64,000 bases of DNA from Marinilabiliaceae bacterium JC017 (GTDB lineage: Bacteria; Bacteroidota; Bacteroidia; Bacteroidales; Marinilabiliaceae), in the NCBI GenBank assembly GCA_004296775.1, contig RHGE01000021.1, forward strand, positions 1-64,000, written 5' to 3'. Every line of letters starts with the position of its first letter. Position 1 is the stretch's first letter. Shown here one piece after another: positions 1 through 64,000 of this stretch. Made by a program: the position numbers and the translations under genes. The notes under the pieces were generated by a model that made no database searches, had not been told where the DNA came from, and was given only the letters and a program-made list of their open reading frames with translations.

Positions 1-658
1 AATTCGCATAATTCGATAAATTCGCGGTTGACAAAATGCTTGCAGAGCAAGCTCTATAGGCTTTAAACACATATGGGAAATATCAGTTAATTCAGGTACT
101 GAGTTTTTAAAACGTTAATTACAATAATCCTTCCGTACAAGTATTAACGACTGCTATTTTCCACGTCTTATAAAACACTAATTTAATTAGGAGCAAAGTA
201 CATTTTCTTTTTTTTAACCGCGAATTATACGAATTGAACGAATTTTTAACCACTGCGTGGTTGTAGGAGCTTTTCAACGAAAAGCAATTCGCATAATTCG
301 ATAAATTCGCGGTTGACAAAATGCTTGCAAAGCAAGCTTTATGGGATTTACACACATATTGGTAATGTCAGTTAATGCTACTTCTGGTCTCAGTAAGGTA
401 TGGAAGCAGTCAAATAACGGTCTTCTATACCGTTTACCAGGAATCAAGAAAGAGTCTACACAGAATATTGTCAGGGTAAAGCCGCAAAAATTCATAATTA
501 GTCTGTACTAATTTTGCATTAAGTGTGAGTTTAATCTGTATTTACCCCACTTAAGACTGCTTGGTGACCCGGTTCATGACCACTGCTGCCCTAAAGGAGA
601 TTTATTGAGTTAATAGAGCTCAGTGTCAATGAAATGAGCCTACTCAAAAAACATTTTT
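1..658. repeat. Dispersed direct and inverted repeats, non-coding
   Basis: The first ~90 bases recur almost unchanged at 286-377 (shared start AATTCGCATAATTCGATAAA). A related ~30-base segment lies inverted at 216-245 (AACCGCGAATTATACGAATT on the plus strand). The module therefore occurs as plus, minus, plus. The same TTCGCGGTT core recurs in the repeat modules near 4.9, 6.0 and 7.5 kb. Bases 378-658 show no gene or structure that I can support. The short minus-strand reading frames here are made of the repeat and are not believable genes. Confidence 0.7.
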
Positions 659-1180
659 ATGCCAGGGCAGGTCCTCTCTTCCATGTTCAGGGGAATCCTG
701 GTCCGTCACCTGACACGGTTGATCGACCAAAAGGCGCAGATACTCCCCGCTGGCTTCGTAGGATTTGAATCCCTAAAACAAAAGCTCTATAACAAAAAAT
801 GGCATGTATTCTCCGATAAAGCCTTTAGCGAGCTGTCAAAAGTACTGGAATACATGGGGCGTTACACCCAACGGGTAGCCATCACCAACAGTCGTTTGAT
901 CCGGAAGGAAAAAAGGCCGGGGGACCTTTTACTACAAGGACTACCGCCAATTCGGTTACCGAAGGGTGATTCACCTGGAAGTCCTGGAATAAGCCCGCCG
1001 GTTTGTCCAACATATACTCCCATCGGGATTTTATAAGATCCGCCATTTTGGTCTGCTGGCCAGCGTTCACACCCATACCAAACGGGAACAGGCCATCCAA
1101 TTGATAGGAAGGATCAAGTGGTTACCCCTGTTAGAGGGCTTGACGGCCTACGAAGTGGTCCGGCACCTGACAGGTCTGAT
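659..1180 (+). pseudogene. Decayed IS91-family transposase fragment
   Basis: The readable part contains the IS91/IS801-type segment YMGRYTQRVAITNSRL. After a frameshift between about 900 and 935, the reading continues as YKDYRQFGYRRVIHLEVLE, a TAA stop near 991, then ARRFVQHILPSGFYKIRHFG and, further on, LLEGLTAYEVVRHLTG. These match the C-terminal half of Y2 (HUH-type) transposases of the IS91 family. The N-terminal half with the HUH motif is absent and upstream sequence is repeat DNA. Truncation, one frameshift and one stop make it inactive. A small hairpin (GTTGCT at 1188-1193, AGCAAC at 1199-1204) followed by a T run lies just after it and may be a remnant of the element end. Confidence 0.8.
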
Positions 1181-1484
1181 GAATAAAGTTGCTATAACAG
1201 CAACGCTCTTTTTTTATTGAACCAAAAAGCAAATAATGAAGATGACTATCATGGAAGCATTATGTCGTTTTATCATTCATTTTACAGAATTATGACAACA
1301 ATTTCAGGCTATTCAACCTGCTACAGCAATAGAAAACACTCATCCCTCTTTCACTGGTCCCAAAGATTGAGTAAGAAGCCCATAACACAAGCCGGCGCCA
1401 TCGTCCAACTTTATTTTATCCTTCATTAAGTAATCGTTATTTTAATTCCTGCACTTAACGGTAATAAACCAGCTTTTTTTGTTA
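1181..1484. other. Intergenic, no supported gene
   Basis: Spacer between the transposase remnant and hamA. It holds the GTTGCT/AGCAAC hairpin with a following T run (1188-1212). A 70-codon frame at 1217-1429 has no family resemblance, signal or coding-like composition, so I do not call it. Confidence 0.5.
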
Positions 1485-1502
1485 CTTTCGTTGCAACGAA
1501 AG
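1485..1502. promoter_or_regulatory. 18-bp perfect palindrome upstream of hamA
   Basis: CTTTCGTTG at 1485-1493 is directly followed by its complement CAACGAAAG at 1494-1502. It lies 63 bp before the hamA ATG and overlaps TACTTTCG (1483-1490), which differs by one base from the Bacteroidota TAnnTTTG promoter box. I see no matching TTG at the expected distance, so promoter assignment is weak. The palindrome could be an operator or a cruciform. No ligand or regulator can be named. Confidence 0.45.
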
Positions 1503-1565
1503 ATAAAATACTTATAAGTTAGCGGCAAGTAAGGAAGCGTACTGCATAACAAAAAACTGAATTGA

Positions 1566-2246
1566 ATGAATGGATACGAAATTGTAGATAATAGTAAATT
1601 AGATAACCATATTACATTTATTCGAATTAACCCGACTGATATAAAAGTTACCCTAAGAGAAGTTTTTAATTCAATCGCTAATATGGCATGGATAAGTTCT
1701 TTCGATGAAGATTATATCAAGGATGGATTTAAAGTAAGAGCAGAAGCAACTATCGACTACATTTCAAAAAATATAATTAAATCAAATGAAGATAAAGTAA
1801 CTAAAGATTCTGGTGAATGTCTTGTATCTGAATTAGCAAGAAAAACAGTTGTTGATGAATTGAAGTATTTAGATATTCCTTTAGGAGAATTGATAAAGGA
1901 GAAAGATATAGGAAATCACGGTTTTGATTTTTTCTCCAAAAACAAAGATAATGTTCTATTATTTGGAGAAGCAAAGTATGTTGCTACTCAGAATGCATAT
2001 GGTAAAGCTTTGAAGCAAATTGTTAGTTTTATAGGCAAAAAGGATGCTTCAGATGTTATTGCAATAGATAAGTTTTGTTGTGAAGATTCAAAGCGAAATT
2101 TCGCAGTTGGAAATAAGGGATTTATGGCTGCTTTTGCCGCTAAAACCACATCAACCAAAAAGATTATAGAAGGTATTCAAGCAAATACTGATTTTCAGGA
2201 ATTAAGCAAGTATAATGAGTTGATTTGTATTGCTGTTAATGTATGA
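1566..2246 (+). CDS. hamA: HamA-like nuclease of a Hachiman-type defence system (DUF1837)
   Basis: A 226-residue protein I read as the nuclease/effector subunit of Hachiman (also called AbpA-type). A PD-(D/E)xK-like core is visible: D121 in HGFDFF, then E135 and K137 in LFGEAKY. An upstream acidic helix, GECLVSELAR (83-92), also fits the family. In published Hachiman systems HamA is a nuclease held in check by the helicase HamB until DNA damage or phage activity is sensed. The ATGA overlap with the next gene (4 bp) indicates translational coupling. The gene is visibly AT-richer than the glycan genes downstream, as expected for acquired defence genes. The family call rests on the motif plus the helicase partner. 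Another nuclease-helicase pair is the main alternative. Confidence 0.78.
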   Translation: MNGYEIVDNSKLDNHITFIRINPTDIKVTLREVFNSIANMAWISSFDEDYIKDGFKVRAEATIDYISKNIIKSNEDKVTKDSGECLVSELARKTVVDELKYLDIPLGELIKEKDIGNHGFDFFSKNKDNVLLFGEAKYVATQNAYGKALKQIVSFIGKKDASDVIAIDKFCCEDSKRNFAVGNKGFMAAFAAKTTSTKKIIEGIQANTDFQELSKYNELICIAVNV

Positions 2247-4546
2247 ATAATGTCGTAAAGAAAATATTAGCGGGTCAAGATATTGAAGCCATTTTTGACT
2301 ATGTAATTGATAGCCTTTATAAAAATGGTCCAATATCAGTTTGTGACATGGAGATTTTATCACTTTTAAAACTATATCATAATGATATTTTTGAAGAGCA
2401 TAAGAACTCTATTTTTAATTATATGGCTCTTTTTTACAAGGACGTAAAGAGTAACACTTTGCAAGAGGTTGTGTTCGGACAGTATAAAAAGTATTTAGAA
2501 GAAAAATATTCTAAGCATTACACACCCGTTCAAGCAAATATTATAAAAGGTATAGATAATAACAATTGTTTTAGTTTCTCAGCACCAACAAGTACAGGGA
2601 AATCATTTGTTTTTATGGACAAGATTTTGGAAACAAATAACGACGTTGTTGTGATCGTTCCATCTCGTGCATTAATAAACGAATACTACTTGAAACTAAA
2701 CGAAAGTATTACGGATAAGTCTGTTAATATTTTGACCTTTATAGATAAGATAAATACGCGATATGCCAATAGAAATGTTTTTATTGTTACCCCTGAAAGA
2801 TGTCGTGAACTATTTAAGCTAAAAAATGATTTCAATGTAGACTTATTTCTTTTTGACGAAGCTCAGCTTAGTGATGAAAATTCAAAGAGAGGGTTATATT
2901 TTGACAGTATCGTAAGAAGGTGTTATAAAGCTTACCCAGATTCAAAGTTTGTATTTGCTCACCCCTTTGTTAAAAATCCCGAATCTCAAATTGAGAAGAA
3001 TCATTTTAAATCAGACAACCTGCTTGCAGTCCAATTTAAACAAAAAAGTGTTGGACAGCTGTTTTTATGTGCTGATGATTTATGGAATTATTACCATTTT
3101 GGAATTGATAAATCAGTAATGGGAAAACAAAAGCATCTTTGCCCATTTGACCCTATTGAACAGACAATTAAAAATGCAGGTTCAGTTTTATTTTATGTCT
3201 CAAAAGCAAAAATTTACAATAAAAAATTTATAACTAGATTTAGTAAATATATAGATTTGTGTGACGACATAAATGACCCCAAAGCAGATTATTACATACA
3301 ACAAATTAAGGAATATACTGGAGGTGAAACTAACTCACTAAGAAGCCATTATTCCCAGCTAATTTCATTCCTAAAAAGAGGTATTGTAATACATCATGGC
3401 TCCTTGCCTCTACAAATTAGATTACTAATTGAACAATTCACGAAAGATGGTTTATGCAGACTATGTTTTGCTACTTCTACGTTGGAGCAGGGGATTAATA
3501 TGCCGTTCGATGTTGTTTTTCTTGATAGATTAGATGGAAGTAAACCTTTAGCCGTTAAAAATCTTATTGGTAGGGCTGGACGTTCGTCACTTAGTAAAGA
3601 ATTTGATTTTGGATATGTCATTGTGAGTTCTCCTGGCAGAATGCCGAAATTTAGAAATATAATGCAATCAGATGAGATATTAGATAACGTCTCCTTATTG
3701 GAAAAAGAGGAAACTCAAGATGATGATTACAATGATTTCAAAAAAGCAATTATTAACGACACTTATTCCGATGAATATAACCTTACCGAGAAAGATTTAC
3801 AAAAACTAAGTGATGATGACATTGATTCAGTCATTAAAGATATTCTTGACTCTGTGTTTCAAAATGACTCTTTAATTCCTTTAAGTGTTTTAACAAGCGC
3901 TTCTCAAAATCGATTGGAATTATATGCACATTTTCAACGATTATACTGTATTTATCTTGGTAGAAACCTTGAACGTGGTGAGCAGAATGTGTTTAATACA
4001 GCGATTAAAATAATTCTATGGCAAGTACATGGAAAAACATTCAAAAACATATGTTGGTATCGCTATGCATATGCTAGTAAATCACATGAAAGAGAAAACT
4101 TGGAGAAGTTGGGACAAAGTACTGACCGATTAGAAGCAGCATTTTTTACTGAACACAAGGACTTACCAGATAAAGGGATTAATGTATATAGTAAACTTAA
4201 TGGCATTAAAGCAAAGGATGTAGACTATGACTTAATTATGTTTGATACTTATGATTATATAGATAAATTAATTGGTTTTAAACTAAGTGATATTTTATAT
4301 GCAGCTTTTTATAAATACTATGAACGAAAAACTGATTTAAGAGCATTGAAATTAGCTAAAATCATTAGGTATGGAACAGATAACGAAAGGCATATCTGGA
4401 TGTTGAGATATGGAATGTCCTTTGAGGATATTGAGCTTTTAGAAAAGCATATTGATGATATTAATTCAACACAGATTTTTTTTAAAGATTCGATTAATAG
4501 TGTACCAGATGAAGATAAAACATCGATTTTGAGATTCTTAAATTAA
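2243..4546 (+). CDS. hamB: HamB-like superfamily 2 helicase of a Hachiman-type defence system
   Basis: A 767-residue DNA helicase. Motifs in order: Q-like YTPVQANI (93-100), Walker A APTSTGKS (114-121), Ia VPSRALINE (139-147), Walker B as FDEAQ (204-208, DEAQ rather than DEAH), V around FATSTLEQGINMPF (409-422), and VI NLIGRAGRSS (440-449). The expected SAT-type motif III seems replaced by FAHPF (239 onward). The C-terminal ~300 residues match nothing I recognise and probably hold the family-specific partner or sensing domain. In Hachiman, HamB loads on and moves along DNA and controls HamA. It overlaps hamA by 4 bp, so the two form one operon. Length and layout fit HamB/AbpB. Confidence 0.8.
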   Translation: MNNVVKKILAGQDIEAIFDYVIDSLYKNGPISVCDMEILSLLKLYHNDIFEEHKNSIFNYMALFYKDVKSNTLQEVVFGQYKKYLEEKYSKHYTPVQANIIKGIDNNNCFSFSAPTSTGKSFVFMDKILETNNDVVVIVPSRALINEYYLKLNESITDKSVNILTFIDKINTRYANRNVFIVTPERCRELFKLKNDFNVDLFLFDEAQLSDENSKRGLYFDSIVRRCYKAYPDSKFVFAHPFVKNPESQIEKNHFKSDNLLAVQFKQKSVGQLFLCADDLWNYYHFGIDKSVMGKQKHLCPFDPIEQTIKNAGSVLFYVSKAKIYNKKFITRFSKYIDLCDDINDPKADYYIQQIKEYTGGETNSLRSHYSQLISFLKRGIVIHHGSLPLQIRLLIEQFTKDGLCRLCFATSTLEQGINMPFDVVFLDRLDGSKPLAVKNLIGRAGRSSLSKEFDFGYVIVSSPGRMPKFRNIMQSDEILDNVSLLEKEETQDDDYNDFKKAIINDTYSDEYNLTEKDLQKLSDDDIDSVIKDILDSVFQNDSLIPLSVLTSASQNRLELYAHFQRLYCIYLGRNLERGEQNVFNTAIKIILWQVHGKTFKNICWYRYAYASKSHERENLEKLGQSTDRLEAAFFTEHKDLPDKGINVYSKLNGIKAKDVDYDLIMFDTYDYIDKLIGFKLSDILYAAFYKYYERKTDLRALKLAKIIRYGTDNERHIWMLRYGMSFEDIELLEKHIDDINSTQIFFKDSINSVPDEDKTSILRFLN

Positions 4547-5335
4547 AGAAATAGGTCGAACACAAGCCCCCAATCAAGTAGCCAGCCGCCAGGCCAATTG
4601 CCTAACGAAAACTTTCACACCACTGCGGGTACGCGAGCTTCACCCCTTCCTTTCGATCCCAATGGCCACCGGACATTGAAATCTCAGGAACATATCCGGT
4701 AGCTCTCTACATCATGGGAAATTGAAAATCGACGCAGTCAATAGCAAATTCAGATTTGCAGGTAAGAATGAAGACATTTGATTGCACCGCTCAACCAGAG
4801 GAATGTATCCACGCTTTTTAAGTCGATCTACAGTGATGGTAGTTCCCCCCGTTCCGCGAAGCGTCTCGTTTAGTTGCCACCATCTGGCCTCCGGCCGCAT
4901 ATCAATTCACACATTCGTTTGTTTTTTCGCGGTTATAATTTCCACGACTTATACCACTTTTGAGCTGTCAGAATGATGGTAACGGACGTATACTATTATG
5001 CCTCCGGTTCTTTTACCATCATGACGCACCCAGAACTACCCGGATATAATTCAACGGTTGCATCACTAATAGAAGCACTAAAGATACAATACACCTATCT
5101 GGAATTAACTATTTCACTTTATACTTCTGGCCAGAGGCCATGGATTAAATGACAAAGCGGGACGCTTTGCCGAACGGAGGCACACACAATGTGTAAATTT
5201 CATAACGGGATTCGATATTTTGCGTAGGTCGGATTCTCGCATCGATTTCCCAGTCCTGTCGAACGGAAAATCACTCCGAAAATCCACACTAAACCGTTAG
5301 GTGGCATAAAATCAAATAATAAGCCCATTAACAAC
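4547..5335. repeat. Repeat-rich intergenic stretch after hamB
   Basis: No believable gene. Bases 4568-4602 (CCCAATCAAGTAGCC onward) match 7343-7376, just after parE, at about 30 of 34 positions. Bases 4849-4940 (GTTCCGCGAAGCG to GGTTATAATT) are a copy of the module also found at 5984-6072 and 7452-7541. The GCCTAAC at 4600-4606 and GTTAGGT at 5296-5302 fit the RYYYAAC/GTTRRRY core sites of integron attC sites, but lie about 690 bases apart, far too long for one attC unless interrupted. Confidence 0.6.
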
Positions 5336-5375
5336 TTGTAGAGTAAATAACAAGTACGTATATTTGTACGTATAT
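5336..5375 (+). promoter_or_regulatory. Promoter and operator-like repeats of the yefM-yoeB pair
   Basis: TTG (5336-5338), a 20-bp spacer and TATATTTG (5359-5366) match the Bacteroidota TTG-N19/21-TAnnTTTG promoter exactly. The 10-mer GTACGTATAT occurs at 5354-5363 and 5366-5375, spaced 12 bp and straddling the -7 box. YefM-type antitoxins bind operators with TGTACA-like cores, so autorepression through these repeats is a reasonable inference. Confidence 0.6.
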
Positions 5376-5397
5376 AATAACTTAATGGGAGAAAGAT

Positions 5398-5652
5398 ATG
5401 ATAGCTGCAAATTTTTCAGAATTTCGAACAAAATTGAAAAAGTACCTTGATGATGTAGAGGATAATAATGAAACTCTTATTGTAAAAAGGAAGTCAGGGA
5501 AAGGAACTGTAATGATCTCTTTAGATGAGTATAATTCAATAATGGAAACTGTTCATTTATTGAGTTCAAAAGCTAATGCAGATAGATTATATGAATCAAT
5601 TCGACAGATGAAAGAGGGGGATACTGTTTCTAACGATTTGATTGAGGACTAA
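5398..5652 (+). CDS. yefM: YefM/Phd-type antitoxin
   Basis: An 84-residue antitoxin. The N-terminal half MIAANFSEFRTKLKKYLDDV fits the Phd/YefM DNA-binding fold. The middle VMISLDEYNSIMETVHLL is the classic YefM signature before an unstructured, acidic C-terminal tail that would wrap the toxin. It is followed directly by a YoeB-type toxin, its stop overlapping the toxin start by one base (TAATG). The antitoxin would neutralise the toxin and repress the shared promoter just upstream. Identification is strong because both partners match. Confidence 0.9.
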   Translation: MIAANFSEFRTKLKKYLDDVEDNNETLIVKRKSGKGTVMISLDEYNSIMETVHLLSSKANADRLYESIRQMKEGDTVSNDLIED

Positions 5653-5912
5653 TGAGAATTACATTTTCAAAAAATGCATGGGAAGATTATTTGTCATGGC
5701 AGAAAGAAGATAAAAAAATACTTCAAAAAATTAATGCCTTAATTAAGGATATAGAGCGAACACCTTTTGATGGACTTGGAAAGCCAGAGGCACTAAAATA
5801 TGATTTAGCAGGATTTTGGTCCAGACGGATTGATTTGGAACATAGATTAGTTTATCAGTTTAAAGATGAAGAAATATTAATTTATAGCTGTAGATATCAT
5901 TACGACAGATAA
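5652..5912 (+). CDS. yoeB: YoeB-type mRNA interferase toxin
   Basis: An 86-residue toxin of the RelE/YoeB superfamily, which cleaves mRNA on the ribosome. The catalytic residues known for E. coli YoeB are all present at the same positions: E46 (KPEAL), R65 (LEHRLVY), H83 and Y84 in the final CRYHYDR. The length matches YoeB (84 residues) closely, so it looks intact and active. It is coupled to yefM through the TAATG junction. The pair sits in the accessory island between Hachiman and ParDE and may stabilise the island or act as stress or phage response. Confidence 0.9.
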   Translation: MRITFSKNAWEDYLSWQKEDKKILQKINALIKDIERTPFDGLGKPEALKYDLAGFWSRRIDLEHRLVYQFKDEEILIYSCRYHYDR

Positions 5913-5978
5913 AAATTTACGCCACCAAATCAACAACTTGGCGAAAAAGCTCTCTCACCACCGTACGTACACGGGCTT

Positions 5979-6557
5979 CCCCACGTTCAGCGAAGCGTCT
6001 CGCTTCGTTGTCACCATCCGGCCTCCGGCCGCATATTAATTCACACATTCGTTTATTTTTCGCGGTTATAATTCCCCCAACTAGCTCGAATTTGCAATCC
6101 GTATTAAAACCTCGCCAACTATATTGGACACTTACCTACGAATCCTGAAACGTTTACTTCCAATCCGATAGACGGTTGTTCCCAATCTCACGGCCTATAC
6201 CTCTTATCAGTAACTAAGCTAAACCGAAATTTCAATGGAACGAGATACAATCACACACCAGCAAGGGGTTCTATTTGATCTGTTACCTGTTTATTCATAA
6301 GGCACCGATTGCAAATCGGCGCTAGCAACTTTTTGCCGCGGGACAGGAAAAATAGCCGCGGGAGCCGTTTCCAGCCCGCGGGAGGGCTCCCCCTATCCGC
6401 GGTGTTTAATCCCTTTTCCGCGGGATTAAACAAATAGCCGCTGGAATGGAATGTTTTACCGCGGGAACAGATTCCCAATCCGCGGGATTCAAAGCAGAAA
6501 TCCTCATACTATTATTTTTTTGACAGGACTAACATGATTTACAGAATAGAATACACT
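5979..6557. repeat. Long intergenic direct repeat, copy A
   Basis: About 580 bp between yoeB and parD, repeated at 7447-7927 after parE with high identity over most of its length (for example CTCGAATTTGCAATCCGTAT and TTCAATGGAACGAGATACAA in both). Copy A differs mainly by an extra ~105 bp carrying several CCGCGGG motifs. No open frame is shared by both copies, so it seems non-coding. Two such copies flank the parDE pair and could serve for homologous excision of that segment. Bases 6568-6640 add a further short repeat also seen at 7376-7447. Confidence 0.8.
6336..6486. repeat. Cluster of CCGCGGG motifs with a hairpin
   Basis: CCGCGGG or CCGCGG occurs at 6336, 6356, 6376 (as the palindrome CCCGCGGG from 6375), 6397, 6418, 6459 and 6480, with the variant CCGCTGG at 6438. 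Spacing is nearly regular, about 20-21 bp, and one step (6438) is the degenerate copy. In an otherwise AT-rich spacer this is striking. An 11-bp stem (TGTTTAATCCC at 6403-6413, GGGATTAAACA at 6422-6432) lies inside. Copy B of the long repeat keeps only three such motifs. Function unknown. Confidence 0.65.
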
Positions 6558-6748
6558 TAGCTTTTTCCTCCTCGCTGGCGCAAATTTGCAATTCGTGCTC
6601 CATCTCTAAATCACAAAACATCCAATAGCCCCTGCTCTCCTGACACGACAAAAGTGACGAAACAGACTCATTCCGATTTATAAAACTTATAATCTAAACC
6701 TTAGCTGATATCTAGTGATTCACAAGGCACCGGTTACAAATCAACCTC

Positions 6749-6779
6749 TTGATGCTGATACCAAGATTTGGTATCTTTG
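6749..6779 (+). promoter_or_regulatory. parDE promoter with overlapping inverted-repeat operator
   Basis: TTG (6749-6751), a 20-bp spacer and TATCTTTG (6772-6779) give an ideal Bacteroidota promoter 14 bp before the parD ATG. A 19-bp inverted repeat, GATACCAA (6757-6764) GAT TTGGTATC (6768-6775), covers the spacer and the first half of the -7 box. A ribbon-helix-helix antitoxin bound there would block the promoter, which is the usual autoregulation of parDE. Confidence 0.7.
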
Positions 6780-6792
6780 AAAAAAAAGAGTT

Positions 6793-7044
6793 ATGAGCAA
6801 GAATACATCAATAACATTAGGTAATCATTTTGACGATTTTGTTAAAAACAGTATTTCAAGAGGAAGATATAAAAATGTGAGTGAAGTGGTTAGAGCAGGC
6901 TTAAGATTACTTGAGGAAGAAGAAGACAAAGTGATTGCTCTAAAAAATGCCATCCAGGAAGGGTTAAATAGCCCCCAAGTTGAAGACTTCGCCTTTGACA
7001 ACCATCTTGAAAAATTAAAAGCAGAAAGAAAGAATAATGGCTAA
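6793..7044 (+). CDS. parD: ParD-type ribbon-helix-helix antitoxin
   Basis: An 83-residue antitoxin. The N-terminal SKNTSITLGNHFDDFV strand-helix plus YKNVSEVVRAGLRLLE is the typical ParD/CopG ribbon-helix-helix DNA-binding domain. The rest (EEEDKVIALKNAIQEGLNSP onward) is the toxin-binding tail seen in ParD proteins. It overlaps parE by 8 bp (ATGGCTAA), so the two are co-translated. A perfect inverted repeat over the promoter is the likely binding site. Start chosen at the ATG 14 bp after the -7 box, which leaves a very short leader. Confidence 0.92.
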   Translation: MSKNTSITLGNHFDDFVKNSISRGRYKNVSEVVRAGLRLLEEEEDKVIALKNAIQEGLNSPQVEDFAFDNHLEKLKAERKNNG

Positions 7045-7336
7045 AGTAATTTTGAGACAAAAAGCCATTAATGATTTATCAGACATTTGGAAATACACTG
7101 CATTTAAATGGTCTGAAAATAAAGCTGACAAATATTACCAGGCAATAAAGTTTGCCTGTGAGGAAATTGGTATAAATCCTCATGCTGGGAAAAAGTATTT
7201 TGAAATAAGTAGTGAGTTATTGGGTTTTAAAACTGGCAGACACATTATTTTTTACCACATCCTTTCTGAAAATGAAATTGAGGTTATCAGAATTTTACAT
7301 GAACAAATGGACTTGAAGAATAGATTGAAAGAATAA
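7037..7336 (+). CDS. parE: ParE-type toxin
   Basis: A 99-residue protein of the RelE/ParE superfamily with the ParE pattern: N-terminal strand and helix VILRQKAINDLSDIWKYTAF, the middle HAGKKYFEISSELLGFKTGRH, then the IIFYHILSENEIEVIRILH strand pair. ParE members poison DNA gyrase rather than cut mRNA, and the sequence lacks the YoeB/RelE catalytic set, in keeping with that. Length is normal for the family. It is followed by a repeat that is also found after hamB. Identification is strong, target is inferred from family. Confidence 0.9.
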   Translation: MAKVILRQKAINDLSDIWKYTAFKWSENKADKYYQAIKFACEEIGINPHAGKKYFEISSELLGFKTGRHIIFYHILSENEIEVIRILHEQMDLKNRLKE

Positions 7337-7342
7337 CCTATA

Positions 7343-7376
7343 CCCAATCGAGCAGCCAACCGCCAGGCCAATAGCC
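7343..7376. repeat. Short repeat shared by the 3' flanks of hamB and parE
   Basis: CCCAATCGAGCAGCC to CAATAGCC matches 4568-4602 at about 30 of 34 positions. In each place it begins within about 25 bp of a stop codon. The genes upstream are unrelated, so the repeat travels with gene ends rather than with one gene family. Confidence 0.65.
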
Positions 7377-7446
7377 CCTCGCTGGCGCGAATTTACAATT
7401 CGTGCCCCATCATTAAATCACAAAACATCCAGTAATACCCCCTCTC

Positions 7447-7927
7447 CCCACGTTCAGCGAAGCGTCTCGCTTCGTTGCCACCATCCGGCCTCCGGCCGCA
7501 TATTAATTCACACATTCGTTTGTTTTTTCGCGGTTATAATTCCCCCAGCTAGCTCGAATTTGCAATCCGTATTAAAACCTCGCCAACGATATTGGACACT
7601 TACCTACGAATCCTGAAACGTTTACTTCCGATCCGATAGACGGTTGTTCCCAATCTCACGGCCTATACCTCTTATCAGTAACTAAGCTGAGCCGGAATTT
7701 CAATGGAACGAGATACAATCACACACCAACAAGGGGTTCTATTTGAACTGTTATCTATTTTTTCATAAGGCACCGATTGTAAATAAGCACCTGCAGCTTT
7801 TTGACGCGGGACAGAAAAAATAGCCGCGGGAGCCATTTCCAGCCCGCGGGATTCAAAGCAGAAATATTCAATACTATTATTTTTTTGACAGGATTAACAT
7901 GATTTACAGGATAGAGTACACTTAGTG
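7447..7927. repeat. Long intergenic direct repeat, copy B
   Basis: Near-identical partner of 5979-6557, in the same orientation, lacking about 105 bp of the CCGCGGG-rich part. It includes the third copy of the GTTCAGCGAAGCG to GGTTATAAT module (7452-7541). Together with copy A it brackets parDE. No coding frame. Confidence 0.8.
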
Positions 7928-7948
7928 TTTTCCGGACAATATTATCAC

Positions 7949-8066
7949 AAATAATTTGAAGGATAATACCCTATAATCGAGTCCACAATATATATTGTAA
8001 CGCTACTGTGGGGTGCGGTTCTACTAAAAGCATACCTTCTGATGAGGTGATAGGGATGGTTAGGAA
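7949..8066. repeat. ~120-bp repeat at the 3' end of the NADAR gene
   Basis: Matches 9783-9906, which lies at the 3' end of the thioredoxin-like gene. Shared blocks include TTCTACTAAAAGCATAC and TAGGGATGGTTAGGA. It holds a 14-bp perfect palindrome (ACAATATATATTGT, 7985-7998). Both copies start about 10 bp past the stop codon of their minus-strand gene, the place where gene cassettes carry their recombination sites. Canonical attC core sites are not evident. Confidence 0.7.
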
Positions 8067-8076
8067 TTGGCGCTAA

Positions 8077-8631
8077 TTACTTTTCTTTATTAATCTCGTC
8101 TCTAACCTCCATTAAGGCAAATCCCAATAAATTCATTCCTCTCCATTTCAACGGATTCTTACAATGTTCACTTTCTTTGGTTAAACCAATTCCCCAAATA
8201 GTATCAACAGGACTAGCTTCAACTAAAATTCTATTTTTTGTCGAAAGCAAAAAGGCTTTTAAATCCTTATTTTGTTTAAATTTTTCGATATTTCCCTTTT
8301 TTACGATATCGTACCTATTCGCCATCCAAATTTCTTCTTTAAAACCAATAACTTCACGACCATATTGCTTTGCCTGACCCGGAGAACTTGAGTTAATTAT
8401 TCTTTCCAGATTAATTGAATCTTTAAATAGTCTGGCCTTTTCAGCCATCATAAAGTGCTCGGCTGAGAAATATTTGACTCCATCAATGGTAAATTCCGTT
8501 GACCACCATTGACTCAAGCAACTCTGACCAACCTCCCCGTTTCTTTGTTTTTGATGTCCCCAAAAAAATAAGAACTTTTGTTTTTTTCCAGATCGAAAAT
8601 CCTGTATCGTTTTTTCTTTATTATATTTCAT
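8077..8631 (-). CDS. NADAR-family (YbiA-like, DUF1768) protein
   Basis: A 184-residue protein with the full NADAR pattern: FFWGH near residue 25, CLSQWW, the EHFMMAEKA helix (59-67), GREVIGF, a long helix around ANRYDIVKKGNIEKFKQN, LLSTKNRILVEASPVDTIWGIGL and the closing NPLKWRGMNLLGFALMEVR. Family members are N-glycosidases acting on ribosylated small molecules such as riboflavin intermediates, and some remove ADP-ribose from guanine next to DarT-like toxins. No ADP-ribosyltransferase is visible next to it here, so the substrate is open. It shares a 3' repeat with the thioredoxin-like gene 2 kb away and the upstream 10-mer TTTCTTGCCA, which suggests cassette-style acquisition. Confidence 0.88.
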   Translation of the reverse strand: MKYNKEKTIQDFRSGKKQKFLFFWGHQKQRNGEVGQSCLSQWWSTEFTIDGVKYFSAEHFMMAEKARLFKDSINLERIINSSSPGQAKQYGREVIGFKEEIWMANRYDIVKKGNIEKFKQNKDLKAFLLSTKNRILVEASPVDTIWGIGLTKESEHCKNPLKWRGMNLLGFALMEVRDEINKEK

Positions 8632-8820
8632 GTCTTTCAGTATGGATAATTAGCACCTACGGTTAATACATGGCAAGAAAGGCTTTTGGAAGAACGAACT
8701 TATTAAGTTTGAATCGAACTGAAGCATTTCGGCGATGTTCCAACGAACCACCACCCTTCAACAACTCTCAATCTGCCTTATTTGCTAGATAATTGTTGGC
8801 GTGTCATGTATATTATTCAA

Positions 8821-9189
8821 TTATTTTTTCCAAGATTTTAATCTAAAATCAACAATTGTCGAATCGTTGGATAACTCAATTAATAATGTCTTTTCCTCGA
8901 TAGGGTCAATATTCCACCCATAGTCTACCATAATTTCATATCCAATTGTATTTGAATCTATGTGCGCATAATTTTCGGGTTCTCCAATCAATTCAATTAA
9001 TGTTGAATAAGTCATACCTTTTTGAAGATAATTCTCCATCAGGTCTACTACCATTTTTTCTCGATGGTCATAAAACATATCAGTTCTTTCACTCCATAAT
9101 CTCTTGTCAAATTTCTCATTTCGCTGTTTACATGCAACAAGACCAATTAAAAGAAGTGTTATAACGATGCTTAATTTCAGTTTTTCCAT
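8821..9189 (-). CDS. Small predicted lipoprotein, function unknown
   Basis: 122 residues with a clear lipoprotein signal (MEKLKLSIVITLLLIGLVAC, C20 as lipidated cysteine). The mature part has a basic/acidic N-terminal helix and the segment MTYSTLIELIGEPENY followed by a beta-rich end, which resembles the small BamE/SmpA-like or BLIP-like folds in which a G-x-P loop follows a short helix. That resemblance is only a guess. It is in the same orientation as its neighbours in the accessory island, 49 bp after the next gene upstream, so the two may be co-transcribed. Confidence 0.7.
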   Translation of the reverse strand: MEKLKLSIVITLLLIGLVACKQRNEKFDKRLWSERTDMFYDHREKMVVDLMENYLQKGMTYSTLIELIGEPENYAHIDSNTIGYEIMVDYGWNIDPIEEKTLLIELSNDSTIVDFRLKSWKK

Positions 9190-9238
9190 GAATTATAAAT
9201 TCTTCCCTTTATTTCGATTTTCGAAATCACCAATCAGT

Positions 9239-9664
9239 CTATTCAATTACTTGCTCTTTAGTAATCCGACCGATTTGCTCTGCCACAACAATGTTATCAA
9301 TAATATTGTCAAATTCATGGATATTCTTTATTCTTCCTCTTTTTAGAACTGCCTGAATAGTATCCTTTTTCTCGTAATCAATCCCGTTTTTATGCAACTC
9401 AATCCAAAACTTATCTACTTCTTTATCTGCAGATTCATTCCAATAAATCAAAAAATCATTTTCTAAATACTTTATACTTGCAACCTTTCTAAATTGGGGT
9501 TCAGGATTCAGTGCCATTTGCTTTACTTGATTGCAAAAGTTAACCATAGGAGTCTTGAAATCGTCTCCGTGACTGTCCGATTCTTGTATTATCTTTACTG
9601 CGATATCGACTGCTTTAGATAATCTTTCAGCTCTTTCCTGATATATTATTCTTTTTTTACCCAT
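9239..9664 (-). CDS. Unrecognised 141-residue cytoplasmic protein
   Basis: I do not recognise this protein. It has no signal peptide or membrane segment. The N-terminal half is charged and helical (ERAERLSKAVDIAVKIIQES). The middle YLENDFLIYWNESADKEVDKFW looks like a strand followed by a helix, and the C-terminal region is again helical (GRIKNIHEFDNIIDNIVVAEQ). The ATG at its start is followed by basic residues and the frame is open without interruption. It lies 49 bp upstream of the small lipoprotein gene and could share its transcript. As part of the AT-rich island it may be an accessory or immunity-type protein, but nothing in it shows a function. Confidence 0.6.
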   Translation of the reverse strand: MGKKRIIYQERAERLSKAVDIAVKIIQESDSHGDDFKTPMVNFCNQVKQMALNPEPQFRKVASIKYLENDFLIYWNESADKEVDKFWIELHKNGIDYEKKDTIQAVLKRGRIKNIHEFDNIIDNIVVAEQIGRITKEQVIE

Positions 9665-9782
9665 TCATTTATTTTATGGTGATGTCTTCCTGAATACACG
9701 TGAATCAAGAAAGAATAACAGGTTACTATGCCTTTCTTCTCATGAAACAAGAGACAGTATCTCAAGAACTTAAAACTTCTAA

Positions 9783-9906
9783 TCAAAATAATTCAAAGAG
9801 GGATAACATCTTAAAATCGATTCCTCAATATATATTGTGCCGGTGCAGCGGGGTGCGTTTCTACTAAAAGCATACATTCTTGGGAGATATTAGGGATGGT
9901 TAGGAG
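9783..9906. repeat. ~120-bp repeat at the 3' end of the thioredoxin-like gene
   Basis: Second copy of 7949-8066, containing the 12-bp palindrome CAATATATATTG (9826-9837). See that entry for the shared blocks. It begins 10 bp after the stop of the minus-strand gene. Confidence 0.7.
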
Positions 9907-9916
9907 TTATTAAACG

Positions 9917-10483
9917 TTAATTTTCATCTAACAACTTTTGAATTTGTACACACACGGCTTCTTGCATTGAAGGTCTTGGAGCTAAAAAGTTAACTATTTC
10001 TCCTTGCTTATTCACCAATAAGTATTGCGGCACACCCCAATGAATATTTCCTGGATATTCATTCTCATACTTATTTATGTAGCCTTCTATATAACAATCA
10101 TTTGACATTAAAACATGTGTTCCTTTTAATTTATTTTTTAATATTAATTCTTTCCACAATTTTTCATTTTTTATATTTCTCGTATCCTTTTTTCTTGTGT
10201 CATAATGCCTTGCGCATAGATATAAGAATTCAATCGAGTCGTTTTTAAAATGCTCCTTAAGTTTAGCAGCATATTTAAATTCAGCAATACAGAATTTGCA
10301 TCCTGTGTCCCAAATATCAATGTAAACGACTTTATTTTTAAACTCACTTAATTCAAGTATTTTGTCAATACTTCGATATATATTTGTTGTGTCGTTTATT
10401 ATGCAATACTCATTGTTATTCTTTTGAGAGCTAACTTGATTTAAACAAAGGAGCAGTACAATTAAAATTAAGGCTTGTTTCAT
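9917..10483 (-). CDS. Exported thioredoxin-like (TlpA/AhpC-TSA-like) protein
   Basis: 188 residues with a signal peptide (MKQALILIVLLLCLNQVSSQ). The redox motif is WDTGCKFC with C62 and C65, in place of the common WCGPC, after the strand KVVYIDIW. The cis-proline region HWGVPQYLLVNKQGEIVNF is present. It lacks the long N-terminal DUF4369 domain of the TlpA lipoprotein at 54.6 kb and is only a compact domain. Likely role is thiol-disulfide exchange in the periplasm or envelope. Its 3' flank carries a repeat shared with the NADAR gene and TGGCAAGAAA (10513-10522, plus strand) lies upstream of both genes, suggesting it belongs to the mobile cassette-like set. Confidence 0.75.
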   Translation of the reverse strand: MKQALILIVLLLCLNQVSSQKNNNEYCIINDTTNIYRSIDKILELSEFKNKVVYIDIWDTGCKFCIAEFKYAAKLKEHFKNDSIEFLYLCARHYDTRKKDTRNIKNEKLWKELILKNKLKGTHVLMSNDCYIEGYINKYENEYPGNIHWGVPQYLLVNKQGEIVNFLAPRPSMQEAVCVQIQKLLDEN

Positions 10484-10729
10484 ATCTAATTAAAGTATTT
10501 GACTTCTACGTTTGGCAAGAAATGGTTTACAACTAGAGACAAAAAGCACATGCTTCATATTCTCCTATACCTAGCCAATTTTATTAACACTTTCCGTCCT
10601 CTAAAATAAACAATAATCTTCACGTTAGATCATCATCACTGGAATCATTTATCAACATAAACATTGATAAATTGGCAAGTAGTTGGCATAAATGCTGTTT
10701 GGACTTTCTTCGTTCAGCCACATACGCAT

Positions 10730-10764
10730 AAAAAAAGGGAGACCACCTGAGCGATCTCCCTTTT
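10730..10764 (-). terminator. Rho-independent terminator of the downstream sulfatase gene
   Basis: AAAAGGGAGA (10733-10742) pairs with TCTCCCTTTT (10755-10764) around a 12-base loop. Read on the minus strand the stem is followed by a T run. It lies just beyond the stop of the sulfatase ending at 10787. The rest of the spacer 10484-10729 shows nothing else. Confidence 0.85.
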
Positions 10765-10786
10765 CCAATTGTCCCTATTTATTAAT

Positions 10787-12835
10787 CTACTTTACTATTA
10801 TTTCATCGCAGAACAACCAGGATGGCATGCCTGCCCCCGGTTTGCCTTTGGGGATGTTTCCAAAGTTTTGAGCCGATACTTTAATGTATCGGGCTTTAAT
10901 ATTGATGTTATCAGTGTCATGATTAACCACAAAGACGTTATTCATAACATTCTCTTTTTGGGCTTTCACCTCCTTTATATTGGTGAATTTCCGGCCATTG
11001 TTGGAATAGGAGAATGTTACTGCTGCCGGGGCATATACCCAGGAGCCGTTTTTGTCGAGGAAGCGCGCTGAGATCTTATTGATCGCCACCGGTTTTCCCA
11101 AATCAATGGTGGCCACCAGGTCGGTACCGTTGAATCCCAGGAAGGCCGAATAATCCGAGGCCCACAGGGGCGTGAATTTCTTGCGCTGCCCGTCGATCAA
11201 GGCCGCTGCCGGGGTATCATATGGTTTATCGGGTTGCTGCTTCAGCATAATGGTAGCACTTGTTGCATTATGGGAAAGTTGCTCGTAACGCCGGCTCATC
11301 TCGTCGGCGATACCGGGCACTTCATATTGTTGCTGCAACCTGGTGAGCTTGTCTTTTAATTGCGCTGTCAGTTCTTCATACCCCTTCTGACCGTACAGGT
11401 TATTCATCTCTTTAGGATCGTTTTGCAGGTCATATAATTCCCACTCATCCACATCGAAATAGAAATGAATCAACTTATAGCGGTCGGTACGGATGCCATA
11501 GTGACGTTTCACGGCATGAATGCCCGGATATTCGTAATAGTGGTAATACACTGCATCCCGCCACTGGTCGGATTGCTGCTCAAGCAACGGACGCATGGAT
11601 AATCCCTGCATATCATCGGCGGCTTTCACACCAGCAAATTCAAGGAAGGTCTGTGCAATGTCGAGGTTCTGCACCAGCTTATCAGACACCCAGCCGGCTT
11701 TGATTCCCTTGGGGTAACGAATCAACATGGGTGTGCTGTGCGACTCCTCGTACATGAAGCGCTTGTCGAACCAGCCATGTTCACCTAAATAGAAGCCCTG
11801 ATCGGAGGTATAGACCACAATGGTATTTTCAGCCAATCCCTTTTCATCGAGGTAATCCAATATCTGACCCACACTTTTATCCACTGATTCAATGGTAGAG
11901 AGATAATCCTGCATGTATCGTTTGTATTTCCACAAAGCCAGTTCCTTTCCCTTGGGATTGGCCTTATGGAAAGCGGCGTTTTTAGCCCGGTAGGCATTGT
12001 GCCACATCTGCTGTTGCTCGGGTGTCATGCGGTCGTACCAGTCGCCCCAGCCATCACGAATGATCTCATCCTTGCCCGGCTGCGTCATTTTCAGATCGTA
12101 CCCGGGAAACATAATTGCGTCGATTTCCATCTCCTGTTCCCGGGCCGCTTTCCCACGGGTTGAATAATCGTCAAAGAAATTATCCGGTACCGGGATGTCG
12201 GCGTCGTCAAAATGATTAACAAACTCAGGTGCCGGCATCCAATTGCGGTGCGGCGCCTTATGTTGCACCATCAGACAGAACGGTTGGTCCTTCTGCTGGT
12301 TTTCGTCCAACCATTTGAGTGACTCATCGGTAATGATATTGGTCACATAGCCCGGAATTCGTTTGATGCCTTCTGGTGTTCTAAAATCGGGATTGTAATA
12401 TTCCCCCTGGTCGGGCAGTACCATCCAATGATCAAAACCGGTAGGCGCACTCTTCAGGTGCCACTTACCCACAATTGCCGTTTGGTAACCGGCCTGTTTC
12501 AACAACTTGGGAAAGGTATTCTGACTGCCATCGAAGATCACCTCGTTATTGATCAGCCCGTTGGCATGACTATGCTTACCCGTTAGTATTACCGCCCGCG
12601 ATGGCGCACAAATGGAGTTGGTCACCGAGGCATTGGTAAAACGTACCCCCTCAGTGGCCAACCGGTCAATGTTGGGTGTCTGGTTCAACCCGTGACCATA
12701 ACAACTAATGGCCTGCTCCGCATGATCGTCGGACATGATGAAGATAATATTGGGACGATCGGGTTGCTTCGCTTTCTGACAGGCCACCATCATTGGCAAG
12801 GCCCCCAAAAGCAGATGATATTTTTTCAGTTTCAT
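10787..12835 (-). CDS. Secreted sulfatase (S1 family, S1_11-like) with C-terminal binding-type domain
   Basis: 682 residues, lipoprotein signal ending MMVAC (C19). The formylglycine motif is C76-A-P-S-R80 in SICAPSRAVILTGKH. Metal ligands sit in SDDHAEQ (35-41) and SDQGFYLGEHG. The run YYHYYEYPGIHAVKRHYGIR and HFYFDVDEWELYDLQNDP strongly recall GlcNAc-6-O-sulfatases of subfamily S1_11. Beyond residue ~540 a beta-rich domain (LIDGQRKKFTPLW, DLVATIDLGKP, ARYIKVSAQNFG) of the kind appended to hexosaminidases and sulfatases follows, and an almost equivalent domain ends the next sulfatase. The gene lies 34 bp after the second sulfatase, so they form an operon. It needs a formylglycine-generating (anaerobic maturase) enzyme not seen here. 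Confidence 0.9.
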   Translation of the reverse strand: MKLKKYHLLLGALPMMVACQKAKQPDRPNIIFIMSDDHAEQAISCYGHGLNQTPNIDRLATEGVRFTNASVTNSICAPSRAVILTGKHSHANGLINNEVIFDGSQNTFPKLLKQAGYQTAIVGKWHLKSAPTGFDHWMVLPDQGEYYNPDFRTPEGIKRIPGYVTNIITDESLKWLDENQQKDQPFCLMVQHKAPHRNWMPAPEFVNHFDDADIPVPDNFFDDYSTRGKAAREQEMEIDAIMFPGYDLKMTQPGKDEIIRDGWGDWYDRMTPEQQQMWHNAYRAKNAAFHKANPKGKELALWKYKRYMQDYLSTIESVDKSVGQILDYLDEKGLAENTIVVYTSDQGFYLGEHGWFDKRFMYEESHSTPMLIRYPKGIKAGWVSDKLVQNLDIAQTFLEFAGVKAADDMQGLSMRPLLEQQSDQWRDAVYYHYYEYPGIHAVKRHYGIRTDRYKLIHFYFDVDEWELYDLQNDPKEMNNLYGQKGYEELTAQLKDKLTRLQQQYEVPGIADEMSRRYEQLSHNATSATIMLKQQPDKPYDTPAAALIDGQRKKFTPLWASDYSAFLGFNGTDLVATIDLGKPVAINKISARFLDKNGSWVYAPAAVTFSYSNNGRKFTNIKEVKAQKENVMNNVFVVNHDTDNINIKARYIKVSAQNFGNIPKGKPGAGMPSWLFCDEIIVK

Positions 12836-12869
12836 GATTACAATATTTTAAAATTGGAGGGTTAAATAA

Positions 12870-14729
12870 TTAATCAACCACTACCTCATCAATAAACATC
12901 CAGGCCTTTTCACCTTCACCGTTGTGTCCTTTGGGCAGTTGACCAATATTCTTAACAATCACCTTTACAAAGCGTGCTTTTGTCTTCTCAAAGGTTAATT
13001 CCGGCCGTACAATCTCATTTTTATTGGTTGTTTTTTGAATAAACTCATAACCATCTACCACCTGGTAATTGTTACCATTACCGGAAATTGCCACTTCCAT
13101 TTTCTCGGGCAGAAACACCCAACTTTGCTGGTCTTGCAGACAGCCTACCGATACTTTGCTAAGTTTCTGTTTCTTGCCCAAGTCGATGATCAGCTCCATG
13201 TCATTACCGTTGAAGCCTACCCAGTATCCATCCGAGAAGGAGGTGGTTCCGGTTTCGCCGTCACTGAATGCTGTATTGCTCATTCCGTCATACCTGCCTG
13301 CCGGTTTGGTAAGCAATGTATAATGCGCCTGTCGTCCTTTGTGATCGATTGATTTTTTCATCCCTGGTACCAGGGAGGGTTCTGCAAATTCCCAGTCGAG
13401 GTACAAACCGGTTAGTTCCTTTACTTTATCGGGGTATTCCGAAGCGTAATTATGCATCTCAGAAATGTCTTCATCCAGGTTACACAGGAACAACCGGTCT
13501 TTTTCCATATCCAGGGAGTCTCCTTTTTCGGTGTGATCAACGGGATTTCCAACCAGCTTCCAGTTATCTTTCCTGGCTGACCACTGTGTTCCAAGCTGCC
13601 AAACATGCTGATTACGTATTGCGGGGCTCTTGGCATCTTTTAGTGCGGATACCATGCTTCGTCCAACAATTTCCTCGGGTTGTTTAATCCCGCACATCTC
13701 GGCAATGGTGGGCATCAGGTCAATACTCATGACCCATTGGTCACGCACTTCGTTTTGGGCCACATGCCCCGGCCAGCTGATGATGGCAGGAACCCTGACG
13801 CCCCCTTCGAACAAACTGAATTTACTTCCCCGGTAAGACCCGGCATTACCACCACCAAAGAAATTACGCACTTCACTGGAATGGCCATGATCGGCTAAAA
13901 AGATTACAATGGTATTGTCGCGCAACCCGGTTTCCTCCAGGGTATTCATCAGCCATCCGATACGTTCATCAATGGTGGATACAAAAGCACAATAGTCGGC
14001 CCTTCGTCTATCCTTCATGCCGGCATAGTAGTCGCGCCATTTGGGAGAAGGTTGCACCGGGTAGTGGGGCATATTGATGGCGTAATACATGAAAAAAGGT
14101 TCGTCCTTATGATCCTTAATAAAGGCATCGGCTTTTTGGGCCATTACATCGGGAAAATACTCGCCGTCATGCCAAACCTCTTTTCCATTCTCATACAAGT
14201 CATGCCTGTTAGGCCCGCTCCAGTAGAAAAAATGGGAATAGTTATCAATACATCCCCCATGGTGACCAAAGGAGTAATCAAATCCCTGTCCCAAAGGCAA
14301 GGTTTCCGGGGTAGTTCCCAGGTGCCATTTCCCCACATGACCAGTCACGTAACCGGCTTCTTTCATCATATCGGCAATGGTATGCCGATCGGTAGGCATC
14401 CCCGCATGACCGGGTTGTGAGGAAGCATTACCGGGTAGTCCGGCGCCTTGGGGTGTGAGCCCGGTGAGCAGGGCTGCACGGGAAGGCGAACAAACCGGTG
14501 CTCCCACATAAAACTGGGAAAAACGAATCCCTGTTCCGGCCAATTTATCCAGTTGCGGCGTAGCCAGATCTTTCGCTCCATAACAATTCAAATCAATTGA
14601 CCCCTGATCATCGGTTAAAACAATAATCACATTGGGTCTTTCATCCGGCACACTATTCTTCTGACTATGCACATTGGGTGCGGTAAGCAAAAGGGTGGAC
14701 GCAGCAAAAATACCTGAGTTCCATTTCAT
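12870..14729 (-). CDS. Secreted arylsulfatase (S1 family) with C-terminal binding-type domain
   Basis: 619 residues with an N-terminal signal (cleavage probably near HSQ, 21-23). The modified-cysteine motif is C80-S-P-S-R84 in VCSPSRAALLTGLTPQG. Metal and substrate residues are seen in LTDDQGS (38-44), GHVGKWHLG and LADHGHSSE. The C-terminal ~130 residues (SDGYWVGFNGNDMELIIDLG, ARFVKVIVKNIGQLPKGHNG) form a jelly-roll type domain shared with the downstream sulfatase. It is the promoter-proximal gene of the two-sulfatase operon and diverges from the GH92 mannosidase. Substrate is unproven. The pairing with GH92 and PNGase-like genes fits sulfated glycoprotein glycans. Confidence 0.9.
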   Translation of the reverse strand: MKWNSGIFAASTLLLTAPNVHSQKNSVPDERPNVIIVLTDDQGSIDLNCYGAKDLATPQLDKLAGTGIRFSQFYVGAPVCSPSRAALLTGLTPQGAGLPGNASSQPGHAGMPTDRHTIADMMKEAGYVTGHVGKWHLGTTPETLPLGQGFDYSFGHHGGCIDNYSHFFYWSGPNRHDLYENGKEVWHDGEYFPDVMAQKADAFIKDHKDEPFFMYYAINMPHYPVQPSPKWRDYYAGMKDRRRADYCAFVSTIDERIGWLMNTLEETGLRDNTIVIFLADHGHSSEVRNFFGGGNAGSYRGSKFSLFEGGVRVPAIISWPGHVAQNEVRDQWVMSIDLMPTIAEMCGIKQPEEIVGRSMVSALKDAKSPAIRNQHVWQLGTQWSARKDNWKLVGNPVDHTEKGDSLDMEKDRLFLCNLDEDISEMHNYASEYPDKVKELTGLYLDWEFAEPSLVPGMKKSIDHKGRQAHYTLLTKPAGRYDGMSNTAFSDGETGTTSFSDGYWVGFNGNDMELIIDLGKKQKLSKVSVGCLQDQQSWVFLPEKMEVAISGNGNNYQVVDGYEFIQKTTNKNEIVRPELTFEKTKARFVKVIVKNIGQLPKGHNGEGEKAWMFIDEVVVD

Positions 14730-15289
14730 GATTTCAATCTCTTTTATACGGGTTTAACTATCTTCTTTCTTTAAACTCTAATAATCACCTGACAGACAAT
14801 CAGTATTTAAATGATTGTAGAAAAATTTATGAGGCAATGCATGAAATAATAATGACCTTGTCTCATATCTATTATCTGAAAATCTAACGATCTATTACCT
14901 ACTGAACATCTAATTAAAAATCAAGTCTTTCAAAATTATACATTCAGTGATTGACCGAAGCATCCGGCGGGTTCAATTAGGCGGTACAATGTTCAATGAT
15001 GAAATTATCAGATGACGTTCCTACAAAGGTGAAGTCGCCAGAGAATTATTATCCCACCCGATTTTCAACATTGATATTTCCATTGCTTCCTAACAAGTTA
15101 CTACTTCTATTATGCTTCCGGGAAGCAATTTTGTCATGGGTAAAAACAGCATCAAATAGTGGATAAATGTTTTAGTTTCTATTTGATTTGTTCCATTTTA
15201 CCAATTTTAAGCATTTCGATCCCTAAAACCATTGTTATATGTGATAGTTTTAGGACGCTAAACAACAATGAAAAACACTTAAATTTTTT
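14730..15289. promoter_or_regulatory. Divergent control region between the sulfatase operon and GH92
   Basis: About 560 bp must hold both promoters. CCTAAAAC (15222-15229) and GTTTTAGG (15247-15254) form an inverted repeat with a 17-bp spacer 36 bp before the GH92 start. A 15-bp direct repeat (ACAATGAAAAACACT) at 15265-15279 and 15293-15307 duplicates the mannosidase start: the upstream copy reads ATG AAA AAC ACT TAA, a five-codon mini frame. I find no perfect TAnnTTTG box. Confidence 0.5.
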
Positions 15290-17596
15290 ATGACAATGAA
15301 AAACACTGTGTTATATTTTTTCATGGGATTTTTTCTTTGGGGATTAACTGCTTGTTGCAACCACGAAGGAAAAGCGCCTAAGGAAGACCTCTTAGACCAT
15401 GTGAACACATTAATGGGAACCGATTCAGAATTTGCCCTTTCCAATGGTAACACCTACCCAGCCGTGGCTGTTCCCTGGGGAATGAACTTCTGGACGCCTC
15501 AGACCAATAAAATGGGTGATGGCTGGGCTTACATGTACCGGGCAAAAAAGATCCGGGGTATTAAACAAACCCATCAGCCCAGCCCATGGATTAACGACTA
15601 TGCTGCTTTCAGCCTTATGGCTGTGACCGGTGAGTTGAAGTTTAATGAAGATGAACGGGCCAGCTGGTTTTCACACAAAGCAGAAACCACCAAGCCAAAT
15701 TATTACCAGGTATACCTGTCGGACTACGACGTGAATATGGAGGTGACTCCCACCGAACGGGCGGCTCAATTCCGTTTTACCTTCCCGCAATCCGATGATT
15801 CTTATGTCTTGATTGATGGCTACCGCCAGGGCTCCATGGTGAAAATCATTCCGGAAGAGCGCAAAGTGATTGGCTATTGCCGCAATAACTCAGGTGGTGT
15901 CCCTGCCAATTTCCACAACTATTTTGTGGCGGTATTTGATAAGGACTTTGCTGATATATCTACCTGGAACGGAGACAAGTTGCTTGCCAACTCAAAAGAA
16001 GAGGAAGGTTATCATGTGGGTGCCATCCTGAAATTCAACACTAAAAAAGGCGAAAAGGTAAATGTAAAAGTGGCCTCGTCATTCATCAGTCCAGCCCAGG
16101 CCGAACTAAATTTACAGCGCGAAGTGGGCAGCGATTCCTTTGACCAGACCCTGGCCAAAGCGACTAAAACCTGGACCAACGAATTGAATAAAATAAGAGT
16201 GGAGGGCGGCACCATTGACCAACGCCGTATCTTCTATTCCACCCTTTACCGGGTATTGTTATTCCCCCGTAAATTTTACGAGGTGAATAAAAACGATGAG
16301 ATCGTCCACTATAGCCCTTACAACGGAGAAGTATTGCCGGGATATATGTTTACCGACAATGGTTTCTGGGATACCTTCCGGGCTGTATTCCCTTTCTTCA
16401 CCTTGATGTACCCTGAACTCAACAGTCACATCATGGAAGGACTGGCCAACACCTATAAGGAGAGCGGCTGGTTACCCGAATGGGCCAGCCCGGGTCATCG
16501 TGGGTGTATGATCGGTTCCAACTCAGCTTCGCTGATTGCCGACTCTTACCTGAAGGGTATCCGCGGCTACGATATCGAAACCCTCTACGAAGCCATCCTG
16601 AAGAATACTACGGGACACAAGGAAGACATCACTTCTGTGGGCCGGTTCGGTGCGGAATACTACAACAAGCTGGGTTATGTGCCTTACGATGTAAAGATCA
16701 ATGAAAACGCCGCCCGTACGCTGGAGTATGCTTATGCCGATTACACCATCATGAAGCTGGCTGAAGCCCTGGGCCGTCCACAGGAAGAGATTGATTTATT
16801 CGCCAAACGCGCTCAAAACTACCGCAACCTGTTTGATCCGGAGACCAAGCTAATGCGCGGCAAGAATGAAGACGGCACTTTCCAGTCGCCATTCAACCCT
16901 TTCAAATGGGGCGATGCCTTTACTGAAGGCAACAGCTGGCACTACACCTGGTCGGTTTTCCATGATGTGCAAGGCCTGATTGACCTGATGGGTGGTAAAA
17001 AGGACTTCGTCGGCATGCTTGACTCGGTATTTACCATGCCACCGGTGTTCGATGATTCTTATTATGGCTTCCCCATCCATGAAATACGTGAGATGCAAAT
17101 CGTGAACATGGGGCAATACGCACATGGCAACCAGCCCATCCAGCATATGATTTACCTGTATAATTATGCCGGTCAGCCCTGGAAAACACAATACTGGGCC
17201 CGCCACGTAATGGACAAACTTTACACCCCCAATGCCGATGGTTATTGTGGCGATGAAGATAATGGCCAGACGTCAGCCTGGTATGTTTTCAGTGCCATGG
17301 GCTTCTATCCGGTATGCCCGGGCCAACCCATGTATGTTCTGGGCAGCCCCTTGTTCGATAAGGTGAGCATTCAACTGCCCAATGGTAAACACCTGGAGAT
17401 CGTGACCAACAACAACTCGCCCGAATCGGTTTATGTCAACCGTATTTCACTTAACGGCAAGGTGTGGGAGAAAAACTACATCGGACACGATGAATTACTG
17501 GAAGGCGGACGCCTGGTTTTTGACATGAGCAAACAACCAAACAAGAAACGCGGAACAAAAGCCGAAAGCTTCCCGCCATCCATGAGTAATGAATAA
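15290..17596 (+). CDS. GH92 alpha-mannosidase, lipoprotein
   Basis: 768 residues of the GH92 family, calcium-dependent exo-alpha-mannosidases that trim N-glycans or yeast mannan. Lipoprotein signal with LTAC (C22). Characteristic segments: VNTLMGTDSEFALSNGNTYP near residue 40, PWGMNFWTPQT, TDNGFWDTFRAVFPF, EGNSWHYTWSVFHD, and YCGDEDNGQTSAWYVFSAMG near 653-672 followed by GFYPVCPG. Length is normal (700-770). A second in-frame ATG lies at 15296 and gives an equally good signal peptide; the 15-bp duplication around it makes the true start uncertain. It diverges from the two sulfatases and probably forms a glycan-degradation group with them. Which linkage it cuts cannot be told from sequence. 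Confidence 0.93.
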   Translation: MTMKNTVLYFFMGFFLWGLTACCNHEGKAPKEDLLDHVNTLMGTDSEFALSNGNTYPAVAVPWGMNFWTPQTNKMGDGWAYMYRAKKIRGIKQTHQPSPWINDYAAFSLMAVTGELKFNEDERASWFSHKAETTKPNYYQVYLSDYDVNMEVTPTERAAQFRFTFPQSDDSYVLIDGYRQGSMVKIIPEERKVIGYCRNNSGGVPANFHNYFVAVFDKDFADISTWNGDKLLANSKEEEGYHVGAILKFNTKKGEKVNVKVASSFISPAQAELNLQREVGSDSFDQTLAKATKTWTNELNKIRVEGGTIDQRRIFYSTLYRVLLFPRKFYEVNKNDEIVHYSPYNGEVLPGYMFTDNGFWDTFRAVFPFFTLMYPELNSHIMEGLANTYKESGWLPEWASPGHRGCMIGSNSASLIADSYLKGIRGYDIETLYEAILKNTTGHKEDITSVGRFGAEYYNKLGYVPYDVKINENAARTLEYAYADYTIMKLAEALGRPQEEIDLFAKRAQNYRNLFDPETKLMRGKNEDGTFQSPFNPFKWGDAFTEGNSWHYTWSVFHDVQGLIDLMGGKKDFVGMLDSVFTMPPVFDDSYYGFPIHEIREMQIVNMGQYAHGNQPIQHMIYLYNYAGQPWKTQYWARHVMDKLYTPNADGYCGDEDNGQTSAWYVFSAMGFYPVCPGQPMYVLGSPLFDKVSIQLPNGKHLEIVTNNNSPESVYVNRISLNGKVWEKNYIGHDELLEGGRLVFDMSKQPNKKRGTKAESFPPSMSNE

Positions 17597-17617
17597 TCTC
17601 TCTATTGCATAAACACC

Positions 17618-17650
17618 AAACGCCTGATGCTTTTAGCTCAGGCGTTTTTT
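17618..17650 (+). terminator. Terminator of the GH92 gene
   Basis: AAACGCCTGA (17618-17627) pairs perfectly with TCAGGCGTTT (17638-17647), and the T run continues to 17651. It lies 22 bp past the GH92 stop. The remaining spacer to the receptor gene (17652-18063) shows no gene and no clear motif. Confidence 0.9.
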
Positions 17651-18063
17651 TATGAGCGATCGGGCGGTTGCTTCGCTATACTATAGTACCCCATGCCGCG
17701 ATTTACACAACATCAACTTTATAAATACAATCAATAGATCGTTAAGTTTAAGTATTGCGATGATCGTTGACTAAGTATCTCCCGGGTAACAAAATTCAAT
17801 CTCAAATATACCAATGAATCTCTACAGAAAGATAGCAAACTTGAATTATAGCACCAGCCATGTACAACATAAAAAAAATCCGCTACCTGACAAATGCCAA
17901 TTACTTGGGTAAAATCAGTAAATTTGACCGTTTATGATAAAAAATCACTGGAACTATCCTTTTAAATGATCCAATTAGAGGAACAATCATTAGTCAGGAT
18001 AACTCCTGTGAAACCATGCACATCCCTTAGAAAAATCAACTTTACAACTCATCATTTGTTTTT

Positions 18064-20472
18064 ATGAAACACCTATTTCTTATTTATTGTCTGTTAGCGC
18101 CCACTTTCCTTATAAACGCGCAGATTCTTACCGTTAAGGATAGAGTAACCCATCAGCCTATTGTGATGGCTAACATCTATTGCTCTATCCAGAAGCTAAC
18201 CACCGTGACCGATGCTAAAGGACAAGCCGACATGAGTGATTTTACAAACTGTACCAAGATCCACATCAGTTTTGTTGGTTATAGAGAAGAAATTCTCAGC
18301 TATCAACAATTACAGGACCGGAAGTTTCTCATCTACATGGAAGAATCTGCCATATCATTGGATGAACTGGTTATTTCAGCCACACGCTGGCAACAGAAGA
18401 AAAAAGAACTCCCTAATAAAATCACCTCCATCCCCCCCCAAGCTATCACCCTGCAAAACCCTCAAACCACAGCTGATTTACTGGGACAGTCGGGTGAAGT
18501 GTATATTCAGAAAAGCCAGCTAGGCGGCGGCAGTCCCATGATCAGGGGATTTGCCACTAACCGTGTGTTGCTGGCTGTGGATGGGGTACGCATGAACAAC
18601 GCCATTTTCCGAAGCGGTAACCTCCAGAATGTCATTTCGCTGGATGCCTTTGCTACAGAACGAGCTGATGTGGTATTCGGTCCCGGGTCGGTGATATACG
18701 GCTCCGATGCCATTGGCGGCGTCATGAATTTCAATACCCTGACTCCCATCCTCTCATCCACCGATACCACTCATGTAAAAAGTAATACCCTCTTTCGATA
18801 TGCCTCCGCTGCTCATGAAAAAACCTATCATCTGGATGTGAATATCGGCTTACAGAAATGGGCTTTCGTGACCAGTGTAACCGGCTCCGACTACGACGAT
18901 CTTTTGATGGGCTCCCATGGGCCTGAAGAATACCTGCGTCCGGAATATGTGGAGCGCTTCAACGACGAAGATGTGATCATGCAAAACGCCGATCCGCAAA
19001 GACAAGTCCCAACCGGTTATGACCAGCTGAACCTGATGCAAAAGATACGTTTTAAGCCAACGGAAGCCTGGGATTTATCCTACGATTTTCATTATTCCAC
19101 CACCTCCGATTATGGCCGTTACGATCGCCACCTACGCACAAAAAAAGGATTGCCCCGCTATGGGGAGTGGTATTACGGTCCCCAGGAGTGGATGATGAAT
19201 CACTTAAACATTTTACACCATGCAGGTACCAGGTATTATGATGAGATGAGCATCCATTTGGCCCACCAGCTATTTAAAGAAAGTCGGCACAACAGGAATT
19301 TCAATGCCCCCGATAAAACCAACCAATATGAAAAAGTAAATGCTTCCTCCCTAAATGTCGATTTTAAGAAACACTGGGGGACGATGCATAAATTAATGTA
19401 TGGCATTGAAATGGTTTTAAACCAAGTCAACTCAAGCGCTAATGAAACGGATATTACCAACGGCCAAAAAGCAAACGCCCCCTCCCGGTACCCCGACAAT
19501 TCAAGATGGGATTCCTATGCGGCCTACCTCACCTATTTTTACCGTCCAACAGAAAAGATAACCCTGCAAAGTGGCATGCGCTATAACCAGGTGGTGCTGG
19601 ATGCGGATTTCGACAATACCTTTTACCCGTTTCCCTTTTCCAATGCACACATTAACAACGGAGCTTTAACAGGCAGCCTGGGATGCGTATACAATCCTTC
19701 TCCTTCATGGCAGCTTTATACAAACTTGTCTACCGGTTTCCGCGCTCCCAATATCGATGATGTGGGAAAAATATTTGATTCGGAACCCGGTGCAGTGGTA
19801 GTACCCAATCCCGATTTAAAACCGGAATATTCATACAATGCAGAAATAGGACTGACCAAGGTCATCTCCAAAGTAGCTAAAATTGATATGGCAGCTTATT
19901 ACACTTACCTGGACGATGCCATGGTTCGTCGCGACTTCCTCTTTAATGGCAATGACAGCATTATGTACGATGGTGAAACGAGCCGTGTGCAGGCGATTCA
20001 AAACGCCGCCAGTGCTTATGTGTACGGTTTCCAGGCTGGCATTGAGATCAAACTACCGGATAATTTTGAACTCACCTCACGCTTCAACTATCAAAAGGGA
20101 GAAGAAGAACTGGATAATGGCGATACGGCTCCCATGCGGCATGCTGCTCCGTGGTTTGGCATCACCCACTTAACTTATAGCATCCACCGTTTGAAAGCCG
20201 ATTTGTACGCGGTATATAATGGTGAAGTGAGCAATGAGAACCTGGCACCGAGCGAGCAGAAAAAGGATTACATGTATGCCCTTGACGCCAATAAAAAACC
20301 CTATTCCCCGGCCTGGCACACCTTCAACATCAAAGCCATGTACCAGGTACGCGACTACCTGATGATTTCAGCGGGCATTGAAAACCTAGCCGACAAACGC
20401 TATTGTCCTTACTCCTCGGGTATCGTCGCACCCGGCCGTAATTATATTGTATCATTGAAAGCCAGCTTTTAA
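18064..20472 (+). CDS. TonB-dependent outer-membrane receptor, heme/siderophore type
   Basis: 802 residues. Signal peptide (to NAQ, residue 20), a carboxypeptidase-regulatory-like beta domain (21-95), DELVISATRWQQKKKELPN as the TonB-box region, then a plug with QLGGGSPMIRGFATNRVLLAVDGVRMNNA and VVFGPGSVIYGSDAIGGVMNF, and a 22-strand barrel ending in F (SLKASF). This is the hemoglobin/heme or siderophore receptor type rather than SusC: it is shorter, has no SusD partner next to it and shows the FRAPNIDDVGKIF barrel motif typical of HmuR-like receptors. Single gene with its own terminator. Substrate inferred only from family. Confidence 0.88.
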   Translation: MKHLFLIYCLLAPTFLINAQILTVKDRVTHQPIVMANIYCSIQKLTTVTDAKGQADMSDFTNCTKIHISFVGYREEILSYQQLQDRKFLIYMEESAISLDELVISATRWQQKKKELPNKITSIPPQAITLQNPQTTADLLGQSGEVYIQKSQLGGGSPMIRGFATNRVLLAVDGVRMNNAIFRSGNLQNVISLDAFATERADVVFGPGSVIYGSDAIGGVMNFNTLTPILSSTDTTHVKSNTLFRYASAAHEKTYHLDVNIGLQKWAFVTSVTGSDYDDLLMGSHGPEEYLRPEYVERFNDEDVIMQNADPQRQVPTGYDQLNLMQKIRFKPTEAWDLSYDFHYSTTSDYGRYDRHLRTKKGLPRYGEWYYGPQEWMMNHLNILHHAGTRYYDEMSIHLAHQLFKESRHNRNFNAPDKTNQYEKVNASSLNVDFKKHWGTMHKLMYGIEMVLNQVNSSANETDITNGQKANAPSRYPDNSRWDSYAAYLTYFYRPTEKITLQSGMRYNQVVLDADFDNTFYPFPFSNAHINNGALTGSLGCVYNPSPSWQLYTNLSTGFRAPNIDDVGKIFDSEPGAVVVPNPDLKPEYSYNAEIGLTKVISKVAKIDMAAYYTYLDDAMVRRDFLFNGNDSIMYDGETSRVQAIQNAASAYVYGFQAGIEIKLPDNFELTSRFNYQKGEEELDNGDTAPMRHAAPWFGITHLTYSIHRLKADLYAVYNGEVSNENLAPSEQKKDYMYALDANKKPYSPAWHTFNIKAMYQVRDYLMISAGIENLADKRYCPYSSGIVAPGRNYIVSLKASF

Positions 20473-20531
20473 AAAGGGAATTATATCAATATTTGACTTA
20501 ATACCTTGTCGTGAACAGTACTTACAAAAAA

Positions 20532-20561
20532 AAGGACAAACCGTTGTTTGCCCTTTTTTTT
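20532..20561 (+). terminator. Terminator of the TonB receptor gene
   Basis: AAGGACAAAC (20532-20541) pairs with GTTTGCCCTT (20546-20555), one mismatch, around the tetraloop CGTT, followed by a T run. Sixty bases past the stop. Confidence 0.85.
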
Positions 20562-21072
20562 ATTAATCTAACCCAAATCTATGAAAAAAAATCTGATAAG
20601 GATATTGCAATTTGCGTGCCGACATTTTCTAAATAATCTTATCGATTACAAACAATTGTTAAAAGAAATCTGTATTAGCCCAAATAAATTAATATTAACC
20701 AATGTGCTCAAGCCGCACGGGCTTTTACTTTTTTGCTACAGCGAAAAAAAGTAAACAAAAAACGATCCCGATTATAGCTTTGTAAACTTTTGATACAAAA
20801 GCAACAAAAGCTTATTCGGGACTCACAATAAATAACTAAAATTTAACTCCTTTCCACTGAAAGAAAATAACTCGCTGCGCTTCAAACAGATTTTCTTTCT
20901 TAACGTTCCAATCCATTAAATTTCTTTACGTTATTTCTTGTAGGCGGAATGTCCAGACAAGTCCCTATATTCCAAGAAACATTACTAACACACTTCAAAA
21001 ATTAACTTTATTCGTTTTAAGCATTAATTATTTAGGACACTAAAATGAAATATAAATCACCCCCCATTGATT
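20562..21072. repeat. Intergenic stretch with a dispersed repeat and hairpin
   Basis: No gene. Bases 20688-20728 match 52040-52080 at 36 of 41 positions (core ATTAACCAATGT and ACGGGCTTTTAC). Right after it TTTACTTTTTT (20724-20734) and AAAAAAGTAAA (20745-20755) form a hairpin. The following 200 bases are low-complexity without a frame. Confidence 0.6.
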
Positions 21073-21702
21073 CTAATATTTGATGACTAATTCATCGAGT
21101 GTTTTACGCACTTTCCCCAGGTGCTGGTATTTATCCTCAGAGGAGCGATAGCCTACCGTGGCCATAACGACGGATGTCAGATGCTTTCCCTTCAACCCAA
21201 GGATATCATCGAACTTATCATTCTCAAATCCTTCCATGGGGCAGGCATCAATGGCTTCCACGGCACATGTTTCCAGGAGGAAACCCAGTGCAATGTAAGC
21301 CTGACGGGCAGCCCACTGGGTCAGCATCTCCTGGGGCCGGGCATTGATAGCTCCTTTCATCATCCCCTCATATTCAGCCAGGGCTTCTACCGGTATATTA
21401 CGGGTTTGAGAGATGCGTTGAATAAATTCATCCACATGCGTATCGGACAGATTCGTTTTAGCTGCAAAGACAATCACCTGTGAAGCATCGGTCACCTGGG
21501 ATTGTCCCCAGGCGGCTTCTCTGAGCCGTTTACGAATTTCAGTATCTTCAATCACCAGCACATTGTAAGGCTGAAGACCAAAAGAGGATGCCGCAAGATT
21601 GGTTGCTGATAAAACCCTGATCAACTGCGCCCCGGTGAGCTTCTTTTCTGTATCAAACTGTTTGGTGGCATAGCGCCAATTAAGTTTTTCGATGATATCC
21701 AT
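21073..21702 (-). CDS. Nitroreductase-family NAD(P)H-dependent flavoenzyme
   Basis: 209 residues with the FMN-binding nitroreductase fold: the RYATKQFD start (10-17), NLAASSFGLQPYNVLVIED (FMN and substrate side), QAYIALGFLLETCAVEAIDACPMEGF, and the C-terminal VVMATVGYRSSEDKYQHLGKVRK with the conserved arginine-lysine. Such enzymes reduce quinones, nitro compounds or flavins in the cytoplasm. It resembles NfsB/YfkO-like proteins in length and order. Gene stands alone, divergent from the PNGase-like gene with 66 bp between them, so both promoters share this short gap. Physiological substrate unknown. Confidence 0.9.
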   Translation of the reverse strand: MDIIEKLNWRYATKQFDTEKKLTGAQLIRVLSATNLAASSFGLQPYNVLVIEDTEIRKRLREAAWGQSQVTDASQVIVFAAKTNLSDTHVDEFIQRISQTRNIPVEALAEYEGMMKGAINARPQEMLTQWAARQAYIALGFLLETCAVEAIDACPMEGFENDKFDDILGLKGKHLTSVVMATVGYRSSEDKYQHLGKVRKTLDELVIKY

Positions 21703-21768
21703 AGAAATACTATTTAATGATTTATAATTTTACAACGCTGAAAATGTCAAAAACTAAATACAACAGAT

Positions 21769-23406
21769 ATGAACCTTAACAAAGCTATTGCCATTTTGGT
21801 TTTTATCCTTTTCCACAATATCATGTGGGCGCAGGATACCCTGGTGGTTCAGACTTTCACATTTGATGATATCACCAAACGAAAAGACACCTTTTCGTTT
21901 CCGGATGATAACCGCACCTGGGAAAAGATCCTGATGGTACGTACCCTCAAATGTGATGAAAAAACCACCCGTGATATTTATCCTTGCGGTGAATGGGATT
22001 ACTCTACCTCCACCTTCGTTTACAAACCGGCCGGTGACACGGTGGAAGTGTTCGAGCTGGAAGGTTTTGTAACACCCTACGGCAAGGGGCTTGACCTCAA
22101 CGGAGACAAAGGATGGGCTTTCTGGTATGATGTCACTGATTACGCACCTTTATTGAAGGGCCATGTGGAGCTATCGTCGGGTAATGATCAGGAATTGCTT
22201 GATATGAAGTTTCTTTTCATTGAAGGCACTCCCCCCCGGAACGTCCTCTCGGTTGAGAATGTTTATCCTTATGGCTCTTATAAATACCAACAACTGGCCG
22301 ATGATGAAGTTCTCAAACCCCAATCATTGGTACTGAATTCCAAAGCCAACAGTTATAAGCTGCGGGCACGTATTTCCGGGCACGGCCATAACGGCCCGCG
22401 CAATTGCTGCGAGTGGGATGCCAAATCGCACACCTATTTTATAAATAAAGAGGTGGCCTTCCGCTGGAATGTCTGGAAAGACTGTGGTTTTAATGCCATC
22501 TATCCCCAGGGCGGCACCTGGCAATTTAATCGCGCCGGCTGGTGCCCCGGTACTCCTGTTGACACCTATGACTTTGAATTGGGCGAGAAGGCCTTTCCCG
22601 GTGACACCATCGAGCTGGACTATGGCATTGAGATGTATCGCGAAAACGGGGAAAAGGAGGGCAACTTCAGGATGAGCCATCAGCTTTTTTCCTACGATAT
22701 TCCCAATTTCAAAAACGATGCTGCCATTGTTGAAGTCATCGCCCCCAGCACCCGCAATGAATATTCGCGTGTTAATCCCATCATCAAAGATCCTACGATC
22801 ATCATTCGCAATACCGGCAGATACCCCCTGCGAAGCCTTAAGCTGACTTACGGCCGTAAAGGAAATGCTCATCAGGAGTACCTGTGGAATGGCAACCTGA
22901 AATTTCCGGAAGAAACCACCGTTGTTCTGCCCAACATCGACTGGAAAGGGGTTAAAAACAATGAAACATTCGTGGTAATAATCAGTGAGACCAATGGCAC
23001 GGAAGATGATTACCCTCAAAACAACCGGCTGACCTCTCACATACAAAAACCAGTTACCTTACCGGCCAATTTCAAGCTTTACCTGCGTGCCAATGGCCTT
23101 GGCAGGGCAAAAGAACTATCATACACCATCACCAGTGACAAAGGGGCTGTGTTGTATGAAAGGGAAAAGTTTGAAGATGATGTGCTCTATATGGATCCCA
23201 TCACCCTGCCTGCCGGTTTTTACGAATTTAAACTCACCGACATACGGGAAGACGGCATGATCAGGCATTGGTGGAACCGCAGTAGCAACCCGGACCTCAT
23301 CGGCCGTAACGGTCGCATTGCCATCATGGATATGAAAGGAAATTTACTGGAAGAACTCAAGTATGACTTTGCCCAGGAAGTGACTCTTCGCTTTATGATT
23401 GAATAA
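21769..23406 (+). CDS. Secreted PNGase F-like (peptide-N-glycosidase) protein
   Basis: 545 residues with a signal peptide (to WAQ, 20-22). The region 55-330 reads as the two jelly-roll domains of PNGase F, the amidase that frees N-glycans from asparagine. Candidate catalytic acids sit in CGEWDY (E75, D77) and NCCEWDAKSHTYFIN (E215). PQGGTWQFNRAGWCPGTPVD matches the second-domain signature also present in the other PNGase-like protein of this window (SGWCPGTATNP). The C-terminal ~200 residues form extra beta domains probably for attachment or binding. Secreted or surface-exposed. Activity is inferred; the family has divergent members without proven activity. The gene has its own terminator. 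Confidence 0.8.
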   Translation: MNLNKAIAILVFILFHNIMWAQDTLVVQTFTFDDITKRKDTFSFPDDNRTWEKILMVRTLKCDEKTTRDIYPCGEWDYSTSTFVYKPAGDTVEVFELEGFVTPYGKGLDLNGDKGWAFWYDVTDYAPLLKGHVELSSGNDQELLDMKFLFIEGTPPRNVLSVENVYPYGSYKYQQLADDEVLKPQSLVLNSKANSYKLRARISGHGHNGPRNCCEWDAKSHTYFINKEVAFRWNVWKDCGFNAIYPQGGTWQFNRAGWCPGTPVDTYDFELGEKAFPGDTIELDYGIEMYRENGEKEGNFRMSHQLFSYDIPNFKNDAAIVEVIAPSTRNEYSRVNPIIKDPTIIIRNTGRYPLRSLKLTYGRKGNAHQEYLWNGNLKFPEETTVVLPNIDWKGVKNNETFVVIISETNGTEDDYPQNNRLTSHIQKPVTLPANFKLYLRANGLGRAKELSYTITSDKGAVLYEREKFEDDVLYMDPITLPAGFYEFKLTDIREDGMIRHWWNRSSNPDLIGRNGRIAIMDMKGNLLEELKYDFAQEVTLRFMIE

Positions 23407-23480
23407 TCACATCCTGGCAAGAGGAATTAAAGCGATGTCATAGCAAGGCAGAACGACAGATAATACTCCCATTAGAAATG

Positions 23481-23515
23481 AGTGCACTCCTCCGAGGGGT
23501 GCACTTATTTTTTTA
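23481..23515 (+). terminator. Terminator of the PNGase-like gene
   Basis: AGTGCAC (23481-23487) pairs with GTGCACT (23499-23505), with an inner CCTC/GGGG pairing, followed by TATTTTTTT. The stem end overlaps the stop codon of the convergent small membrane protein gene. Confidence 0.85.
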
Positions 23516-23744
23516 ATCCTAGCGCCTCCACCTGGATGATGCCGTTTAGTACCAACCAGCCAAACACGATAAAAATTAACGCCAGGATACCATAAATCAC
23601 CCTTGCCCCTGTGCGCCCCGTCTTTTCTGATAACCATTTTGCCTTCTTCAATGAAAAAAACCACTCCCAATTAGTCAGAGCGACCAACAGGATGAATACT
23701 CCAAAGGCCATCATCAGATAATAGAAAAAAGAAAACTGGCTCAT
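23505..23744 (-). CDS. Small membrane protein, Imm17-like
   Basis: 79 residues with two membrane helices (FFYYLMMAFGVFILLVAL, and VIYGILALIFIVFGWLVL) joined by a basic loop containing NWEWFFSLKKAKWLSEKTGRTGAR. This is the pattern of the Imm17 family (two-helix membrane proteins annotated as immunity proteins of polymorphic toxin systems in Bacteroidota). No toxin gene is next to it, so a housekeeping role is equally possible. Convergent with the PNGase-like gene. The family match is from memory of the loop motif and is moderate. Confidence 0.65.
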   Translation of the reverse strand: MSQFSFFYYLMMAFGVFILLVALTNWEWFFSLKKAKWLSEKTGRTGARVIYGILALIFIVFGWLVLNGIIQVEALGLKK

Positions 23745-24103
23745 TATTCAATTATTAGATTAATAAATATCAAATCTATACACAAAAGACGTTAGTTAAT
23801 TAATTCAAAATATACGGGATGAATACCATTCAATAATTTGCACTACCCGAGAATCTATTGGGCACAAAATTGCCTTCATTACATGCACTTTATTCTATGG
23901 CTGACTCTCACCAATACTCTATCTCTCCTTCCAACATCCCTGGACGTACTGATAACAATCTCCCATTCCGCTTTGAATTATTTATTTACCCTCACAAACA
24001 TAATGAATTATTCCATCTCCCTTATTATTAAAAGCTTTTCTGATACAGCTACCTGTATCCTGATTTTTTAACTAATTTTGTTGACCCTAAGAATCCCTAA
24101 TCC
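23745..24103. other. AT-rich spacer before the sensor kinase, nothing recognised
   Basis: A 77-codon frame at 23838-24071 is present but has no signal, family motif or partner. It ends 32 bp before the kinase start. I see no promoter box of the TAnnTTTG type that is well spaced, nor a hairpin. Confidence 0.4.
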
Positions 24104-26551
24104 ATGTCGAATAACAGATTACACTTTCTTTTTACCATTATAATGGTGTGGCTACTGCCCGTTTTAACGGCTGCAAAGTCTACCGACACTATCATTGTAC
24201 AGCTAAAATGGACACACCAGTTTCAATTTGCCGGGTACTATGCGGCCATTGAAAAAGGATTCTATGCCGACAAGGGACTTAAGGTAAAACTAAAAGAAGG
24301 CGTTTGCGGAATTGATGTGGTTAAGGAAGTATTAGAGGGGCGCGCTACTTATGGCACCCAATCTCCCAAGCTGCTTATTCACCGCAACAATAACAAACCA
24401 GTAGTAGCCATTGCAACGTTCTTTCAACACTCCCCGGAAATATTACTGACCACACCAAAAAAACAAATCTATAACCCCAAAGATGTTATTGGCAAAAAAC
24501 TTTCCCTTTCCAAAAATAACCTAACGGCTCCCCGCGCCATCCTACTGCGCGGGAAAGTCCCCTTAAACAAAGTTAATCTAATCTCATCGGGCGATAATAT
24601 TAATGCATTACTGAATGGGGAAGCCGATATTGTAGACGCCTACATTACGGATGCCCCCTACCTCCTGGAAAAAAAAGGTTTCCATCCTATTATCATCCGC
24701 CCCCTCACCTATGGCATTGACTTTTATGGCGACTGCCTCTTTACTTCCGAGAAAGAGGTAACAAGAATAAACAGCCATGTAAATCCCTTCCTGGAGGCCA
24801 CTATTAAAGGATGGGAATATGCCATGCTGCATAAAGAAGAAATTATTGACCTGATCATTGAAAAATACCCGTCGCGCCTGGCCAAAGATGAGTTAATGAA
24901 TGAAGCCATGGCAATGGAAGAACTAATCTTGCCTTTAATGGTGCAACCCGGACACATGAATCCGGAACGGTGGCACCACATTGCCCAAACCTATGTGAAG
25001 CTGGGGCTTTTAAAACCGGACTATTCCCTCGATGGCTTTCTGTTATCGGACTACCAGCAATCCAACAAGAAAAACATCAAGCTGATTATTTATGTACTGC
25101 TTATCGTACTCTTCATTGCCTTTTTCATTATTCTTCTCATCACCATCTTCAATCAGCGTCTGAAACAAGCAGTTCAAAAACGCACCAGGGAATTATCGCG
25201 TATGAACAAAAACCTGATCCAGGAGATCACCGAGCGGAAACGGTTTCACAGTGAATTGATATTAAGTGAAGACCGCTACAAACGCCTTTTCGATGACTCC
25301 CCCATCTCTTTGTGGGAAGAAGACTTCAGCCAGGTCAAAATATTGATTGACCACCTGATGCTTAACCAGACAAGTGAGCTGGAAGGATATTTCAAGGCAC
25401 ATCCCGCCTTTCTCGCCCAATGTGTCAGTCAAATCAAAATCACTAACATCAATAAAGCCACCCTGAAATATTTACGGGCCGACAATATTGAAACAGTCCT
25501 CAGTAATATTGATAAAATATTCACCGGTGACTCATTCCATGACTTCAAAGACGAACTGGTTGCTTTTTACAATGGCAATTATCACCACGAAACCGAATCG
25601 GAACACATGACCTTTAGCGGGGATAAGCTGTGGGTCTCCATCAACGTTACCGTACCGCCCGGCTATGAGCATAACTGGAAGAAAGTAATCGTTTCGCTCA
25701 TTGATATCACAGACCTAAAGAATACTACTTACCAGCTAAAAGAAAATGAAAAGGTATTAATCAGGCAAAATGACGACCTTAAAGAGCGTAACATACAGAT
25801 CGAGGCCATTAACCGGGAGTTGGAAAAGGCTAAGCTAAAGGCAGAAGAGAGCGACCGACTCAAATCAGCGTTCCTGTCGAACATGTCCCATGAAATCAGG
25901 ACCCCCATGAACGGCATCATTGGCTTTACAGACCTATTGAGAACATCCGACCTTTCCCATGAAGAAAAATTAAAATACATCGATATCATAGAAGATAATT
26001 CGCAACAGTTGCTAAGGATCATCTCCGACATCATAGACATCTCGAAGATTGAAGCCGGCCAGTTAAAGATCATGCCGGCTCCCATGGAGCTTGATAACTT
26101 ATTCAAGGGGTTATATGAAGTCTTCTGCCTGAAACTAAAAACCCATCCCCATAAAACGGTTGACTTCAGTTATGAAATCAACCCAGCCGGCAGCAATAAA
26201 TTAATGATCAACAGCGACAAAGCACGCCTGCGCCAGGTACTGTCTAACCTCATTGAGAATGCCATTAAGTTCACCCGGGAGGGAAACATTAAATTTGGCG
26301 CCCATGTGGATGCCAATAAACGCCTCATCACCTTTTATGTGAGTGATACCGGCACGGGTATCTCACAAGAACGCCTCTCCCGTATCTTCGAACGTTTTTT
26401 CAAAGAAGAAAACCGCATTAACGCTAACCTGGGTGGTACAGGGCTGGGATTATCCATTGCCAAAAACCTCGTAGAGCTGCTCGGGGGCCAGATATGGGTC
26501 GATAGTGAAATAAACAAAGGTTCTACCTTCTACTTCACCCATCCTGTTTAA
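24104..26551 (+). CDS. Orphan sensor histidine kinase with NMT1/THI5-type binding domain and PAS domain
   Basis: 815 residues. Signal/first helix (6-24), then a periplasmic ABC-type substrate-binding domain of the NMT1/THI5 kind (about 28-300) starting IVQLKWTHQFQFAGYYAAIEKG, a membrane helix (326-350), a coiled coil, a PAS-like domain (385-540), a second coiled coil, HisKA with H596 in NMSHEIRTPMNG, and HATPase_c with N box NLIENAIKFT, G1 DTGTGI and G2 GGTGLGLSIAKNLVELLGG. There is no receiver domain and no response-regulator gene nearby, so its partner is elsewhere. The binding domain suggests sensing of a small molecule (thiamine-precursor, amine or sulfonate-like). Ligand inferred only. 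Confidence 0.9.
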   Translation: MSNNRLHFLFTIIMVWLLPVLTAAKSTDTIIVQLKWTHQFQFAGYYAAIEKGFYADKGLKVKLKEGVCGIDVVKEVLEGRATYGTQSPKLLIHRNNNKPVVAIATFFQHSPEILLTTPKKQIYNPKDVIGKKLSLSKNNLTAPRAILLRGKVPLNKVNLISSGDNINALLNGEADIVDAYITDAPYLLEKKGFHPIIIRPLTYGIDFYGDCLFTSEKEVTRINSHVNPFLEATIKGWEYAMLHKEEIIDLIIEKYPSRLAKDELMNEAMAMEELILPLMVQPGHMNPERWHHIAQTYVKLGLLKPDYSLDGFLLSDYQQSNKKNIKLIIYVLLIVLFIAFFIILLITIFNQRLKQAVQKRTRELSRMNKNLIQEITERKRFHSELILSEDRYKRLFDDSPISLWEEDFSQVKILIDHLMLNQTSELEGYFKAHPAFLAQCVSQIKITNINKATLKYLRADNIETVLSNIDKIFTGDSFHDFKDELVAFYNGNYHHETESEHMTFSGDKLWVSINVTVPPGYEHNWKKVIVSLIDITDLKNTTYQLKENEKVLIRQNDDLKERNIQIEAINRELEKAKLKAEESDRLKSAFLSNMSHEIRTPMNGIIGFTDLLRTSDLSHEEKLKYIDIIEDNSQQLLRIISDIIDISKIEAGQLKIMPAPMELDNLFKGLYEVFCLKLKTHPHKTVDFSYEINPAGSNKLMINSDKARLRQVLSNLIENAIKFTREGNIKFGAHVDANKRLITFYVSDTGTGISQERLSRIFERFFKEENRINANLGGTGLGLSIAKNLVELLGGQIWVDSEINKGSTFYFTHPV

Positions 26552-27426
26552 TGTCCATCAACGATTAATGCCCCCTTATTACACTATGCTTTTAATTGGT
26601 ATTTAATCATATACCATGAATCACACCCAGATTATTTTATATCCGTTTGGAATAATATAAAAAGGTAATGGATGTTGCTGCATTTATGTTGCTACTTAAA
26701 TTAAAGGATGTACAATAAGGTTTTTCGGATTATAAATAAAAAGGGGTGTTCTTTTCTCTATACACCTTTACCTTCAAAACTCCGCAAATAAACCTTATTT
26801 CCTTTTTTAAACTTAGTAGCTAACGACATTTGCAAGGATACACTCTTATCCTCTGATTTTTTTGCAATTGTAACACATAGCCCCATTAAAAAACTCTCTT
26901 CACCAAGCCCTTTTTCCTTTAAAAACTTTCACTTCCAACTAGTTTAGCCTATTCTCCGGTATTTTATTGAAAATAACATACCACTACCCAATAACAGTTA
27001 GCTACTTTTGAATGCCTTGCCCGGTACCATTACACTATACATATTATCATTTTATAAACACCCTGGATATTAAGACTCTTCACCTTACCAAAACACAAAT
27101 ACAATTTACTATTTTTACTTACACATTAATACCAAGCCCGGAAAGCATTTGATCTATTTTGTTGTAATACCAACTCCTACATCTCTTATAATCCCACGTA
27201 ACTTCCCCCTTCTATTATTTAAATATTGGTAATAAATTTTAAAAATATTCAATTTACTAACCACTGAAAAAGAGAGCGTTTCAAATAGCTATTATTACTA
27301 ATAAAAACATATGTAAATATTAAGCATTGATTATTTATTCTTTTTAGTTACTTTCGCCCCCTCCTTAAAATCACTATAATAACTTCTTAAGTAATAATTA
27401 TACCAATTTTACAATTCTATTTTAAA
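26552..27426. other. Long AT-rich spacer before the repeat surface protein
   Basis: About 875 bp with no credible frame. TTG (27327-27329), 19 bp and TACTTTCG (27349-27356) form a likely promoter about 70 bp before the downstream start, close to the Bacteroidota consensus. I see no terminator for the kinase gene. Confidence 0.5.
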
Positions 27427-30400
27427 ATGAAACAATCTTTACTTTTAACATTGGCTTTATTTTTAAGCCTCACAGGCCTTTTAAAAGCCCAGGAACCTGC
27501 CATTACCATGACAACAGCGAAGGATATTGGTTCTCTTTGTCGCATTGTATTAAATGCCAATGCGGACAATACCAAAATCCAGGTGGACTTTGGCGATGGA
27601 AAGTTAAATACAAGAACTATTGGAGAAGCCTCTACTACCCTTTATATTACTGTAGGAGAAACACAAACCATTACCATTTACGGAGATGGTATAACTCAAC
27701 TTCGATGTGATAACAGGTCAATCACCAGTTTAGATGTATCTAACTGCACGACACTAAAATCCCTTATATGCTTCGACAACCAACTTTCCAGCTTGGATAT
27801 ATCGAAAAACACAGCCTTAGAAGGATTATATTGCAGAAACAATCAAATTTCCAGTTTAATTGTATCAAACAACCCGGCGTTGACCGATCTTTCTTGTTCC
27901 AATAACAATCTCACCTTTGCAACTTTACCAATTAAGCAATCCACATGGAGTGATTATAGTTATACAGGCCAAAAGAGAGTTACCATTCCCGAAACTATCA
28001 CCACCAAAAACACAGTAGACTTAAGCAGTCAATACAACATCAGCGATAACATTACTTCTTACGTTTGGAAAAAAGAAAGTGGTGATGCTCTTATAGAAAA
28101 CACGGATTACACCATCAAAAATGGCGTAACCACTTTCATGAAAAGCCAGACTGAAAAGGTATATTGTGAAATGGCAAATGCCACTTTCCCGAAATTCACC
28201 GGTACTAGAAAGCTTAAAACCTCTCTTGTGACCATCATGGAGGCGGAAAAACCTGCTATTACCATGACAACAGCCATGGATATTAACTCTGATTTTTCTT
28301 TTGGTCTAAAAGCCAATACAGACAATACTAAAATCCAGGTGGATTTTGGCGATGGACAAAAAGTTGAGAAAACCATTGGGACTAATAATAGTACTATTAG
28401 CGGCACGCTGGCAACATCGCAAACTGTTAAAGTTTATGGAGAGGACATTACATATTTTGTTTGTATCAACAAACAACTCACTAAACTGGATGTGTCCAAT
28501 AACCCAAAACTAACTTTTCTCAACTGTAACTGTAATCAACTCACTAAACTGGACCTGTCAAAGAACGCATTTTTGACCACTCTTAAATGTAATGAGAATG
28601 ATCTCACTATGCTTAATGTGTCAAACTGCAAAGAATTGACCGAGCTATATTGCGGTTCAAACCAACTCGCTAAGTTAGATGTGTCTAACTGCAAAGAATT
28701 AACCAAGCTAAATTGTAATCACAACTATCTCACCAGTTTGGATGTAAAAAATAATACTGCATTAACCTTTCTTAACTGCTACGCCAACCAACTTACCAGT
28801 TTGGATCTGACATACAATACCAGATTGGATGTCCCTTGTTGCGAGAACAACAAATTAACTTTTGCCACCTTGCCTCTTCCAAGCCCCAAATGGCCATATT
28901 ACTCCTATGCCCCTCAAGCAAACATTACCATACCCGAAATCATCACCACCAATAACACAGTAGACTTAAGCAGTCAATACAACATCAGCGATAACATTAC
29001 TTCTTACGTTTGGAAAAAAGAAAGTGGTGATGCTCTTATAGAAAACACGGATTACACCATCAAAAATGGCGTAACCACTTTCATGAAGAGCCAGACTGAA
29101 AAGGTATATTGTGAAATGACAAATGCCTCTTTCCCGAATTTCACCGGTACTAAAAAGCTTAAAACCTCTCTTGTGACCATCATGGAGGCGGAAAAACCTG
29201 CCATTACCATGACAACAGCCATGGCTATTAACTCTGATTTTTCTTTTACATTAAAAGCCAATGCAAACAATACTAAAATCCAGGTGGATTTTGGCGATGG
29301 CAATAAAGTTGAGAAAACCATTGGTATTTTTAGTAGTACTATTAGCGGCACGCTGGCAACATCGCAAACTGTTAGAATTTATGGAGAGGGTATTACTTAT
29401 TTTTCTTGTTATGACAAACAACTCACCGCACTGGATGTGTCAAATAGCACAAAACTGACTACACTCAGCTGTAATAAAAACCAACTCACTAAACTGGATG
29501 TGTCAAAAAATACAAAGTTGACCAAGCTCTACTGTAATACCAACCAACTCACTACACTCAACCTGTCAAATAACACATTATTGACCAACCTTCAATGTAA
29601 TGAGAATGATCTCAATATGCTGAATGTGTCAAACTGCAAGGAGTTAATCATTCTATTTTGCGATTCAAACCAACTCTCTACACTGAATGTATCAATTTCA
29701 ACAAAACTGACCTGCCTCCATTGTAATAACAACCAGCTCGTTTCGCTAAATATATCAAATAACACATTATTAAAAGAACTTAATTGTAGTTGGAATTCAC
29801 TTTCCACGTTGAATATATCAACTTGTACTAAGCTAACCACATTTTATTGCTCGGAAAATCAACTCGCCACACTGGATGTATCAAACAATAAAGAGTTGCT
29901 CAATTTTCACTGCTCCTCAAATAAACTAACTACACTAAATGTATCGAACAACAAGATGTTGAAAAATTTTATTTGTAGTTCAAACAATCTTACCACACTG
30001 GATGTATCCGAAAATAAAGCATTGAATTTATTGTATTGCTCAGATAACAAGTTAACATTTGCCACATTGCCACATATACAATCTACTTGTGATATGTATA
30101 GTTACCATCCACAACAGGAAATGACCATTCCGGAAACCATCACTACCAGTAATACTGTAGACTTAAGCAGTCAATACAACATCAGCGATAACATTACAAC
30201 TTACCTTTGGAAAAAAGAAAGCGGTGATGCTCTTATAGAAAATACGGATTACACCATTAAAAATGGCGTAACTACTTTCCTGAAAAGCCAGACCGAACCG
30301 GTATATTGTGCAATGACCAATAAAACTTTCAATAGTCTAAATGAAAGAAATCCGTTAAAAACAACCCTAATCAACGTAACAGTTTCAACCGCCATTGAAA

Positions 30401-30624
30401 AAGAAACTGCTCAGCAGGTAAAAATATATTCCAACAACAAAACCCTGTATGTGAACCTGGAGAATGATGGCCAGCTTTCGGTATACGACATCAGTGGACG
30501 CATGATTAAATCTGCACCGGTTTACAGGGGCAGCAACATCATTGAATTAACTAAAGAGGGTATCTACGTGGTACGCGTCTTAATCAATGGACAAATCATT
30601 ACCGAAAAAGTAATGGTTAAATAA
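27427..30624 (+). CDS. Large leucine-rich-repeat surface protein with type IX secretion C-terminal domain
   Basis: 1065 residues with signal peptide (to KAQ, 20-22). Three modules start with PAITMTTA at residues ~24, ~275 and ~590. Each has a PKD-like part (KIQVDFGDG), a run of ~21-residue leucine-rich repeats (LTKLDVSNNxxLTxLxCNxNQ), then a conserved beta domain (TVDLSSQYNISDNITSYVWK to YCEM). LRR number rises from about 3 to 6 to 12 across modules. The last ~80 residues (VKIYSNNKTLYVNL, QLSVYDISGRMIK, GIYVVRVLINGQIITEKVMVK) are a type IX secretion sorting domain, so it is probably secreted and attached to the cell surface. Near-identical 945-bp repeats at DNA level invite recombination. Probably binding or adhesion. 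Confidence 0.88.
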   Translation: MKQSLLLTLALFLSLTGLLKAQEPAITMTTAKDIGSLCRIVLNANADNTKIQVDFGDGKLNTRTIGEASTTLYITVGETQTITIYGDGITQLRCDNRSITSLDVSNCTTLKSLICFDNQLSSLDISKNTALEGLYCRNNQISSLIVSNNPALTDLSCSNNNLTFATLPIKQSTWSDYSYTGQKRVTIPETITTKNTVDLSSQYNISDNITSYVWKKESGDALIENTDYTIKNGVTTFMKSQTEKVYCEMANATFPKFTGTRKLKTSLVTIMEAEKPAITMTTAMDINSDFSFGLKANTDNTKIQVDFGDGQKVEKTIGTNNSTISGTLATSQTVKVYGEDITYFVCINKQLTKLDVSNNPKLTFLNCNCNQLTKLDLSKNAFLTTLKCNENDLTMLNVSNCKELTELYCGSNQLAKLDVSNCKELTKLNCNHNYLTSLDVKNNTALTFLNCYANQLTSLDLTYNTRLDVPCCENNKLTFATLPLPSPKWPYYSYAPQANITIPEIITTNNTVDLSSQYNISDNITSYVWKKESGDALIENTDYTIKNGVTTFMKSQTEKVYCEMTNASFPNFTGTKKLKTSLVTIMEAEKPAITMTTAMAINSDFSFTLKANANNTKIQVDFGDGNKVEKTIGIFSSTISGTLATSQTVRIYGEGITYFSCYDKQLTALDVSNSTKLTTLSCNKNQLTKLDVSKNTKLTKLYCNTNQLTTLNLSNNTLLTNLQCNENDLNMLNVSNCKELIILFCDSNQLSTLNVSISTKLTCLHCNNNQLVSLNISNNTLLKELNCSWNSLSTLNISTCTKLTTFYCSENQLATLDVSNNKELLNFHCSSNKLTTLNVSNNKMLKNFICSSNNLTTLDVSENKALNLLYCSDNKLTFATLPHIQSTCDMYSYHPQQEMTIPETITTSNTVDLSSQYNISDNITTYLWKKESGDALIENTDYTIKNGVTTFLKSQTEPVYCAMTNKTFNSLNERNPLKTTLINVTVSTAIEKETAQQVKIYSNNKTLYVNLENDGQLSVYDISGRMIKSAPVYRGSNIIELTKEGIYVVRVLINGQIITEKVMVK
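28012..29385 (+). repeat. Tandem 945-bp internal repeat of the LRR protein gene
   Basis: The stretch from ACAGTAGACTTAAGCAGTC at 28012 through the next module start recurs from 28957 with an exact offset of 945 bp (315 codons) and only scattered differences for about 430 bp. A third partial copy of the domain begins near 30154. Because 945 is a multiple of three, unequal exchange would add or remove one module without changing frame. Confidence 0.8.
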
Positions 30625-30679
30625 TAACTTAAGCCCATTCATGGACACAGGAATGTGTTCTGAAGCGATATAATATTGG

Positions 30680-30721
30680 CAGTCGTCAGCAAGTATTTCT
30701 TTGTTGACGACTGTTTTTTTT
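30680..30721 (+). terminator. Terminator of the LRR protein gene
   Basis: CAGTCGTCAGCAA (30680-30692) pairs with TTGTTGACGACTG (30701-30713), 12 of 13, followed by eight T. The rest of 30722-31041 holds no gene that I can support. Confidence 0.9.
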
Positions 30722-31041
30722 GGCTATCCCTTTCGTCCAGGCAAAGCAAACCACTCCAATTCATTTCCTATCTGACGTAGCTGTAGCCAATCAAATAGCA
30801 TAACACCTTCGCCTTCACTGGCCGTCGCAATAAAAAACAAAGGCTTTTACTAAAAAAATACCATCTCGCTGATACAAAAGATTACTTGCTAAAACGGAAT
30901 GATCCCGCAGTGAATAGAGATGGTTGAAATAACAATATATCGGTCATTTAATAAGAAACCCTTTAATTGTAATAGCTTAGAAAGCGGCATCATTCCTAAT
31001 GCCCCCTCATCACTCACATCCCATTATTCACGCCTCAATCT

Positions 31042-32112
31042 TCATAGCTGTTCGCCGTTATCCTGCCAATAATCCATCACATACTGAACCACTCCATTGT
31101 AATCTGCAATCCCGTTTTGCACATTATTGGTTTTCAAATAGGCATCGTTCACCTTGGCAGCCACCTCATCCACCTGCGCATTACGCAACGCCATCCAATG
31201 TTTGTATATAGCACGAATATCATCCTTTACCTCTTCATCCATCCGCTTCACCATCGTGGAGTATTGATCCAATTGACGACCTTGCCGGAGAAAAAAGGTG
31301 AGCACATATAAATTAGCACTGTAACGCGCCGCCTTTGATGCACTGTGATTACATACATACCAGGCATAGAAATTGGCTTCGGCTTCACTGGTGATCCCAA
31401 ACTGATGCGCTTTCTCGTGGGCCAACACCATGGGATATTCCACCGGTAGCAGGTGTTTGTTGACATGCACTTCGTTGAAGAAAGGCCCGTAATACCCGGA
31501 TATAGTAGCCTTGGCAAAAAAATCACTCAAGGTAATAAACTTGGGGCGCCGCCTACCTGAGGGATAATCCAGGTGCAGGAAAGGGGCTTGCTCCCGGTAA
31601 GCAGCTTCAATGGCCACATCGGTTTGTTCCGGTTGAATGGTATCAAAGGAAGTGTGCAAACTATTTGTTTTATCAATAAGTTGTTCCAGTGCCTTGTTGA
31701 ATTCTGTGGTATCAGGCTGTTGCGAAGCAATGCCCAGCCGGGTATTAAAATCCTCCCGGAAATAGTTAAATCCCCATAGCCAGTAGAAAAGAACATAAAC
31801 CGAGGCCAGCGTATTGAGCAGAATCAGGAAGAAACGTTTAAACCTTATCTTTTTAAAAACCAGCAAAACCACAGATAACAACAGCAATAGTATTAATGCC
31901 CCATAAAACAGGTCATCCAGCGAAAAAGGCACCCACCGACTAATACCACTGAGCATAGTGGCAATAATTGGGTATACTCCGCCGGAATAAATGGCCTCGG
32001 TCATGGAAGGGTAATGTGCTGTAAACAATGTCAGGAGCCAGGTAACTACTGCCAATAGCAATGGCAGGTAACGCCGGCGAAAAAGTACTTTCGTAAGGTC
32101 TGCTAACTTCAT
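31042..32112 (-). CDS. DUF3810 membrane protein with HExxH zinc-peptidase motif
   Basis: 356 residues from the ATG at 32112; an upstream TTG would add 32 residues but the ATG gives a basic start MKLADLTKVLFRRRY before the first membrane helix, so I prefer it. Three membrane helices follow in the N-terminal third (YLPLLLAVVTWLLTLF, DDLFYGALILLLLLSVVLLVF, FFLILLNTLASVYVLFYW). The soluble part has VLAHEKAHQFG (HEKAH, an HExxH motif) and EAEANFYAWYVC, which supplies a third metal-binding glutamate. This is the DUF3810 family of Bacteroidota. The layout suggests a membrane-anchored gluzincin-like metallopeptidase, yet no substrate is known. Monocistronic, no terminator seen. Confidence 0.85.
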   Translation of the reverse strand: MKLADLTKVLFRRRYLPLLLAVVTWLLTLFTAHYPSMTEAIYSGGVYPIIATMLSGISRWVPFSLDDLFYGALILLLLLSVVLLVFKKIRFKRFFLILLNTLASVYVLFYWLWGFNYFREDFNTRLGIASQQPDTTEFNKALEQLIDKTNSLHTSFDTIQPEQTDVAIEAAYREQAPFLHLDYPSGRRRPKFITLSDFFAKATISGYYGPFFNEVHVNKHLLPVEYPMVLAHEKAHQFGITSEAEANFYAWYVCNHSASKAARYSANLYVLTFFLRQGRQLDQYSTMVKRMDEEVKDDIRAIYKHWMALRNAQVDEVAAKVNDAYLKTNNVQNGIADYNGVVQYVMDYWQDNGEQL

Positions 32113-32407
32113 AGAATAATTTGCTTTGCCCACGAAGATACATTTTTCAGACAACCGCACCGGGAACTGATCTTCTATTTCATTTTCTTCTCTTCTTTTT
32201 AGCTTCAATTTCCTCCATGAAATAAACCTATAACTCTCATGCTTATTTGTAAATCAATAATCTTTCTCTTTTTTTCCATATCGATTACAATCAACCTGTT
32301 AAAACTTATTCGATATAATATTAAAACTTGACCAGCCTCGAATTGAATACCACTTTTTATATCTACAAATCCATTAGATTATCATTAGTAAGCGCTTCTC
32401 CACCTCT

Positions 32408-32660
32408 AGTAACCTCATTAAAGTCTCTAGCAACCTCTCTAATGCCTTTAGTGACCTCTTTGAAGTCTCTAGCAACCTCTCTGATGTCGTTAGTGACCTC
32501 TTTGATGTCTCCAGCACCCTCTCTGATGTCGTTAGTGACCTCTTTGAAGTCTCCAGCAACCTCTCTGATGCCTTTAGTGACCTCTTTGAAGTCTCTAGCA
32601 ACCGCTCTGCAGTCTTTAGTGACCTCTTTGCAGCCTTTAGTAACCTCGTTGCATCATTTT
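32408..32660. repeat. Phased tandem repeat array, 12 units of 21 bp
   Basis: Units begin at 32408, 32429, 32450, 32471, 32492, 32513, 32534, 32555, 32576, 32597, 32618 and 32639, each exactly 21 bp. Two types alternate, AGTGACCTCTTTGAAGTCTC-like and AGCAACCTCTCTGATGCCTT-like, so the higher-order unit is 42 bp. Twenty-one bp equals two helical turns, so a protein could bind one face. As 21 is divisible by three, both strands stay open and give heptad-like peptides, but starts are TTG only and I do not think they are coded. The array ends about 340 bp before the ATG of a helical protein gene. The remainder of 32113-32999 is AT-rich and shows no gene. Confidence 0.9.
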
Positions 32661-32999
32661 AAATACATCGACAAATATTTCTGCTCATTTCTTTATCACT
32701 ATATCATTCTAACTAAACCCATCTTTATCATCACTTAAAATCATTCATGAATCCTACTTACTAAACTACCCTATGCCGATATTCAATATACAATAATTTA
32801 TTTAATCAAATATATAGTGCCATTAACTGCTCAAAAAGAATAATTCGTCAATCCCAACACTACCATCTATTTACTTTCTCATTAAAGCATTCTAATTTTA
32901 CTTATAATAATGCGCATCACAATAATTGAAAATTATTTACCGGCTACAAAACTGGCTTTATTTTAAAAAAAGAAATTATTAACCTTAAAATCATTGTCT

Positions 33000-33719
33000 A
33001 TGAAATTAATCTTTTCTTTTGCATATTCTGAATTATTTCAGCGTTCTGATAATTTAAATCCTATCCTGGTACGAGACATATCCAAATTTGAAGCCTTTGG
33101 ATATTCGCCCACAACACCCGAAGATCTAAAAATTCAGACCAATGTTTTACGTGAAATACCCACGGATGATTTTTGGGAAGGCCAACAAATGCTGAAAACC
33201 AGTGCTAAAAACAAAGCAAGAGATGATTTAGATGGTTTTTTACAAAACCTGAAACATCGTATTAGCCGATGTCTGGACACCGATTCAGTTGACTACAGGC
33301 TATTTCGTTTCAACCGCATGGCACGTATTAATGACCATGAAGCAATTGTTTTTGCCAAGAATACTATTAAATCGGCAGAATCAATGGCTACCGCATTGGA
33401 ACCTGCAAAAGTAACCGCTGAATTGTTGCTAGAAATAAAAAACAGTGCTGACAATTTAGATCAGTTATTAGATGAGCAGGTTGAAATGGAAAAAACCCGC
33501 ATCCGCAAACAAGCCGAGCGTATTCAACTGGCTAACGAATTGTACCGTAAAATCAGTGACATTTGCCAAACCGGCAAAGTGATCTGGAAAGGAAAAAATG
33601 ATACTTACTATGATGACTATGTGATTTACGGTTCATCCAAATCGAATTTACAAACTATCGAAGAGGAGAATTCTCCTGTTGAAGAAGAAAATACAACAGC
33701 CACACCATCAGAAGAATAA
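33000..33719 (+). CDS. Helical protein of ~240 residues, function unknown (DUF6261-like in layout)
   Basis: 239 residues from the ATG at 33000; the frame could start at an upstream TTG but ATG MKLIFSFAYSELF is preferable. No signal or membrane segment. Almost wholly alpha-helical: helices around LKIQTNVLREIP, ARDDLDGFLQNLKHRISRCL, HEAIVFAKNTIKSAESMATAL, ELLLEIKNSADNLDQLLDEQ and a long charged one EMEKTRIRKQAERIQLANEL, then KVIWKGKNDTYYDDYVIYG and an acidic Glu/Thr-rich tail. The size, helical make-up and the upstream tandem array resemble the DUF6261-type gene at 49.2 kb, but sequence identity is too low to claim homology by eye. I do not recognise a function. Confidence 0.65.
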   Translation: MKLIFSFAYSELFQRSDNLNPILVRDISKFEAFGYSPTTPEDLKIQTNVLREIPTDDFWEGQQMLKTSAKNKARDDLDGFLQNLKHRISRCLDTDSVDYRLFRFNRMARINDHEAIVFAKNTIKSAESMATALEPAKVTAELLLEIKNSADNLDQLLDEQVEMEKTRIRKQAERIQLANELYRKISDICQTGKVIWKGKNDTYYDDYVIYGSSKSNLQTIEEENSPVEEENTTATPSEE

Positions 33720-33756
33720 TATTCATTTTAATTTTGTTCATACAATTATTGTGATT

Positions 33757-33790
33757 AAAACCGCTTCTCATCACGAGGGGCGGTTTTTTT
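33757..33790 (+). terminator. Terminator of the helical protein gene
   Basis: AAAACCGC (33757-33764) pairs with GCGGTTTT (33780-33787), with an inner CTC/GAG pairing, followed by TTT. It is 37 bp past the stop. Confidence 0.85.
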
Positions 33791-33870
33791 GAGGATTAGC
33801 CAATAACAAGCTGCTTGAAAAATTTATATTAATTTCATGCCAAATTACTAACCTCAACACAAAATCAACG

Positions 33871-34245
33871 ATGAAGCTAATCACCCAATGTCCCGACTGC
33901 CAACATGAATTAAAAATAAAATCTCTCTTCATTGAAAACCGTCTTGACCTGGCCAAGGAAAACGGAAAGGAGTTTGAATTACGATGCCCCCATTGCCAAG
34001 GTCGCTTCCGGGTGCATGTAGACGATGTGGTAGCTGAAAATGATTTAACAGTCCCCATAATTGGCGGCATCTCCTTTATTGCAGCAGTATTCCTCACCCT
34101 TTATTTTCTGGAGATGGGTTTTATAGCCTATGCTACCCTGGCTCTGCCCGTTATTGCGGCCGGATCGGCACGGCAAAACCAACGCAACAGGATCAACCAG
34201 TTCAACCAATTGCATTACGATTCGAAACGTTTCCGCATCCGGTAA
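33871..34245 (+). CDS. Small zinc-ribbon membrane protein
   Basis: 124 residues. The N-terminal CPDC (8-11) and CPHC (39-42) pairs form a zinc ribbon separated by a basic and acidic stretch. Two hydrophobic segments follow (TVPIIGGISFIAAVFLTLYFL and MGFIAYATLALPVIAAG) and a basic polar tail (RQNQRNRINQFNQLHYDSKRFRIR). The pattern is like MJ0042-type zinc-finger proteins of bacteria with a membrane hairpin. It is convergent with cstA and shares the terminator hairpin between them. Cellular role unknown. Confidence 0.72.
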   Translation: MKLITQCPDCQHELKIKSLFIENRLDLAKENGKEFELRCPHCQGRFRVHVDDVVAENDLTVPIIGGISFIAAVFLTLYFLEMGFIAYATLALPVIAAGSARQNQRNRINQFNQLHYDSKRFRIR

Positions 34246-34270
34246 AAAAAACTTTTTACCGACCTACCGA

Positions 34271-34320
34271 AAAAAAAATGCCTGAAGTTAATGATCAACT
34301 TCAGGCAGCTATATTGTTTT
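34271..34320 (-). terminator. Shared bidirectional terminator of cstA and the zinc-ribbon gene
   Basis: TGCCTGAAGTT (34279-34289) pairs perfectly with AACTTCAGGCA (34296-34306 region). Eight A (34271-34278) become a T run when read on the minus strand, so it ends cstA transcripts best. On the plus strand the following T run is 10 bp further and weaker. Confidence 0.88.
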
Positions 34321-34331
34321 TTAACCTCTAT

Positions 34332-35816
34332 TTACTCTTTAACTGGCACTTTTACGGTTTCAACAACAGCCAACTCCCGCTTCACCTTACCGTTCACCCT
34401 GAAAAGGAATAAACCTAACGAACAAATACCAAGGAAAAGTCCAATTATATAACCATCGAAAGGTTCCAACGCAAATCCTCCGTTTGTAACAGGGGCTACC
34501 AACAAGTAAGTACAACAAACAATGGTCATAAAGGTGGCCGGCAGGGAAATAATCCAGTGCGGTTTACGCTGCTTAGCCAGGTACATGGCACTGGTCCATA
34601 ACACTACTACAGCCAGCACCTGGTTGGAAAGCCCCAAATAATTCCATATGGTGGTAAATTCCAATTGTGACAATACAAAACCCACTGCAAACAAGGGAAT
34701 ACTCACCATCAACCGTTTCTTAACGGATGATTGATCAAACTTAAATACATCGGCAATGGTGAGGCGGGCGCTGCGAAAGGCCGTATCACCGGTGGTAATG
34801 GGACAAGCTATCACGCCCACGATGGCAAAGATGGCTCCCACTTTTCCCAGCCAGGCTACACTGATTTCATTCACCACCCAGGCTGCTTTGTGCCCTTCTA
34901 TCTGCATGGTTTCATTCAAACCCTCCGTTCCGCCAAAGAATGTCATGGCCGCCGTGGCCCAGATAATGGCCACAATGCCTTCGGCAATCATAGCGCCATA
35001 AAAAACATGCCGCCCATAGCTCTCCTTTTTAATGGTACGCGCCATCATGGGAGCCTGCGTGGAGTGAAAACCCGATAAAGCACCACAGGAGATAACAATG
35101 AACATCATGGGAAAGAGAATGTTTTCGTTGGGATGGTGGTGCCAGTTGGCAAAGCTGGCCGCCGAAAGTTCGGGCATGGCCAGCGTACCATTAAATCCAC
35201 CTAATAACATGGCACCTGCAATACCTGCTGCCATAATTAACAAGGCAGCCCCAAAAACAGGATAGATACGTCCGATGATTTTATTGATAGGCAATAAAGT
35301 AGCCAACAGATAATAGGCAAAAATGATATATAGCCATGTGGTAAGGCCTCCTTGGGTAAGCTCAGCCAAAAGACCAGCCGGCCCCGACACAAATGCAACC
35401 CCTACAAAAATAAGTAACAGTACCGTGAAGACACGCAAGAAGTGCTGAAAGCCGGGCCCCAGGTATTTACCTACAATCTCAGGTATACTGGCGCCGTCAT
35501 TGCGGATGGAAAGCATGCCGGAGAAGTAATCATGCACAGCTCCCATAAAGATACAACCCAGGACAATCCATATATAGGCGATTGGCCCGTACATAGCGCC
35601 AAGAATAGCACCAAAGATGGGGCCCAGTCCGGCAATATTCAGAAATTGAATGGTGAAAACTTTCCAGGTTGGCATGGGAGAAAAATCAACCCCATCATTT
35701 TTAGAAACTGCAGGTGTTGGCCGGCAGTCATCAGCCCCGAAAAATCGTTCAATATATTTTCCATACACTAAAAAACCAATTACCAGGGTGGCTATGGCCC
35801 CTATAAATGTCCACAT
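34332..35816 (-). CDS. cstA: CstA-family carbon-starvation transporter (short form)
   Basis: 494 residues, an integral membrane protein with about a dozen helices. CstA signatures: FTIQFLNIAGLGPIFGAILGAMYGP (55-78), GAVHDYFSGMLSIRNDGASIPE, FHSTQAPMMARTI, GGTEGLNE and CPITTGDTAFRSARL. E. coli CstA is about 700 residues; this shorter form is the type found in Bacteroidota. CstA proteins import pyruvate or peptides during carbon limitation. The gene has its own terminator and a free upstream spacer. No other transport gene is near. Substrate in this organism is inferred from the family. Confidence 0.93.
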   Translation of the reverse strand: MWTFIGAIATLVIGFLVYGKYIERFFGADDCRPTPAVSKNDGVDFSPMPTWKVFTIQFLNIAGLGPIFGAILGAMYGPIAYIWIVLGCIFMGAVHDYFSGMLSIRNDGASIPEIVGKYLGPGFQHFLRVFTVLLLIFVGVAFVSGPAGLLAELTQGGLTTWLYIIFAYYLLATLLPINKIIGRIYPVFGAALLIMAAGIAGAMLLGGFNGTLAMPELSAASFANWHHHPNENILFPMMFIVISCGALSGFHSTQAPMMARTIKKESYGRHVFYGAMIAEGIVAIIWATAAMTFFGGTEGLNETMQIEGHKAAWVVNEISVAWLGKVGAIFAIVGVIACPITTGDTAFRSARLTIADVFKFDQSSVKKRLMVSIPLFAVGFVLSQLEFTTIWNYLGLSNQVLAVVVLWTSAMYLAKQRKPHWIISLPATFMTIVCCTYLLVAPVTNGGFALEPFDGYIIGLFLGICSLGLFLFRVNGKVKRELAVVETVKVPVKE

Positions 35817-36047
35817 GACCTTCTCTTTTTAAATTAATTGCAATCGAAAATATATTTTTTTGTTGAAAACACCCTACAATAAGGGGATGAAATACAGCTA
35901 TTACGCACAAAACACTTGTTTAAACCTCCCGATATTAATAAACTAAAAACTTAATCACTGAGAGGAGTTACCCACCCGCCGGCCGTAGTAACTTATTATT
36001 ACATTGACAAATCGAGACATGAAGCCTAATTTGAATATAAACAAAAC

Positions 36048-36794
36048 ATGCCGATGCCATCTGTGATCCATATTCGATTCTACGAAGAGCTGAACGACTT
36101 CTTACCTGTTGCCAAACGGAAAACAACCTTCACGTATAAATTCTTCGGAAAACCCACCATCAAACACATCATTGAATCTCTGGGCGTCCCGCATACCGAA
36201 GTAGATCTCATATTGATCAACGACGAGTCTGTCGATTTTGATTACCATCCTGCCCACAACAACCGGATAGCGGTCTATCCCTCCTTCGAAACATTTGACA
36301 TCAGTCCGATCAATAAATTACGGCCTCATCCATTGCGCAACACCCAATTTATATTGGATGTGCACCTGGGCAAGCTGGCCCGCTACCTTCGTCTTCTGGG
36401 ATTTGACACCATTTACACCAATAAACTGGAGGATGATGAGATAATGGAAACGGCTCTGCGTGAACACCGCATCATCCTGACGCGTGACCTGGGGATATTA
36501 AAACACGGGAAGGTTACCCACGGCTATTTCATCCGCCATACCAATCCTTTTGAGCAGCTGAAAGAGGTGATCAACAAATTTGAACTAACAAACAAACTCA
36601 CTCCGTTCACCCGTTGCACCAAATGTAACGGCCAGTTACAATCAGTAGATAAGGATGAAATAGCGCATCTGCTACTCCCGCAAACACGCTCATTTTTCAG
36701 CCACTTCTACCAGTGTCAGACCTGTAAAACCATCTATTGGGAAGGCTCTCACTACAATAACATGAAGAACTGGCTAATCACACACTTCGAATAA
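36048..36794 (+). CDS. Mut7-C RNase-domain protein with ubiquitin-like N-terminus
   Basis: 248 residues. The N-terminal 90 residues (VIHIRFYEELNDFLP, VDLILINDESVDFDY, RIAVYPSFE) form the ubiquitin/ThiS-like domain often fused to Mut7-C. The central domain, FILDVHLGKLARYLRLLGFDT (D104) and HRIILTRDLGIL (D147), is the PIN-like Mut7-C RNase core. The C-terminal zinc ribbon has C190/C193 (CTKC) and C223/C226 (CQTC). Family members are predicted RNases acting in RNA turnover or toxin-like roles. An alternative ATG six bases downstream would shorten it by two residues. Not in an obvious operon. Confidence 0.9.
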   Translation: MPMPSVIHIRFYEELNDFLPVAKRKTTFTYKFFGKPTIKHIIESLGVPHTEVDLILINDESVDFDYHPAHNNRIAVYPSFETFDISPINKLRPHPLRNTQFILDVHLGKLARYLRLLGFDTIYTNKLEDDEIMETALREHRIILTRDLGILKHGKVTHGYFIRHTNPFEQLKEVINKFELTNKLTPFTRCTKCNGQLQSVDKDEIAHLLLPQTRSFFSHFYQCQTCKTIYWEGSHYNNMKNWLITHFE

Positions 36795-36889
36795 AGCGAA
36801 GGCCAACTCTCGTATCGTGTCAGGCCTATCATAAATCAGATATCCTCCATCAAAGTGTTCTTTTAACCTTTCTTAACGACATATTTTTC

Positions 36890-37101
36890 TATTTTTGCGC
36901 TCAGATTTTGGCGACCTGCAGGTATTGTTGACCAATCAACCATCGTTTCTCACCTTGAAATCCAAAACCGCCCGGTTTTGAAAAAAATGGTTGTTGCAGA
37001 TTCCGACAGGGACAAGGTCTCGCCCGGTTTATTTTCATTCATTTATTATAGAAGATTGTATAACCGGCTTCAGACGTGCTGTTACAACGCACCCGCTGAA
37101 G
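36890..37101 (+). promoter_or_regulatory. Promoter box and long structured leader of the MATE exporter gene
   Basis: TATTTTTG (36890-36897) matches the TAnnTTTG box; no clear -33 TTG is seen. The leader to the ATG at 37122 is then over 200 bases, with hairpins: CAAAACCG/CGGTTTTG (36963-36980), GCC-GGTT/AACCGGC (37022-37067 region, one bulge), and CTTCAG (37068-37073)/CTGAAG (37096-37101) enclosing GTGC/GCAC. I cannot match it to a known riboswitch class. Confidence 0.4.
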
Positions 37102-37121
37102 TTCCTTATTCGTTTTGATTT

Positions 37122-38480
37122 ATGAAGAGATACTGGAGGTTACACCGTCCGCATTACAAAGAGACCTGGCAACTGGGCTTGCCGGTGATCATAGCCCAAA
37201 TTGGACAGATCACCGTAGGACTGGCCGACAACATGATGATTGGACGCCTGGGCGCCACCCAACTGGCCGCTGCTTCCTTTGCCAATACCCTATTTGCCCT
37301 GCCATTAATATTTGGAATGGGCTTCGCCATGGCTATTACCCCCATGATTGGCCAGGCTTATGGCGATAAAAAACCCGCACAAGTAGCCCTGTGGTGGAAA
37401 AGCGGATTGATTTCCAACATCATTATGGCCGCCATCTTGCTTTTGACCATTTTGTTGCTTCACCAACTGATGCCGTTCATGGGGCAACCCAATAGCATAC
37501 TGCCTCTCTCCCAACCCTATTTTATTATCATTGGTTTCTCCATTATTCCCCTTATGGTGTTCTTATCGGGCAAGCAAACAACCGAAGGAATGTCGGATAC
37601 CCGCACGGCGATGATCATCACCCTTTCGGCCAACGTGCTGAACATTGCAGGCAACTACATCCTGATCAATGGAAAACTGGGTTTACCGGTTTTGGGACTA
37701 AATGGAGCCGGTATCTCCACACTAATAGCCAGGATATTCATGGCAGTTGGCATGACCATCGCCATCTCACGCAATAAAATGATCCGGGAGGGACTAAATA
37801 ACATTATCCAACCCCAGGCTATTCGGAACGCACTCAAACGCCTCTATTCCCTGGGACTGCCAATGGGTATACACATGTTCTCTGAAGCCTCTGCTTTCAA
37901 TCTGGCCGCCATCATGATGGGTTGGATCGGCGAATTAGGACTGGCGGCTCACCAGGTTGTCATCAGCTTATCTACATTTGGCTTCATGCTTTATCAGGGC
38001 ATTGGTGTTAGTACCACCATACGGGTGAGTCAACTTACTTCGCGCCAAATACCCGGGCTGATCAAACGGGCCGGCAAGGCATCTACCCAGATTGTAGTAG
38101 CCATGGTCATTGTCATCTCTTCTTTCTTCATCCTCGGACGCCATTGGTTGCCAACACTATTTACGACCAATGCAGAAGTGATTCGTATCTCTTCGGAACT
38201 AATCGTCATCATGGTTATCTTTCAAATATTTGATGCCCTCCAGATTATCTATGCCGGCATCCTAAGAGGTCTGTCTGATGCCAAGATACCCGGCATCATC
38301 ACCTTTACTTCCTATTTCATCATTGCCCTTCCCGTCAGCTATTGGGCAGCTTTCAAGGGAGGATTGGGAGAACCGGGCATATGGCTTGGATTCCCGGTGG
38401 GATTAAGCATATGTGCTTTGCTCTTTTACATCAGGATCCGATACATACTGCGACAACAGCAATACGCCTTCTCCCGGTAA
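37122..38480 (+). CDS. MATE-family multidrug/sodium antiporter
   Basis: 452 residues with about 12 membrane helices, the normal size for MATE. The start LGLPVIIAQIGQITVGLADNMMIGRLGATQLAAASFANT is the classic first-helix signature with the conserved D, and the second half repeats it (GLPMGIHMFSEASAFNLAAIMMGWIGELGLAAHQV). MATE proteins export cationic drugs or metabolites in exchange for Na+ or H+. The gene has a long structured leader with inverted repeats, which is unusual and may control it. Stands alone; the next gene is 208 bp away beyond a hairpin. Confidence 0.93.
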   Translation: MKRYWRLHRPHYKETWQLGLPVIIAQIGQITVGLADNMMIGRLGATQLAAASFANTLFALPLIFGMGFAMAITPMIGQAYGDKKPAQVALWWKSGLISNIIMAAILLLTILLLHQLMPFMGQPNSILPLSQPYFIIIGFSIIPLMVFLSGKQTTEGMSDTRTAMIITLSANVLNIAGNYILINGKLGLPVLGLNGAGISTLIARIFMAVGMTIAISRNKMIREGLNNIIQPQAIRNALKRLYSLGLPMGIHMFSEASAFNLAAIMMGWIGELGLAAHQVVISLSTFGFMLYQGIGVSTTIRVSQLTSRQIPGLIKRAGKASTQIVVAMVIVISSFFILGRHWLPTLFTTNAEVIRISSELIVIMVIFQIFDALQIIYAGILRGLSDAKIPGIITFTSYFIIALPVSYWAAFKGGLGEPGIWLGFPVGLSICALLFYIRIRYILRQQQYAFSR

Positions 38481-38534
38481 AGTGCCATTTGACTTTCTAC
38501 TCATAACACTTGCATGAAGAGGAGTATATGCTAA

Positions 38535-38579
38535 TTTTGAACCATTGCAAGCCATTGACGATGGCTTGAAGGTTCAAAA
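38535..38579. promoter_or_regulatory. Strong 45-base hairpin between MATE and cyclase genes
   Basis: TTTTGAACC (38535-38543) pairs with GGTTCAAAA (38571-38579), then CAAGCCAT (38548-38555) with ATGGCTTG (38561-38568), with a small internal loop. There is no following T run. It may be a terminator with unusual tail, an mRNA end or a small RNA structure. Stem quality is high; function unknown. Confidence 0.6.
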
Positions 38580-38688
38580 GACACCCTTAACGGGGTACTA
38601 TAACAGAAAATCGAATGATTAAAAGAGATAACAATTAATAAGGCTCAACATCTTTGAATCCAAAAACGATTACCTAAAACCCAACCAC

Positions 38689-39312
38689 ATGGCCACGATT
38701 ATTGACCTTTCACACACACTCGACAACAACACACCGGTTTTTCCGGATGATACATCCATTGAGCTGAAACAGGATGCCTTCCTGGAAAAAGACGGATATA
38801 CTAATTTCACCCTGAAAACCGGGATGCACATAGGCACACACCTCGACGGCCCCTGGCACATCTCCAATAACACCATCACGATTGATCGTGTTCCCCTCGA
38901 CCAATTCTGTGGCAAAGCAATAAAGGTAGCTACCGGGGTAAATACTCCGGTTATTACAACCGATCTCCTACCACAAACATTACCGGCCGGCACTGAGATT
39001 CTTTTATTTCATACGGGGCATCAGGATAAGTGGCAAACAGATGTCTATTTTGAGGATTTCCCTGTTTTTTCAACCGAGGTAGTAGAATACCTTTTGAAGC
39101 ATCAAATCAAAATCATCGGTCTAGACACCCCCTCACCTGATAAATCACCCTATGCTATCCACAAAGCCCTTTTGGAAGGAGACATCTTAATTGTCGAAAA
39201 CCTCACAAATCTGCATTTGTTACCGGCTAACAAACAATTTGACTTCTCTGCCTTTCCACTAAAGGTTTCCGCAGACAGTTCACCAGTGAGAGCCGTCGCA
39301 CGCATTGAATAA
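38689..39312 (+). CDS. Cyclase-family hydrolase (kynurenine formamidase-like)
   Basis: 207 residues of the cyclase/KynB fold. The metal-binding motif HxGTHxDxPxH is complete: H47, G49, T50, H51, D53, P55, H57 in MHIGTHLDGPWH. The start IIDLSHTLDNNTPVFPDD and GLDTPSPDKSPYAIHKALL are further family marks. Such enzymes hydrolyse N-formyl-kynurenine or related amides with zinc. Tryptophan-pathway neighbours are absent, so the substrate is open. A hairpin upstream (38535-38579) lies between it and the MATE gene. Confidence 0.9.
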   Translation: MATIIDLSHTLDNNTPVFPDDTSIELKQDAFLEKDGYTNFTLKTGMHIGTHLDGPWHISNNTITIDRVPLDQFCGKAIKVATGVNTPVITTDLLPQTLPAGTEILLFHTGHQDKWQTDVYFEDFPVFSTEVVEYLLKHQIKIIGLDTPSPDKSPYAIHKALLEGDILIVENLTNLHLLPANKQFDFSAFPLKVSADSSPVRAVARIE

Positions 39313-39416
39313 ATAAAAATTCAGTGATCCCAATTATAATGGAAACTCGCAACTTTCCATACGCATCGCCTAAAATATGATGTAAAGATTAAGCGAATCA
39401 GGTAACAGGAAGGGGA

Positions 39417-39461
39417 TAAAAAAAGCAATGCCCCGTTAACCATTAAGGATTAACGAGGCAT
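39417..39461 (-). terminator. Terminator of the DUF6261-type gene
   Basis: ATGCCCCGTTAA (39428-39439) pairs with TTAACGAGGCAT (39450-39461), one mismatch. The A run before it (39417-39424) is a T run on the minus strand, 25 bp past the stop. Confidence 0.88.
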
Positions 39462-39485
39462 AAGCATGAACAAAAAATCCAGATG

Positions 39486-40223
39486 CTAACACTTATTAGC
39501 TACGAGCATCTCCTCTGCAGCAGTCTGTTTCTGCGCTATATTTATTGACGATAATTCCTCTTTAACCAATTCATTCATCTGCCGGATTATATCATCCCAT
39601 TCTATTCTCCCTGTCAACTCCTGCATTAACTCTAAATGTCGAAACAATTTTTCCAACGTCTTACGAATAGAAGCACAAGCTTCACGGGTATTATTATCTG
39701 GCTTTATTTCTTTACTTTCTAACCGTTCCACCACACTTTGCTCAAACTTACATTGTGCATTCCTGGCAGCTTTGATCCATTTTTTAGCAATGATTTTATT
39801 ACTCGCTTCTCGCAATTCAACATTATTTTCCAATTCAAATAAAAGCCGCCTGGTCTTAATAGACTGCAGATTATAACTTTCTGATTCAATTCGCCCTCTA
39901 TACCAACTGAGTGTTTTCCAGATTATTTCAGCAGCTTCTCTTTTCTCTTCTTCCTGGGCAAAGCAACAGGCATAACAATAATAATTTAAGGCTTCTACTG
40001 TTCGATCTCTCAATGCATCATGCTTAACGATGGATTGTGTTTGCTGGTTTATCATTTCATTCTCCAAATCTTGTTCGATTTGCAGAATGTTTCCTACTAA
40101 TGTATTTAGTAGTTTCTCTATTCCGGTGATGTTTCCTCTTCGCTTTATTACCGCTACAATTTTCATCGCGATTCTTCGGTAATCTTCAACTTTAAGAGAA
40201 GGGAATGTAATTCGACTGATCAT
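39486..40223 (-). CDS. DUF6261-type helical protein, function unknown
   Basis: 245 residues, soluble and nearly all helical. Conserved part: ALRDRTVEALNYYCYACCFAQ then EEEKREAAEIIWKTLSWY, matching the paralogue at 49.2 kb (GLRDDCVTGLNYYCKAYACC). Two tyrosine-cysteine rich helices and a C-terminal helix IEWDDIIRQMNELVKEEL are common to both. Proteins of this kind (I would place them in DUF6261) occur in several copies per genome in Bacteroidota. Role unknown. Own terminator, so monocistronic. Unlike its paralogue and the helical protein at 33 kb, I see no tandem array upstream within 300 bp. Confidence 0.75.
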   Translation of the reverse strand: MISRITFPSLKVEDYRRIAMKIVAVIKRRGNITGIEKLLNTLVGNILQIEQDLENEMINQQTQSIVKHDALRDRTVEALNYYCYACCFAQEEEKREAAEIIWKTLSWYRGRIESESYNLQSIKTRRLLFELENNVELREASNKIIAKKWIKAARNAQCKFEQSVVERLESKEIKPDNNTREACASIRKTLEKLFRHLELMQELTGRIEWDDIIRQMNELVKEELSSINIAQKQTAAEEMLVANKC

Positions 40224-40516
40224 GCTGGTTAAATATTTAATGGTTTTACTTTTTTCAAAATTTCTTATTGAATATAACTATTTTTTATACCTAAGGCAAG
40301 AGGTATTTTAGTTTTCCCTACCATTCTATTTAACTCCATAAAAAACCAAAAGCCATATTTCATCTACACTCAGACATGTTTTCAGAGCAAGTTAATACAC
40401 CCTTATTTATATCAATTCCAGATAACAAGCAAAAACTTACCCTTCTCTCCAACTGACAGAAATATGAAAACATCCATCAAATCTTTTACATTTGGAAAAT
40501 AAAAAATACTTCGGGG

Positions 40517-41677
40517 ATGTATAATATTGATTTGAGATTTGATGTATTCTCATCTTTTATTCTGCTTGGCGTTGTTCAGTGCCTTTTTCTTACCTATTTC
40601 TTTCTAAAGAAAGATAACCGTGAACTGATATCAAACCTTTTCAATGGATTAACGATATTCTGCATCAGCATGGTGACCTTGGACATTTGGTTGAATTATA
40701 CCGGCTATATGGCCAAAATCATCTTCATGGACAATTTCTCCGAGCCATTCAACTTTGCCATTGCACCACTGGCCTACCTGTATGTGCGCACCAGCATTAA
40801 ACCCGACATCAAGAAAAAGGATTATTTACATTTCATCCCCTTTATCTTTTTGGTACTATACTCCTTCTTTTACTTTCTTCAAAGTAATGAATATAAGTTC
40901 AACTCTTTTCTCTATTCTTATCATCCATCCTTTCCCCGCATTGCATTTACTCAGTCCTTTCGCAGCGATCCCCTCGCCGTCAGGGAGAATCTCAGCCTGC
41001 TAATTCTAGCCCATTTCCTTATATACCTGTCTTTATCCTTCCGAATAATATACCTGCAATCAAAAAGCATGCACCAATCATTCCACAAGCCACAAAACCA
41101 TTCCCTCCGTTGGTTAAGGAATAACATGATTCATTTCTTTGCAGTCATTGTTCTATTCGTCTTTATAAAAACAACCTTTAAACACGACCTGGGGGACTAC
41201 CTCATTGCTTCTTATACCAGCATCCTTATCTACCTCATCAGCTTTCATGTGATCAATCACTCCAGCTTCTTTGGCCAGAACAGGCTCGACCAGACCGCCC
41301 GAAAATATGAGAAATCATCCCTGAATAAGACACAAAAAGAGGCCATATTAAGCAAACTGCAGGAGATGATGAAAAGCGAAAAGTATTACATCAATAATAT
41401 GGCCTCCCTTCCCCATTTGGCAAAAAGCATTGGTGAATCCCGCCATCATGTTTCGCAAGTTATCAATGAAGAAATTGGTAAAAGCTTTTTTGAATGGCTG
41501 GCCGAAAATCGTATTGAAGAAGCCAAACGCCTCCTCTCTGATGTGCAAACCAATACTATCACCATTGATGAACTGGCGGAAAAAGTAGGATATAACTCAA
41601 AGTCGGCCTTCAACAAAGCTTTTAAAAAACTTACCCAACTCACACCCACCCAGTTCAGGGCTCAAGACAAATACTAA
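40517..41677 (+). CDS. Membrane-bound AraC-family regulator
   Basis: 386 residues. The N-terminal ~270 residues contain about seven membrane helices (for example SSFILLGVVQCLFLTYFFL, HFIPFIFLVLYSFFYFL, LLILAHFLIYLSLSFRIIYL). The C-terminal HTH of AraC type has LPHLAKSIGESRHHVSQVINEEIGKSFFEWLAENRIEEAKRLL and then TIDELAEKVGYNSKSAFNKAFKKLTQLTPTQF, both helices of the double HTH. Such proteins of Bacteroidota sense a membrane or extracellular signal and act on DNA. The acyltransferase gene follows after 103 bp in the same direction and could be its target. Confidence 0.9.
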   Translation: MYNIDLRFDVFSSFILLGVVQCLFLTYFFLKKDNRELISNLFNGLTIFCISMVTLDIWLNYTGYMAKIIFMDNFSEPFNFAIAPLAYLYVRTSIKPDIKKKDYLHFIPFIFLVLYSFFYFLQSNEYKFNSFLYSYHPSFPRIAFTQSFRSDPLAVRENLSLLILAHFLIYLSLSFRIIYLQSKSMHQSFHKPQNHSLRWLRNNMIHFFAVIVLFVFIKTTFKHDLGDYLIASYTSILIYLISFHVINHSSFFGQNRLDQTARKYEKSSLNKTQKEAILSKLQEMMKSEKYYINNMASLPHLAKSIGESRHHVSQVINEEIGKSFFEWLAENRIEEAKRLLSDVQTNTITIDELAEKVGYNSKSAFNKAFKKLTQLTPTQFRAQDKY

Positions 41678-41681
41678 AACA

Positions 41682-41707
41682 CCGTGTTTGCTTATCGGGA
41701 AACACGG
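41682..41707 (+). terminator. Possible terminator after the AraC-type gene
   Basis: CCGTGTTT (41682-41689) pairs with AAACACGG (41700-41707). The tail CTTTCC is a poor T run, so read-through into the acyltransferase gene is likely. Confidence 0.5.
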
Positions 41708-41780
41708 CTTTCCGACCAGGTAATGCGGTAAAACCCCTAATTGTGCCTTTAATTTGAGGAAAACTTAAAAACTTCCGATT

Positions 41781-42962
41781 ATGAAGCCACAAGCAAAAAC
41801 ACGTCAATATGAAATTGACTGGATCAGAATTATTTTAATTCTTAGTGTCTTTATTTACCACCTGGGAATGATCTTTAACACCTGGGACTGGCACATAAAA
41901 AGTGATGCCCAGGTTGAAGGACTCACTTACTTTATGGATTTTTTCCATAATTGGCGCATGTCACTATTATTCCTTGTTTCCGGGGCCGGCACCTATTATG
42001 CTCTTGGAGTAAGATCCTTTAGCCAATACACATCCGAAAGAGCAAAAAAGCTTTTAATCCCTTTTATTGCCGGGATTATACTGCTTGTTCCGGTGCAGGT
42101 TTATATTGAAAAAAGCGGCCAGTACCCTTCGTTATTTCATTTCTACCCGCATATGTTCGATGGGTCATATCCTTCCGGAAATTTCAGCTGGCACCACCTG
42201 TGGTTCATTCTGTACCTGTTCACCATGTCACTCCTGGCGATCCCTTTTATCTGGTTTTTCCGCTCCTCCCGCGGGCAGAAACTATATGCATACCTGGAGC
42301 GATTAGCCGGTTTTAAAGGCGCCCTTATCAGCCTGGCCATTCCTATTTTACTATCCCAACTTATCTTACGTCCCTACTATCCACGAGAGACTCATTCCCT
42401 TCATGACGACTGGGCCTTTTACACCCTTTTCTTTTTTTATTTTCTTTATGGTTACCTGTTATTATCCAATGTGGTGATTAAAAAACAGCTATTGCAACAA
42501 CGACGGTTGCATTTACTCGTTGCTTTCCTTTTCACCATTGGAAAATATGTACCAGCATATCTCTTCTCTTCAGATAAAATGGTTAACACGGTCAGTGGTA
42601 TATCCACCATCTTTATGAGCTGGACAATTAGCCTGGTTATATTGGGATATGCACAAAAATACCTGCGAAAAGATAATCCCTGGCGTCCGGTTTTAAACGA
42701 GGCTATATATCCATTCTATCTGCTGCATCAACCTATCCTTATAATTGTAGCCAACTACATCCTACCCATGAACTTTGGTATTTTAACCAGCTTTTCATTG
42801 ATTATGGTGATTTCTCTGATTCTTATTATTACCGTCTACTATACCCTTGTCTATCCATTCAATAGTGTACGCGTTATTTTTGGAATGAAACCGTTACAAA
42901 ACTCAAAAAGAAAAGCACTTGCATTATCATTTGCAGGGAGAAACCATGAAAAACAAAAGTAA
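41781..42962 (+). CDS. Acyltransferase 3-family integral membrane protein
   Basis: 393 residues with about ten membrane helices. YEIDWIRIILILSVFIYHLGMIF (10-32) carries the family DxxR/H catalytic region, with H28 as the expected catalytic histidine. FHNWRMSLLFLVSGAGTYYALG is the second conserved helix, and the C-terminus NEAIYPFYLLHQPILIIVANY completes the fold. Family members acylate periplasmic or surface glycans (OafA/MdoC-like). The acceptor cannot be named. It follows the AraC-type regulator and may belong with it. Confidence 0.88.
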   Translation: MKPQAKTRQYEIDWIRIILILSVFIYHLGMIFNTWDWHIKSDAQVEGLTYFMDFFHNWRMSLLFLVSGAGTYYALGVRSFSQYTSERAKKLLIPFIAGIILLVPVQVYIEKSGQYPSLFHFYPHMFDGSYPSGNFSWHHLWFILYLFTMSLLAIPFIWFFRSSRGQKLYAYLERLAGFKGALISLAIPILLSQLILRPYYPRETHSLHDDWAFYTLFFFYFLYGYLLLSNVVIKKQLLQQRRLHLLVAFLFTIGKYVPAYLFSSDKMVNTVSGISTIFMSWTISLVILGYAQKYLRKDNPWRPVLNEAIYPFYLLHQPILIIVANYILPMNFGILTSFSLIMVISLILIITVYYTLVYPFNSVRVIFGMKPLQNSKRKALALSFAGRNHEKQK

Positions 42963-43217
42963 ACAGGTAGTTCGTTTTCCTTACACGCATCCCTATTTTC
43001 AAATGAGGAAAATTAAAACATCTCAACAGAACAAAATGATTTGTCATTTATAATATGTTATCTATTTTTGGACATAGATAGCTTATACAAAAGCTATAGC
43101 TGAACCAAATCTGGGTCTTTGACAGATCCATAATACACTTGACCATATAATAACATACGGACTTTAGATAAAAAAAACGCTTTAATACATTTTAAGTAAC
43201 CAAAAAACAATTCAAAT

Positions 43218-43754
43218 ATGAAAACACTCATTCTTATCGGCGCATTAACCGCCATTATCCTACTCATCATAACATGGTACGGAGGGTTTAAAACCATTAA
43301 AATAAGAACAGAAAATGTCGGCGGCGAATACTTCGTTTACGAATCCTTACAAGGAGACTACAGGCAGTCTGCCAGCGCCATGGATCGCATCTACCAAGCC
43401 TTATTAAAAGAGGAAATAACAACAATTAAGGGAGCAGGCGTTTACTATGACAATCCTCAAAAGGTAGAAAAAGCCAATTTACATTGTGAAGCCGGTTGTT
43501 TACTGGAAGCAGCAGACAAAAATAAAATAGAGCAACTAAAAGATCATTATCTGATTAAACAACTGGAACGAAAGGAATACCTTGTCACTTCATTCCCCTA
43601 CAAAAACAAACTCTCCGTATTTTTTAGCTTGATGAAGGTATACCCGGCACTTCAGAAATATTGTAAAACAAAAGGGTATACGGAAGATACGCCCGTTACT
43701 GAGATTTATGACATTCCCAGCAAACAAATACTATATCGAAAAGAGATCTTGTAA
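43218..43754 (+). CDS. Membrane-anchored GyrI-like ligand-binding protein
   Basis: 178 residues. One N-terminal membrane helix (LILIGALTAIILLIITWYG), then a soluble domain: GGEYFVYESLQGDYRQSASAMDRIYQALL, TIKGAGVYYDNPQKV, LHCEAGCLLE, KEYLVTSFPYKNKLSVFFSLMKVYPALQKYC, and VTEIYDIPSKQILYR. The order of strands and helices matches GyrI-like/SHS2 small-molecule binding domains. The helix would anchor it to the inner membrane. Role unknown: sequestration or sensing. A strong hairpin follows the stop. Confidence 0.7.
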   Translation: MKTLILIGALTAIILLIITWYGGFKTIKIRTENVGGEYFVYESLQGDYRQSASAMDRIYQALLKEEITTIKGAGVYYDNPQKVEKANLHCEAGCLLEAADKNKIEQLKDHYLIKQLERKEYLVTSFPYKNKLSVFFSLMKVYPALQKYCKTKGYTEDTPVTEIYDIPSKQILYRKEIL

Positions 43755-43804
43755 CAATTCTCCCCTAAAACTAATTATCGTATCTCCTCCTAAAGATAAA
43801 AATA

Positions 43805-43844
43805 CACTGCCCGAATCAACCAGTAAAAGTTGGTTCGGGCAGTG
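43805..43844 (+). terminator. Strong hairpin after the GyrI-like gene
   Basis: CACTGCCCGAA-T-CAAC (43805-43820) pairs with GTTG-G-TTCGGGCAGTG (43829-43844), a 16-bp stem with one wobble. The tail is AGGCTAATTT rather than a T run. Very likely a terminator or processed 3' end. Confidence 0.7.
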
Positions 43845-43931
43845 AGGCTAATTTGTAGCAAGCTTAAGCCTTTTACTCTCTTAATAACGTGGTTCTGTGA
43901 ATTTATTGCGATTCACACCAAATAAATTTGT

Positions 43932-43963
43932 AAAAAAAACATCCCGGCACAAAGGCCGGGATG
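43932..43963 (-). terminator. Terminator of the PNGase F-like gene
   Basis: CATCCCGGC (43940-43948) pairs perfectly with GCCGGGATG (43955-43963); the eight A before it give the T run on the minus strand. Confidence 0.9.
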
Positions 43964-44041
43964 AAACAAACTTGTTTATATATAAATAAAAAAAGAAGCC
44001 GTTTTATTAATCTATCGATAACTAATACATACCTCATCGTG

Positions 44042-45775
44042 TTATTCCATCTCACCCAAAAGGATGCCGGAGATACTCCAGGCACTAAAGCTATTGCCGG
44101 CAGGTGCTCCAAGAGGAATTGCAACTTTTAGGGTATGTTTTCCCGGCTTCAAAACTGGCAATGGAATAAGTTCAGGATTGGTTGCTGTACCCGGACACCA
44201 GCCAGAGCGGCTTAAGTCACTTGATGATTCACCATTCCAGAAATTACCGGAAACAGGGTTGTATTTGCGGTGTGTGGCACAATCAGTGCGCCAGGGCGTA
44301 AAATTAAATACACAATCCCCATCAATAAATATCTCATTGGTTTTTGGATTAAACTCGTCGCCACCGCCCCAGCCACCATGGCCAGTTGTGATATAACGCA
44401 ACTGAAGGTTTTTGGCGCCCTCTGGCACTTCGAATGTAACGGTGAGGCTATCCTGTTTAAACATGGTACCATAACGTTGTCCACCCATCTCCATCACATT
44501 ACAGGTGTTGAAAAGAGGTAACGAAAAACTCTTTTTCTCATTTTCCGTTTGCCACTCATAGCTACCCGGATAGGCTTTTATGTCGAGGCTCACAATATGA
44601 CCTCCCTTATCGTAGTTACCTATGAAAGCACCTACCAACACTTCGTCCTGAAGGTATGGCTTCAACGCTGTTACATCCTGCTTATAGAAGGTTGAGTCTT
44701 CCCACTCCACATTTTTTATCTTAACCCGGTCATTAAAATGACGAATACCAAAAGGCGTAAAGAAACGAACCAATTCAACCAGTGGCTCATAGTTATCAGT
44801 AAGCGTTACCCCTTGATAGTCGAGGCTATCGTTGTCATAATAGATAGGCAAAGTGTTCATCCCATCGCGTAATCCATCCCAAAATGACTGCTCGCGGTTG
44901 GTGGGAATCACAAATACCGAACCTGTACGATCGTAAGCATCTCCGTTACTGTATTGAGTAATTTCAGCAAAAAGGGAATAATGGTCGGGTATAACCGGCA
45001 ACTTCACTTTCTTCACAATTAAAGTACCACCGGCAAAATGGTATGTTTTTCCCAATTCGGGTTCACCTACTGGTGTCTTTTCCTTACCCCAACATAGTTG
45101 TTCCTGATCAAACACACGAGTGGTAATTACCATCTTCTCCCGCTTGATATCACCTAATGCATTTCGATCAACCAATACGCCCGGATTAGCCGGTAAAAGG
45201 TTGGCTTTTGCTTTTTTGCGGTTGATTTTAATATCACTGGCAACCGTCTCATAACTACCATTGCGAATGACACTCAACACCAAACCAGGAACTTCGCCTA
45301 CGGTAGGCATGGGTGAACCTTGCAAACCGGCTTTTTCAGTGTACCATATCTCTATTTGATTGGAGTTGATAACCACTTTGGCTTTCTTACAGGTATAACC
45401 CAATATTTTACGTGTCTCCTCCGTCAGCTCCACTTTAGGCAGCTTGTCAAAAGAGGTTTCAGCATAATAGGCATCACCATCATCGTAATTCACAGAAAAC
45501 AATATGTTACGACCAGCATAATCCACATAACTGGCCGCATGGGCAAAACCGGGAATAAGCTGTTTCACATCCGGACTATTCCGCCATATCTTAACGCTGT
45601 TCATGGCATATTCCACAAACATAGCCGGCATATCCTTTTCCTCTTCGCCGTTTACAATTGCTTTATAGGTAACCACCCCGCTTTTAGAATACTTATCCCT
45701 GGGAGTCGCACTCATTGATCCGCAGAAGACCATCAAGCCCAAAAACAGAAGGCTTACAATTTGTTTATGATTCAT
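44042..45775 (-). CDS. Secreted GLPGLI/PNGase F-like protein
   Basis: 577 residues with a signal peptide (SLLFLGLMVFCGSMSA). The first ~240 residues look like a GLPGLI-type beta domain: KILGYTCKKAKVVI, IEIWYTEKAGLQGSP and GEVPGLVLSV. The C-terminal ~330 residues resemble PNGase F: the late signature TGHGGWGGGDEFNPKTNEIF (from residue ~463), TPWRTDCATHRKYNP, SGWCPGTATNP and HTLKVAIPLGAPAG. The enzyme would cleave N-glycans from glycoproteins outside the cell. It could work with the GH92 mannosidase and sulfatases upstream in this window. Activity is inferred; the N-terminal domain's role is unknown. Own terminator. Confidence 0.85.
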   Translation of the reverse strand: MNHKQIVSLLFLGLMVFCGSMSATPRDKYSKSGVVTYKAIVNGEEEKDMPAMFVEYAMNSVKIWRNSPDVKQLIPGFAHAASYVDYAGRNILFSVNYDDGDAYYAETSFDKLPKVELTEETRKILGYTCKKAKVVINSNQIEIWYTEKAGLQGSPMPTVGEVPGLVLSVIRNGSYETVASDIKINRKKAKANLLPANPGVLVDRNALGDIKREKMVITTRVFDQEQLCWGKEKTPVGEPELGKTYHFAGGTLIVKKVKLPVIPDHYSLFAEITQYSNGDAYDRTGSVFVIPTNREQSFWDGLRDGMNTLPIYYDNDSLDYQGVTLTDNYEPLVELVRFFTPFGIRHFNDRVKIKNVEWEDSTFYKQDVTALKPYLQDEVLVGAFIGNYDKGGHIVSLDIKAYPGSYEWQTENEKKSFSLPLFNTCNVMEMGGQRYGTMFKQDSLTVTFEVPEGAKNLQLRYITTGHGGWGGGDEFNPKTNEIFIDGDCVFNFTPWRTDCATHRKYNPVSGNFWNGESSSDLSRSGWCPGTATNPELIPLPVLKPGKHTLKVAIPLGAPAGNSFSAWSISGILLGEME

Positions 45776-45944
45776 CCTTGCAATAGTTTTTTATTTATGG
45801 CAAAACTATACAATCCCACTCGTAAGAATTACCCACTCATGTTCGGTGACAGGTGGAAATGTTCACTTGTAGTGCGGCAAATTTATTTACTGAAGATAGA
45901 AATGTGGATAATAAGGCGGTTGATTACAGATCCCGGAAAACAAA

Positions 45945-47723
45945 TCATTTATTTGATGATCTCCGATAAGGAATGGTAAAATAAAACTTAGAACCCTTAT
46001 CAAGCGTTGATTCAACCCATATCTCACCTCCCAGCATGTTGACAATTTTCTTGGAGATGGCCAATCCCAAGCCAGCTCCTCCGGTGGGTGAAGAATAGTT
46101 GGTAGATACCTGTCGGAACCGATCGAAAGCATAAGCCTTAAACTCTTCCGGCATCCCTTTACCGGTATCTTCCACAAAGAAACATACTTTTCGCTCTACA
46201 ATCTCATAACCAAAGACGATGCTCCCCTTTGAGGTGAATTTAATGGCATTTGACAACAAATTATTCAACACCTGCCTCAACATGATCGGATCGGTCTGAA
46301 TGGTACATTTCTCATCGGGAAGACCTTTCCGACAGGTCAATTCCAAAGAGGCCCCTGTGGCCGACAAATGAAAAAATTCATACAGGTCATCCAGCATCTT
46401 ATTCACATGCACTTTGTCTGGTTGGGGCTTCACCATGCCCGATTCTAGCTTGGAGATATCAATCAGGTTATTTAAAATATCCAATAACTGCTGTCCGCTA
46501 TCAACAATCAGTTTTGAATAGCCCTGTCGTTCCACCTCCGAGAGTTGAGTCGCCAGTATGAGTTCAGCAAACCCCATGATACCATTCATCGGCGTTCGTA
46601 TCTCATGGCTGATATTCGCTAAAAAAGCTTTGGTCAACCGGTCGCTTTCCGAGGCTTTATTTAGAGCAACCTGCAACTCATTGTTTATTTTCTTTAATTG
46701 CCACTTCTCTTCGTTAAGGGCTTTTGTTTTTTCTTTTACAACCTTATGCAGCTTATTATTCAGATAGAGTGCCAAACCAAAAAAGAGCATGATAAGACTA
46801 AAAATACCGGATACGAGGTACCAAAACTTCTTACTCTGAAAAAAGTATTGTTTTTGATGAAAAATCCATTTTCCAACAATGGCATTTTGCTCCTCTTCTG
46901 TTATTAGAGCGATCCCTTTATTCAGAATAGAGACCAGTTCGGGCCAGTCATTTCGTACCCCAACGGCAAAGGGGGCATAATAACCTGCTTCCCCGGCCAC
47001 CTGAAGATTAGAAAAGCCCTCCTGACTAATGTAATAGGATGATGTAGTGACATTGGTGACCATGGCATCCGCCAATCCAAAGGAAACCTTGCGCAACCCG
47101 GTAACCACATCAGGCACCAAATTTAATTGTATCTCAGGATGGTCTATGGAAATGAAATCATGCCACAAGTATTTATCTACCACCACCACCCGCATACGCC
47201 GCAAATCATCCAGAGTAAGCTCCCTAACAACATTAGAACGGGTAACAATAATGGCCTTGGCAGGAAAATAAGGGTTTGTAAAATTCATATACTCTTGACG
47301 CTGCGACGTGGAAGCCGCCAGACTATAGGCATCCACTTCCCGGCGTTTGGCAGCCGCTACAATATCCTTCCAATTATCATAGTAGAGGATTTGAAATTTC
47401 ACCCCCGTCTTCTTCTCTATCAAGTCAATAAACTCAGCACCTATCCCTACGTAATTACCAGCTTCATCAAAAAACTCCAGGGGTGGAAAGTTGGGATCGG
47501 GAGCTATACGAATGCGTCCATTATGCTTTTTTAGCCACTCTTTTTCGGCCGGTGTCAGGTTAAGTTGCCCCTCTGCAGGATTTGGCTGCAACCGCACCAT
47601 CAGATCAGCCAAATACCCATATCCATTCTGACAGGGCGGTATTAGCACCTGCCCGGATAGTGGCCCGGGGGTCATAACCAGCAGACTTAAAAGCAGTAAA
47701 AGAGATCTCACAATTCCTTTCAT
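45945..47723 (-). CDS. Orphan sensor histidine kinase with amino-acid-type (SBP_bac_3) binding domain
   Basis: 592 residues from the ATG at 47723; a start at 47768 would add 15 residues before an obvious signal peptide (MKGIVRSLLLLLSLLVM), so I prefer the shorter form. Periplasmic domain of the family 3 solute-binding type: IRIAPDPNFPPLEFFDEAGNYVGIGAEFIDLIEKKTG and VDAYSLAASTSQRQEYMNFTNPYF. Then a membrane helix, a coiled coil, HisKA with the phospho-acceptor in NISHEIRTPMNG (about residue 373) and HATPase_c with NLLSNAIKFT, DTGKGM and GGAGLGLAISKKIVNMLGG. No receiver domain and no response-regulator gene nearby. Ligand probably an amino acid or small solute. Confidence 0.88.
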   Translation of the reverse strand: MKGIVRSLLLLLSLLVMTPGPLSGQVLIPPCQNGYGYLADLMVRLQPNPAEGQLNLTPAEKEWLKKHNGRIRIAPDPNFPPLEFFDEAGNYVGIGAEFIDLIEKKTGVKFQILYYDNWKDIVAAAKRREVDAYSLAASTSQRQEYMNFTNPYFPAKAIIVTRSNVVRELTLDDLRRMRVVVVDKYLWHDFISIDHPEIQLNLVPDVVTGLRKVSFGLADAMVTNVTTSSYYISQEGFSNLQVAGEAGYYAPFAVGVRNDWPELVSILNKGIALITEEEQNAIVGKWIFHQKQYFFQSKKFWYLVSGIFSLIMLFFGLALYLNNKLHKVVKEKTKALNEEKWQLKKINNELQVALNKASESDRLTKAFLANISHEIRTPMNGIMGFAELILATQLSEVERQGYSKLIVDSGQQLLDILNNLIDISKLESGMVKPQPDKVHVNKMLDDLYEFFHLSATGASLELTCRKGLPDEKCTIQTDPIMLRQVLNNLLSNAIKFTSKGSIVFGYEIVERKVCFFVEDTGKGMPEEFKAYAFDRFRQVSTNYSSPTGGAGLGLAISKKIVNMLGGEIWVESTLDKGSKFYFTIPYRRSSNK

Positions 47724-48079
47724 AGCGGGCGTAGGATTAATGAACCAAAAATACGAAATCCTATTCATTATTTATAACCCTCCCCATGTATAGGAAGTTC
47801 ATTCTTGTATCATTTAAATAATTTAGCCGGTAGAAAAAACATACAACAAAATGCCACCTTTTCTCTAAACCGTACCCATCAACACTTTTACCTTACATTG
47901 AACAGTCAAAACATTTAAAAATACAGTTTGATCACAATCAACAAATTCACAAGGAAAGTACTTTATTTTTTTAGAAAACCAGTACTCCACCGTGATCTTT
48001 ATAACCTCCTGGATTACCTCTGATAATTCATCCTCCTATCCCCAAATACCTATTCCAATACTCACTTATCAACTCAATG
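47724..48079. other. Spacer with no supported gene
   Basis: AT-rich, between a minus-strand kinase start and the 3' end of a HAD-type gene. No terminator of the HAD gene and no well spaced promoter box seen. The frame at 47992-48186 is not convincing. Confidence 0.4.
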
Positions 48080-48865
48080 TTATACGAGAACGGTTTCCCG
48101 GATCTTATTCAATACCCCATTGTTGTCGTTACTATCCGCTTCGAACCGAGCCACCTTTTTCAGATCGGGATGCGCATTGGCCATAGCATAGCTATAATGA
48201 CTTGTCTGCATCATCTCCAGGTCATTGAGGTAATCGCCAAACACCATGGTTTCATCGGGGCTGATTCCCAGCTGTTGCTGAACCAGTTTAATGGCTTCGC
48301 CTTTATTCACGCCAAGGGGCATAATGTCCATCCACATGTCGTCCGACACACATATCTGCAATTGATCTACAAAGGGTTTAAAATGGGGAAAACAATTGTG
48401 CTCGGCACTCGTCAAATCACAGACAGCGATTTTCAACAGGTCATCCTGTACTGCCAGCAAATCATCCACGAAATGATAACGCACGAAAAACTTCTCAACC
48501 ATCTCGAAACTCACCTTGTGATTGCTCTCAACATAAGCACCATTTTTGCCGCAAAGCACCGGGAAAGCGCCATCCACAGCCCGGGCCGTGGTTACCATAT
48601 CTTCTACCTGCTGGCGTGTAAATGGATTTAACATCCGGATAGCTTCACCATCTTTGATAAATCCGCCATTTTCGGCTACAAAGATGATATCATGATCCAA
48701 CTCTTTAAACTCTTCGTGCAGCACATAGTACTGGCGACCGCTGGCTACCACCAAACGTATCCCTTTGGCCTTGAGTTGTGCATAAACATGGTTAAAATCG
48801 GCAGGCAGCTCCTTGTTGGTATTAAGCAGCGTACCATCCATATCAGTCACTATCAGTTTAATCAT
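48080..48865 (-). CDS. Cof-type HAD-superfamily phosphatase
   Basis: 261 residues of the HAD-IIB (Cof) family. Catalytic motif I VTDMDGTLLN with D8 and D10, motif II VVASGR (S42), the cap domain in the middle, motif III lysine in GVNKGEAIKLVQQQLG and motif IV MVFGDYLNDLEMMQ. Such enzymes dephosphorylate sugar phosphates, PLP or flavin precursors. The exact substrate cannot be told. Monocistronic with AT-rich flanks. Confidence 0.92.
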   Translation of the reverse strand: MIKLIVTDMDGTLLNTNKELPADFNHVYAQLKAKGIRLVVASGRQYYVLHEEFKELDHDIIFVAENGGFIKDGEAIRMLNPFTRQQVEDMVTTARAVDGAFPVLCGKNGAYVESNHKVSFEMVEKFFVRYHFVDDLLAVQDDLLKIAVCDLTSAEHNCFPHFKPFVDQLQICVSDDMWMDIMPLGVNKGEAIKLVQQQLGISPDETMVFGDYLNDLEMMQTSHYSYAMANAHPDLKKVARFEADSNDNNGVLNKIRETVLV

Positions 48866-49190
48866 AATCCTGTTCTAAAATACAGCTATTATTACCACCA
48901 TTGGTATAAGTGTGCAAAGGTATTGGGATTTGAGAATGTTTAATTATTTGATTTGTTAATTTTCAATAAAAACAGGGAAGAGAATAGAGGTTAGAGGGTG
49001 GAAGATGAAAGTTGGAGGATAGAGGATAGAAGTTAGTGATTAGTGGATAGAAGGGTTTGAATAGGTTAACTTGGAAACTTAGGAATACAAAGTGGCTTGC
49101 TACTTCTATCACAAAGGCCCTGTTGATAAAAGTATCAACAAGGCCTTTTCCCATTATTAACCAACTTATACTTAACTTGATTCCCGTATT
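48866..49190. other. Spacer with purine-rich tract and hairpin
   Basis: Bases 48974-49055 are a purine-rich low-complexity run of GAGGATAGAAGTTAG-like words. AAAGGCCCTGTTGATA (49113-49128) pairs with TATCAACAAGGCCTTT (49133-49148), one mismatch, just after the stop of the DUF6261-type gene; T run lies on the plus side only. No gene. Confidence 0.55.
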
Positions 49191-49925
49191 TTAATTCACA
49201 TTTTCTGATTCTTTTTCGGCTACCCGGCGCCCCTGACGAATATTAACCGCCGCCATGGTTTCATCAATAATGATATTAATTTGCTTGATGATGGCGGCAA
49301 ATTCAGGTTTAGGATTTACCTTTTGCATCACTTCAACAAATTGAAACAAGGTGTACAACGCATCTTTGAGTTCCAAAACCGTTTTTTGGTTATCCACATC
49401 AGACTGCTCATCCTTGGCAACCACACGCTCTTTTACGGCTGCTTTGAAATTAGTTTGAGCTTGCCGCAACTGTTCCTCAAAAAATTGACCTTCGATGACA
49501 TCTACAGCCTCTTGTAGTTTAGGCTTTTTATCAATATCACCTAACAAATTATCAATCTTAGAAGTTTCAACTGACAAATTTTCCCGTACAATTGAACCAT
49601 ACACCGCAATCGTTTCCAACAGCCGTTTGGCTGCCATGCGTTTTGTTTCGTCCATACAACAGGCATAGGCCTTACAATAATAGTTCAACCCGGTTACACA
49701 GTCGTCACGCAAACCATCAGCATTTTTTACTGACATGGTTTCGATCTTAACATTTCCTTTATTCAATCCTTCATCTAATTTTTGAAGGATATTTTTCACC
49801 GGCTCAACAACCGGCAACAGACCTAAAGCAGTAACATCAAAGGTTTCTACCTTAGCAACAATTCTGGATCCTAAAACATTGCATTCATCCAATCTCAAAT
49901 AAGAATAATTAAAACTATTTACCAT
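49191..49925 (-). CDS. DUF6261-type helical protein, function unknown
   Basis: 244 residues from the ATG at 49925; an upstream TTG would add nine residues. Soluble and nearly all helical. DGLRDDCVTGLNYYCKAYACCMDETKRMAAKRLLETI is shared with the paralogue at 39.5-40.2 kb, as are the helices PEFAAIIKQINIIIDETMAAVN and ALYTLFQFVEVMQKV. No enzyme motif is visible; two Tyr/Cys-rich helices stand out. A 41-bp tandem array begins about 320 bp upstream of this gene. Its leader has the heptamer AGAAATT about 35 bp before the ATG, also present before the genes at 33.0 kb and 40.2 kb, though in AT-rich DNA that could be chance. Confidence 0.75.
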   Translation of the reverse strand: MVNSFNYSYLRLDECNVLGSRIVAKVETFDVTALGLLPVVEPVKNILQKLDEGLNKGNVKIETMSVKNADGLRDDCVTGLNYYCKAYACCMDETKRMAAKRLLETIAVYGSIVRENLSVETSKIDNLLGDIDKKPKLQEAVDVIEGQFFEEQLRQAQTNFKAAVKERVVAKDEQSDVDNQKTVLELKDALYTLFQFVEVMQKVNPKPEFAAIIKQINIIIDETMAAVNIRQGRRVAEKESENVN

Positions 49926-50247
49926 GTTTTTCGGTTTAAAGTTAAAATTCAATTTCTACATGAATTTAACATTTAATTTTTATCAAACGAATGATATTAA
50001 CCTATCCTACTTAACTAATCATTACCAGAAAAAACAGGAATCACGCTAAAACACTACCTTAAAAGCCCATTACACTCTTTTTATTTATCTATAAAATTTA
50101 TAATCATTCCAAATTTCAACAAATAGTTGACTTTTAAATAAATCCAATTTCAACAAAACTCCAGTAATACAATGGCTGTTAACACCAAATTTAGCTTCCT
50201 GGCTAAATGCTCTATTGCTTCCTTTTTTCCGAAAGAATGAAAACAGT

Positions 50248-50755
50248 GCGCAGAGTTGCAACAGGCTTTCCGTTGGGACGGGAACGATGCGTAGAACTAC
50301 AACAGGGATTCCATTGGAACGGGAACAATGCACAGAGTTGTATCAGGCATTCTGTTGGGACGGGAACGGTGCGCAGAATTGCAACAAGCTTTCCGTTGGG
50401 ACAGAAAGGGTGCGCAAAGTTGCAACAGGCTTTCCGTTGGGAAGGGAAAGGTGCGCAGAATTGCAACAAGCTTTCCGTTGGGACAGAAAGGGTGCGCAGA
50501 GTTGCAACAGCCTTTTCGTTAGAACAGGAAAGGTGCGCAGAATTGCAACAACCTTTCCGTTAGAACAGGAATGGCGCACAGAATTGCTACAGGCATTCTG
50601 TTGGGACGGGAAGGGTGTGCAGAACTACAACAGGGATTCCATTGGAACGGGAACAATGCACAGATTTGCATCAGGCTTTCCGTTAAAACAGGAACGGTGC
50701 GCAGATTTGCAACAGGCATTCCGTTGGGACGGGAATGGTGTGCAGTGTTACTCTC
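50248..50755. repeat. Tandem repeat array, about 12 units of 41 bp
   Basis: Unit starts (GCGCAG or variant) lie at 50248, 50289, 50330, 50371, 50412, 50453, 50494, 50535, 50576, 50617, 50658, 50699 and 50740, each exactly 41 bp apart. Units carry the self-complementary GTTGCAAC and, in many, CCGT-TGGG-ACGG, a small hairpin. Units differ by a few bases but never in length. As 41 is not a multiple of three, every frame of both strands stays open, so the long reading frames here are artefacts. The array ends about 30 bp before the next gene. The flank 49926-50247 is AT-rich and shows no gene. Confidence 0.92.
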
Positions 50756-50784
50756 CTCAGAAAATAGCCCTTATAGGGACTTGC

Positions 50785-51027
50785 TTAATATTTATGCGTA
50801 AAAAAAGCTTCGGTCACCACATACAGATGGTTGGAGTTGGGATGTTTTTTCAGCAGACCCAGTTCAACCATTTTATCAATGGCGGGAAGCAGGTTGTGAT
50901 AGTTGGCGCGTAACTTCAGTTTATTATCGAAGTCGGCTAAAAAGGTAATGGGAATGACATCTCCGGGCCTCAATTCTTCGGAGCGGTATTTCATTATCAG
51001 GTCACGGGCTACTTTAAGGTCTTTCAT
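50785..51027 (-). CDS. Small winged-helix-like protein, unknown
   Basis: 80 residues from the ATG at 51027 (MKDLKVARDLIMKYR); the longer frame begins without a good start. The middle LADFDNKLKLRANYHNLLPAIDKMVELGLLKKHPNSNHLYVV looks like a winged helix with the wing at its end. No other domain. It lies directly after the 41-bp array and downstream of a spacer with a shared repeat. It could be a transcriptional regulator. Confidence in the fold is moderate. Confidence 0.55.
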   Translation of the reverse strand: MKDLKVARDLIMKYRSEELRPGDVIPITFLADFDNKLKLRANYHNLLPAIDKMVELGLLKKHPNSNHLYVVTEAFFTHKY

Positions 51028-51394
51028 CTGGTTAAAATTAGACAAGAGACTGATAGATATGAGATAATAGATTGCGAACACAGAGACACTGAGACGCAGG
51101 GTTTTTCTTTATTAATCATCCTCTTGTGTATTTTAATAATTATCCAAATAGGGACGTTTCATACTATCAGGCACCAACGCCATCACTCTTATTTTTTATT
51201 TCCATCGCACTCATCACTTTCGCTCCTGATTGATTACTTGCTGAAAGCGAAATTTGCACTTAGCGAAAGGTACAAACAAGTCAGGTGCATGTAAACAGAT
51301 GCAAGGGATATGAAGGCGTATAAAAACCTGCACAAAAAAGCCTGCTCCCATGCGGGAACAGGCTCATACTAAAAAACCCTTAATTTGAACAAAT
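51028..51394. repeat. Spacer with copy of an intergenic repeat and a terminator
   Basis: Bases 51077-51135 contain ACACAGAG and TTATTAATCATCCTCTTGTGT, followed by GGACGTTTCAT; related copies are at 51903-51955 and 54338-54382. On the minus strand AGCCTGCTCCC (51339-51349)/GGGAACAGGCT (51354-51364) with its T run (A run 51334-51339) is the terminator of the DsbD-domain gene. No gene. Confidence 0.6.
51334..51364 (-). terminator. Terminator of the DsbD N-domain-like gene
   Basis: AGCCTGCTCCC (51339-51349) pairs with GGGAACAGGCT (51354-51364), one mismatch; A run at 51334-51339 reads as T on the minus strand. Confidence 0.85.
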
Positions 51395-51850
51395 CTATTT
51401 CACTTCAATCTCAAATTCAGAAGAGGTGGGTGGCAAACACTTTTCATTGTTGCAACACATAAATTCCATGTAGCCTTTAATAACAGCCGGCCGTTTGGTG
51501 ATACGTACATTCTGACTGATGGTGGCTTCTTCCTTGAAGTAGGGAACATCCATATCAAATACTTCATCATATTTCACATGAGCTGCCGTTACTTCCACCG
51601 GTGTTTTAATGGCCCGGTAATTATCACTCTCTTCCAACACCAGGTTGGTGGGAAATGGTCCATCTGCCGGCACATTCAACCCATACAGTTTCCAGCCCTG
51701 CTCTACCGTTGCATGAGCGATCACCTGCACCTCCCACTTATTTATTTCTTTTACTTTCACCGTCCATTTAACCGGTTCTTCAACCTGTGCCTTTAGATTG
51801 CCCGAAGCGGCCAGCCAAATAACACTTAATACGAATAACAGTTTTTTCAT
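51395..51850 (-). CDS. Secreted DsbD N-terminal-domain-like protein
   Basis: 151 residues from the ATG at 51850 (the longer frame starts with GTG and lacks the clean signal peptide MKKLLFVLSVIWLAASGNLKAQ). The mature part is a single immunoglobulin-like domain as in DsbD-alpha (GWKLYGLNVPADGPFPTNLVLEE, MDVPYFKEEATISQNVRI). Near the end, GYMEFMCCNNEKCLPPTSSEFEIEV carries the CxxxxC-type cysteine pair of that domain. It would take electrons from a thioredoxin partner and pass them to periplasmic substrates. Same strand as the thioredoxin-like genes upstream, about 376 bp away. Confidence 0.8.
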   Translation of the reverse strand: MKKLLFVLSVIWLAASGNLKAQVEEPVKWTVKVKEINKWEVQVIAHATVEQGWKLYGLNVPADGPFPTNLVLEESDNYRAIKTPVEVTAAHVKYDEVFDMDVPYFKEEATISQNVRITKRPAVIKGYMEFMCCNNEKCLPPTSSEFEIEVK

Positions 51851-52226
51851 TTTTATGCTTGTTTTAAGGTTTGCTCGTAAAGATAAGAGATAATTGATTT
51901 CCAACACTGAGGTACAGAGTTCTTCACATTAATCATCCTCCTGCGAATAATCCCAATTAGTGATTAAAATGACTACTAAATGCGCTACGCTTTTAATTGA
52001 TCATTAATCGTTATCGGCCTTCAGCATTGTCCAAAACAAATTAGTATTAACCAATGTACTCACTCCGTACGGGCTTTTACAATCGATCCCTGCCTCTCTC
52101 GTGGTTATCAAAAAACGCTTCTTCTGAATGATTCAAAAGAAGCGTTTTCTTTAATGTCTTTTCCTTTGAAAAGAATTCGTACAATCTACTAACACTATCG
52201 ACTAACAATTATCATTAAAATATCCT
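51851..52226. repeat. Spacer with repeats and a hairpin
   Basis: Bases 51903-51955 are the second copy of the ACAGAGTTCTTC/TTAATCATCCTCCTG repeat. Bases 52040-52080 are the second copy of the 41-bp dispersed repeat also found at 20688-20728. AAAACGCTTCTT (52112-52123) pairs with AAGAAGCGTTTT (52137-52148) and can end transcription of the triple-thioredoxin gene. No gene. Confidence 0.6.
52112..52150 (-). terminator. Terminator of the triple-thioredoxin gene
   Basis: AAAACGCTTCTT (52112-52123) is the exact reverse complement of AAGAAGCGTTTT (52137-52148). Both sides are T/A-flanked, so it may work in both directions. About 80 bp past the stop. Confidence 0.8.
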
Positions 52227-54185
52227 CTACATGGCACCCATCTGTAATGATTGGGGCTGGCCATTTTTCTCTTCCTCTTCGGCCTGCTTTTTCAGTTTCG
52301 CAATCTCTTGCGTGAGGGCATCAACCTTAGCCGTTTCAGCCTGTGCCTTCTTCAGCATCTCCAGCTTACATTCCAGGTATACAATGTTGTATTTCACCGG
52401 CCAGCTACTGGCATCAAAGGCCTGCTGCATCCATTCAGCCCCTTGTAACAAGCAAGCCTTATCCTCACATCCGCCCTTTGTCATGGCAAACGCCCAGTTA
52501 TAAAGAATAAATGAATTGGGAGTACCATAGTATCCTTTCTCATTCATGGCTTTGATGCTGGCCACAAACTCCGGCCACTGACCTCTCTCGCGGTACATGT
52601 TATTCTCCACAAAACCGATGATCTTTTCACGTCCTTCTACTTTTCGCTTGGCCAACATTTTCTTGTAATCAGCAAATCCTTCATCATCAATTTCCGGTCC
52701 TTTGGAAGTGGACTTCACATAGCTATGTCCGTAACTCAGGTAAGCGCCATACAATTTTTTGGCAACATCTTCGGCCTTGTACATTTCGGCAAATTTCTCC
52801 TGTTTTTTATCAAAGTAGATAAAAGCAGGAGCATATACATCGGTAAGGTAATAGTTGATCAGGTCGTAATTATCTTTCTCAAAAAGATCTTTATTCTTAA
52901 CCCCATCGAAATATTCGGCTAACACCTCCTGAATTTTACCTTGTTCACTGGCTACACTCAAGGCATAGATGTATTCAGCCATCCCATCGAAATTCCCTTT
53001 ATCTTTCAGGTATTTCTCTTCCAAAGCAATGAGGCCTTTTCCATCGACCACTTGCTGACCGGTTTTAATCAGCTTTTCGGCCTCCAGCGATCCTACTGAT
53101 TTATGTTGAATCTTACCGTTGGCATCCACCCACACCAAGGTAGGGAACGCGGATACATTAAACTGGTTTTTCAGATCAATGCCTTCGCCTTTTTCCATGT
53201 CAACTTTGAAGTTGATGAAGTGCTCATTGAAGAATTCACCCACTGCTTTTTGGGGGAATACATCTTTGGCCAACATCTTACAAGGACCACACCAGGCGGT
53301 GTAACAATCCACAAAGATCATCTTCTTCTCTTTCCTGGCCATCGCCTTTACCTCATCCCATGAACCATGCATAAACTTAATGCCCGGCTTGTTTTCCAGG
53401 GCTTTCTTTCCCTGTTCAATGAATTTATCAGGCTCCATATAACCATCGGCGGTGTGTACTAATTCACCGTGTCCATCAATAAACAGGAAGGTAGGAAAAC
53501 CTTTAACCCCATATTTATCGGCAAGCGATTTACCGGGTTCCTTCATGCAATCCAGCTTCAGGCTAATGAAATTCTCATTGTAGTAATCAGCTACTTCATC
53601 AATGGTGAACACATCTTTGGCCATTTTCAAACAAGGCCGACACCAGGTAGTATAGGTATCAATGAAGATGAGCTTATTCTTAGCTTTTGCCTTTTTAAAG
53701 GCAGCTTCCATATCAGCCGCTTCAAAAGTGATGGACCGCTTATTGGCACGTTTTACCTTAGCCTGCTCCAGCGAAGCCTTGGCTTTAGCCAATATATCAT
53801 CGTCACCAGAAACCAAAGACGGAGCATTGGTAAAATGCAACTGACTGCCTTCGGCGGAATAGAATACCATGCAAGGATACATGAGCATCTCCAGCTTGGG
53901 GCCAAAACCACTCCATTTCTCCTCCATCATGTCAGCCTTGACACTTACAAAATGGGCATTCATATACTTTGCCACTTCCGCCTTTCTGAAAATCGTTTTA
54001 TAAACCTTATCGCGTTGTGCATCTTTGCGACCGGCCTGGGTCACATCAATAAAGATCTCTTTATTTTCCTGTTTAGCTTTGTGCATCGCCTCTTCCCAGG
54101 TAAGGTCATAGAACTTTACCTTTTGTGCGTTAGCACCGATTACTGCCAATAGCAGTACAACCGACAAACTGAATATTTTATGCAT
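52227..54185 (-). CDS. Secreted protein with three thioredoxin domains
   Basis: 652 residues with a signal peptide (to NAQ, 19-21). Three thioredoxin-like domains in tandem: the first (about 25-140) lacks the CxxC and has VTQAGRKDAQRD in its place; the second has WCRPC (181-185); the third has WCGPC (298-302). Each has the cis-proline strand, e.g. GFPTFLFIDGHGE and AFPTLVWVDANGK. Residues 360-650 are helical with a coiled-coil end (AQAETAKVDALTQEIAKLKKQAEEEEKNG). Probably a periplasmic thiol-disulfide protein. It follows the TlpA-type lipoprotein gene after a terminator and a 371-bp leader, so it has its own transcript. Confidence 0.9.
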   Translation of the reverse strand: MHKIFSLSVVLLLAVIGANAQKVKFYDLTWEEAMHKAKQENKEIFIDVTQAGRKDAQRDKVYKTIFRKAEVAKYMNAHFVSVKADMMEEKWSGFGPKLEMLMYPCMVFYSAEGSQLHFTNAPSLVSGDDDILAKAKASLEQAKVKRANKRSITFEAADMEAAFKKAKAKNKLIFIDTYTTWCRPCLKMAKDVFTIDEVADYYNENFISLKLDCMKEPGKSLADKYGVKGFPTFLFIDGHGELVHTADGYMEPDKFIEQGKKALENKPGIKFMHGSWDEVKAMARKEKKMIFVDCYTAWCGPCKMLAKDVFPQKAVGEFFNEHFINFKVDMEKGEGIDLKNQFNVSAFPTLVWVDANGKIQHKSVGSLEAEKLIKTGQQVVDGKGLIALEEKYLKDKGNFDGMAEYIYALSVASEQGKIQEVLAEYFDGVKNKDLFEKDNYDLINYYLTDVYAPAFIYFDKKQEKFAEMYKAEDVAKKLYGAYLSYGHSYVKSTSKGPEIDDEGFADYKKMLAKRKVEGREKIIGFVENNMYRERGQWPEFVASIKAMNEKGYYGTPNSFILYNWAFAMTKGGCEDKACLLQGAEWMQQAFDASSWPVKYNIVYLECKLEMLKKAQAETAKVDALTQEIAKLKKQAEEEEKNGQPQSLQMGAM

Positions 54186-54432
54186 CTGTATGTTTTTTAG
54201 ATAAGAGACTATTAGATGATAGATCTTGAGACATTAGACATTTAGATAAGAGATATTGAGATGATAGATTTATAGATAATAGATCTTGAGATAAGAGAAA
54301 CTTAATATTTAGTATCAAGATTCAAGACGTAAGACTTTGAACACAGAGTTCTTCTTTATTAATCATCGTCCTGTGTGTTAAATTTCCTTATCATGGACGT
54401 TTCATCACATTAATCGCTCGCTCCTCAAAAAT
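54186..54432. repeat. Leader with degenerate AGATAAGAGA words
   Basis: Bases 54190-54300 repeat words such as GATAATAGATCTTGAGATAA with variations, and 54338-54382 carry the third copy of the ACACAGAGTTCTTC repeat. Related words occur near 51040-51070 and 61012-61035. No gene. Confidence 0.6.
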
Positions 54433-54488
54433 ATTCCCCTACTCCATTTGATACGGGTAGATACCTGGTAGAACAGGAGCAGGGGAAT
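54433..54488 (-). terminator. Terminator of the SusCD-TlpA transcript
   Basis: ATTCCCCTACTCC (54433-54445) pairs with GGAGCAGGGGAAT (54476-54488), one mismatch, around a 30-base loop, with ATTTTT following on the minus strand. It suggests the FecR-to-TlpA run ends here. Confidence 0.75.
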
Positions 54489-54556
54489 GGGAAACTAATT
54501 ATCAGCCTTCAAGAAGTTTCTATTATTGTATTTTATCTTCCTCTCTTTGACCGCTA

Positions 54557-55693
54557 CTATAGACAACCGTCAATGGCTTCATCTAATTTTTCGCCACGCA
54601 GGTTTTTGGCCACAATCTTTCCTTCTTTATCAAGCAGGATGATGAATGGGATACCTGAGAACTGGTAATCTTTCATTAATTGCTTACCGGAATCAGTAGC
54701 ACGAATCTGCTGCCATCCCATATTTTCTTCACTGAGCGCTTTCAACCAATCTTTTTCCTTCTTGTCGATAGAAACACTCAACACTGCCACACCTTTATCT
54801 TTATATTTTTCAAATACCTCTTTCACATGAGGAATCTCCTGACGACAAGGACCACACCAGGATGCCCAGAAATCGATTACCAGCAGTTTTCCTTTAAAAT
54901 CTTCAGGACTGACCATTTTACCGTCCTGAGTGGCACATTCAAAGTGAGGTGCCACACTACCAATAGCTACCCTTCTTTTCTGTTCCAACATTTCGGTCAC
55001 CTCTTTTTTGTATTTCACAAGGGGAGCATAATTTGGGTTTTTAGATTCCAAAACGGCCAGGGTCTTCTCTATTAACTCCGCATTTTTCTCTGCATTCATC
55101 CGTTTAACCGCCGCTAAAACACTGTTACGATCAGCATAGTGCTCAACGATGTATTTCGTACGCGCAAAACTTTCATCGCCCAAAGCGCCATACATTTCAC
55201 CGGATACTTCACCGTATTTCGTCATATCATCTTTCAATGCTTTATAGGAAGCCTGAGAGATAGCGATCATCATTTGGTATCCACGATAACTATTGAAGTT
55301 AATCATGTTCATCACCTCATTACTGGGGCCTCCGTTGATGTAGACGAAGGGTGGGTTTTTAATTTTTATTTTGGCCGTATCCTGTCCTCTGAAATTGATT
55401 TCCAGATTCTCATCCTCAGCCCAGAACTGTACCCGTTGCCACTTTTGACAATCCAGTGAATACTCACCCGGCTCATCCACCTTCATGGTGTATTCATAGG
55501 TATTATCGGGTTTCACCTCAAATGAGTCCACAATGATCTTATCAAATCCTTCCGATCGATAAATCATCATCTTAAATTGGTTATCGGGAAACTGTACTTT
55601 TCCTTTAATAACAATTGTGCCATCATTCTTAGGCGTACCACAGGCAGCCAAAAGGATGGCTATAACCGAGATCATCAAATATCGCATGTTCAT
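54557..55693 (-). CDS. TlpA-type thiol-disulfide lipoprotein with DUF4369-like N-terminal domain
   Basis: 378 residues, lipoprotein signal with LLAAC (C18). The first ~120 residues are a beta-rich DUF4369-type domain (GTIVIKGKVQFPD, KPDNTYEYTMKV). After a helical linker comes AhpC/TSA-TlpA thioredoxin: SVAPHFECATQDGKMVSPEDFKGK, WCGPC (279-283), and GIPFIILLDKEGKIVAKN. This family is abundant in Bacteroidota next to SusC/SusD loci and is thought to reduce disulfides in the periplasm. It lies 22 bp after the SRPBCC gene and so belongs to the same operon as susD. Confidence 0.92.
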   Translation of the reverse strand: MNMRYLMISVIAILLAACGTPKNDGTIVIKGKVQFPDNQFKMMIYRSEGFDKIIVDSFEVKPDNTYEYTMKVDEPGEYSLDCQKWQRVQFWAEDENLEINFRGQDTAKIKIKNPPFVYINGGPSNEVMNMINFNSYRGYQMMIAISQASYKALKDDMTKYGEVSGEMYGALGDESFARTKYIVEHYADRNSVLAAVKRMNAEKNAELIEKTLAVLESKNPNYAPLVKYKKEVTEMLEQKRRVAIGSVAPHFECATQDGKMVSPEDFKGKLLVIDFWASWCGPCRQEIPHVKEVFEKYKDKGVAVLSVSIDKKEKDWLKALSEENMGWQQIRATDSGKQLMKDYQFSGIPFIILLDKEGKIVAKNLRGEKLDEAIDGCL

Positions 55694-55715
55694 TCTAACT
55701 TGTTTTATTATGGGA

Positions 55716-56237
55716 TTAGTTAAATTTCTTTTGAAGGCCGGCTGCTATTTGCTGCCACTCTTTTTCAATGGATTTTTTCATGGCCTGCTTAACAGCTTTG
55801 TCTTCTTCATGGCTGAAATAAGCTTCATACCTTAAATAAGTACCCTCACCCTCTTTGCCCAACAGGAAACGGTAAACCCAGCTATCGGACATATAATCGG
55901 AGGTGGTAACAAAAAAGGTGATTAAATACTCATCCTTTTTAAGGACACTCACTTCTTGTTTCCTTTGTGGATCACCAGCTACGGAAAAACTCATCTTTGC
56001 CCCGCGGCCCGATCCGTTACAAACAAAATTGGTGACCCCATTGGCATAACCGGCATAGTTTTCAGGTTGTGAAATCACACGCCACACTTCATCAATAGAA
56101 CTATTCAGGACCACCCCTTTAGTAAGAGTCGGCGCCACAGGTGTGGCAGCTGCCATTTGGGCCTGTATCCTTTGTCCGCCAAAGGAACCCACCATCAGAC
56201 ATATAAAAACTGCTATATAAACATTTAGCTTACTCAT
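55716..56237 (-). CDS. Secreted SRPBCC/START-fold protein
   Basis: 173 residues with signal peptide (to IQAQ, about 27). The rest is an SRPBCC (polyketide-cyclase-like) fold: VLNSSIDEVWRVISQPENYAGYA at the start, KQEVSVLKKDEYLITFFV in the middle and the final long helix KAVKQAMKKSIEKEWQQIAAGLQ. Such proteins bind hydrophobic ligands. Export of an SRPBCC protein is less usual. It sits between susD and the TlpA-type gene with gaps of 73 and 22 bp, so it is likely co-transcribed with them. Ligand unknown. Confidence 0.85.
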   Translation of the reverse strand: MSKLNVYIAVFICLMVGSFGGQRIQAQMAAATPVAPTLTKGVVLNSSIDEVWRVISQPENYAGYANGVTNFVCNGSGRGAKMSFSVAGDPQRKQEVSVLKKDEYLITFFVTTSDYMSDSWVYRFLLGKEGEGTYLRYEAYFSHEEDKAVKQAMKKSIEKEWQQIAAGLQKKFN

Positions 56238-56310
56238 ATCTATTAACTATTTAATAATGCACTGTGAGAAACCAAGGGTAACCACCCACTTTCAAACGTT
56301 ATTTTAGTCT

Positions 56311-57729
56311 CTACTTATACCCTTCATTTTGCTCGATCAAACCGTCCGTGATATCTATTTCACGCTGTGGAATAGGTAACACCTTCTTGTTTTCGGCCAA
56401 ATCAGGATTATATAATGAGCGACCTGTTCTCATCTGTTCAAAACGCAACACACCCTCCCAGATCAGCTCTTTCGATTTTTCATCCAGAATGGTATTGATC
56501 AGCGCCTCAGCAGAGGTGAAATCAGCTGCTTTATAACCTGTTTCACCCGGATTAGCCCTTAGATACACTTCATTAAGCAAATCAATGGCGTCCTGCTCTA
56601 TTTTTTCACTATTGCGCACGATCGACTCAGCCCGTATCAGCATTATTTCCGGTAACCGGATCACAGGCAGGTTATCCCGGCTGTCGGTATTGGGAAATTT
56701 ATTGGTGATGGAGACCATCTCTTTATCATTATTTATAGCCTCCCTGGTCAGCTCAGTGATACGCTTATCTGTGTCATTGAAACTATTCAGAAAATCCTCA
56801 TCGAACCACTGATTACCGAAATGATAATAGATGCCATTGCCGCCAAATTGCCAGTTACCGCCATTACTGCTCACCGGAAAAGCAAACACGTGCTCTTCAG
56901 TAAGTGTTATAACACCACCATTCTCATTGGGAGGAAAAATCCTTAAAAAGTCCGACACTAACTTATATTCGGTATGCGCCAATAGCTTTTGGGAATAATC
57001 CGCCGCATTTTCATAGTCATGCATATATAAATAGACCCTTGACAAAAGCGCTTCGCACATGGCTACATTGGCCCGGCTGGCCCTGTCAGTAGCACTATTT
57101 GCCGTTTCCGGCAGATCAGGCATAGCCTCTTCCAGGTCTTTAATTATTTGCGCATATACCACCCCATTGCTATCACGGGGACGTTTATCTTTAACCGGAT
57201 CATAGCCGTCGTAATGATCGAGATAGAGCACTACACCCGGTTTATCCATCTGTTGTATCAGGGCCCCATCGCCAAACCAGGCCAACAGGTTCAAATAACC
57301 AAAAGCCCTGATAAATTTAGCCTCGGCAATATGCTTTGCCATCTGGTCTTCTTCGTAGGTTCCCAGATCCTTAATTTTAAATATTAATAGATTAGCCTGA
57401 TTAATGGCTGCATAGTAGGCTTCCCAGATATTTTCAACACTACCATCATTACTCACGAGCGATCCATTATTGACCGCATCAAAAAAGTTACTGGGATTAT
57501 AACCAATCATTGGTGTGGTAGCATCCGCCAACTCATAGGTGGTTTTGGCTGCTTCCAGTAATAAATGGTAGGTGCCGGCCACGGCCCCTTCTGCACTGGA
57601 GGCTTTCGAGAAAACATCATCTTCAACGATATTCCCTTCGGGTGGAATATCCAGCAAGTTGTTGCAGCCCCCAAAGAATATTCCCACTGCCGCCAGCAGT
57701 GTTCCTGTGATATGTTTTAGTTGCTTCAT
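56311..57729 (-). CDS. susD: SusD/RagB-family surface nutrient-binding lipoprotein
   Basis: 472 residues, lipoprotein signal FFGGC (C22). SusD features: NLLDIPPEGNIVEDDVFSK at the N-terminus, helical TPR-like segments with WEAYYAAINQANLLIFKI, AKFIRAFGYLNLLAWFGDGAL, and the C-terminal IRLPEIMLIRAESIVRN, KSKELIWEGVLRFEQMRTG and VLPIPQREIDI. SusD forms a lid over the SusC barrel. The gene starts 12 bp after the susC stop, the classic arrangement. Length is typical. Confidence 0.95.
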   Translation of the reverse strand: MKQLKHITGTLLAAVGIFFGGCNNLLDIPPEGNIVEDDVFSKASSAEGAVAGTYHLLLEAAKTTYELADATTPMIGYNPSNFFDAVNNGSLVSNDGSVENIWEAYYAAINQANLLIFKIKDLGTYEEDQMAKHIAEAKFIRAFGYLNLLAWFGDGALIQQMDKPGVVLYLDHYDGYDPVKDKRPRDSNGVVYAQIIKDLEEAMPDLPETANSATDRASRANVAMCEALLSRVYLYMHDYENAADYSQKLLAHTEYKLVSDFLRIFPPNENGGVITLTEEHVFAFPVSSNGGNWQFGGNGIYYHFGNQWFDEDFLNSFNDTDKRITELTREAINNDKEMVSITNKFPNTDSRDNLPVIRLPEIMLIRAESIVRNSEKIEQDAIDLLNEVYLRANPGETGYKAADFTSAEALINTILDEKSKELIWEGVLRFEQMRTGRSLYNPDLAENKKVLPIPQREIDITDGLIEQNEGYK

Positions 57730-57741
57730 CCTTTTCTGTGA

Positions 57742-60700
57742 TTAAAATGTTATATCCACTCCAAATTTTAAACTCATTGCCTGGGGCAACGTTAACTCGT
57801 CATACCCGCCCAATGTGGCACTGGAACCAAAAGCATTTACTTCCGGATCGATACCGCTATAATTGGTTAATGTAAAAAGATTGTCAGCCTGGGCATACAA
57901 CCGGATACGACTCATGTATAACTTCTTCACCCATCCCTGACTAAAAGTGTATCCAATGGCAACGTTTCGCAGGCGCAGGTACGATGCATCTTCCAGGAAC
58001 CGGTCATTCATCCGGCTCACATCATACCCAGGTAAGCCGGCAGAAGGACCATAAGGATTGTAGGTATTGGTATTATTAACCAATTTTGGAATATCTGTTT
58101 CATGACCTGGAATTTTCCAGTAATCCAGGATATCGCTTGACAAATTGTAAGCATCCTTCAGATGATACGTCATCAAAGTGGCCTGTGATCCATTAAACAT
58201 CTTTTGTCCAACAGAGAAGGAGAATGAAAAACGTATATCCAGGTTTTTAAAACGCACCTCATTATTCCAACCACCATAAAAATCAGGCAAACTACTACCG
58301 GCATTATACCGGTTAGCCAACTGACTTTTATCTGATTCGGCCTGAGGTGGCACGTTATTAACCGTTCCATCTCCCCAACGCCATAAAGGATCACCTGTCA
58401 TGGGATCAACACCAACCCAATCGTACATATAGAACAGGTTAAGGCCTTCCCCTTCGACCACTACCTTATAACCGGTTTCAGCCATTTGAAAACCAGCCTC
58501 TGTCAGGCTCAGTATCTTATCCTTGCTACGGGACAAATTAAAAGAAGAAGTCCAGGACCAGTCTTTACGTTTAATAATACGAGCATTTAAGGATACCTCA
58601 ATCCCCTGGTTCTGCATGTCCCCAATATTTTGTTGTTGGGTACTATACCCGGTATAAAGAGGTACATAATCATTGCTCAACAGGTTGTTAATGCGTTTAT
58701 AGAAATAATCAAACGTAACATCAATGCGATTATTAAACATGCTGGCATCAAAACCAATATCAAAGGACTGGGTTGTTTCCCATTTCAAATTTGGATTAGG
58801 AATCTGCTTCACCTCCAGAATAGGCACGCCATTATAACTCAGGCCGCCATTGTTTCCATTGATTGTCCACTGTCCCTGGTTGCCGTAATAACCAAGCGCC
58901 CCATCCAGGCCGGTGAGGCCGTAACTGGAACGCAGCTTTAATTCATTCAGCCACGAAACAGATTTCATGAACTCCTCTTCGGTCATAATCCAACCGGCAG
59001 AGAACGAAGGGAAACCCATGTAACGCTCATTGGCATTAAATCGGGAAGACCCATCCACCCGGTAGGTAGCTCCCAACAGGTAACGATCCTTAAACCGGTA
59101 GTTCACACGGGCAAAATAAGATAACACTGCCCATTTTTCGTTAGTGGAAGCTGTAACGCGCTGTGTTTTTGCAGCACTTATACTTTTTACATCATCATCA
59201 TAAAATCCCTGTCCGGAAATCCCCATTCTGCTCTCAGTAGAGGTTTCGAAGCTTTGGCCCAGGGTCACATTTAAAAGATTGGCATCATTGATTGCTTTAT
59301 TGACAGAAAGCACATTATTCACCACATACTTTAAGTTCTGGTTCGTTGACTCAGAAGCCGATCCGCCCACTAATGTAGGTTTGGACAGCTGACGGTTATA
59401 GGCCCGTGTATTGTATAAATCAATACCTACTTCTGACTTCAGCCGCAACCAGGAATATGGCTTTAGCTCGGCATACAGGTTACCAATAACCCTTGTGTCT
59501 TTCGCATAGTTTTCATTGTTGGCCAAGGCCACCGGGTTATCTTTATTACCGCCGACTGGATTAATGTTCCATTCCGGGTTAGTTTGCGCAGCTGTATGGT
59601 AAAAATAATCCCCATTGGACTTATAAACGGGTATATTGGATGGCATCAAAACAGCTTCACGATAAACCGCCTGACTGTTTAATGCTTCATTATTCACAAC
59701 AGAAAAATTGGTATTGGTCCCAAATGTTATCCATTTAGCAGGATTGAAATCTATGTTGGTGCGTGCACTGGTACGCTTATAATCCTGGTTGATAATATAA
59801 CCCTGCTGATCAAGCTGATTAATACTGATGTAATATTTTGTCTCTTCGGTTCCGCCTGATACGGAAGCATGAAATTCGTTGGTAATCCCGGTGCGGATCA
59901 CTTCATCCATCCAATCAGTCTGATGGTCGGTTGGAAAATGATACTCACCACCACCATTAACCGGGGGCAGATCTTTATAATATTTCGTATAGATATCACT
60001 GTATTCGTCACCACTTAACAAATCGGGTGTGCCAATGGGACGACTCAGGCTGGTAGAATACCCCACTCGGATTTGTGGTTTTCCGGCCTGCCCTTTTTTT
60101 GTAGTCACTAAAATCACGCCGGCAGCACCGCGGGACCCATAGATAGCCGTAGCAAAGGCATCTTTTAATATTTCAATGGATTCAATATCCTCCGGATTCA
60201 AAGATGACAACGGGTTACGCTCAAACTCCGGTTCCTGGTTGAAACCTGCCGACACCGAATTGCCGCCAATTGTACCGCCTGCCACGGATCCGTTTCCAAA
60301 GTTGACACTGTTTACTTTTTTCCCGGTTCCATAAACAGGTACACCATCAATCACAATCAACGGATTATTGGCATCGTCCTGCAAACTGGTTAAACCACGT
60401 ATAGTGATGGCTGTAGCGCTACCGGGAGCTCCACTACTCAAATTAATATTAACACCAGCCACCTTTCCAACCATGGCATTATCAAAGCTGGCTGCTACTC
60501 CTGAAATATCCTGGGCAGATACTTTGCCGACAGCACCGGTTAAGTCACGCCGCTCCTGCACCCCATACCCCACGGCAACTACTTCACTCAATTCCATCAT
60601 ATCTTCCACAAGATTGACTTTAACAAAATCCTGTCCTTCATAGATAAGCGTCCAGTCTTTACAGCCAATACAACTCACTATAACGGTCTGCCCTTCTTTA

Positions 60701-60927
60701 ACGTCCAGCAAAGTGAAGTTCCCTTCCATATTGGTAACCTCTCCCCGCATGGATTCTTTTACATACACATTGGCTCCAATTATTGGTTCGCCTGTACTCT
60801 CTTCAATAACTATCCCCTTCACTGTTTTGGCAGGTTGCAGCGTCATTGCCTTTTCCTGTGCCAAGGCCAGCATGGGAATAAGTAGGAAGCACATTAATAT
60901 ATTTAAATGTCTCGAAATCGATCTCAT
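57742..60927 (-). CDS. susC: SusC/RagA-family TonB-dependent transporter
   Basis: 1061 residues. Signal peptide (to ALAQ, 20-24), a CarboxypepD_reg-like domain (VKGIVIEESTGEPIIGANVYVK, 35-110), the TonB-box region VVAVGYGVQERRDLTGAVGKV, the plug with GAPGSATAITIRGLTSL and NPEDIESIEILKDAFATAIYGSRGAAGVILVTTKKG, and a long barrel ending TLPQAMSLKFGVDITF. This imports substrate from its SusD partner using TonB energy. FecR and a kelch-like lipoprotein precede it. Locus has no glycosidase, so the substrate may be peptide or small glycoconjugate. The 221-bp spacer upstream likely carries its own control. Confidence 0.95.
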   Translation of the reverse strand: MRSISRHLNILMCFLLIPMLALAQEKAMTLQPAKTVKGIVIEESTGEPIIGANVYVKESMRGEVTNMEGNFTLLDVKEGQTVIVSCIGCKDWTLIYEGQDFVKVNLVEDMMELSEVVAVGYGVQERRDLTGAVGKVSAQDISGVAASFDNAMVGKVAGVNINLSSGAPGSATAITIRGLTSLQDDANNPLIVIDGVPVYGTGKKVNSVNFGNGSVAGGTIGGNSVSAGFNQEPEFERNPLSSLNPEDIESIEILKDAFATAIYGSRGAAGVILVTTKKGQAGKPQIRVGYSTSLSRPIGTPDLLSGDEYSDIYTKYYKDLPPVNGGGEYHFPTDHQTDWMDEVIRTGITNEFHASVSGGTEETKYYISINQLDQQGYIINQDYKRTSARTNIDFNPAKWITFGTNTNFSVVNNEALNSQAVYREAVLMPSNIPVYKSNGDYFYHTAAQTNPEWNINPVGGNKDNPVALANNENYAKDTRVIGNLYAELKPYSWLRLKSEVGIDLYNTRAYNRQLSKPTLVGGSASESTNQNLKYVVNNVLSVNKAINDANLLNVTLGQSFETSTESRMGISGQGFYDDDVKSISAAKTQRVTASTNEKWAVLSYFARVNYRFKDRYLLGATYRVDGSSRFNANERYMGFPSFSAGWIMTEEEFMKSVSWLNELKLRSSYGLTGLDGALGYYGNQGQWTINGNNGGLSYNGVPILEVKQIPNPNLKWETTQSFDIGFDASMFNNRIDVTFDYFYKRINNLLSNDYVPLYTGYSTQQQNIGDMQNQGIEVSLNARIIKRKDWSWTSSFNLSRSKDKILSLTEAGFQMAETGYKVVVEGEGLNLFYMYDWVGVDPMTGDPLWRWGDGTVNNVPPQAESDKSQLANRYNAGSSLPDFYGGWNNEVRFKNLDIRFSFSFSVGQKMFNGSQATLMTYHLKDAYNLSSDILDYWKIPGHETDIPKLVNNTNTYNPYGPSAGLPGYDVSRMNDRFLEDASYLRLRNVAIGYTFSQGWVKKLYMSRIRLYAQADNLFTLTNYSGIDPEVNAFGSSATLGGYDELTLPQAMSLKFGVDITF

Positions 60928-61148
60928 TGTATAACGCTCCTTTAGGTAATTAGTCTTTATTTAAGCTGATTGGGATTTTGGAAATCTCCCCAGCCATGTA
61001 TAGACTGTATGATCTTGAGATAAGAGACATTGAGAACTCCATATTGAAATAATCTCAGATATCCACTCAAATAAGTAAGACTTGGAATTTAACTTTTCAT
61101 ACAATCTCTACATGGCAGAAGAGAACAAGGTCTAAACGAGCAATCTAT
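60928..61148. promoter_or_regulatory. Leader region upstream of susC
   Basis: Contains TGATCTTGAGATAAGAGACATTGAGA near 61012, related to the degenerate repeat words at 54.2 kb. No clear promoter box or hairpin was found. Confidence 0.35.
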
Positions 61149-62588
61149 TTATTCCTCCAGTTTATTAAGTTTTCCTTTCCAAACATCAAACAATGATGTT
61201 CGAGTTTCATCTTCACCTTCCAGGGTTGTATTGTATCCGCCTACAATCCAAAGATTCTCATCGGCATCCAAGAAGGCCGAATGACCGGCACGCGGTGTGA
61301 ATGTGCCCGGCAATTGTGCATCTTCTTCAACTGCTTTCCAGGTAACACCTCCATCTTCAGAAACAAGAATTTCCGAAGAACAAGTACCTAAAGCTGTTTG
61401 TCCACCGATTAACCAAATTTTATTGTCATAGGATACTGCAGCAGCACCCATACGAGCTGTCAAGGCACCTTCAGATACCAACGTCCAGCTTTTTCCATCG
61501 GCACTGGCCCACACATCGCTCAACAATTGTCCTTCACTTCCCTGACCACCGATCATGTACATTTTACCATCATGAACCAGGTTGGCGGAGTTCCTTCTGG
61601 CAGCTTCAGGTGCAATTACATCCTCTGCCGGCTCTTCCCATGAAACCATATCAGAAGAGTTGTGAATGCGCATTGATAAACCGGCTGGTCTAGAAAAATC
61701 AGCATCATTCATTTTTACACCATCTGGATTACCAAATCCAAGCGTATTACCACCTACAACCCAAAGCTTGTCATTGTGTGAATAAAGGGCTGAATTCACC
61801 TTGTCACCATCAAATTCATAAGTAACGTCCAGTTTTTTATAGGTGATTCCATCTTCACTCTCCCACACTTCTTTAGCAGCACCTGCCATCAGGTATCCAA
61901 TTCCAAAGGGATCGGTTATCGAGTAATACCCACAGATATATAGTTTGTTATTATGCTCTACCAGACCTTGTAAACTACCTATCGGAAAAGTAGCAGCATC
62001 AATGGTTTGCTCTTCCCAGCTTTTACCATCTTCGGAAACCATGAATTTAGTGGATGCTGATTGCGCAGCAGCGTTAACAGAACCTAACATGGTTAGATAT
62101 TTTCCTTTGAAAAATATACTTCTCACAGTGGAATAATCACCTGTGGAAATAGCGTTATTCTCCTTCACCCAACTTACACCTTCGGGATTCACCTGGGATA
62201 CATTCACCTTAACGGTATAGGTGATTTTTGTAACCCCATCTTCTGCTATCACCTCGTAGCTGACCGGGCTGGAAAAATCATTGACAGTGGTTCCGCTCAC
62301 TTGTGCTTCCCCCTTCACTTCTACCACTGTTTTAGCAATAGCTTCATAAACAGCCACCAATTTAGTAACATCTGTTTCGTAGGCTAATGAATCACTGTTT
62401 TCAATCACCTTTGTGGTTTGGTCAATGGTAAATGCTACATTCTCCAACCCCGGAATGTCATCATGAGCCTGTAAACTAAAGGCTGTTAAGCCGGTAAGAG
62501 TCGATAACGATTCGTCATCTTTACATCCTGTTAAGATCGCAACAGACAATACGATTCCCAGGCCAAATTTGAACAATTTAGATTTCAT
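61149..62588 (-). CDS. Kelch-like beta-propeller lipoprotein
   Basis: 479 residues, lipoprotein signal ILTGC (C22). The first ~120 residues form a beta-sandwich of the DUF6242/DUF5018-like kind (LTGLTAFSLQAHDDIPGLEN, ITYTVKVNVSQVNPEGVSW). From ~145 on, kelch-like blades repeat (MYMIGGQGSEGQLLSDVW, IWLIGGQTALGTCSSEI, LWIVGGYNTTLEGEDETR). Kelch lipoproteins of this type occur near SusCD loci and may bind ligands. It lies between fecR (157-bp gap) and susC and probably belongs to the regulated set. Confidence 0.82.
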   Translation of the reverse strand: MKSKLFKFGLGIVLSVAILTGCKDDESLSTLTGLTAFSLQAHDDIPGLENVAFTIDQTTKVIENSDSLAYETDVTKLVAVYEAIAKTVVEVKGEAQVSGTTVNDFSSPVSYEVIAEDGVTKITYTVKVNVSQVNPEGVSWVKENNAISTGDYSTVRSIFFKGKYLTMLGSVNAAAQSASTKFMVSEDGKSWEEQTIDAATFPIGSLQGLVEHNNKLYICGYYSITDPFGIGYLMAGAAKEVWESEDGITYKKLDVTYEFDGDKVNSALYSHNDKLWVVGGNTLGFGNPDGVKMNDADFSRPAGLSMRIHNSSDMVSWEEPAEDVIAPEAARRNSANLVHDGKMYMIGGQGSEGQLLSDVWASADGKSWTLVSEGALTARMGAAAVSYDNKIWLIGGQTALGTCSSEILVSEDGGVTWKAVEEDAQLPGTFTPRAGHSAFLDADENLWIVGGYNTTLEGEDETRTSLFDVWKGKLNKLEE

Positions 62589-62745
62589 AGATTTTTTGAT
62601 ATTTGATTAAACTAATAAATGGTTACAAAGGCCTTTATCTTTACTTTTTACTTAATACAAGAATTCGTTTTACCTTCCAATGGGGTATAACTCTTCCATT
62701 CCCGAAGTAACCTTCGAGTGTATATGATTTATTGCTGATTGGTTC

Positions 62746-63798
62746 TTATTGAGCTTTTATTATAAGGTTGTCCCCTTTGATTTTAAAGCTGTATATATCT
62801 TCTCTGAATAATTGTTCCAACAAAAACTTCAGATCGGGGTCCTGAAAGCTCCCGCTAAAACGGGCCGTTGGATCAATATTCCCTTTTAATTCCACGTTGG
62901 TACCAAACCATTGGGAGATAACCTTAGCAATGTGGTAAATGGATTTTTCATGAAAGCACATCTCTCTGTCTTTCCAGCCGAACACCTCACACTCATTCCC
63001 CATGGGCTTTTTACTGAATCCTTCATTCTCACTGTAATTGATCTTCTCCTTATCGAAGGCCAGATTATCATTGGTAAGAGGTGATTTTACCTTTACATTT
63101 AAAGCGTTAGCGGGTCGTATTTTTATTAACGGGCAAACGATTCGGTATTTAGAAGAATCAACCACGGCTACCATACCGCTTTTCACCGCTACATCCACGT
63201 TATCTTCAGAATAATCAATGTTAATGCTACCACTGTTTGCCACCGTACAGGTTCTTCCTGTTTTCACAACAACCGGATTAACGCAACAAGCTTTTATATT
63301 TAAAAAGGCTTTCCCTTCCAACTCCAACTCTCTGTTGGCACAGGAATAGTCATCGGAATACCGAATCACACTACCCCTGGCTAAAACAACCAAGCTACCA
63401 TCGGGTAAATAAAAAGAAGTCGTCACATCCTCACCTTTTACGGTATGCATTAATCCGTTACCGTTACCATCTTCTCCAAATTTCCCTAAAAGAAGAGGAA
63501 TAAGAAATATAACGGCCAACATGGCAGCTACCCGCCATTCTCTGGATCGAAAAATAGAAACAAGCTTACTCCCGGCACGGTTAACCAACTTTGATTTAAC
63601 CATCGTTTTCTGCCAAACCAATTCTTTTTTTTCCTGTATGGCTTGTTCGCTCATAACACTGATCAATTGCCTGTATAAATTAGCATTCTCCTCAGCATTT
63701 TCCACCCAGGCAAAAAGTTGCATCAACTCATCGTCTGTGATGTCTCCCGAAATCTTTCGGGCTATTAAGCGTTCTATGTTAGGCTGCTTCGTTTCCAT
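62746..63798 (-). CDS. FecR-family anti-sigma factor with DUF4974 domain
   Basis: 350 residues. Cytoplasmic helical region (1-90, LIARKISGDITDDELMQLFAWVENAEEN), one membrane helix (REWRVAAMLAVIFLIPLLLG), then the FecR periplasmic domain (VTTSFYLPDGSLVVLARGSVIRYSDDY, ELELEGKAFLNIKACCVNPVVVKTG) and a C-terminal DUF4974 secretin/TonB short-N-like domain (DREMCFHEKSIYHIAKVISQWFG, ARFSGSFQDPDLKFLLEQLF) that usually binds the N-terminal extension of SusC. It would hold an ECF sigma factor inactive until the SusC receptor signals. The sigma gene should lie upstream (to the right, beyond 64,000). Confidence 0.93.
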   Translation of the reverse strand: METKQPNIERLIARKISGDITDDELMQLFAWVENAEENANLYRQLISVMSEQAIQEKKELVWQKTMVKSKLVNRAGSKLVSIFRSREWRVAAMLAVIFLIPLLLGKFGEDGNGNGLMHTVKGEDVTTSFYLPDGSLVVLARGSVIRYSDDYSCANRELELEGKAFLNIKACCVNPVVVKTGRTCTVANSGSINIDYSEDNVDVAVKSGMVAVVDSSKYRIVCPLIKIRPANALNVKVKSPLTNDNLAFDKEKINYSENEGFSKKPMGNECEVFGWKDREMCFHEKSIYHIAKVISQWFGTNVELKGNIDPTARFSGSFQDPDLKFLLEQLFREDIYSFKIKGDNLIIKAQ

Positions 63799-64000
63799 TT
63801 TTGGATTTCTTCATTTATAAAGACTCAAAAGACCTTAAAGATCCTTACTCTGAATCTATTTTTTTTTCAATTAATTTCATTTTTCCATCCTATCCATTGA
63901 TTGTCAACGCTCAAAAAATGTCAATTATTAAAGATATAGCACCAATACCATATTTCTTGACCACTTCCATAATTCGTTTCGTGGCTTTTGTGACATGTAC

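Follow-up and report, generated by a model that had tools for sequence, protein, structure and literature searches.

Tandem arrays phased to the DNA helix are paired with genes for two groups of helical proteins in the Marinilabiliaceae and some relatives

Iteron or centromere systems such as pSK1 Par and R388 StbA pair a single DNA-binding protein, which has a recognised DNA-binding domain, with a phased repeat array that precedes the protein's gene; both are plasmid-borne. In type III toxin-antitoxin loci the array also adjoins the gene, and unit lengths are near 40 nt. The array of these loci (ToxIN) is an RNA antitoxin and their one protein an endoribonuclease, as set out in the available part of the source (PMC8860590). 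In REPIN/RAYT systems a helper gene is flanked by its own dispersed short extragenic palindromic repeats (REPs), the helper (RAYT) being a Y1 transposase and the REPs occurring as singlets, doublets and clusters, with several distinct helpers possible in one genome (available passages of PMC3116915). Within the Bacteroidota, the minisatellite-MITE BrickBuilt has 19 occurrences in the genome of Porphyromonas gingivalis, as intergenic tandem arrays of one unit sequence of about two turns (23 nt) with a leader and a tail, and the available part of that report names no cognate gene (PMC4596501). TAACTGA direct repeats of Beggiatoaceae, Cyanobacteria and five Bacteroidetes are likewise intergenic tandem repeats for which a repeat-binding protein has been proposed; their single unit is 7 bp long, and in the main genome most of them lie immediately before start codons, and the passages available describe no linked gene family (PMC4679880).

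The arrays described here are paired with genes for helical proteins which, by sequence comparison, form two groups without convincing relation to each other: DUF6261, with units of ~41–43 bp, and an unnamed family, one branch of which has diverged, with units of 21 bp. As in REPIN/RAYT, a repeat family flanks a gene and is dispersed in extragenic space; however, the helical proteins match no transposase above cut-off, and the repeats form tandem arrays with a spacing of helical turns. BrickBuilt shares the intergenic tandem arrangement and the two-turn unit, whereas here many different units are each tied to a gene of the two protein groups. The array stands directly beside the gene as in type III loci, but orphan arrays exist, no clear RNA signature was obtained, and no ToxN-like endoribonuclease family was among the Pfam, NCBIfam and PADLOC matches. 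Each of these three departs from the present arrays in a defining feature or has no such pairing. By analogy, the single-protein plasmid partition systems would be the nearest functional model, having helically phased direct or inverted repeats beside the gene, in contrast to which the present contigs look chromosomal, there are many pairs per genome, arrays are dispersed and no DNA-binding domain was recognised by sequence. We know of no kind in which arrays that are gene-linked, phased to the helix and specific to a locus occur together with dispersed copies, and the pairs could be a new kind or, more cautiously, a variant of iteron-type protein/site pairs. Among the papers listed from the open-access literature on such repeats, none concerns this pairing, as judged from titles and the opening of abstracts.

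The window (the whole stretch of 64,000 bp analysed) carries two tandem arrays and three genes (Table 1), which TRF and ORF prediction placed where an earlier sequence-only reading had them, apart from array ends that were off by 5–10 bp. The genes and their proteins are called here by position (33-kb, 39-kb and 49-kb), and the unnamed family of the 33-kb protein is called family A. The 21-bp array was assigned to the 33-kb gene as its site array; the gap between array and ATG is ~350 bp for this gene and ~317 bp for the 49-kb gene. As that reading had also noted, the 39-kb gene has no nearby array, neither TRF nor lag scan detecting one in ~1.3 kb upstream. The 49-kb and 39-kb proteins match PF19775 (DUF6261) with E 1.2e-27 (97.1 bits) and 6.5e-20 (72.1 bits), respectively, against a curated cut-off of 27 bits. 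For the 33-kb protein no Pfam family, DUF6261 included, scored above cut-off (best FAINT, E 0.089), and neither it nor family A has an NCBIfam match above cut-off. No ORF was matched by both family HMMs at E≤10, and a profile comparison of family A with DUF6261 reached 36% probability over 30 columns. By sequence the 33-kb protein is therefore not DUF6261, and its earlier description as DUF6261-like was dropped.

Table 1. Positions of the arrays and genes of the window.
Feature	Position	Strand	Evidence	Proposed role or remark
Tandem array, 21-bp unit, 42-bp higher order	32403..32651	.	TRF: 42-bp row, 5.8 copies, score 343	
Family A (33-kb) gene, predicted helical protein, 239 aa	33000..33719	+	ORF	Proposed reader of 21-bp direct repeats
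Second DUF6261 (39-kb) gene of window, 245 aa	39486..40223	-	ORF + PF19775	Array upstream not detected
DUF6261 (49-kb) gene, 244 aa	49191..49925	-	ORF + PF19775	Proposed reader of 41-bp array
Tandem array, 41-bp unit	50242..50745	.	TRF: 12.3 copies, score 525	

The own genome (6.65 Mb in 500 contigs) was found to hold 21 DUF6261 matches and 4 family A genes, those of the window counted in. TRF analysis of flanks of up to ~1.5 kb revealed a tandem array near all 4 family A genes and 16 of the 21 DUF6261 genes, window pairs included. Every family A gene has a 21-bp-based array 238–435 bp upstream. In DUF6261, 13 of the 21 genes have an upstream array with a period of 41, 42 or 82–85 bp at a distance of 141–775 bp, and three have a 41-bp array downstream; TRF detects none at the other five, of which one has no more than 674 bp of DNA upstream and two (L004 and L012) show weak 42-bp repeats by lag scan. 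The unit sequence varies by locus and the period near 21 bp or its multiples is kept. Arrays with a period of 20–22 or 40–43 bp and a TRF score of at least 100 numbered 13 (43 per Mb) in 304 kb of the own genome, the window included.

DUF6261 was present in 20 and family A in 10 of 61 genomes searched, the own genome included; DUF6261 is uncommon in the class, being found in 5 of 247 genomes drawn from it (own genome again included). After removal of identical proteins, and with an array defined by a TRF score of at least 80 within 1200 bp, 43 of 99 DUF6261 genes had an upstream array, 6 a downstream array only and 46 none, with 4 cut by contig ends, while the 25 family A genes divided into 10, 1, 12 and 2, respectively; a few TRF-positive rows, L013 and L039 for example, are doubtful, being simple repeats. 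Degenerate arrays were apparent among 47 TRF-negative DUF6261 loci with enough upstream DNA, as in 22 of them the best of 85 lags was a ~21-bp multiple with a score of at least 12, such multiples making up 19% of the lags tested. A strong 20–22 or 40–44-bp repeat within 800 bp upstream was found at 54 of 96 DUF6261 genes of the own and related genomes and at 10 of 22 family A genes, compared with 23 of 630 other own-genome genes (from 1.09 Mb), 14 of 180 genes next to DUF6261 loci in relatives (some of which share the array), and 3 of 115 and 0 of 135 genes in comparison genomes G031 and G036. With 16 control lags the counts were 2/96 (DUF6261), 1/22 (family A), 5/630 (other own-genome genes), 2/180 (neighbours), 3/115 (G031, the same as its figure above) and 0/135 (G036). 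The enrichment of arrays upstream of these genes in other genomes, which the sequence-only reading had put forward as its check, thus bore out the core of that reading (54/96 against 23/630). G031 has two DUF6261 genes (L057 and L098), neither with an array by TRF. Chance or background arrays were ruled out by the upstream enrichment together with the absence of arrays of TRF score of at least 100 in 200 kb each of G036 and G031. The pairing of gene and array is real and general.

In named genomes (Thermophagus xiamenensis, Anaerophaga thermohalophila, Marinilabilia rubra, two Marinifilum and two MAGs) an array lies 113–247 bp upstream in 9 of 12 DUF6261 loci. Seven of these 12 loci duplicate DNA already in the 99-gene sample, and among the five new ones four have an array. 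Seven of the nine units are 40–42 bp long, and the nearest units of L224 and L225 are 203 and 176 bp. Genome G018 was identified as T. xiamenensis by DNA identity at two loci, and this species belongs to the Marinilabiliaceae, the family of the window genome. Outside that family, a 41–42-bp repeat was present at 5 of 7 DUF6261 loci in three genomes, one of these repeats being weak. Six similar DUF6261 genes (L061, L063, L064, L104, L110, and L119) have no 41–42-bp array by lag scan and may represent an array-free state of the family. Common gene neighbours were observed for L104, L110 and L119. A search for a partner gene by clustering 250 neighbouring ORFs of 48 DUF6261 loci gave no family in more than 5 loci, and the most frequent one (5 of 48) looks by eye like an ABC-transporter ATPase.

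An unannotated gene of 218 aa has, 311 bp upstream, an own-genome array that goes with neither a DUF6261 nor a family A gene. Relatives of its product (41 matches in 21 of 41 genomes, the third set) are homologous to family A, with an hhalign probability of 96% (E 1.6e-9 as a single comparison, 195 columns) and HMM cross-hits down to 1e-8; no convincing similarity of the third set or family A to DUF6261 was seen. Thirty of the 41 matches were taken, of which 29 were testable, and 19 reached a lag score of at least 18 within 1200 bp upstream, these being judged to comprise 17 clear 21-bp cases and two of AT-rich noise. A gene found through its array therefore led to relatives with 17 clear arrays of their own, so that the gene predicted further arrays.

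The spacing of the units was examined in 249 units from 21 loci of three array families, in which 222 of 228 unit-to-unit steps are exactly 41 bp, with one step of 42 bp and five skips of 67–570 bp. This spacing is kept despite 1,758 departures from consensus in the same units, which are not independent, since repeats duplicate. The TRF indel rate gave poor separation from other arrays (mean 1.7% over 52 rows vs. 2.6% over 35 rows). When per-column conservation was tested for power at 4 cycles per unit (10.4 bp) against column shuffles, an oscillation of ~10.4 bp was obtained with z 9.1 over 37 arrays. Arrays beside DUF6261 gave z 8.4 (33 arrays), the value being 8.4, 5.9 and 4.8 at a minimum of 4, 5 and 6 units. 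A further 13 arrays, next to neither a DUF6261 nor a family A gene, gave z 9.0, some of these being related to arrays already used, one AT-rich and one from the third set; the cutting of 21-bp arrays at 42 bp favours even harmonics, yet the fourth exceeds the second, sixth and eighth. In 13 arrays of 21 bp the 10.5-bp term has z 4.7 and the 21-bp term z 4.0. The 10.4-bp term is modest in 42-bp DUF6261 arrays (z 3.2, vs. 3.5 for the 21-bp term). Tested singly, the window 41-bp family reaches significance (p 0.001), but three others fall short of it (p 0.17–0.80). Heptad-coding DNA would yield a similar period, and the key test is therefore provided by 41-bp arrays, in which the frame is shifted at each unit: 18 arrays of period 41 have a 10.4-bp term of z 8.3 and no 3-bp term. 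On this basis heptad-coding repeats were rejected for the 41-bp arrays, with caution kept for single arrays of 21 or 42 bp. The earlier suggestion that the periods are about multiples of the helical turn is supported by the ~10.4-bp oscillation, and the description of the arrays as helically phased double-stranded DNA sites is well supported.

Arrays related to the gene-linked ones are also scattered as orphans. The window 41-bp array has seven relatives elsewhere in the own genome (67–83% identity) and the 21-bp array one (C239:9222-9449, 76% identity), while the 42-bp array family beside two close DUF6261 paralogs occurs at 13 further places (23 matches, grouped by contig and position). Orphan relatives also exist for two gene-linked arrays of Thermophagus, seven for one and four for the other. 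When the own-genome sample was clustered, further groups of gene-linked and orphan arrays emerged, and some gene-linked arrays had no relative there; the orphan search took in part of the genes. The window array DNA was not found in 40 related genomes, and units thus appear to turn over fast. A restriction of orphans to the space between convergent genes was considered and rejected: it held for 5 of 7 in the window 41-bp family, but for 6 of 24 orphan rows more widely, compared with 61 of 423 gaps (a sample from which simple-sequence, coding and other-period arrays were dropped by hand, with 38 of 63 kept, 32 of these 38 placed between genes, and one array counted twice). In the 42-bp orphan family L142-L148, several arrays open with TCCGCG...CGCGAA-type dyads in 42-bp steps and continue with TTCTGAG...CTCAGAA-type dyads in 41-bp steps, both half-sites having changed symmetrically within one array.

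The reading preferred here is that each pair forms a module of one gene for a helical protein of ~220–260 aa and tandem double-stranded DNA sites whose spacing is an integral number of helical turns (~21 or ~41–42 bp), to which a probability of roughly 60% is given. About 20 gene-array pairs coexist in the own genome, mostly with distinct site sequences. Unit likeness tracks protein likeness, with a mean of 8.4 in 76 close pairs of either family against 6.7 in 150 sampled distant pairs (Mann-Whitney p 3e-4, the pairs not being independent). From this correlation, the association and the units shared by the orphans we infer that the neighbouring protein is the reader, both at the home array and at orphan arrays. 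The idea of a paired repeat-plus-protein system contained in the sequence-only reading is upheld in part: enrichment in other genomes and helical periods speak for it, whereas the 33-kb protein is not DUF6261 by sequence and the arrays are not only local. Points against the module reading are the members without an array by TRF (46 of 99 DUF6261 and 12 of 25 family A genes), the six similar DUF6261 genes that lack one by lag scan as well, the six with a downstream array only, the 10.4-bp signal, which is modest in 42-bp DUF6261 arrays and falls short of significance in three array families, and the window 41-bp unit, which as a whole has no dyad symmetry.

Under the module reading, a DUF6261 protein would bind as a two-fold symmetric dimer on dyads ~21 bp apart, and proteins of the 21-bp family would bind head to tail, one per two turns. 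Neighbours would then lie on one DNA face and could form a cooperative filament or cluster. Binding in cis at the home array would probably control the gene's own promoter, and binding at orphan arrays might regulate or organise other places on the chromosome. A broader proposal, held at a little under even odds, is that these are satellite-DNA systems in which two sequence-unrelated helical groups read their own phased arrays at home and at scattered places, the ~20 pairs of one genome, mostly of distinct specificity, serving as orthogonal, fast-diverging addresses that organise, silence or mark loci through a fold not yet known to bind DNA.

Among the protein models, that of a Thermophagus DUF6261 member is all-helical (pLDDT 84, pTM 0.50), and the one single-sequence model of the 33-kb protein was unusable (mean pLDDT 45). 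Sequence profiles found no solved PDB relative at E≤0.001; the DUF6261 model likewise had no PDB match at E≤0.001 and matched mostly generic helical bundles with a middling score (Foldseek, VIA; Z up to 8.9), which were given no weight. The most conserved DUF6261 residues include D70, F160, D74 and R73, and a C-terminal R230 occurs in 69% (49-kb numbering). Only weak, mutually unlike matches were obtained from PADLOC (E 0.001–0.008) and PHROGs (E at least 0.005), and the viral collections contained no relative of DUF6261 or family A. In the open-access full text available, DUF6261 appeared only in work on Streptococcus oralis. No DNA-binding domain was recognised by sequence in either family, and the median pI is 5.5 for DUF6261 (n=96) and 5.7 for family A (n=23), compared with 6.3 for 601 predicted own-genome proteins. 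Such acidic proteins, apparently without a recognised DNA-binding fold, are the main counter-argument to the reader role. They would also suit an alternative in which the arrays are phased sites read by another protein, such as a nucleoid-associated protein or global regulator, with the DUF6261 and family A genes as regulated targets, and the mostly upstream position of the arrays, where regulators bind, agrees with it. One global protein would, however, want one motif, while the units vary by locus; moreover, units are more alike when the proteins are, and orphans carry the unit of one particular gene-linked array. This alternative is considered unlikely.

Compared with base-shuffled units, 22 of 49 DUF6261 units are dyad-symmetric at z>2 (four at >5, mean z 1.9; a few loci contribute more than one array), and none of the 11 units of family A (21 bp), which are direct repeats. 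The window 41-bp unit is not dyad-symmetric overall (z -0.6) and has a local dyad inside. Conservation peaks lie half a turn (~5 bp) from dyad centres, with Rayleigh z of 5.3, 6.0 and 4.4 in 19, 14 and 11 arrays at three symmetry thresholds, a symmetric profile permitting little besides phase 0 or a half. Peaks at a half turn are the geometry of a dimer contacting successive major grooves.

The sequence-only reading had allowed for an array that supplies an RNA substrate. An RNA-level system, in which the array would give rise to repeat RNAs bound or processed by the protein as in type III toxin-antitoxin loci, finds support in the unit length near 41 and the position upstream of the gene, in the palindromes of many units, which could form hairpins, and in a wobble excess at two single column pairs of the window family (28 vs. 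6 and 26 vs. 5). Over the dyad-paired columns of 18 symmetric arrays, however, wobble and anti-wobble changes are similar (45 vs. 35, with 60 mismatches and 6 alternative pairs), as they are over the seven pairs of the window dyad (51 vs. 50), where there is almost no compensation. This lack of an overall wobble preference argues against RNA hairpins, as does the absence of Rfam matches in window positions 31000-52000. The 10.4-bp conservation is B-DNA-like, and some arrays lie downstream of the gene, as in the six DUF6261 genes noted above. An RNA substrate is accordingly not favoured, and the RNA-level system is rated slightly below the reading by another protein.

Similarly improbable is an origin as mobile minisatellites, i.e., MITE- or REP-like arrays that copy themselves, with the helical protein as dispersal helper. 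The dispersed copies with common units fit this, as does the observation by eye that 8 of 11 arrays of the 42-bp family start with the same dyad. A leader of ~60 bp is common to three orphans of the window 41-bp family (L136, L137, and L138) and another to two Thermophagus orphans (L271 and L275). A common starting phase in the Thermophagus array family is weak evidence, because the unit search itself fixes the phase. Flanks in the 42-bp family are mostly unlike, some segments of up to 265 bp being in common. Against mobility, no recombinase or transposase family in Pfam or NCBIfam matched either protein family above the curated cut-off (the 39-kb protein has a PHROGs transposase match of E 0.054), and the spacing and symmetry point to selection for occupancy by protein and not to copying alone. 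That the arrays are neutral minisatellites or heptad-coding repeats beside these genes by coincidence is considered very unlikely: 21 and 42 bp correspond to 7 and 14 codons and at least one frame is open throughout in 41 of 57 arrays, but 16 of the 57 have no open frame among the six, the enrichment greatly exceeds background, and the 41-bp arrays carry their 10.4-bp signal while shifting frame.

Should the pairing reflect binding, each genome of the Marinilabiliaceae and of some related bacteria would carry many matched pairs of protein and DNA array, with a specificity that shifts quickly while the spacing stays locked to the helix. It would also provide a function for DUF6261 and the unnamed family, and with it a new protein-DNA recognition fold. 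The pairs would then offer a natural collection of proteins with their matching sites, suited to learning a recognition code, and would present bacterial satellite DNA and its cognate reader in a form that can be tested.

Tandem repeats of other kinds were also observed. An ORF of 1065 aa in the window (27427-30624), leucine-rich-repeat-like by eye, has two internal stretches of 63-bp (21-codon) repeats at 28616-28735 and 29419-29633. Short AT-rich low-complexity arrays lie at 48979-49053 (21 bp) and 54196-54298 (15/30/45 bp) of the window, and simple arrays like these were found again elsewhere in the genome. Two arrays of 105 bp (5 x 21) in the own genome, L127:14042-14460 and L128:1935-2743, are 93% alike on opposite strands and have partly stop-free, heptad-like translations; neither has a DUF6261 or family A gene close by. 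Tandem tRNA genes are present in the own genome as five tRNA-Asp in a row at L122:11285-11782 and four tRNA-Lys in a row at L166:2999-3511.
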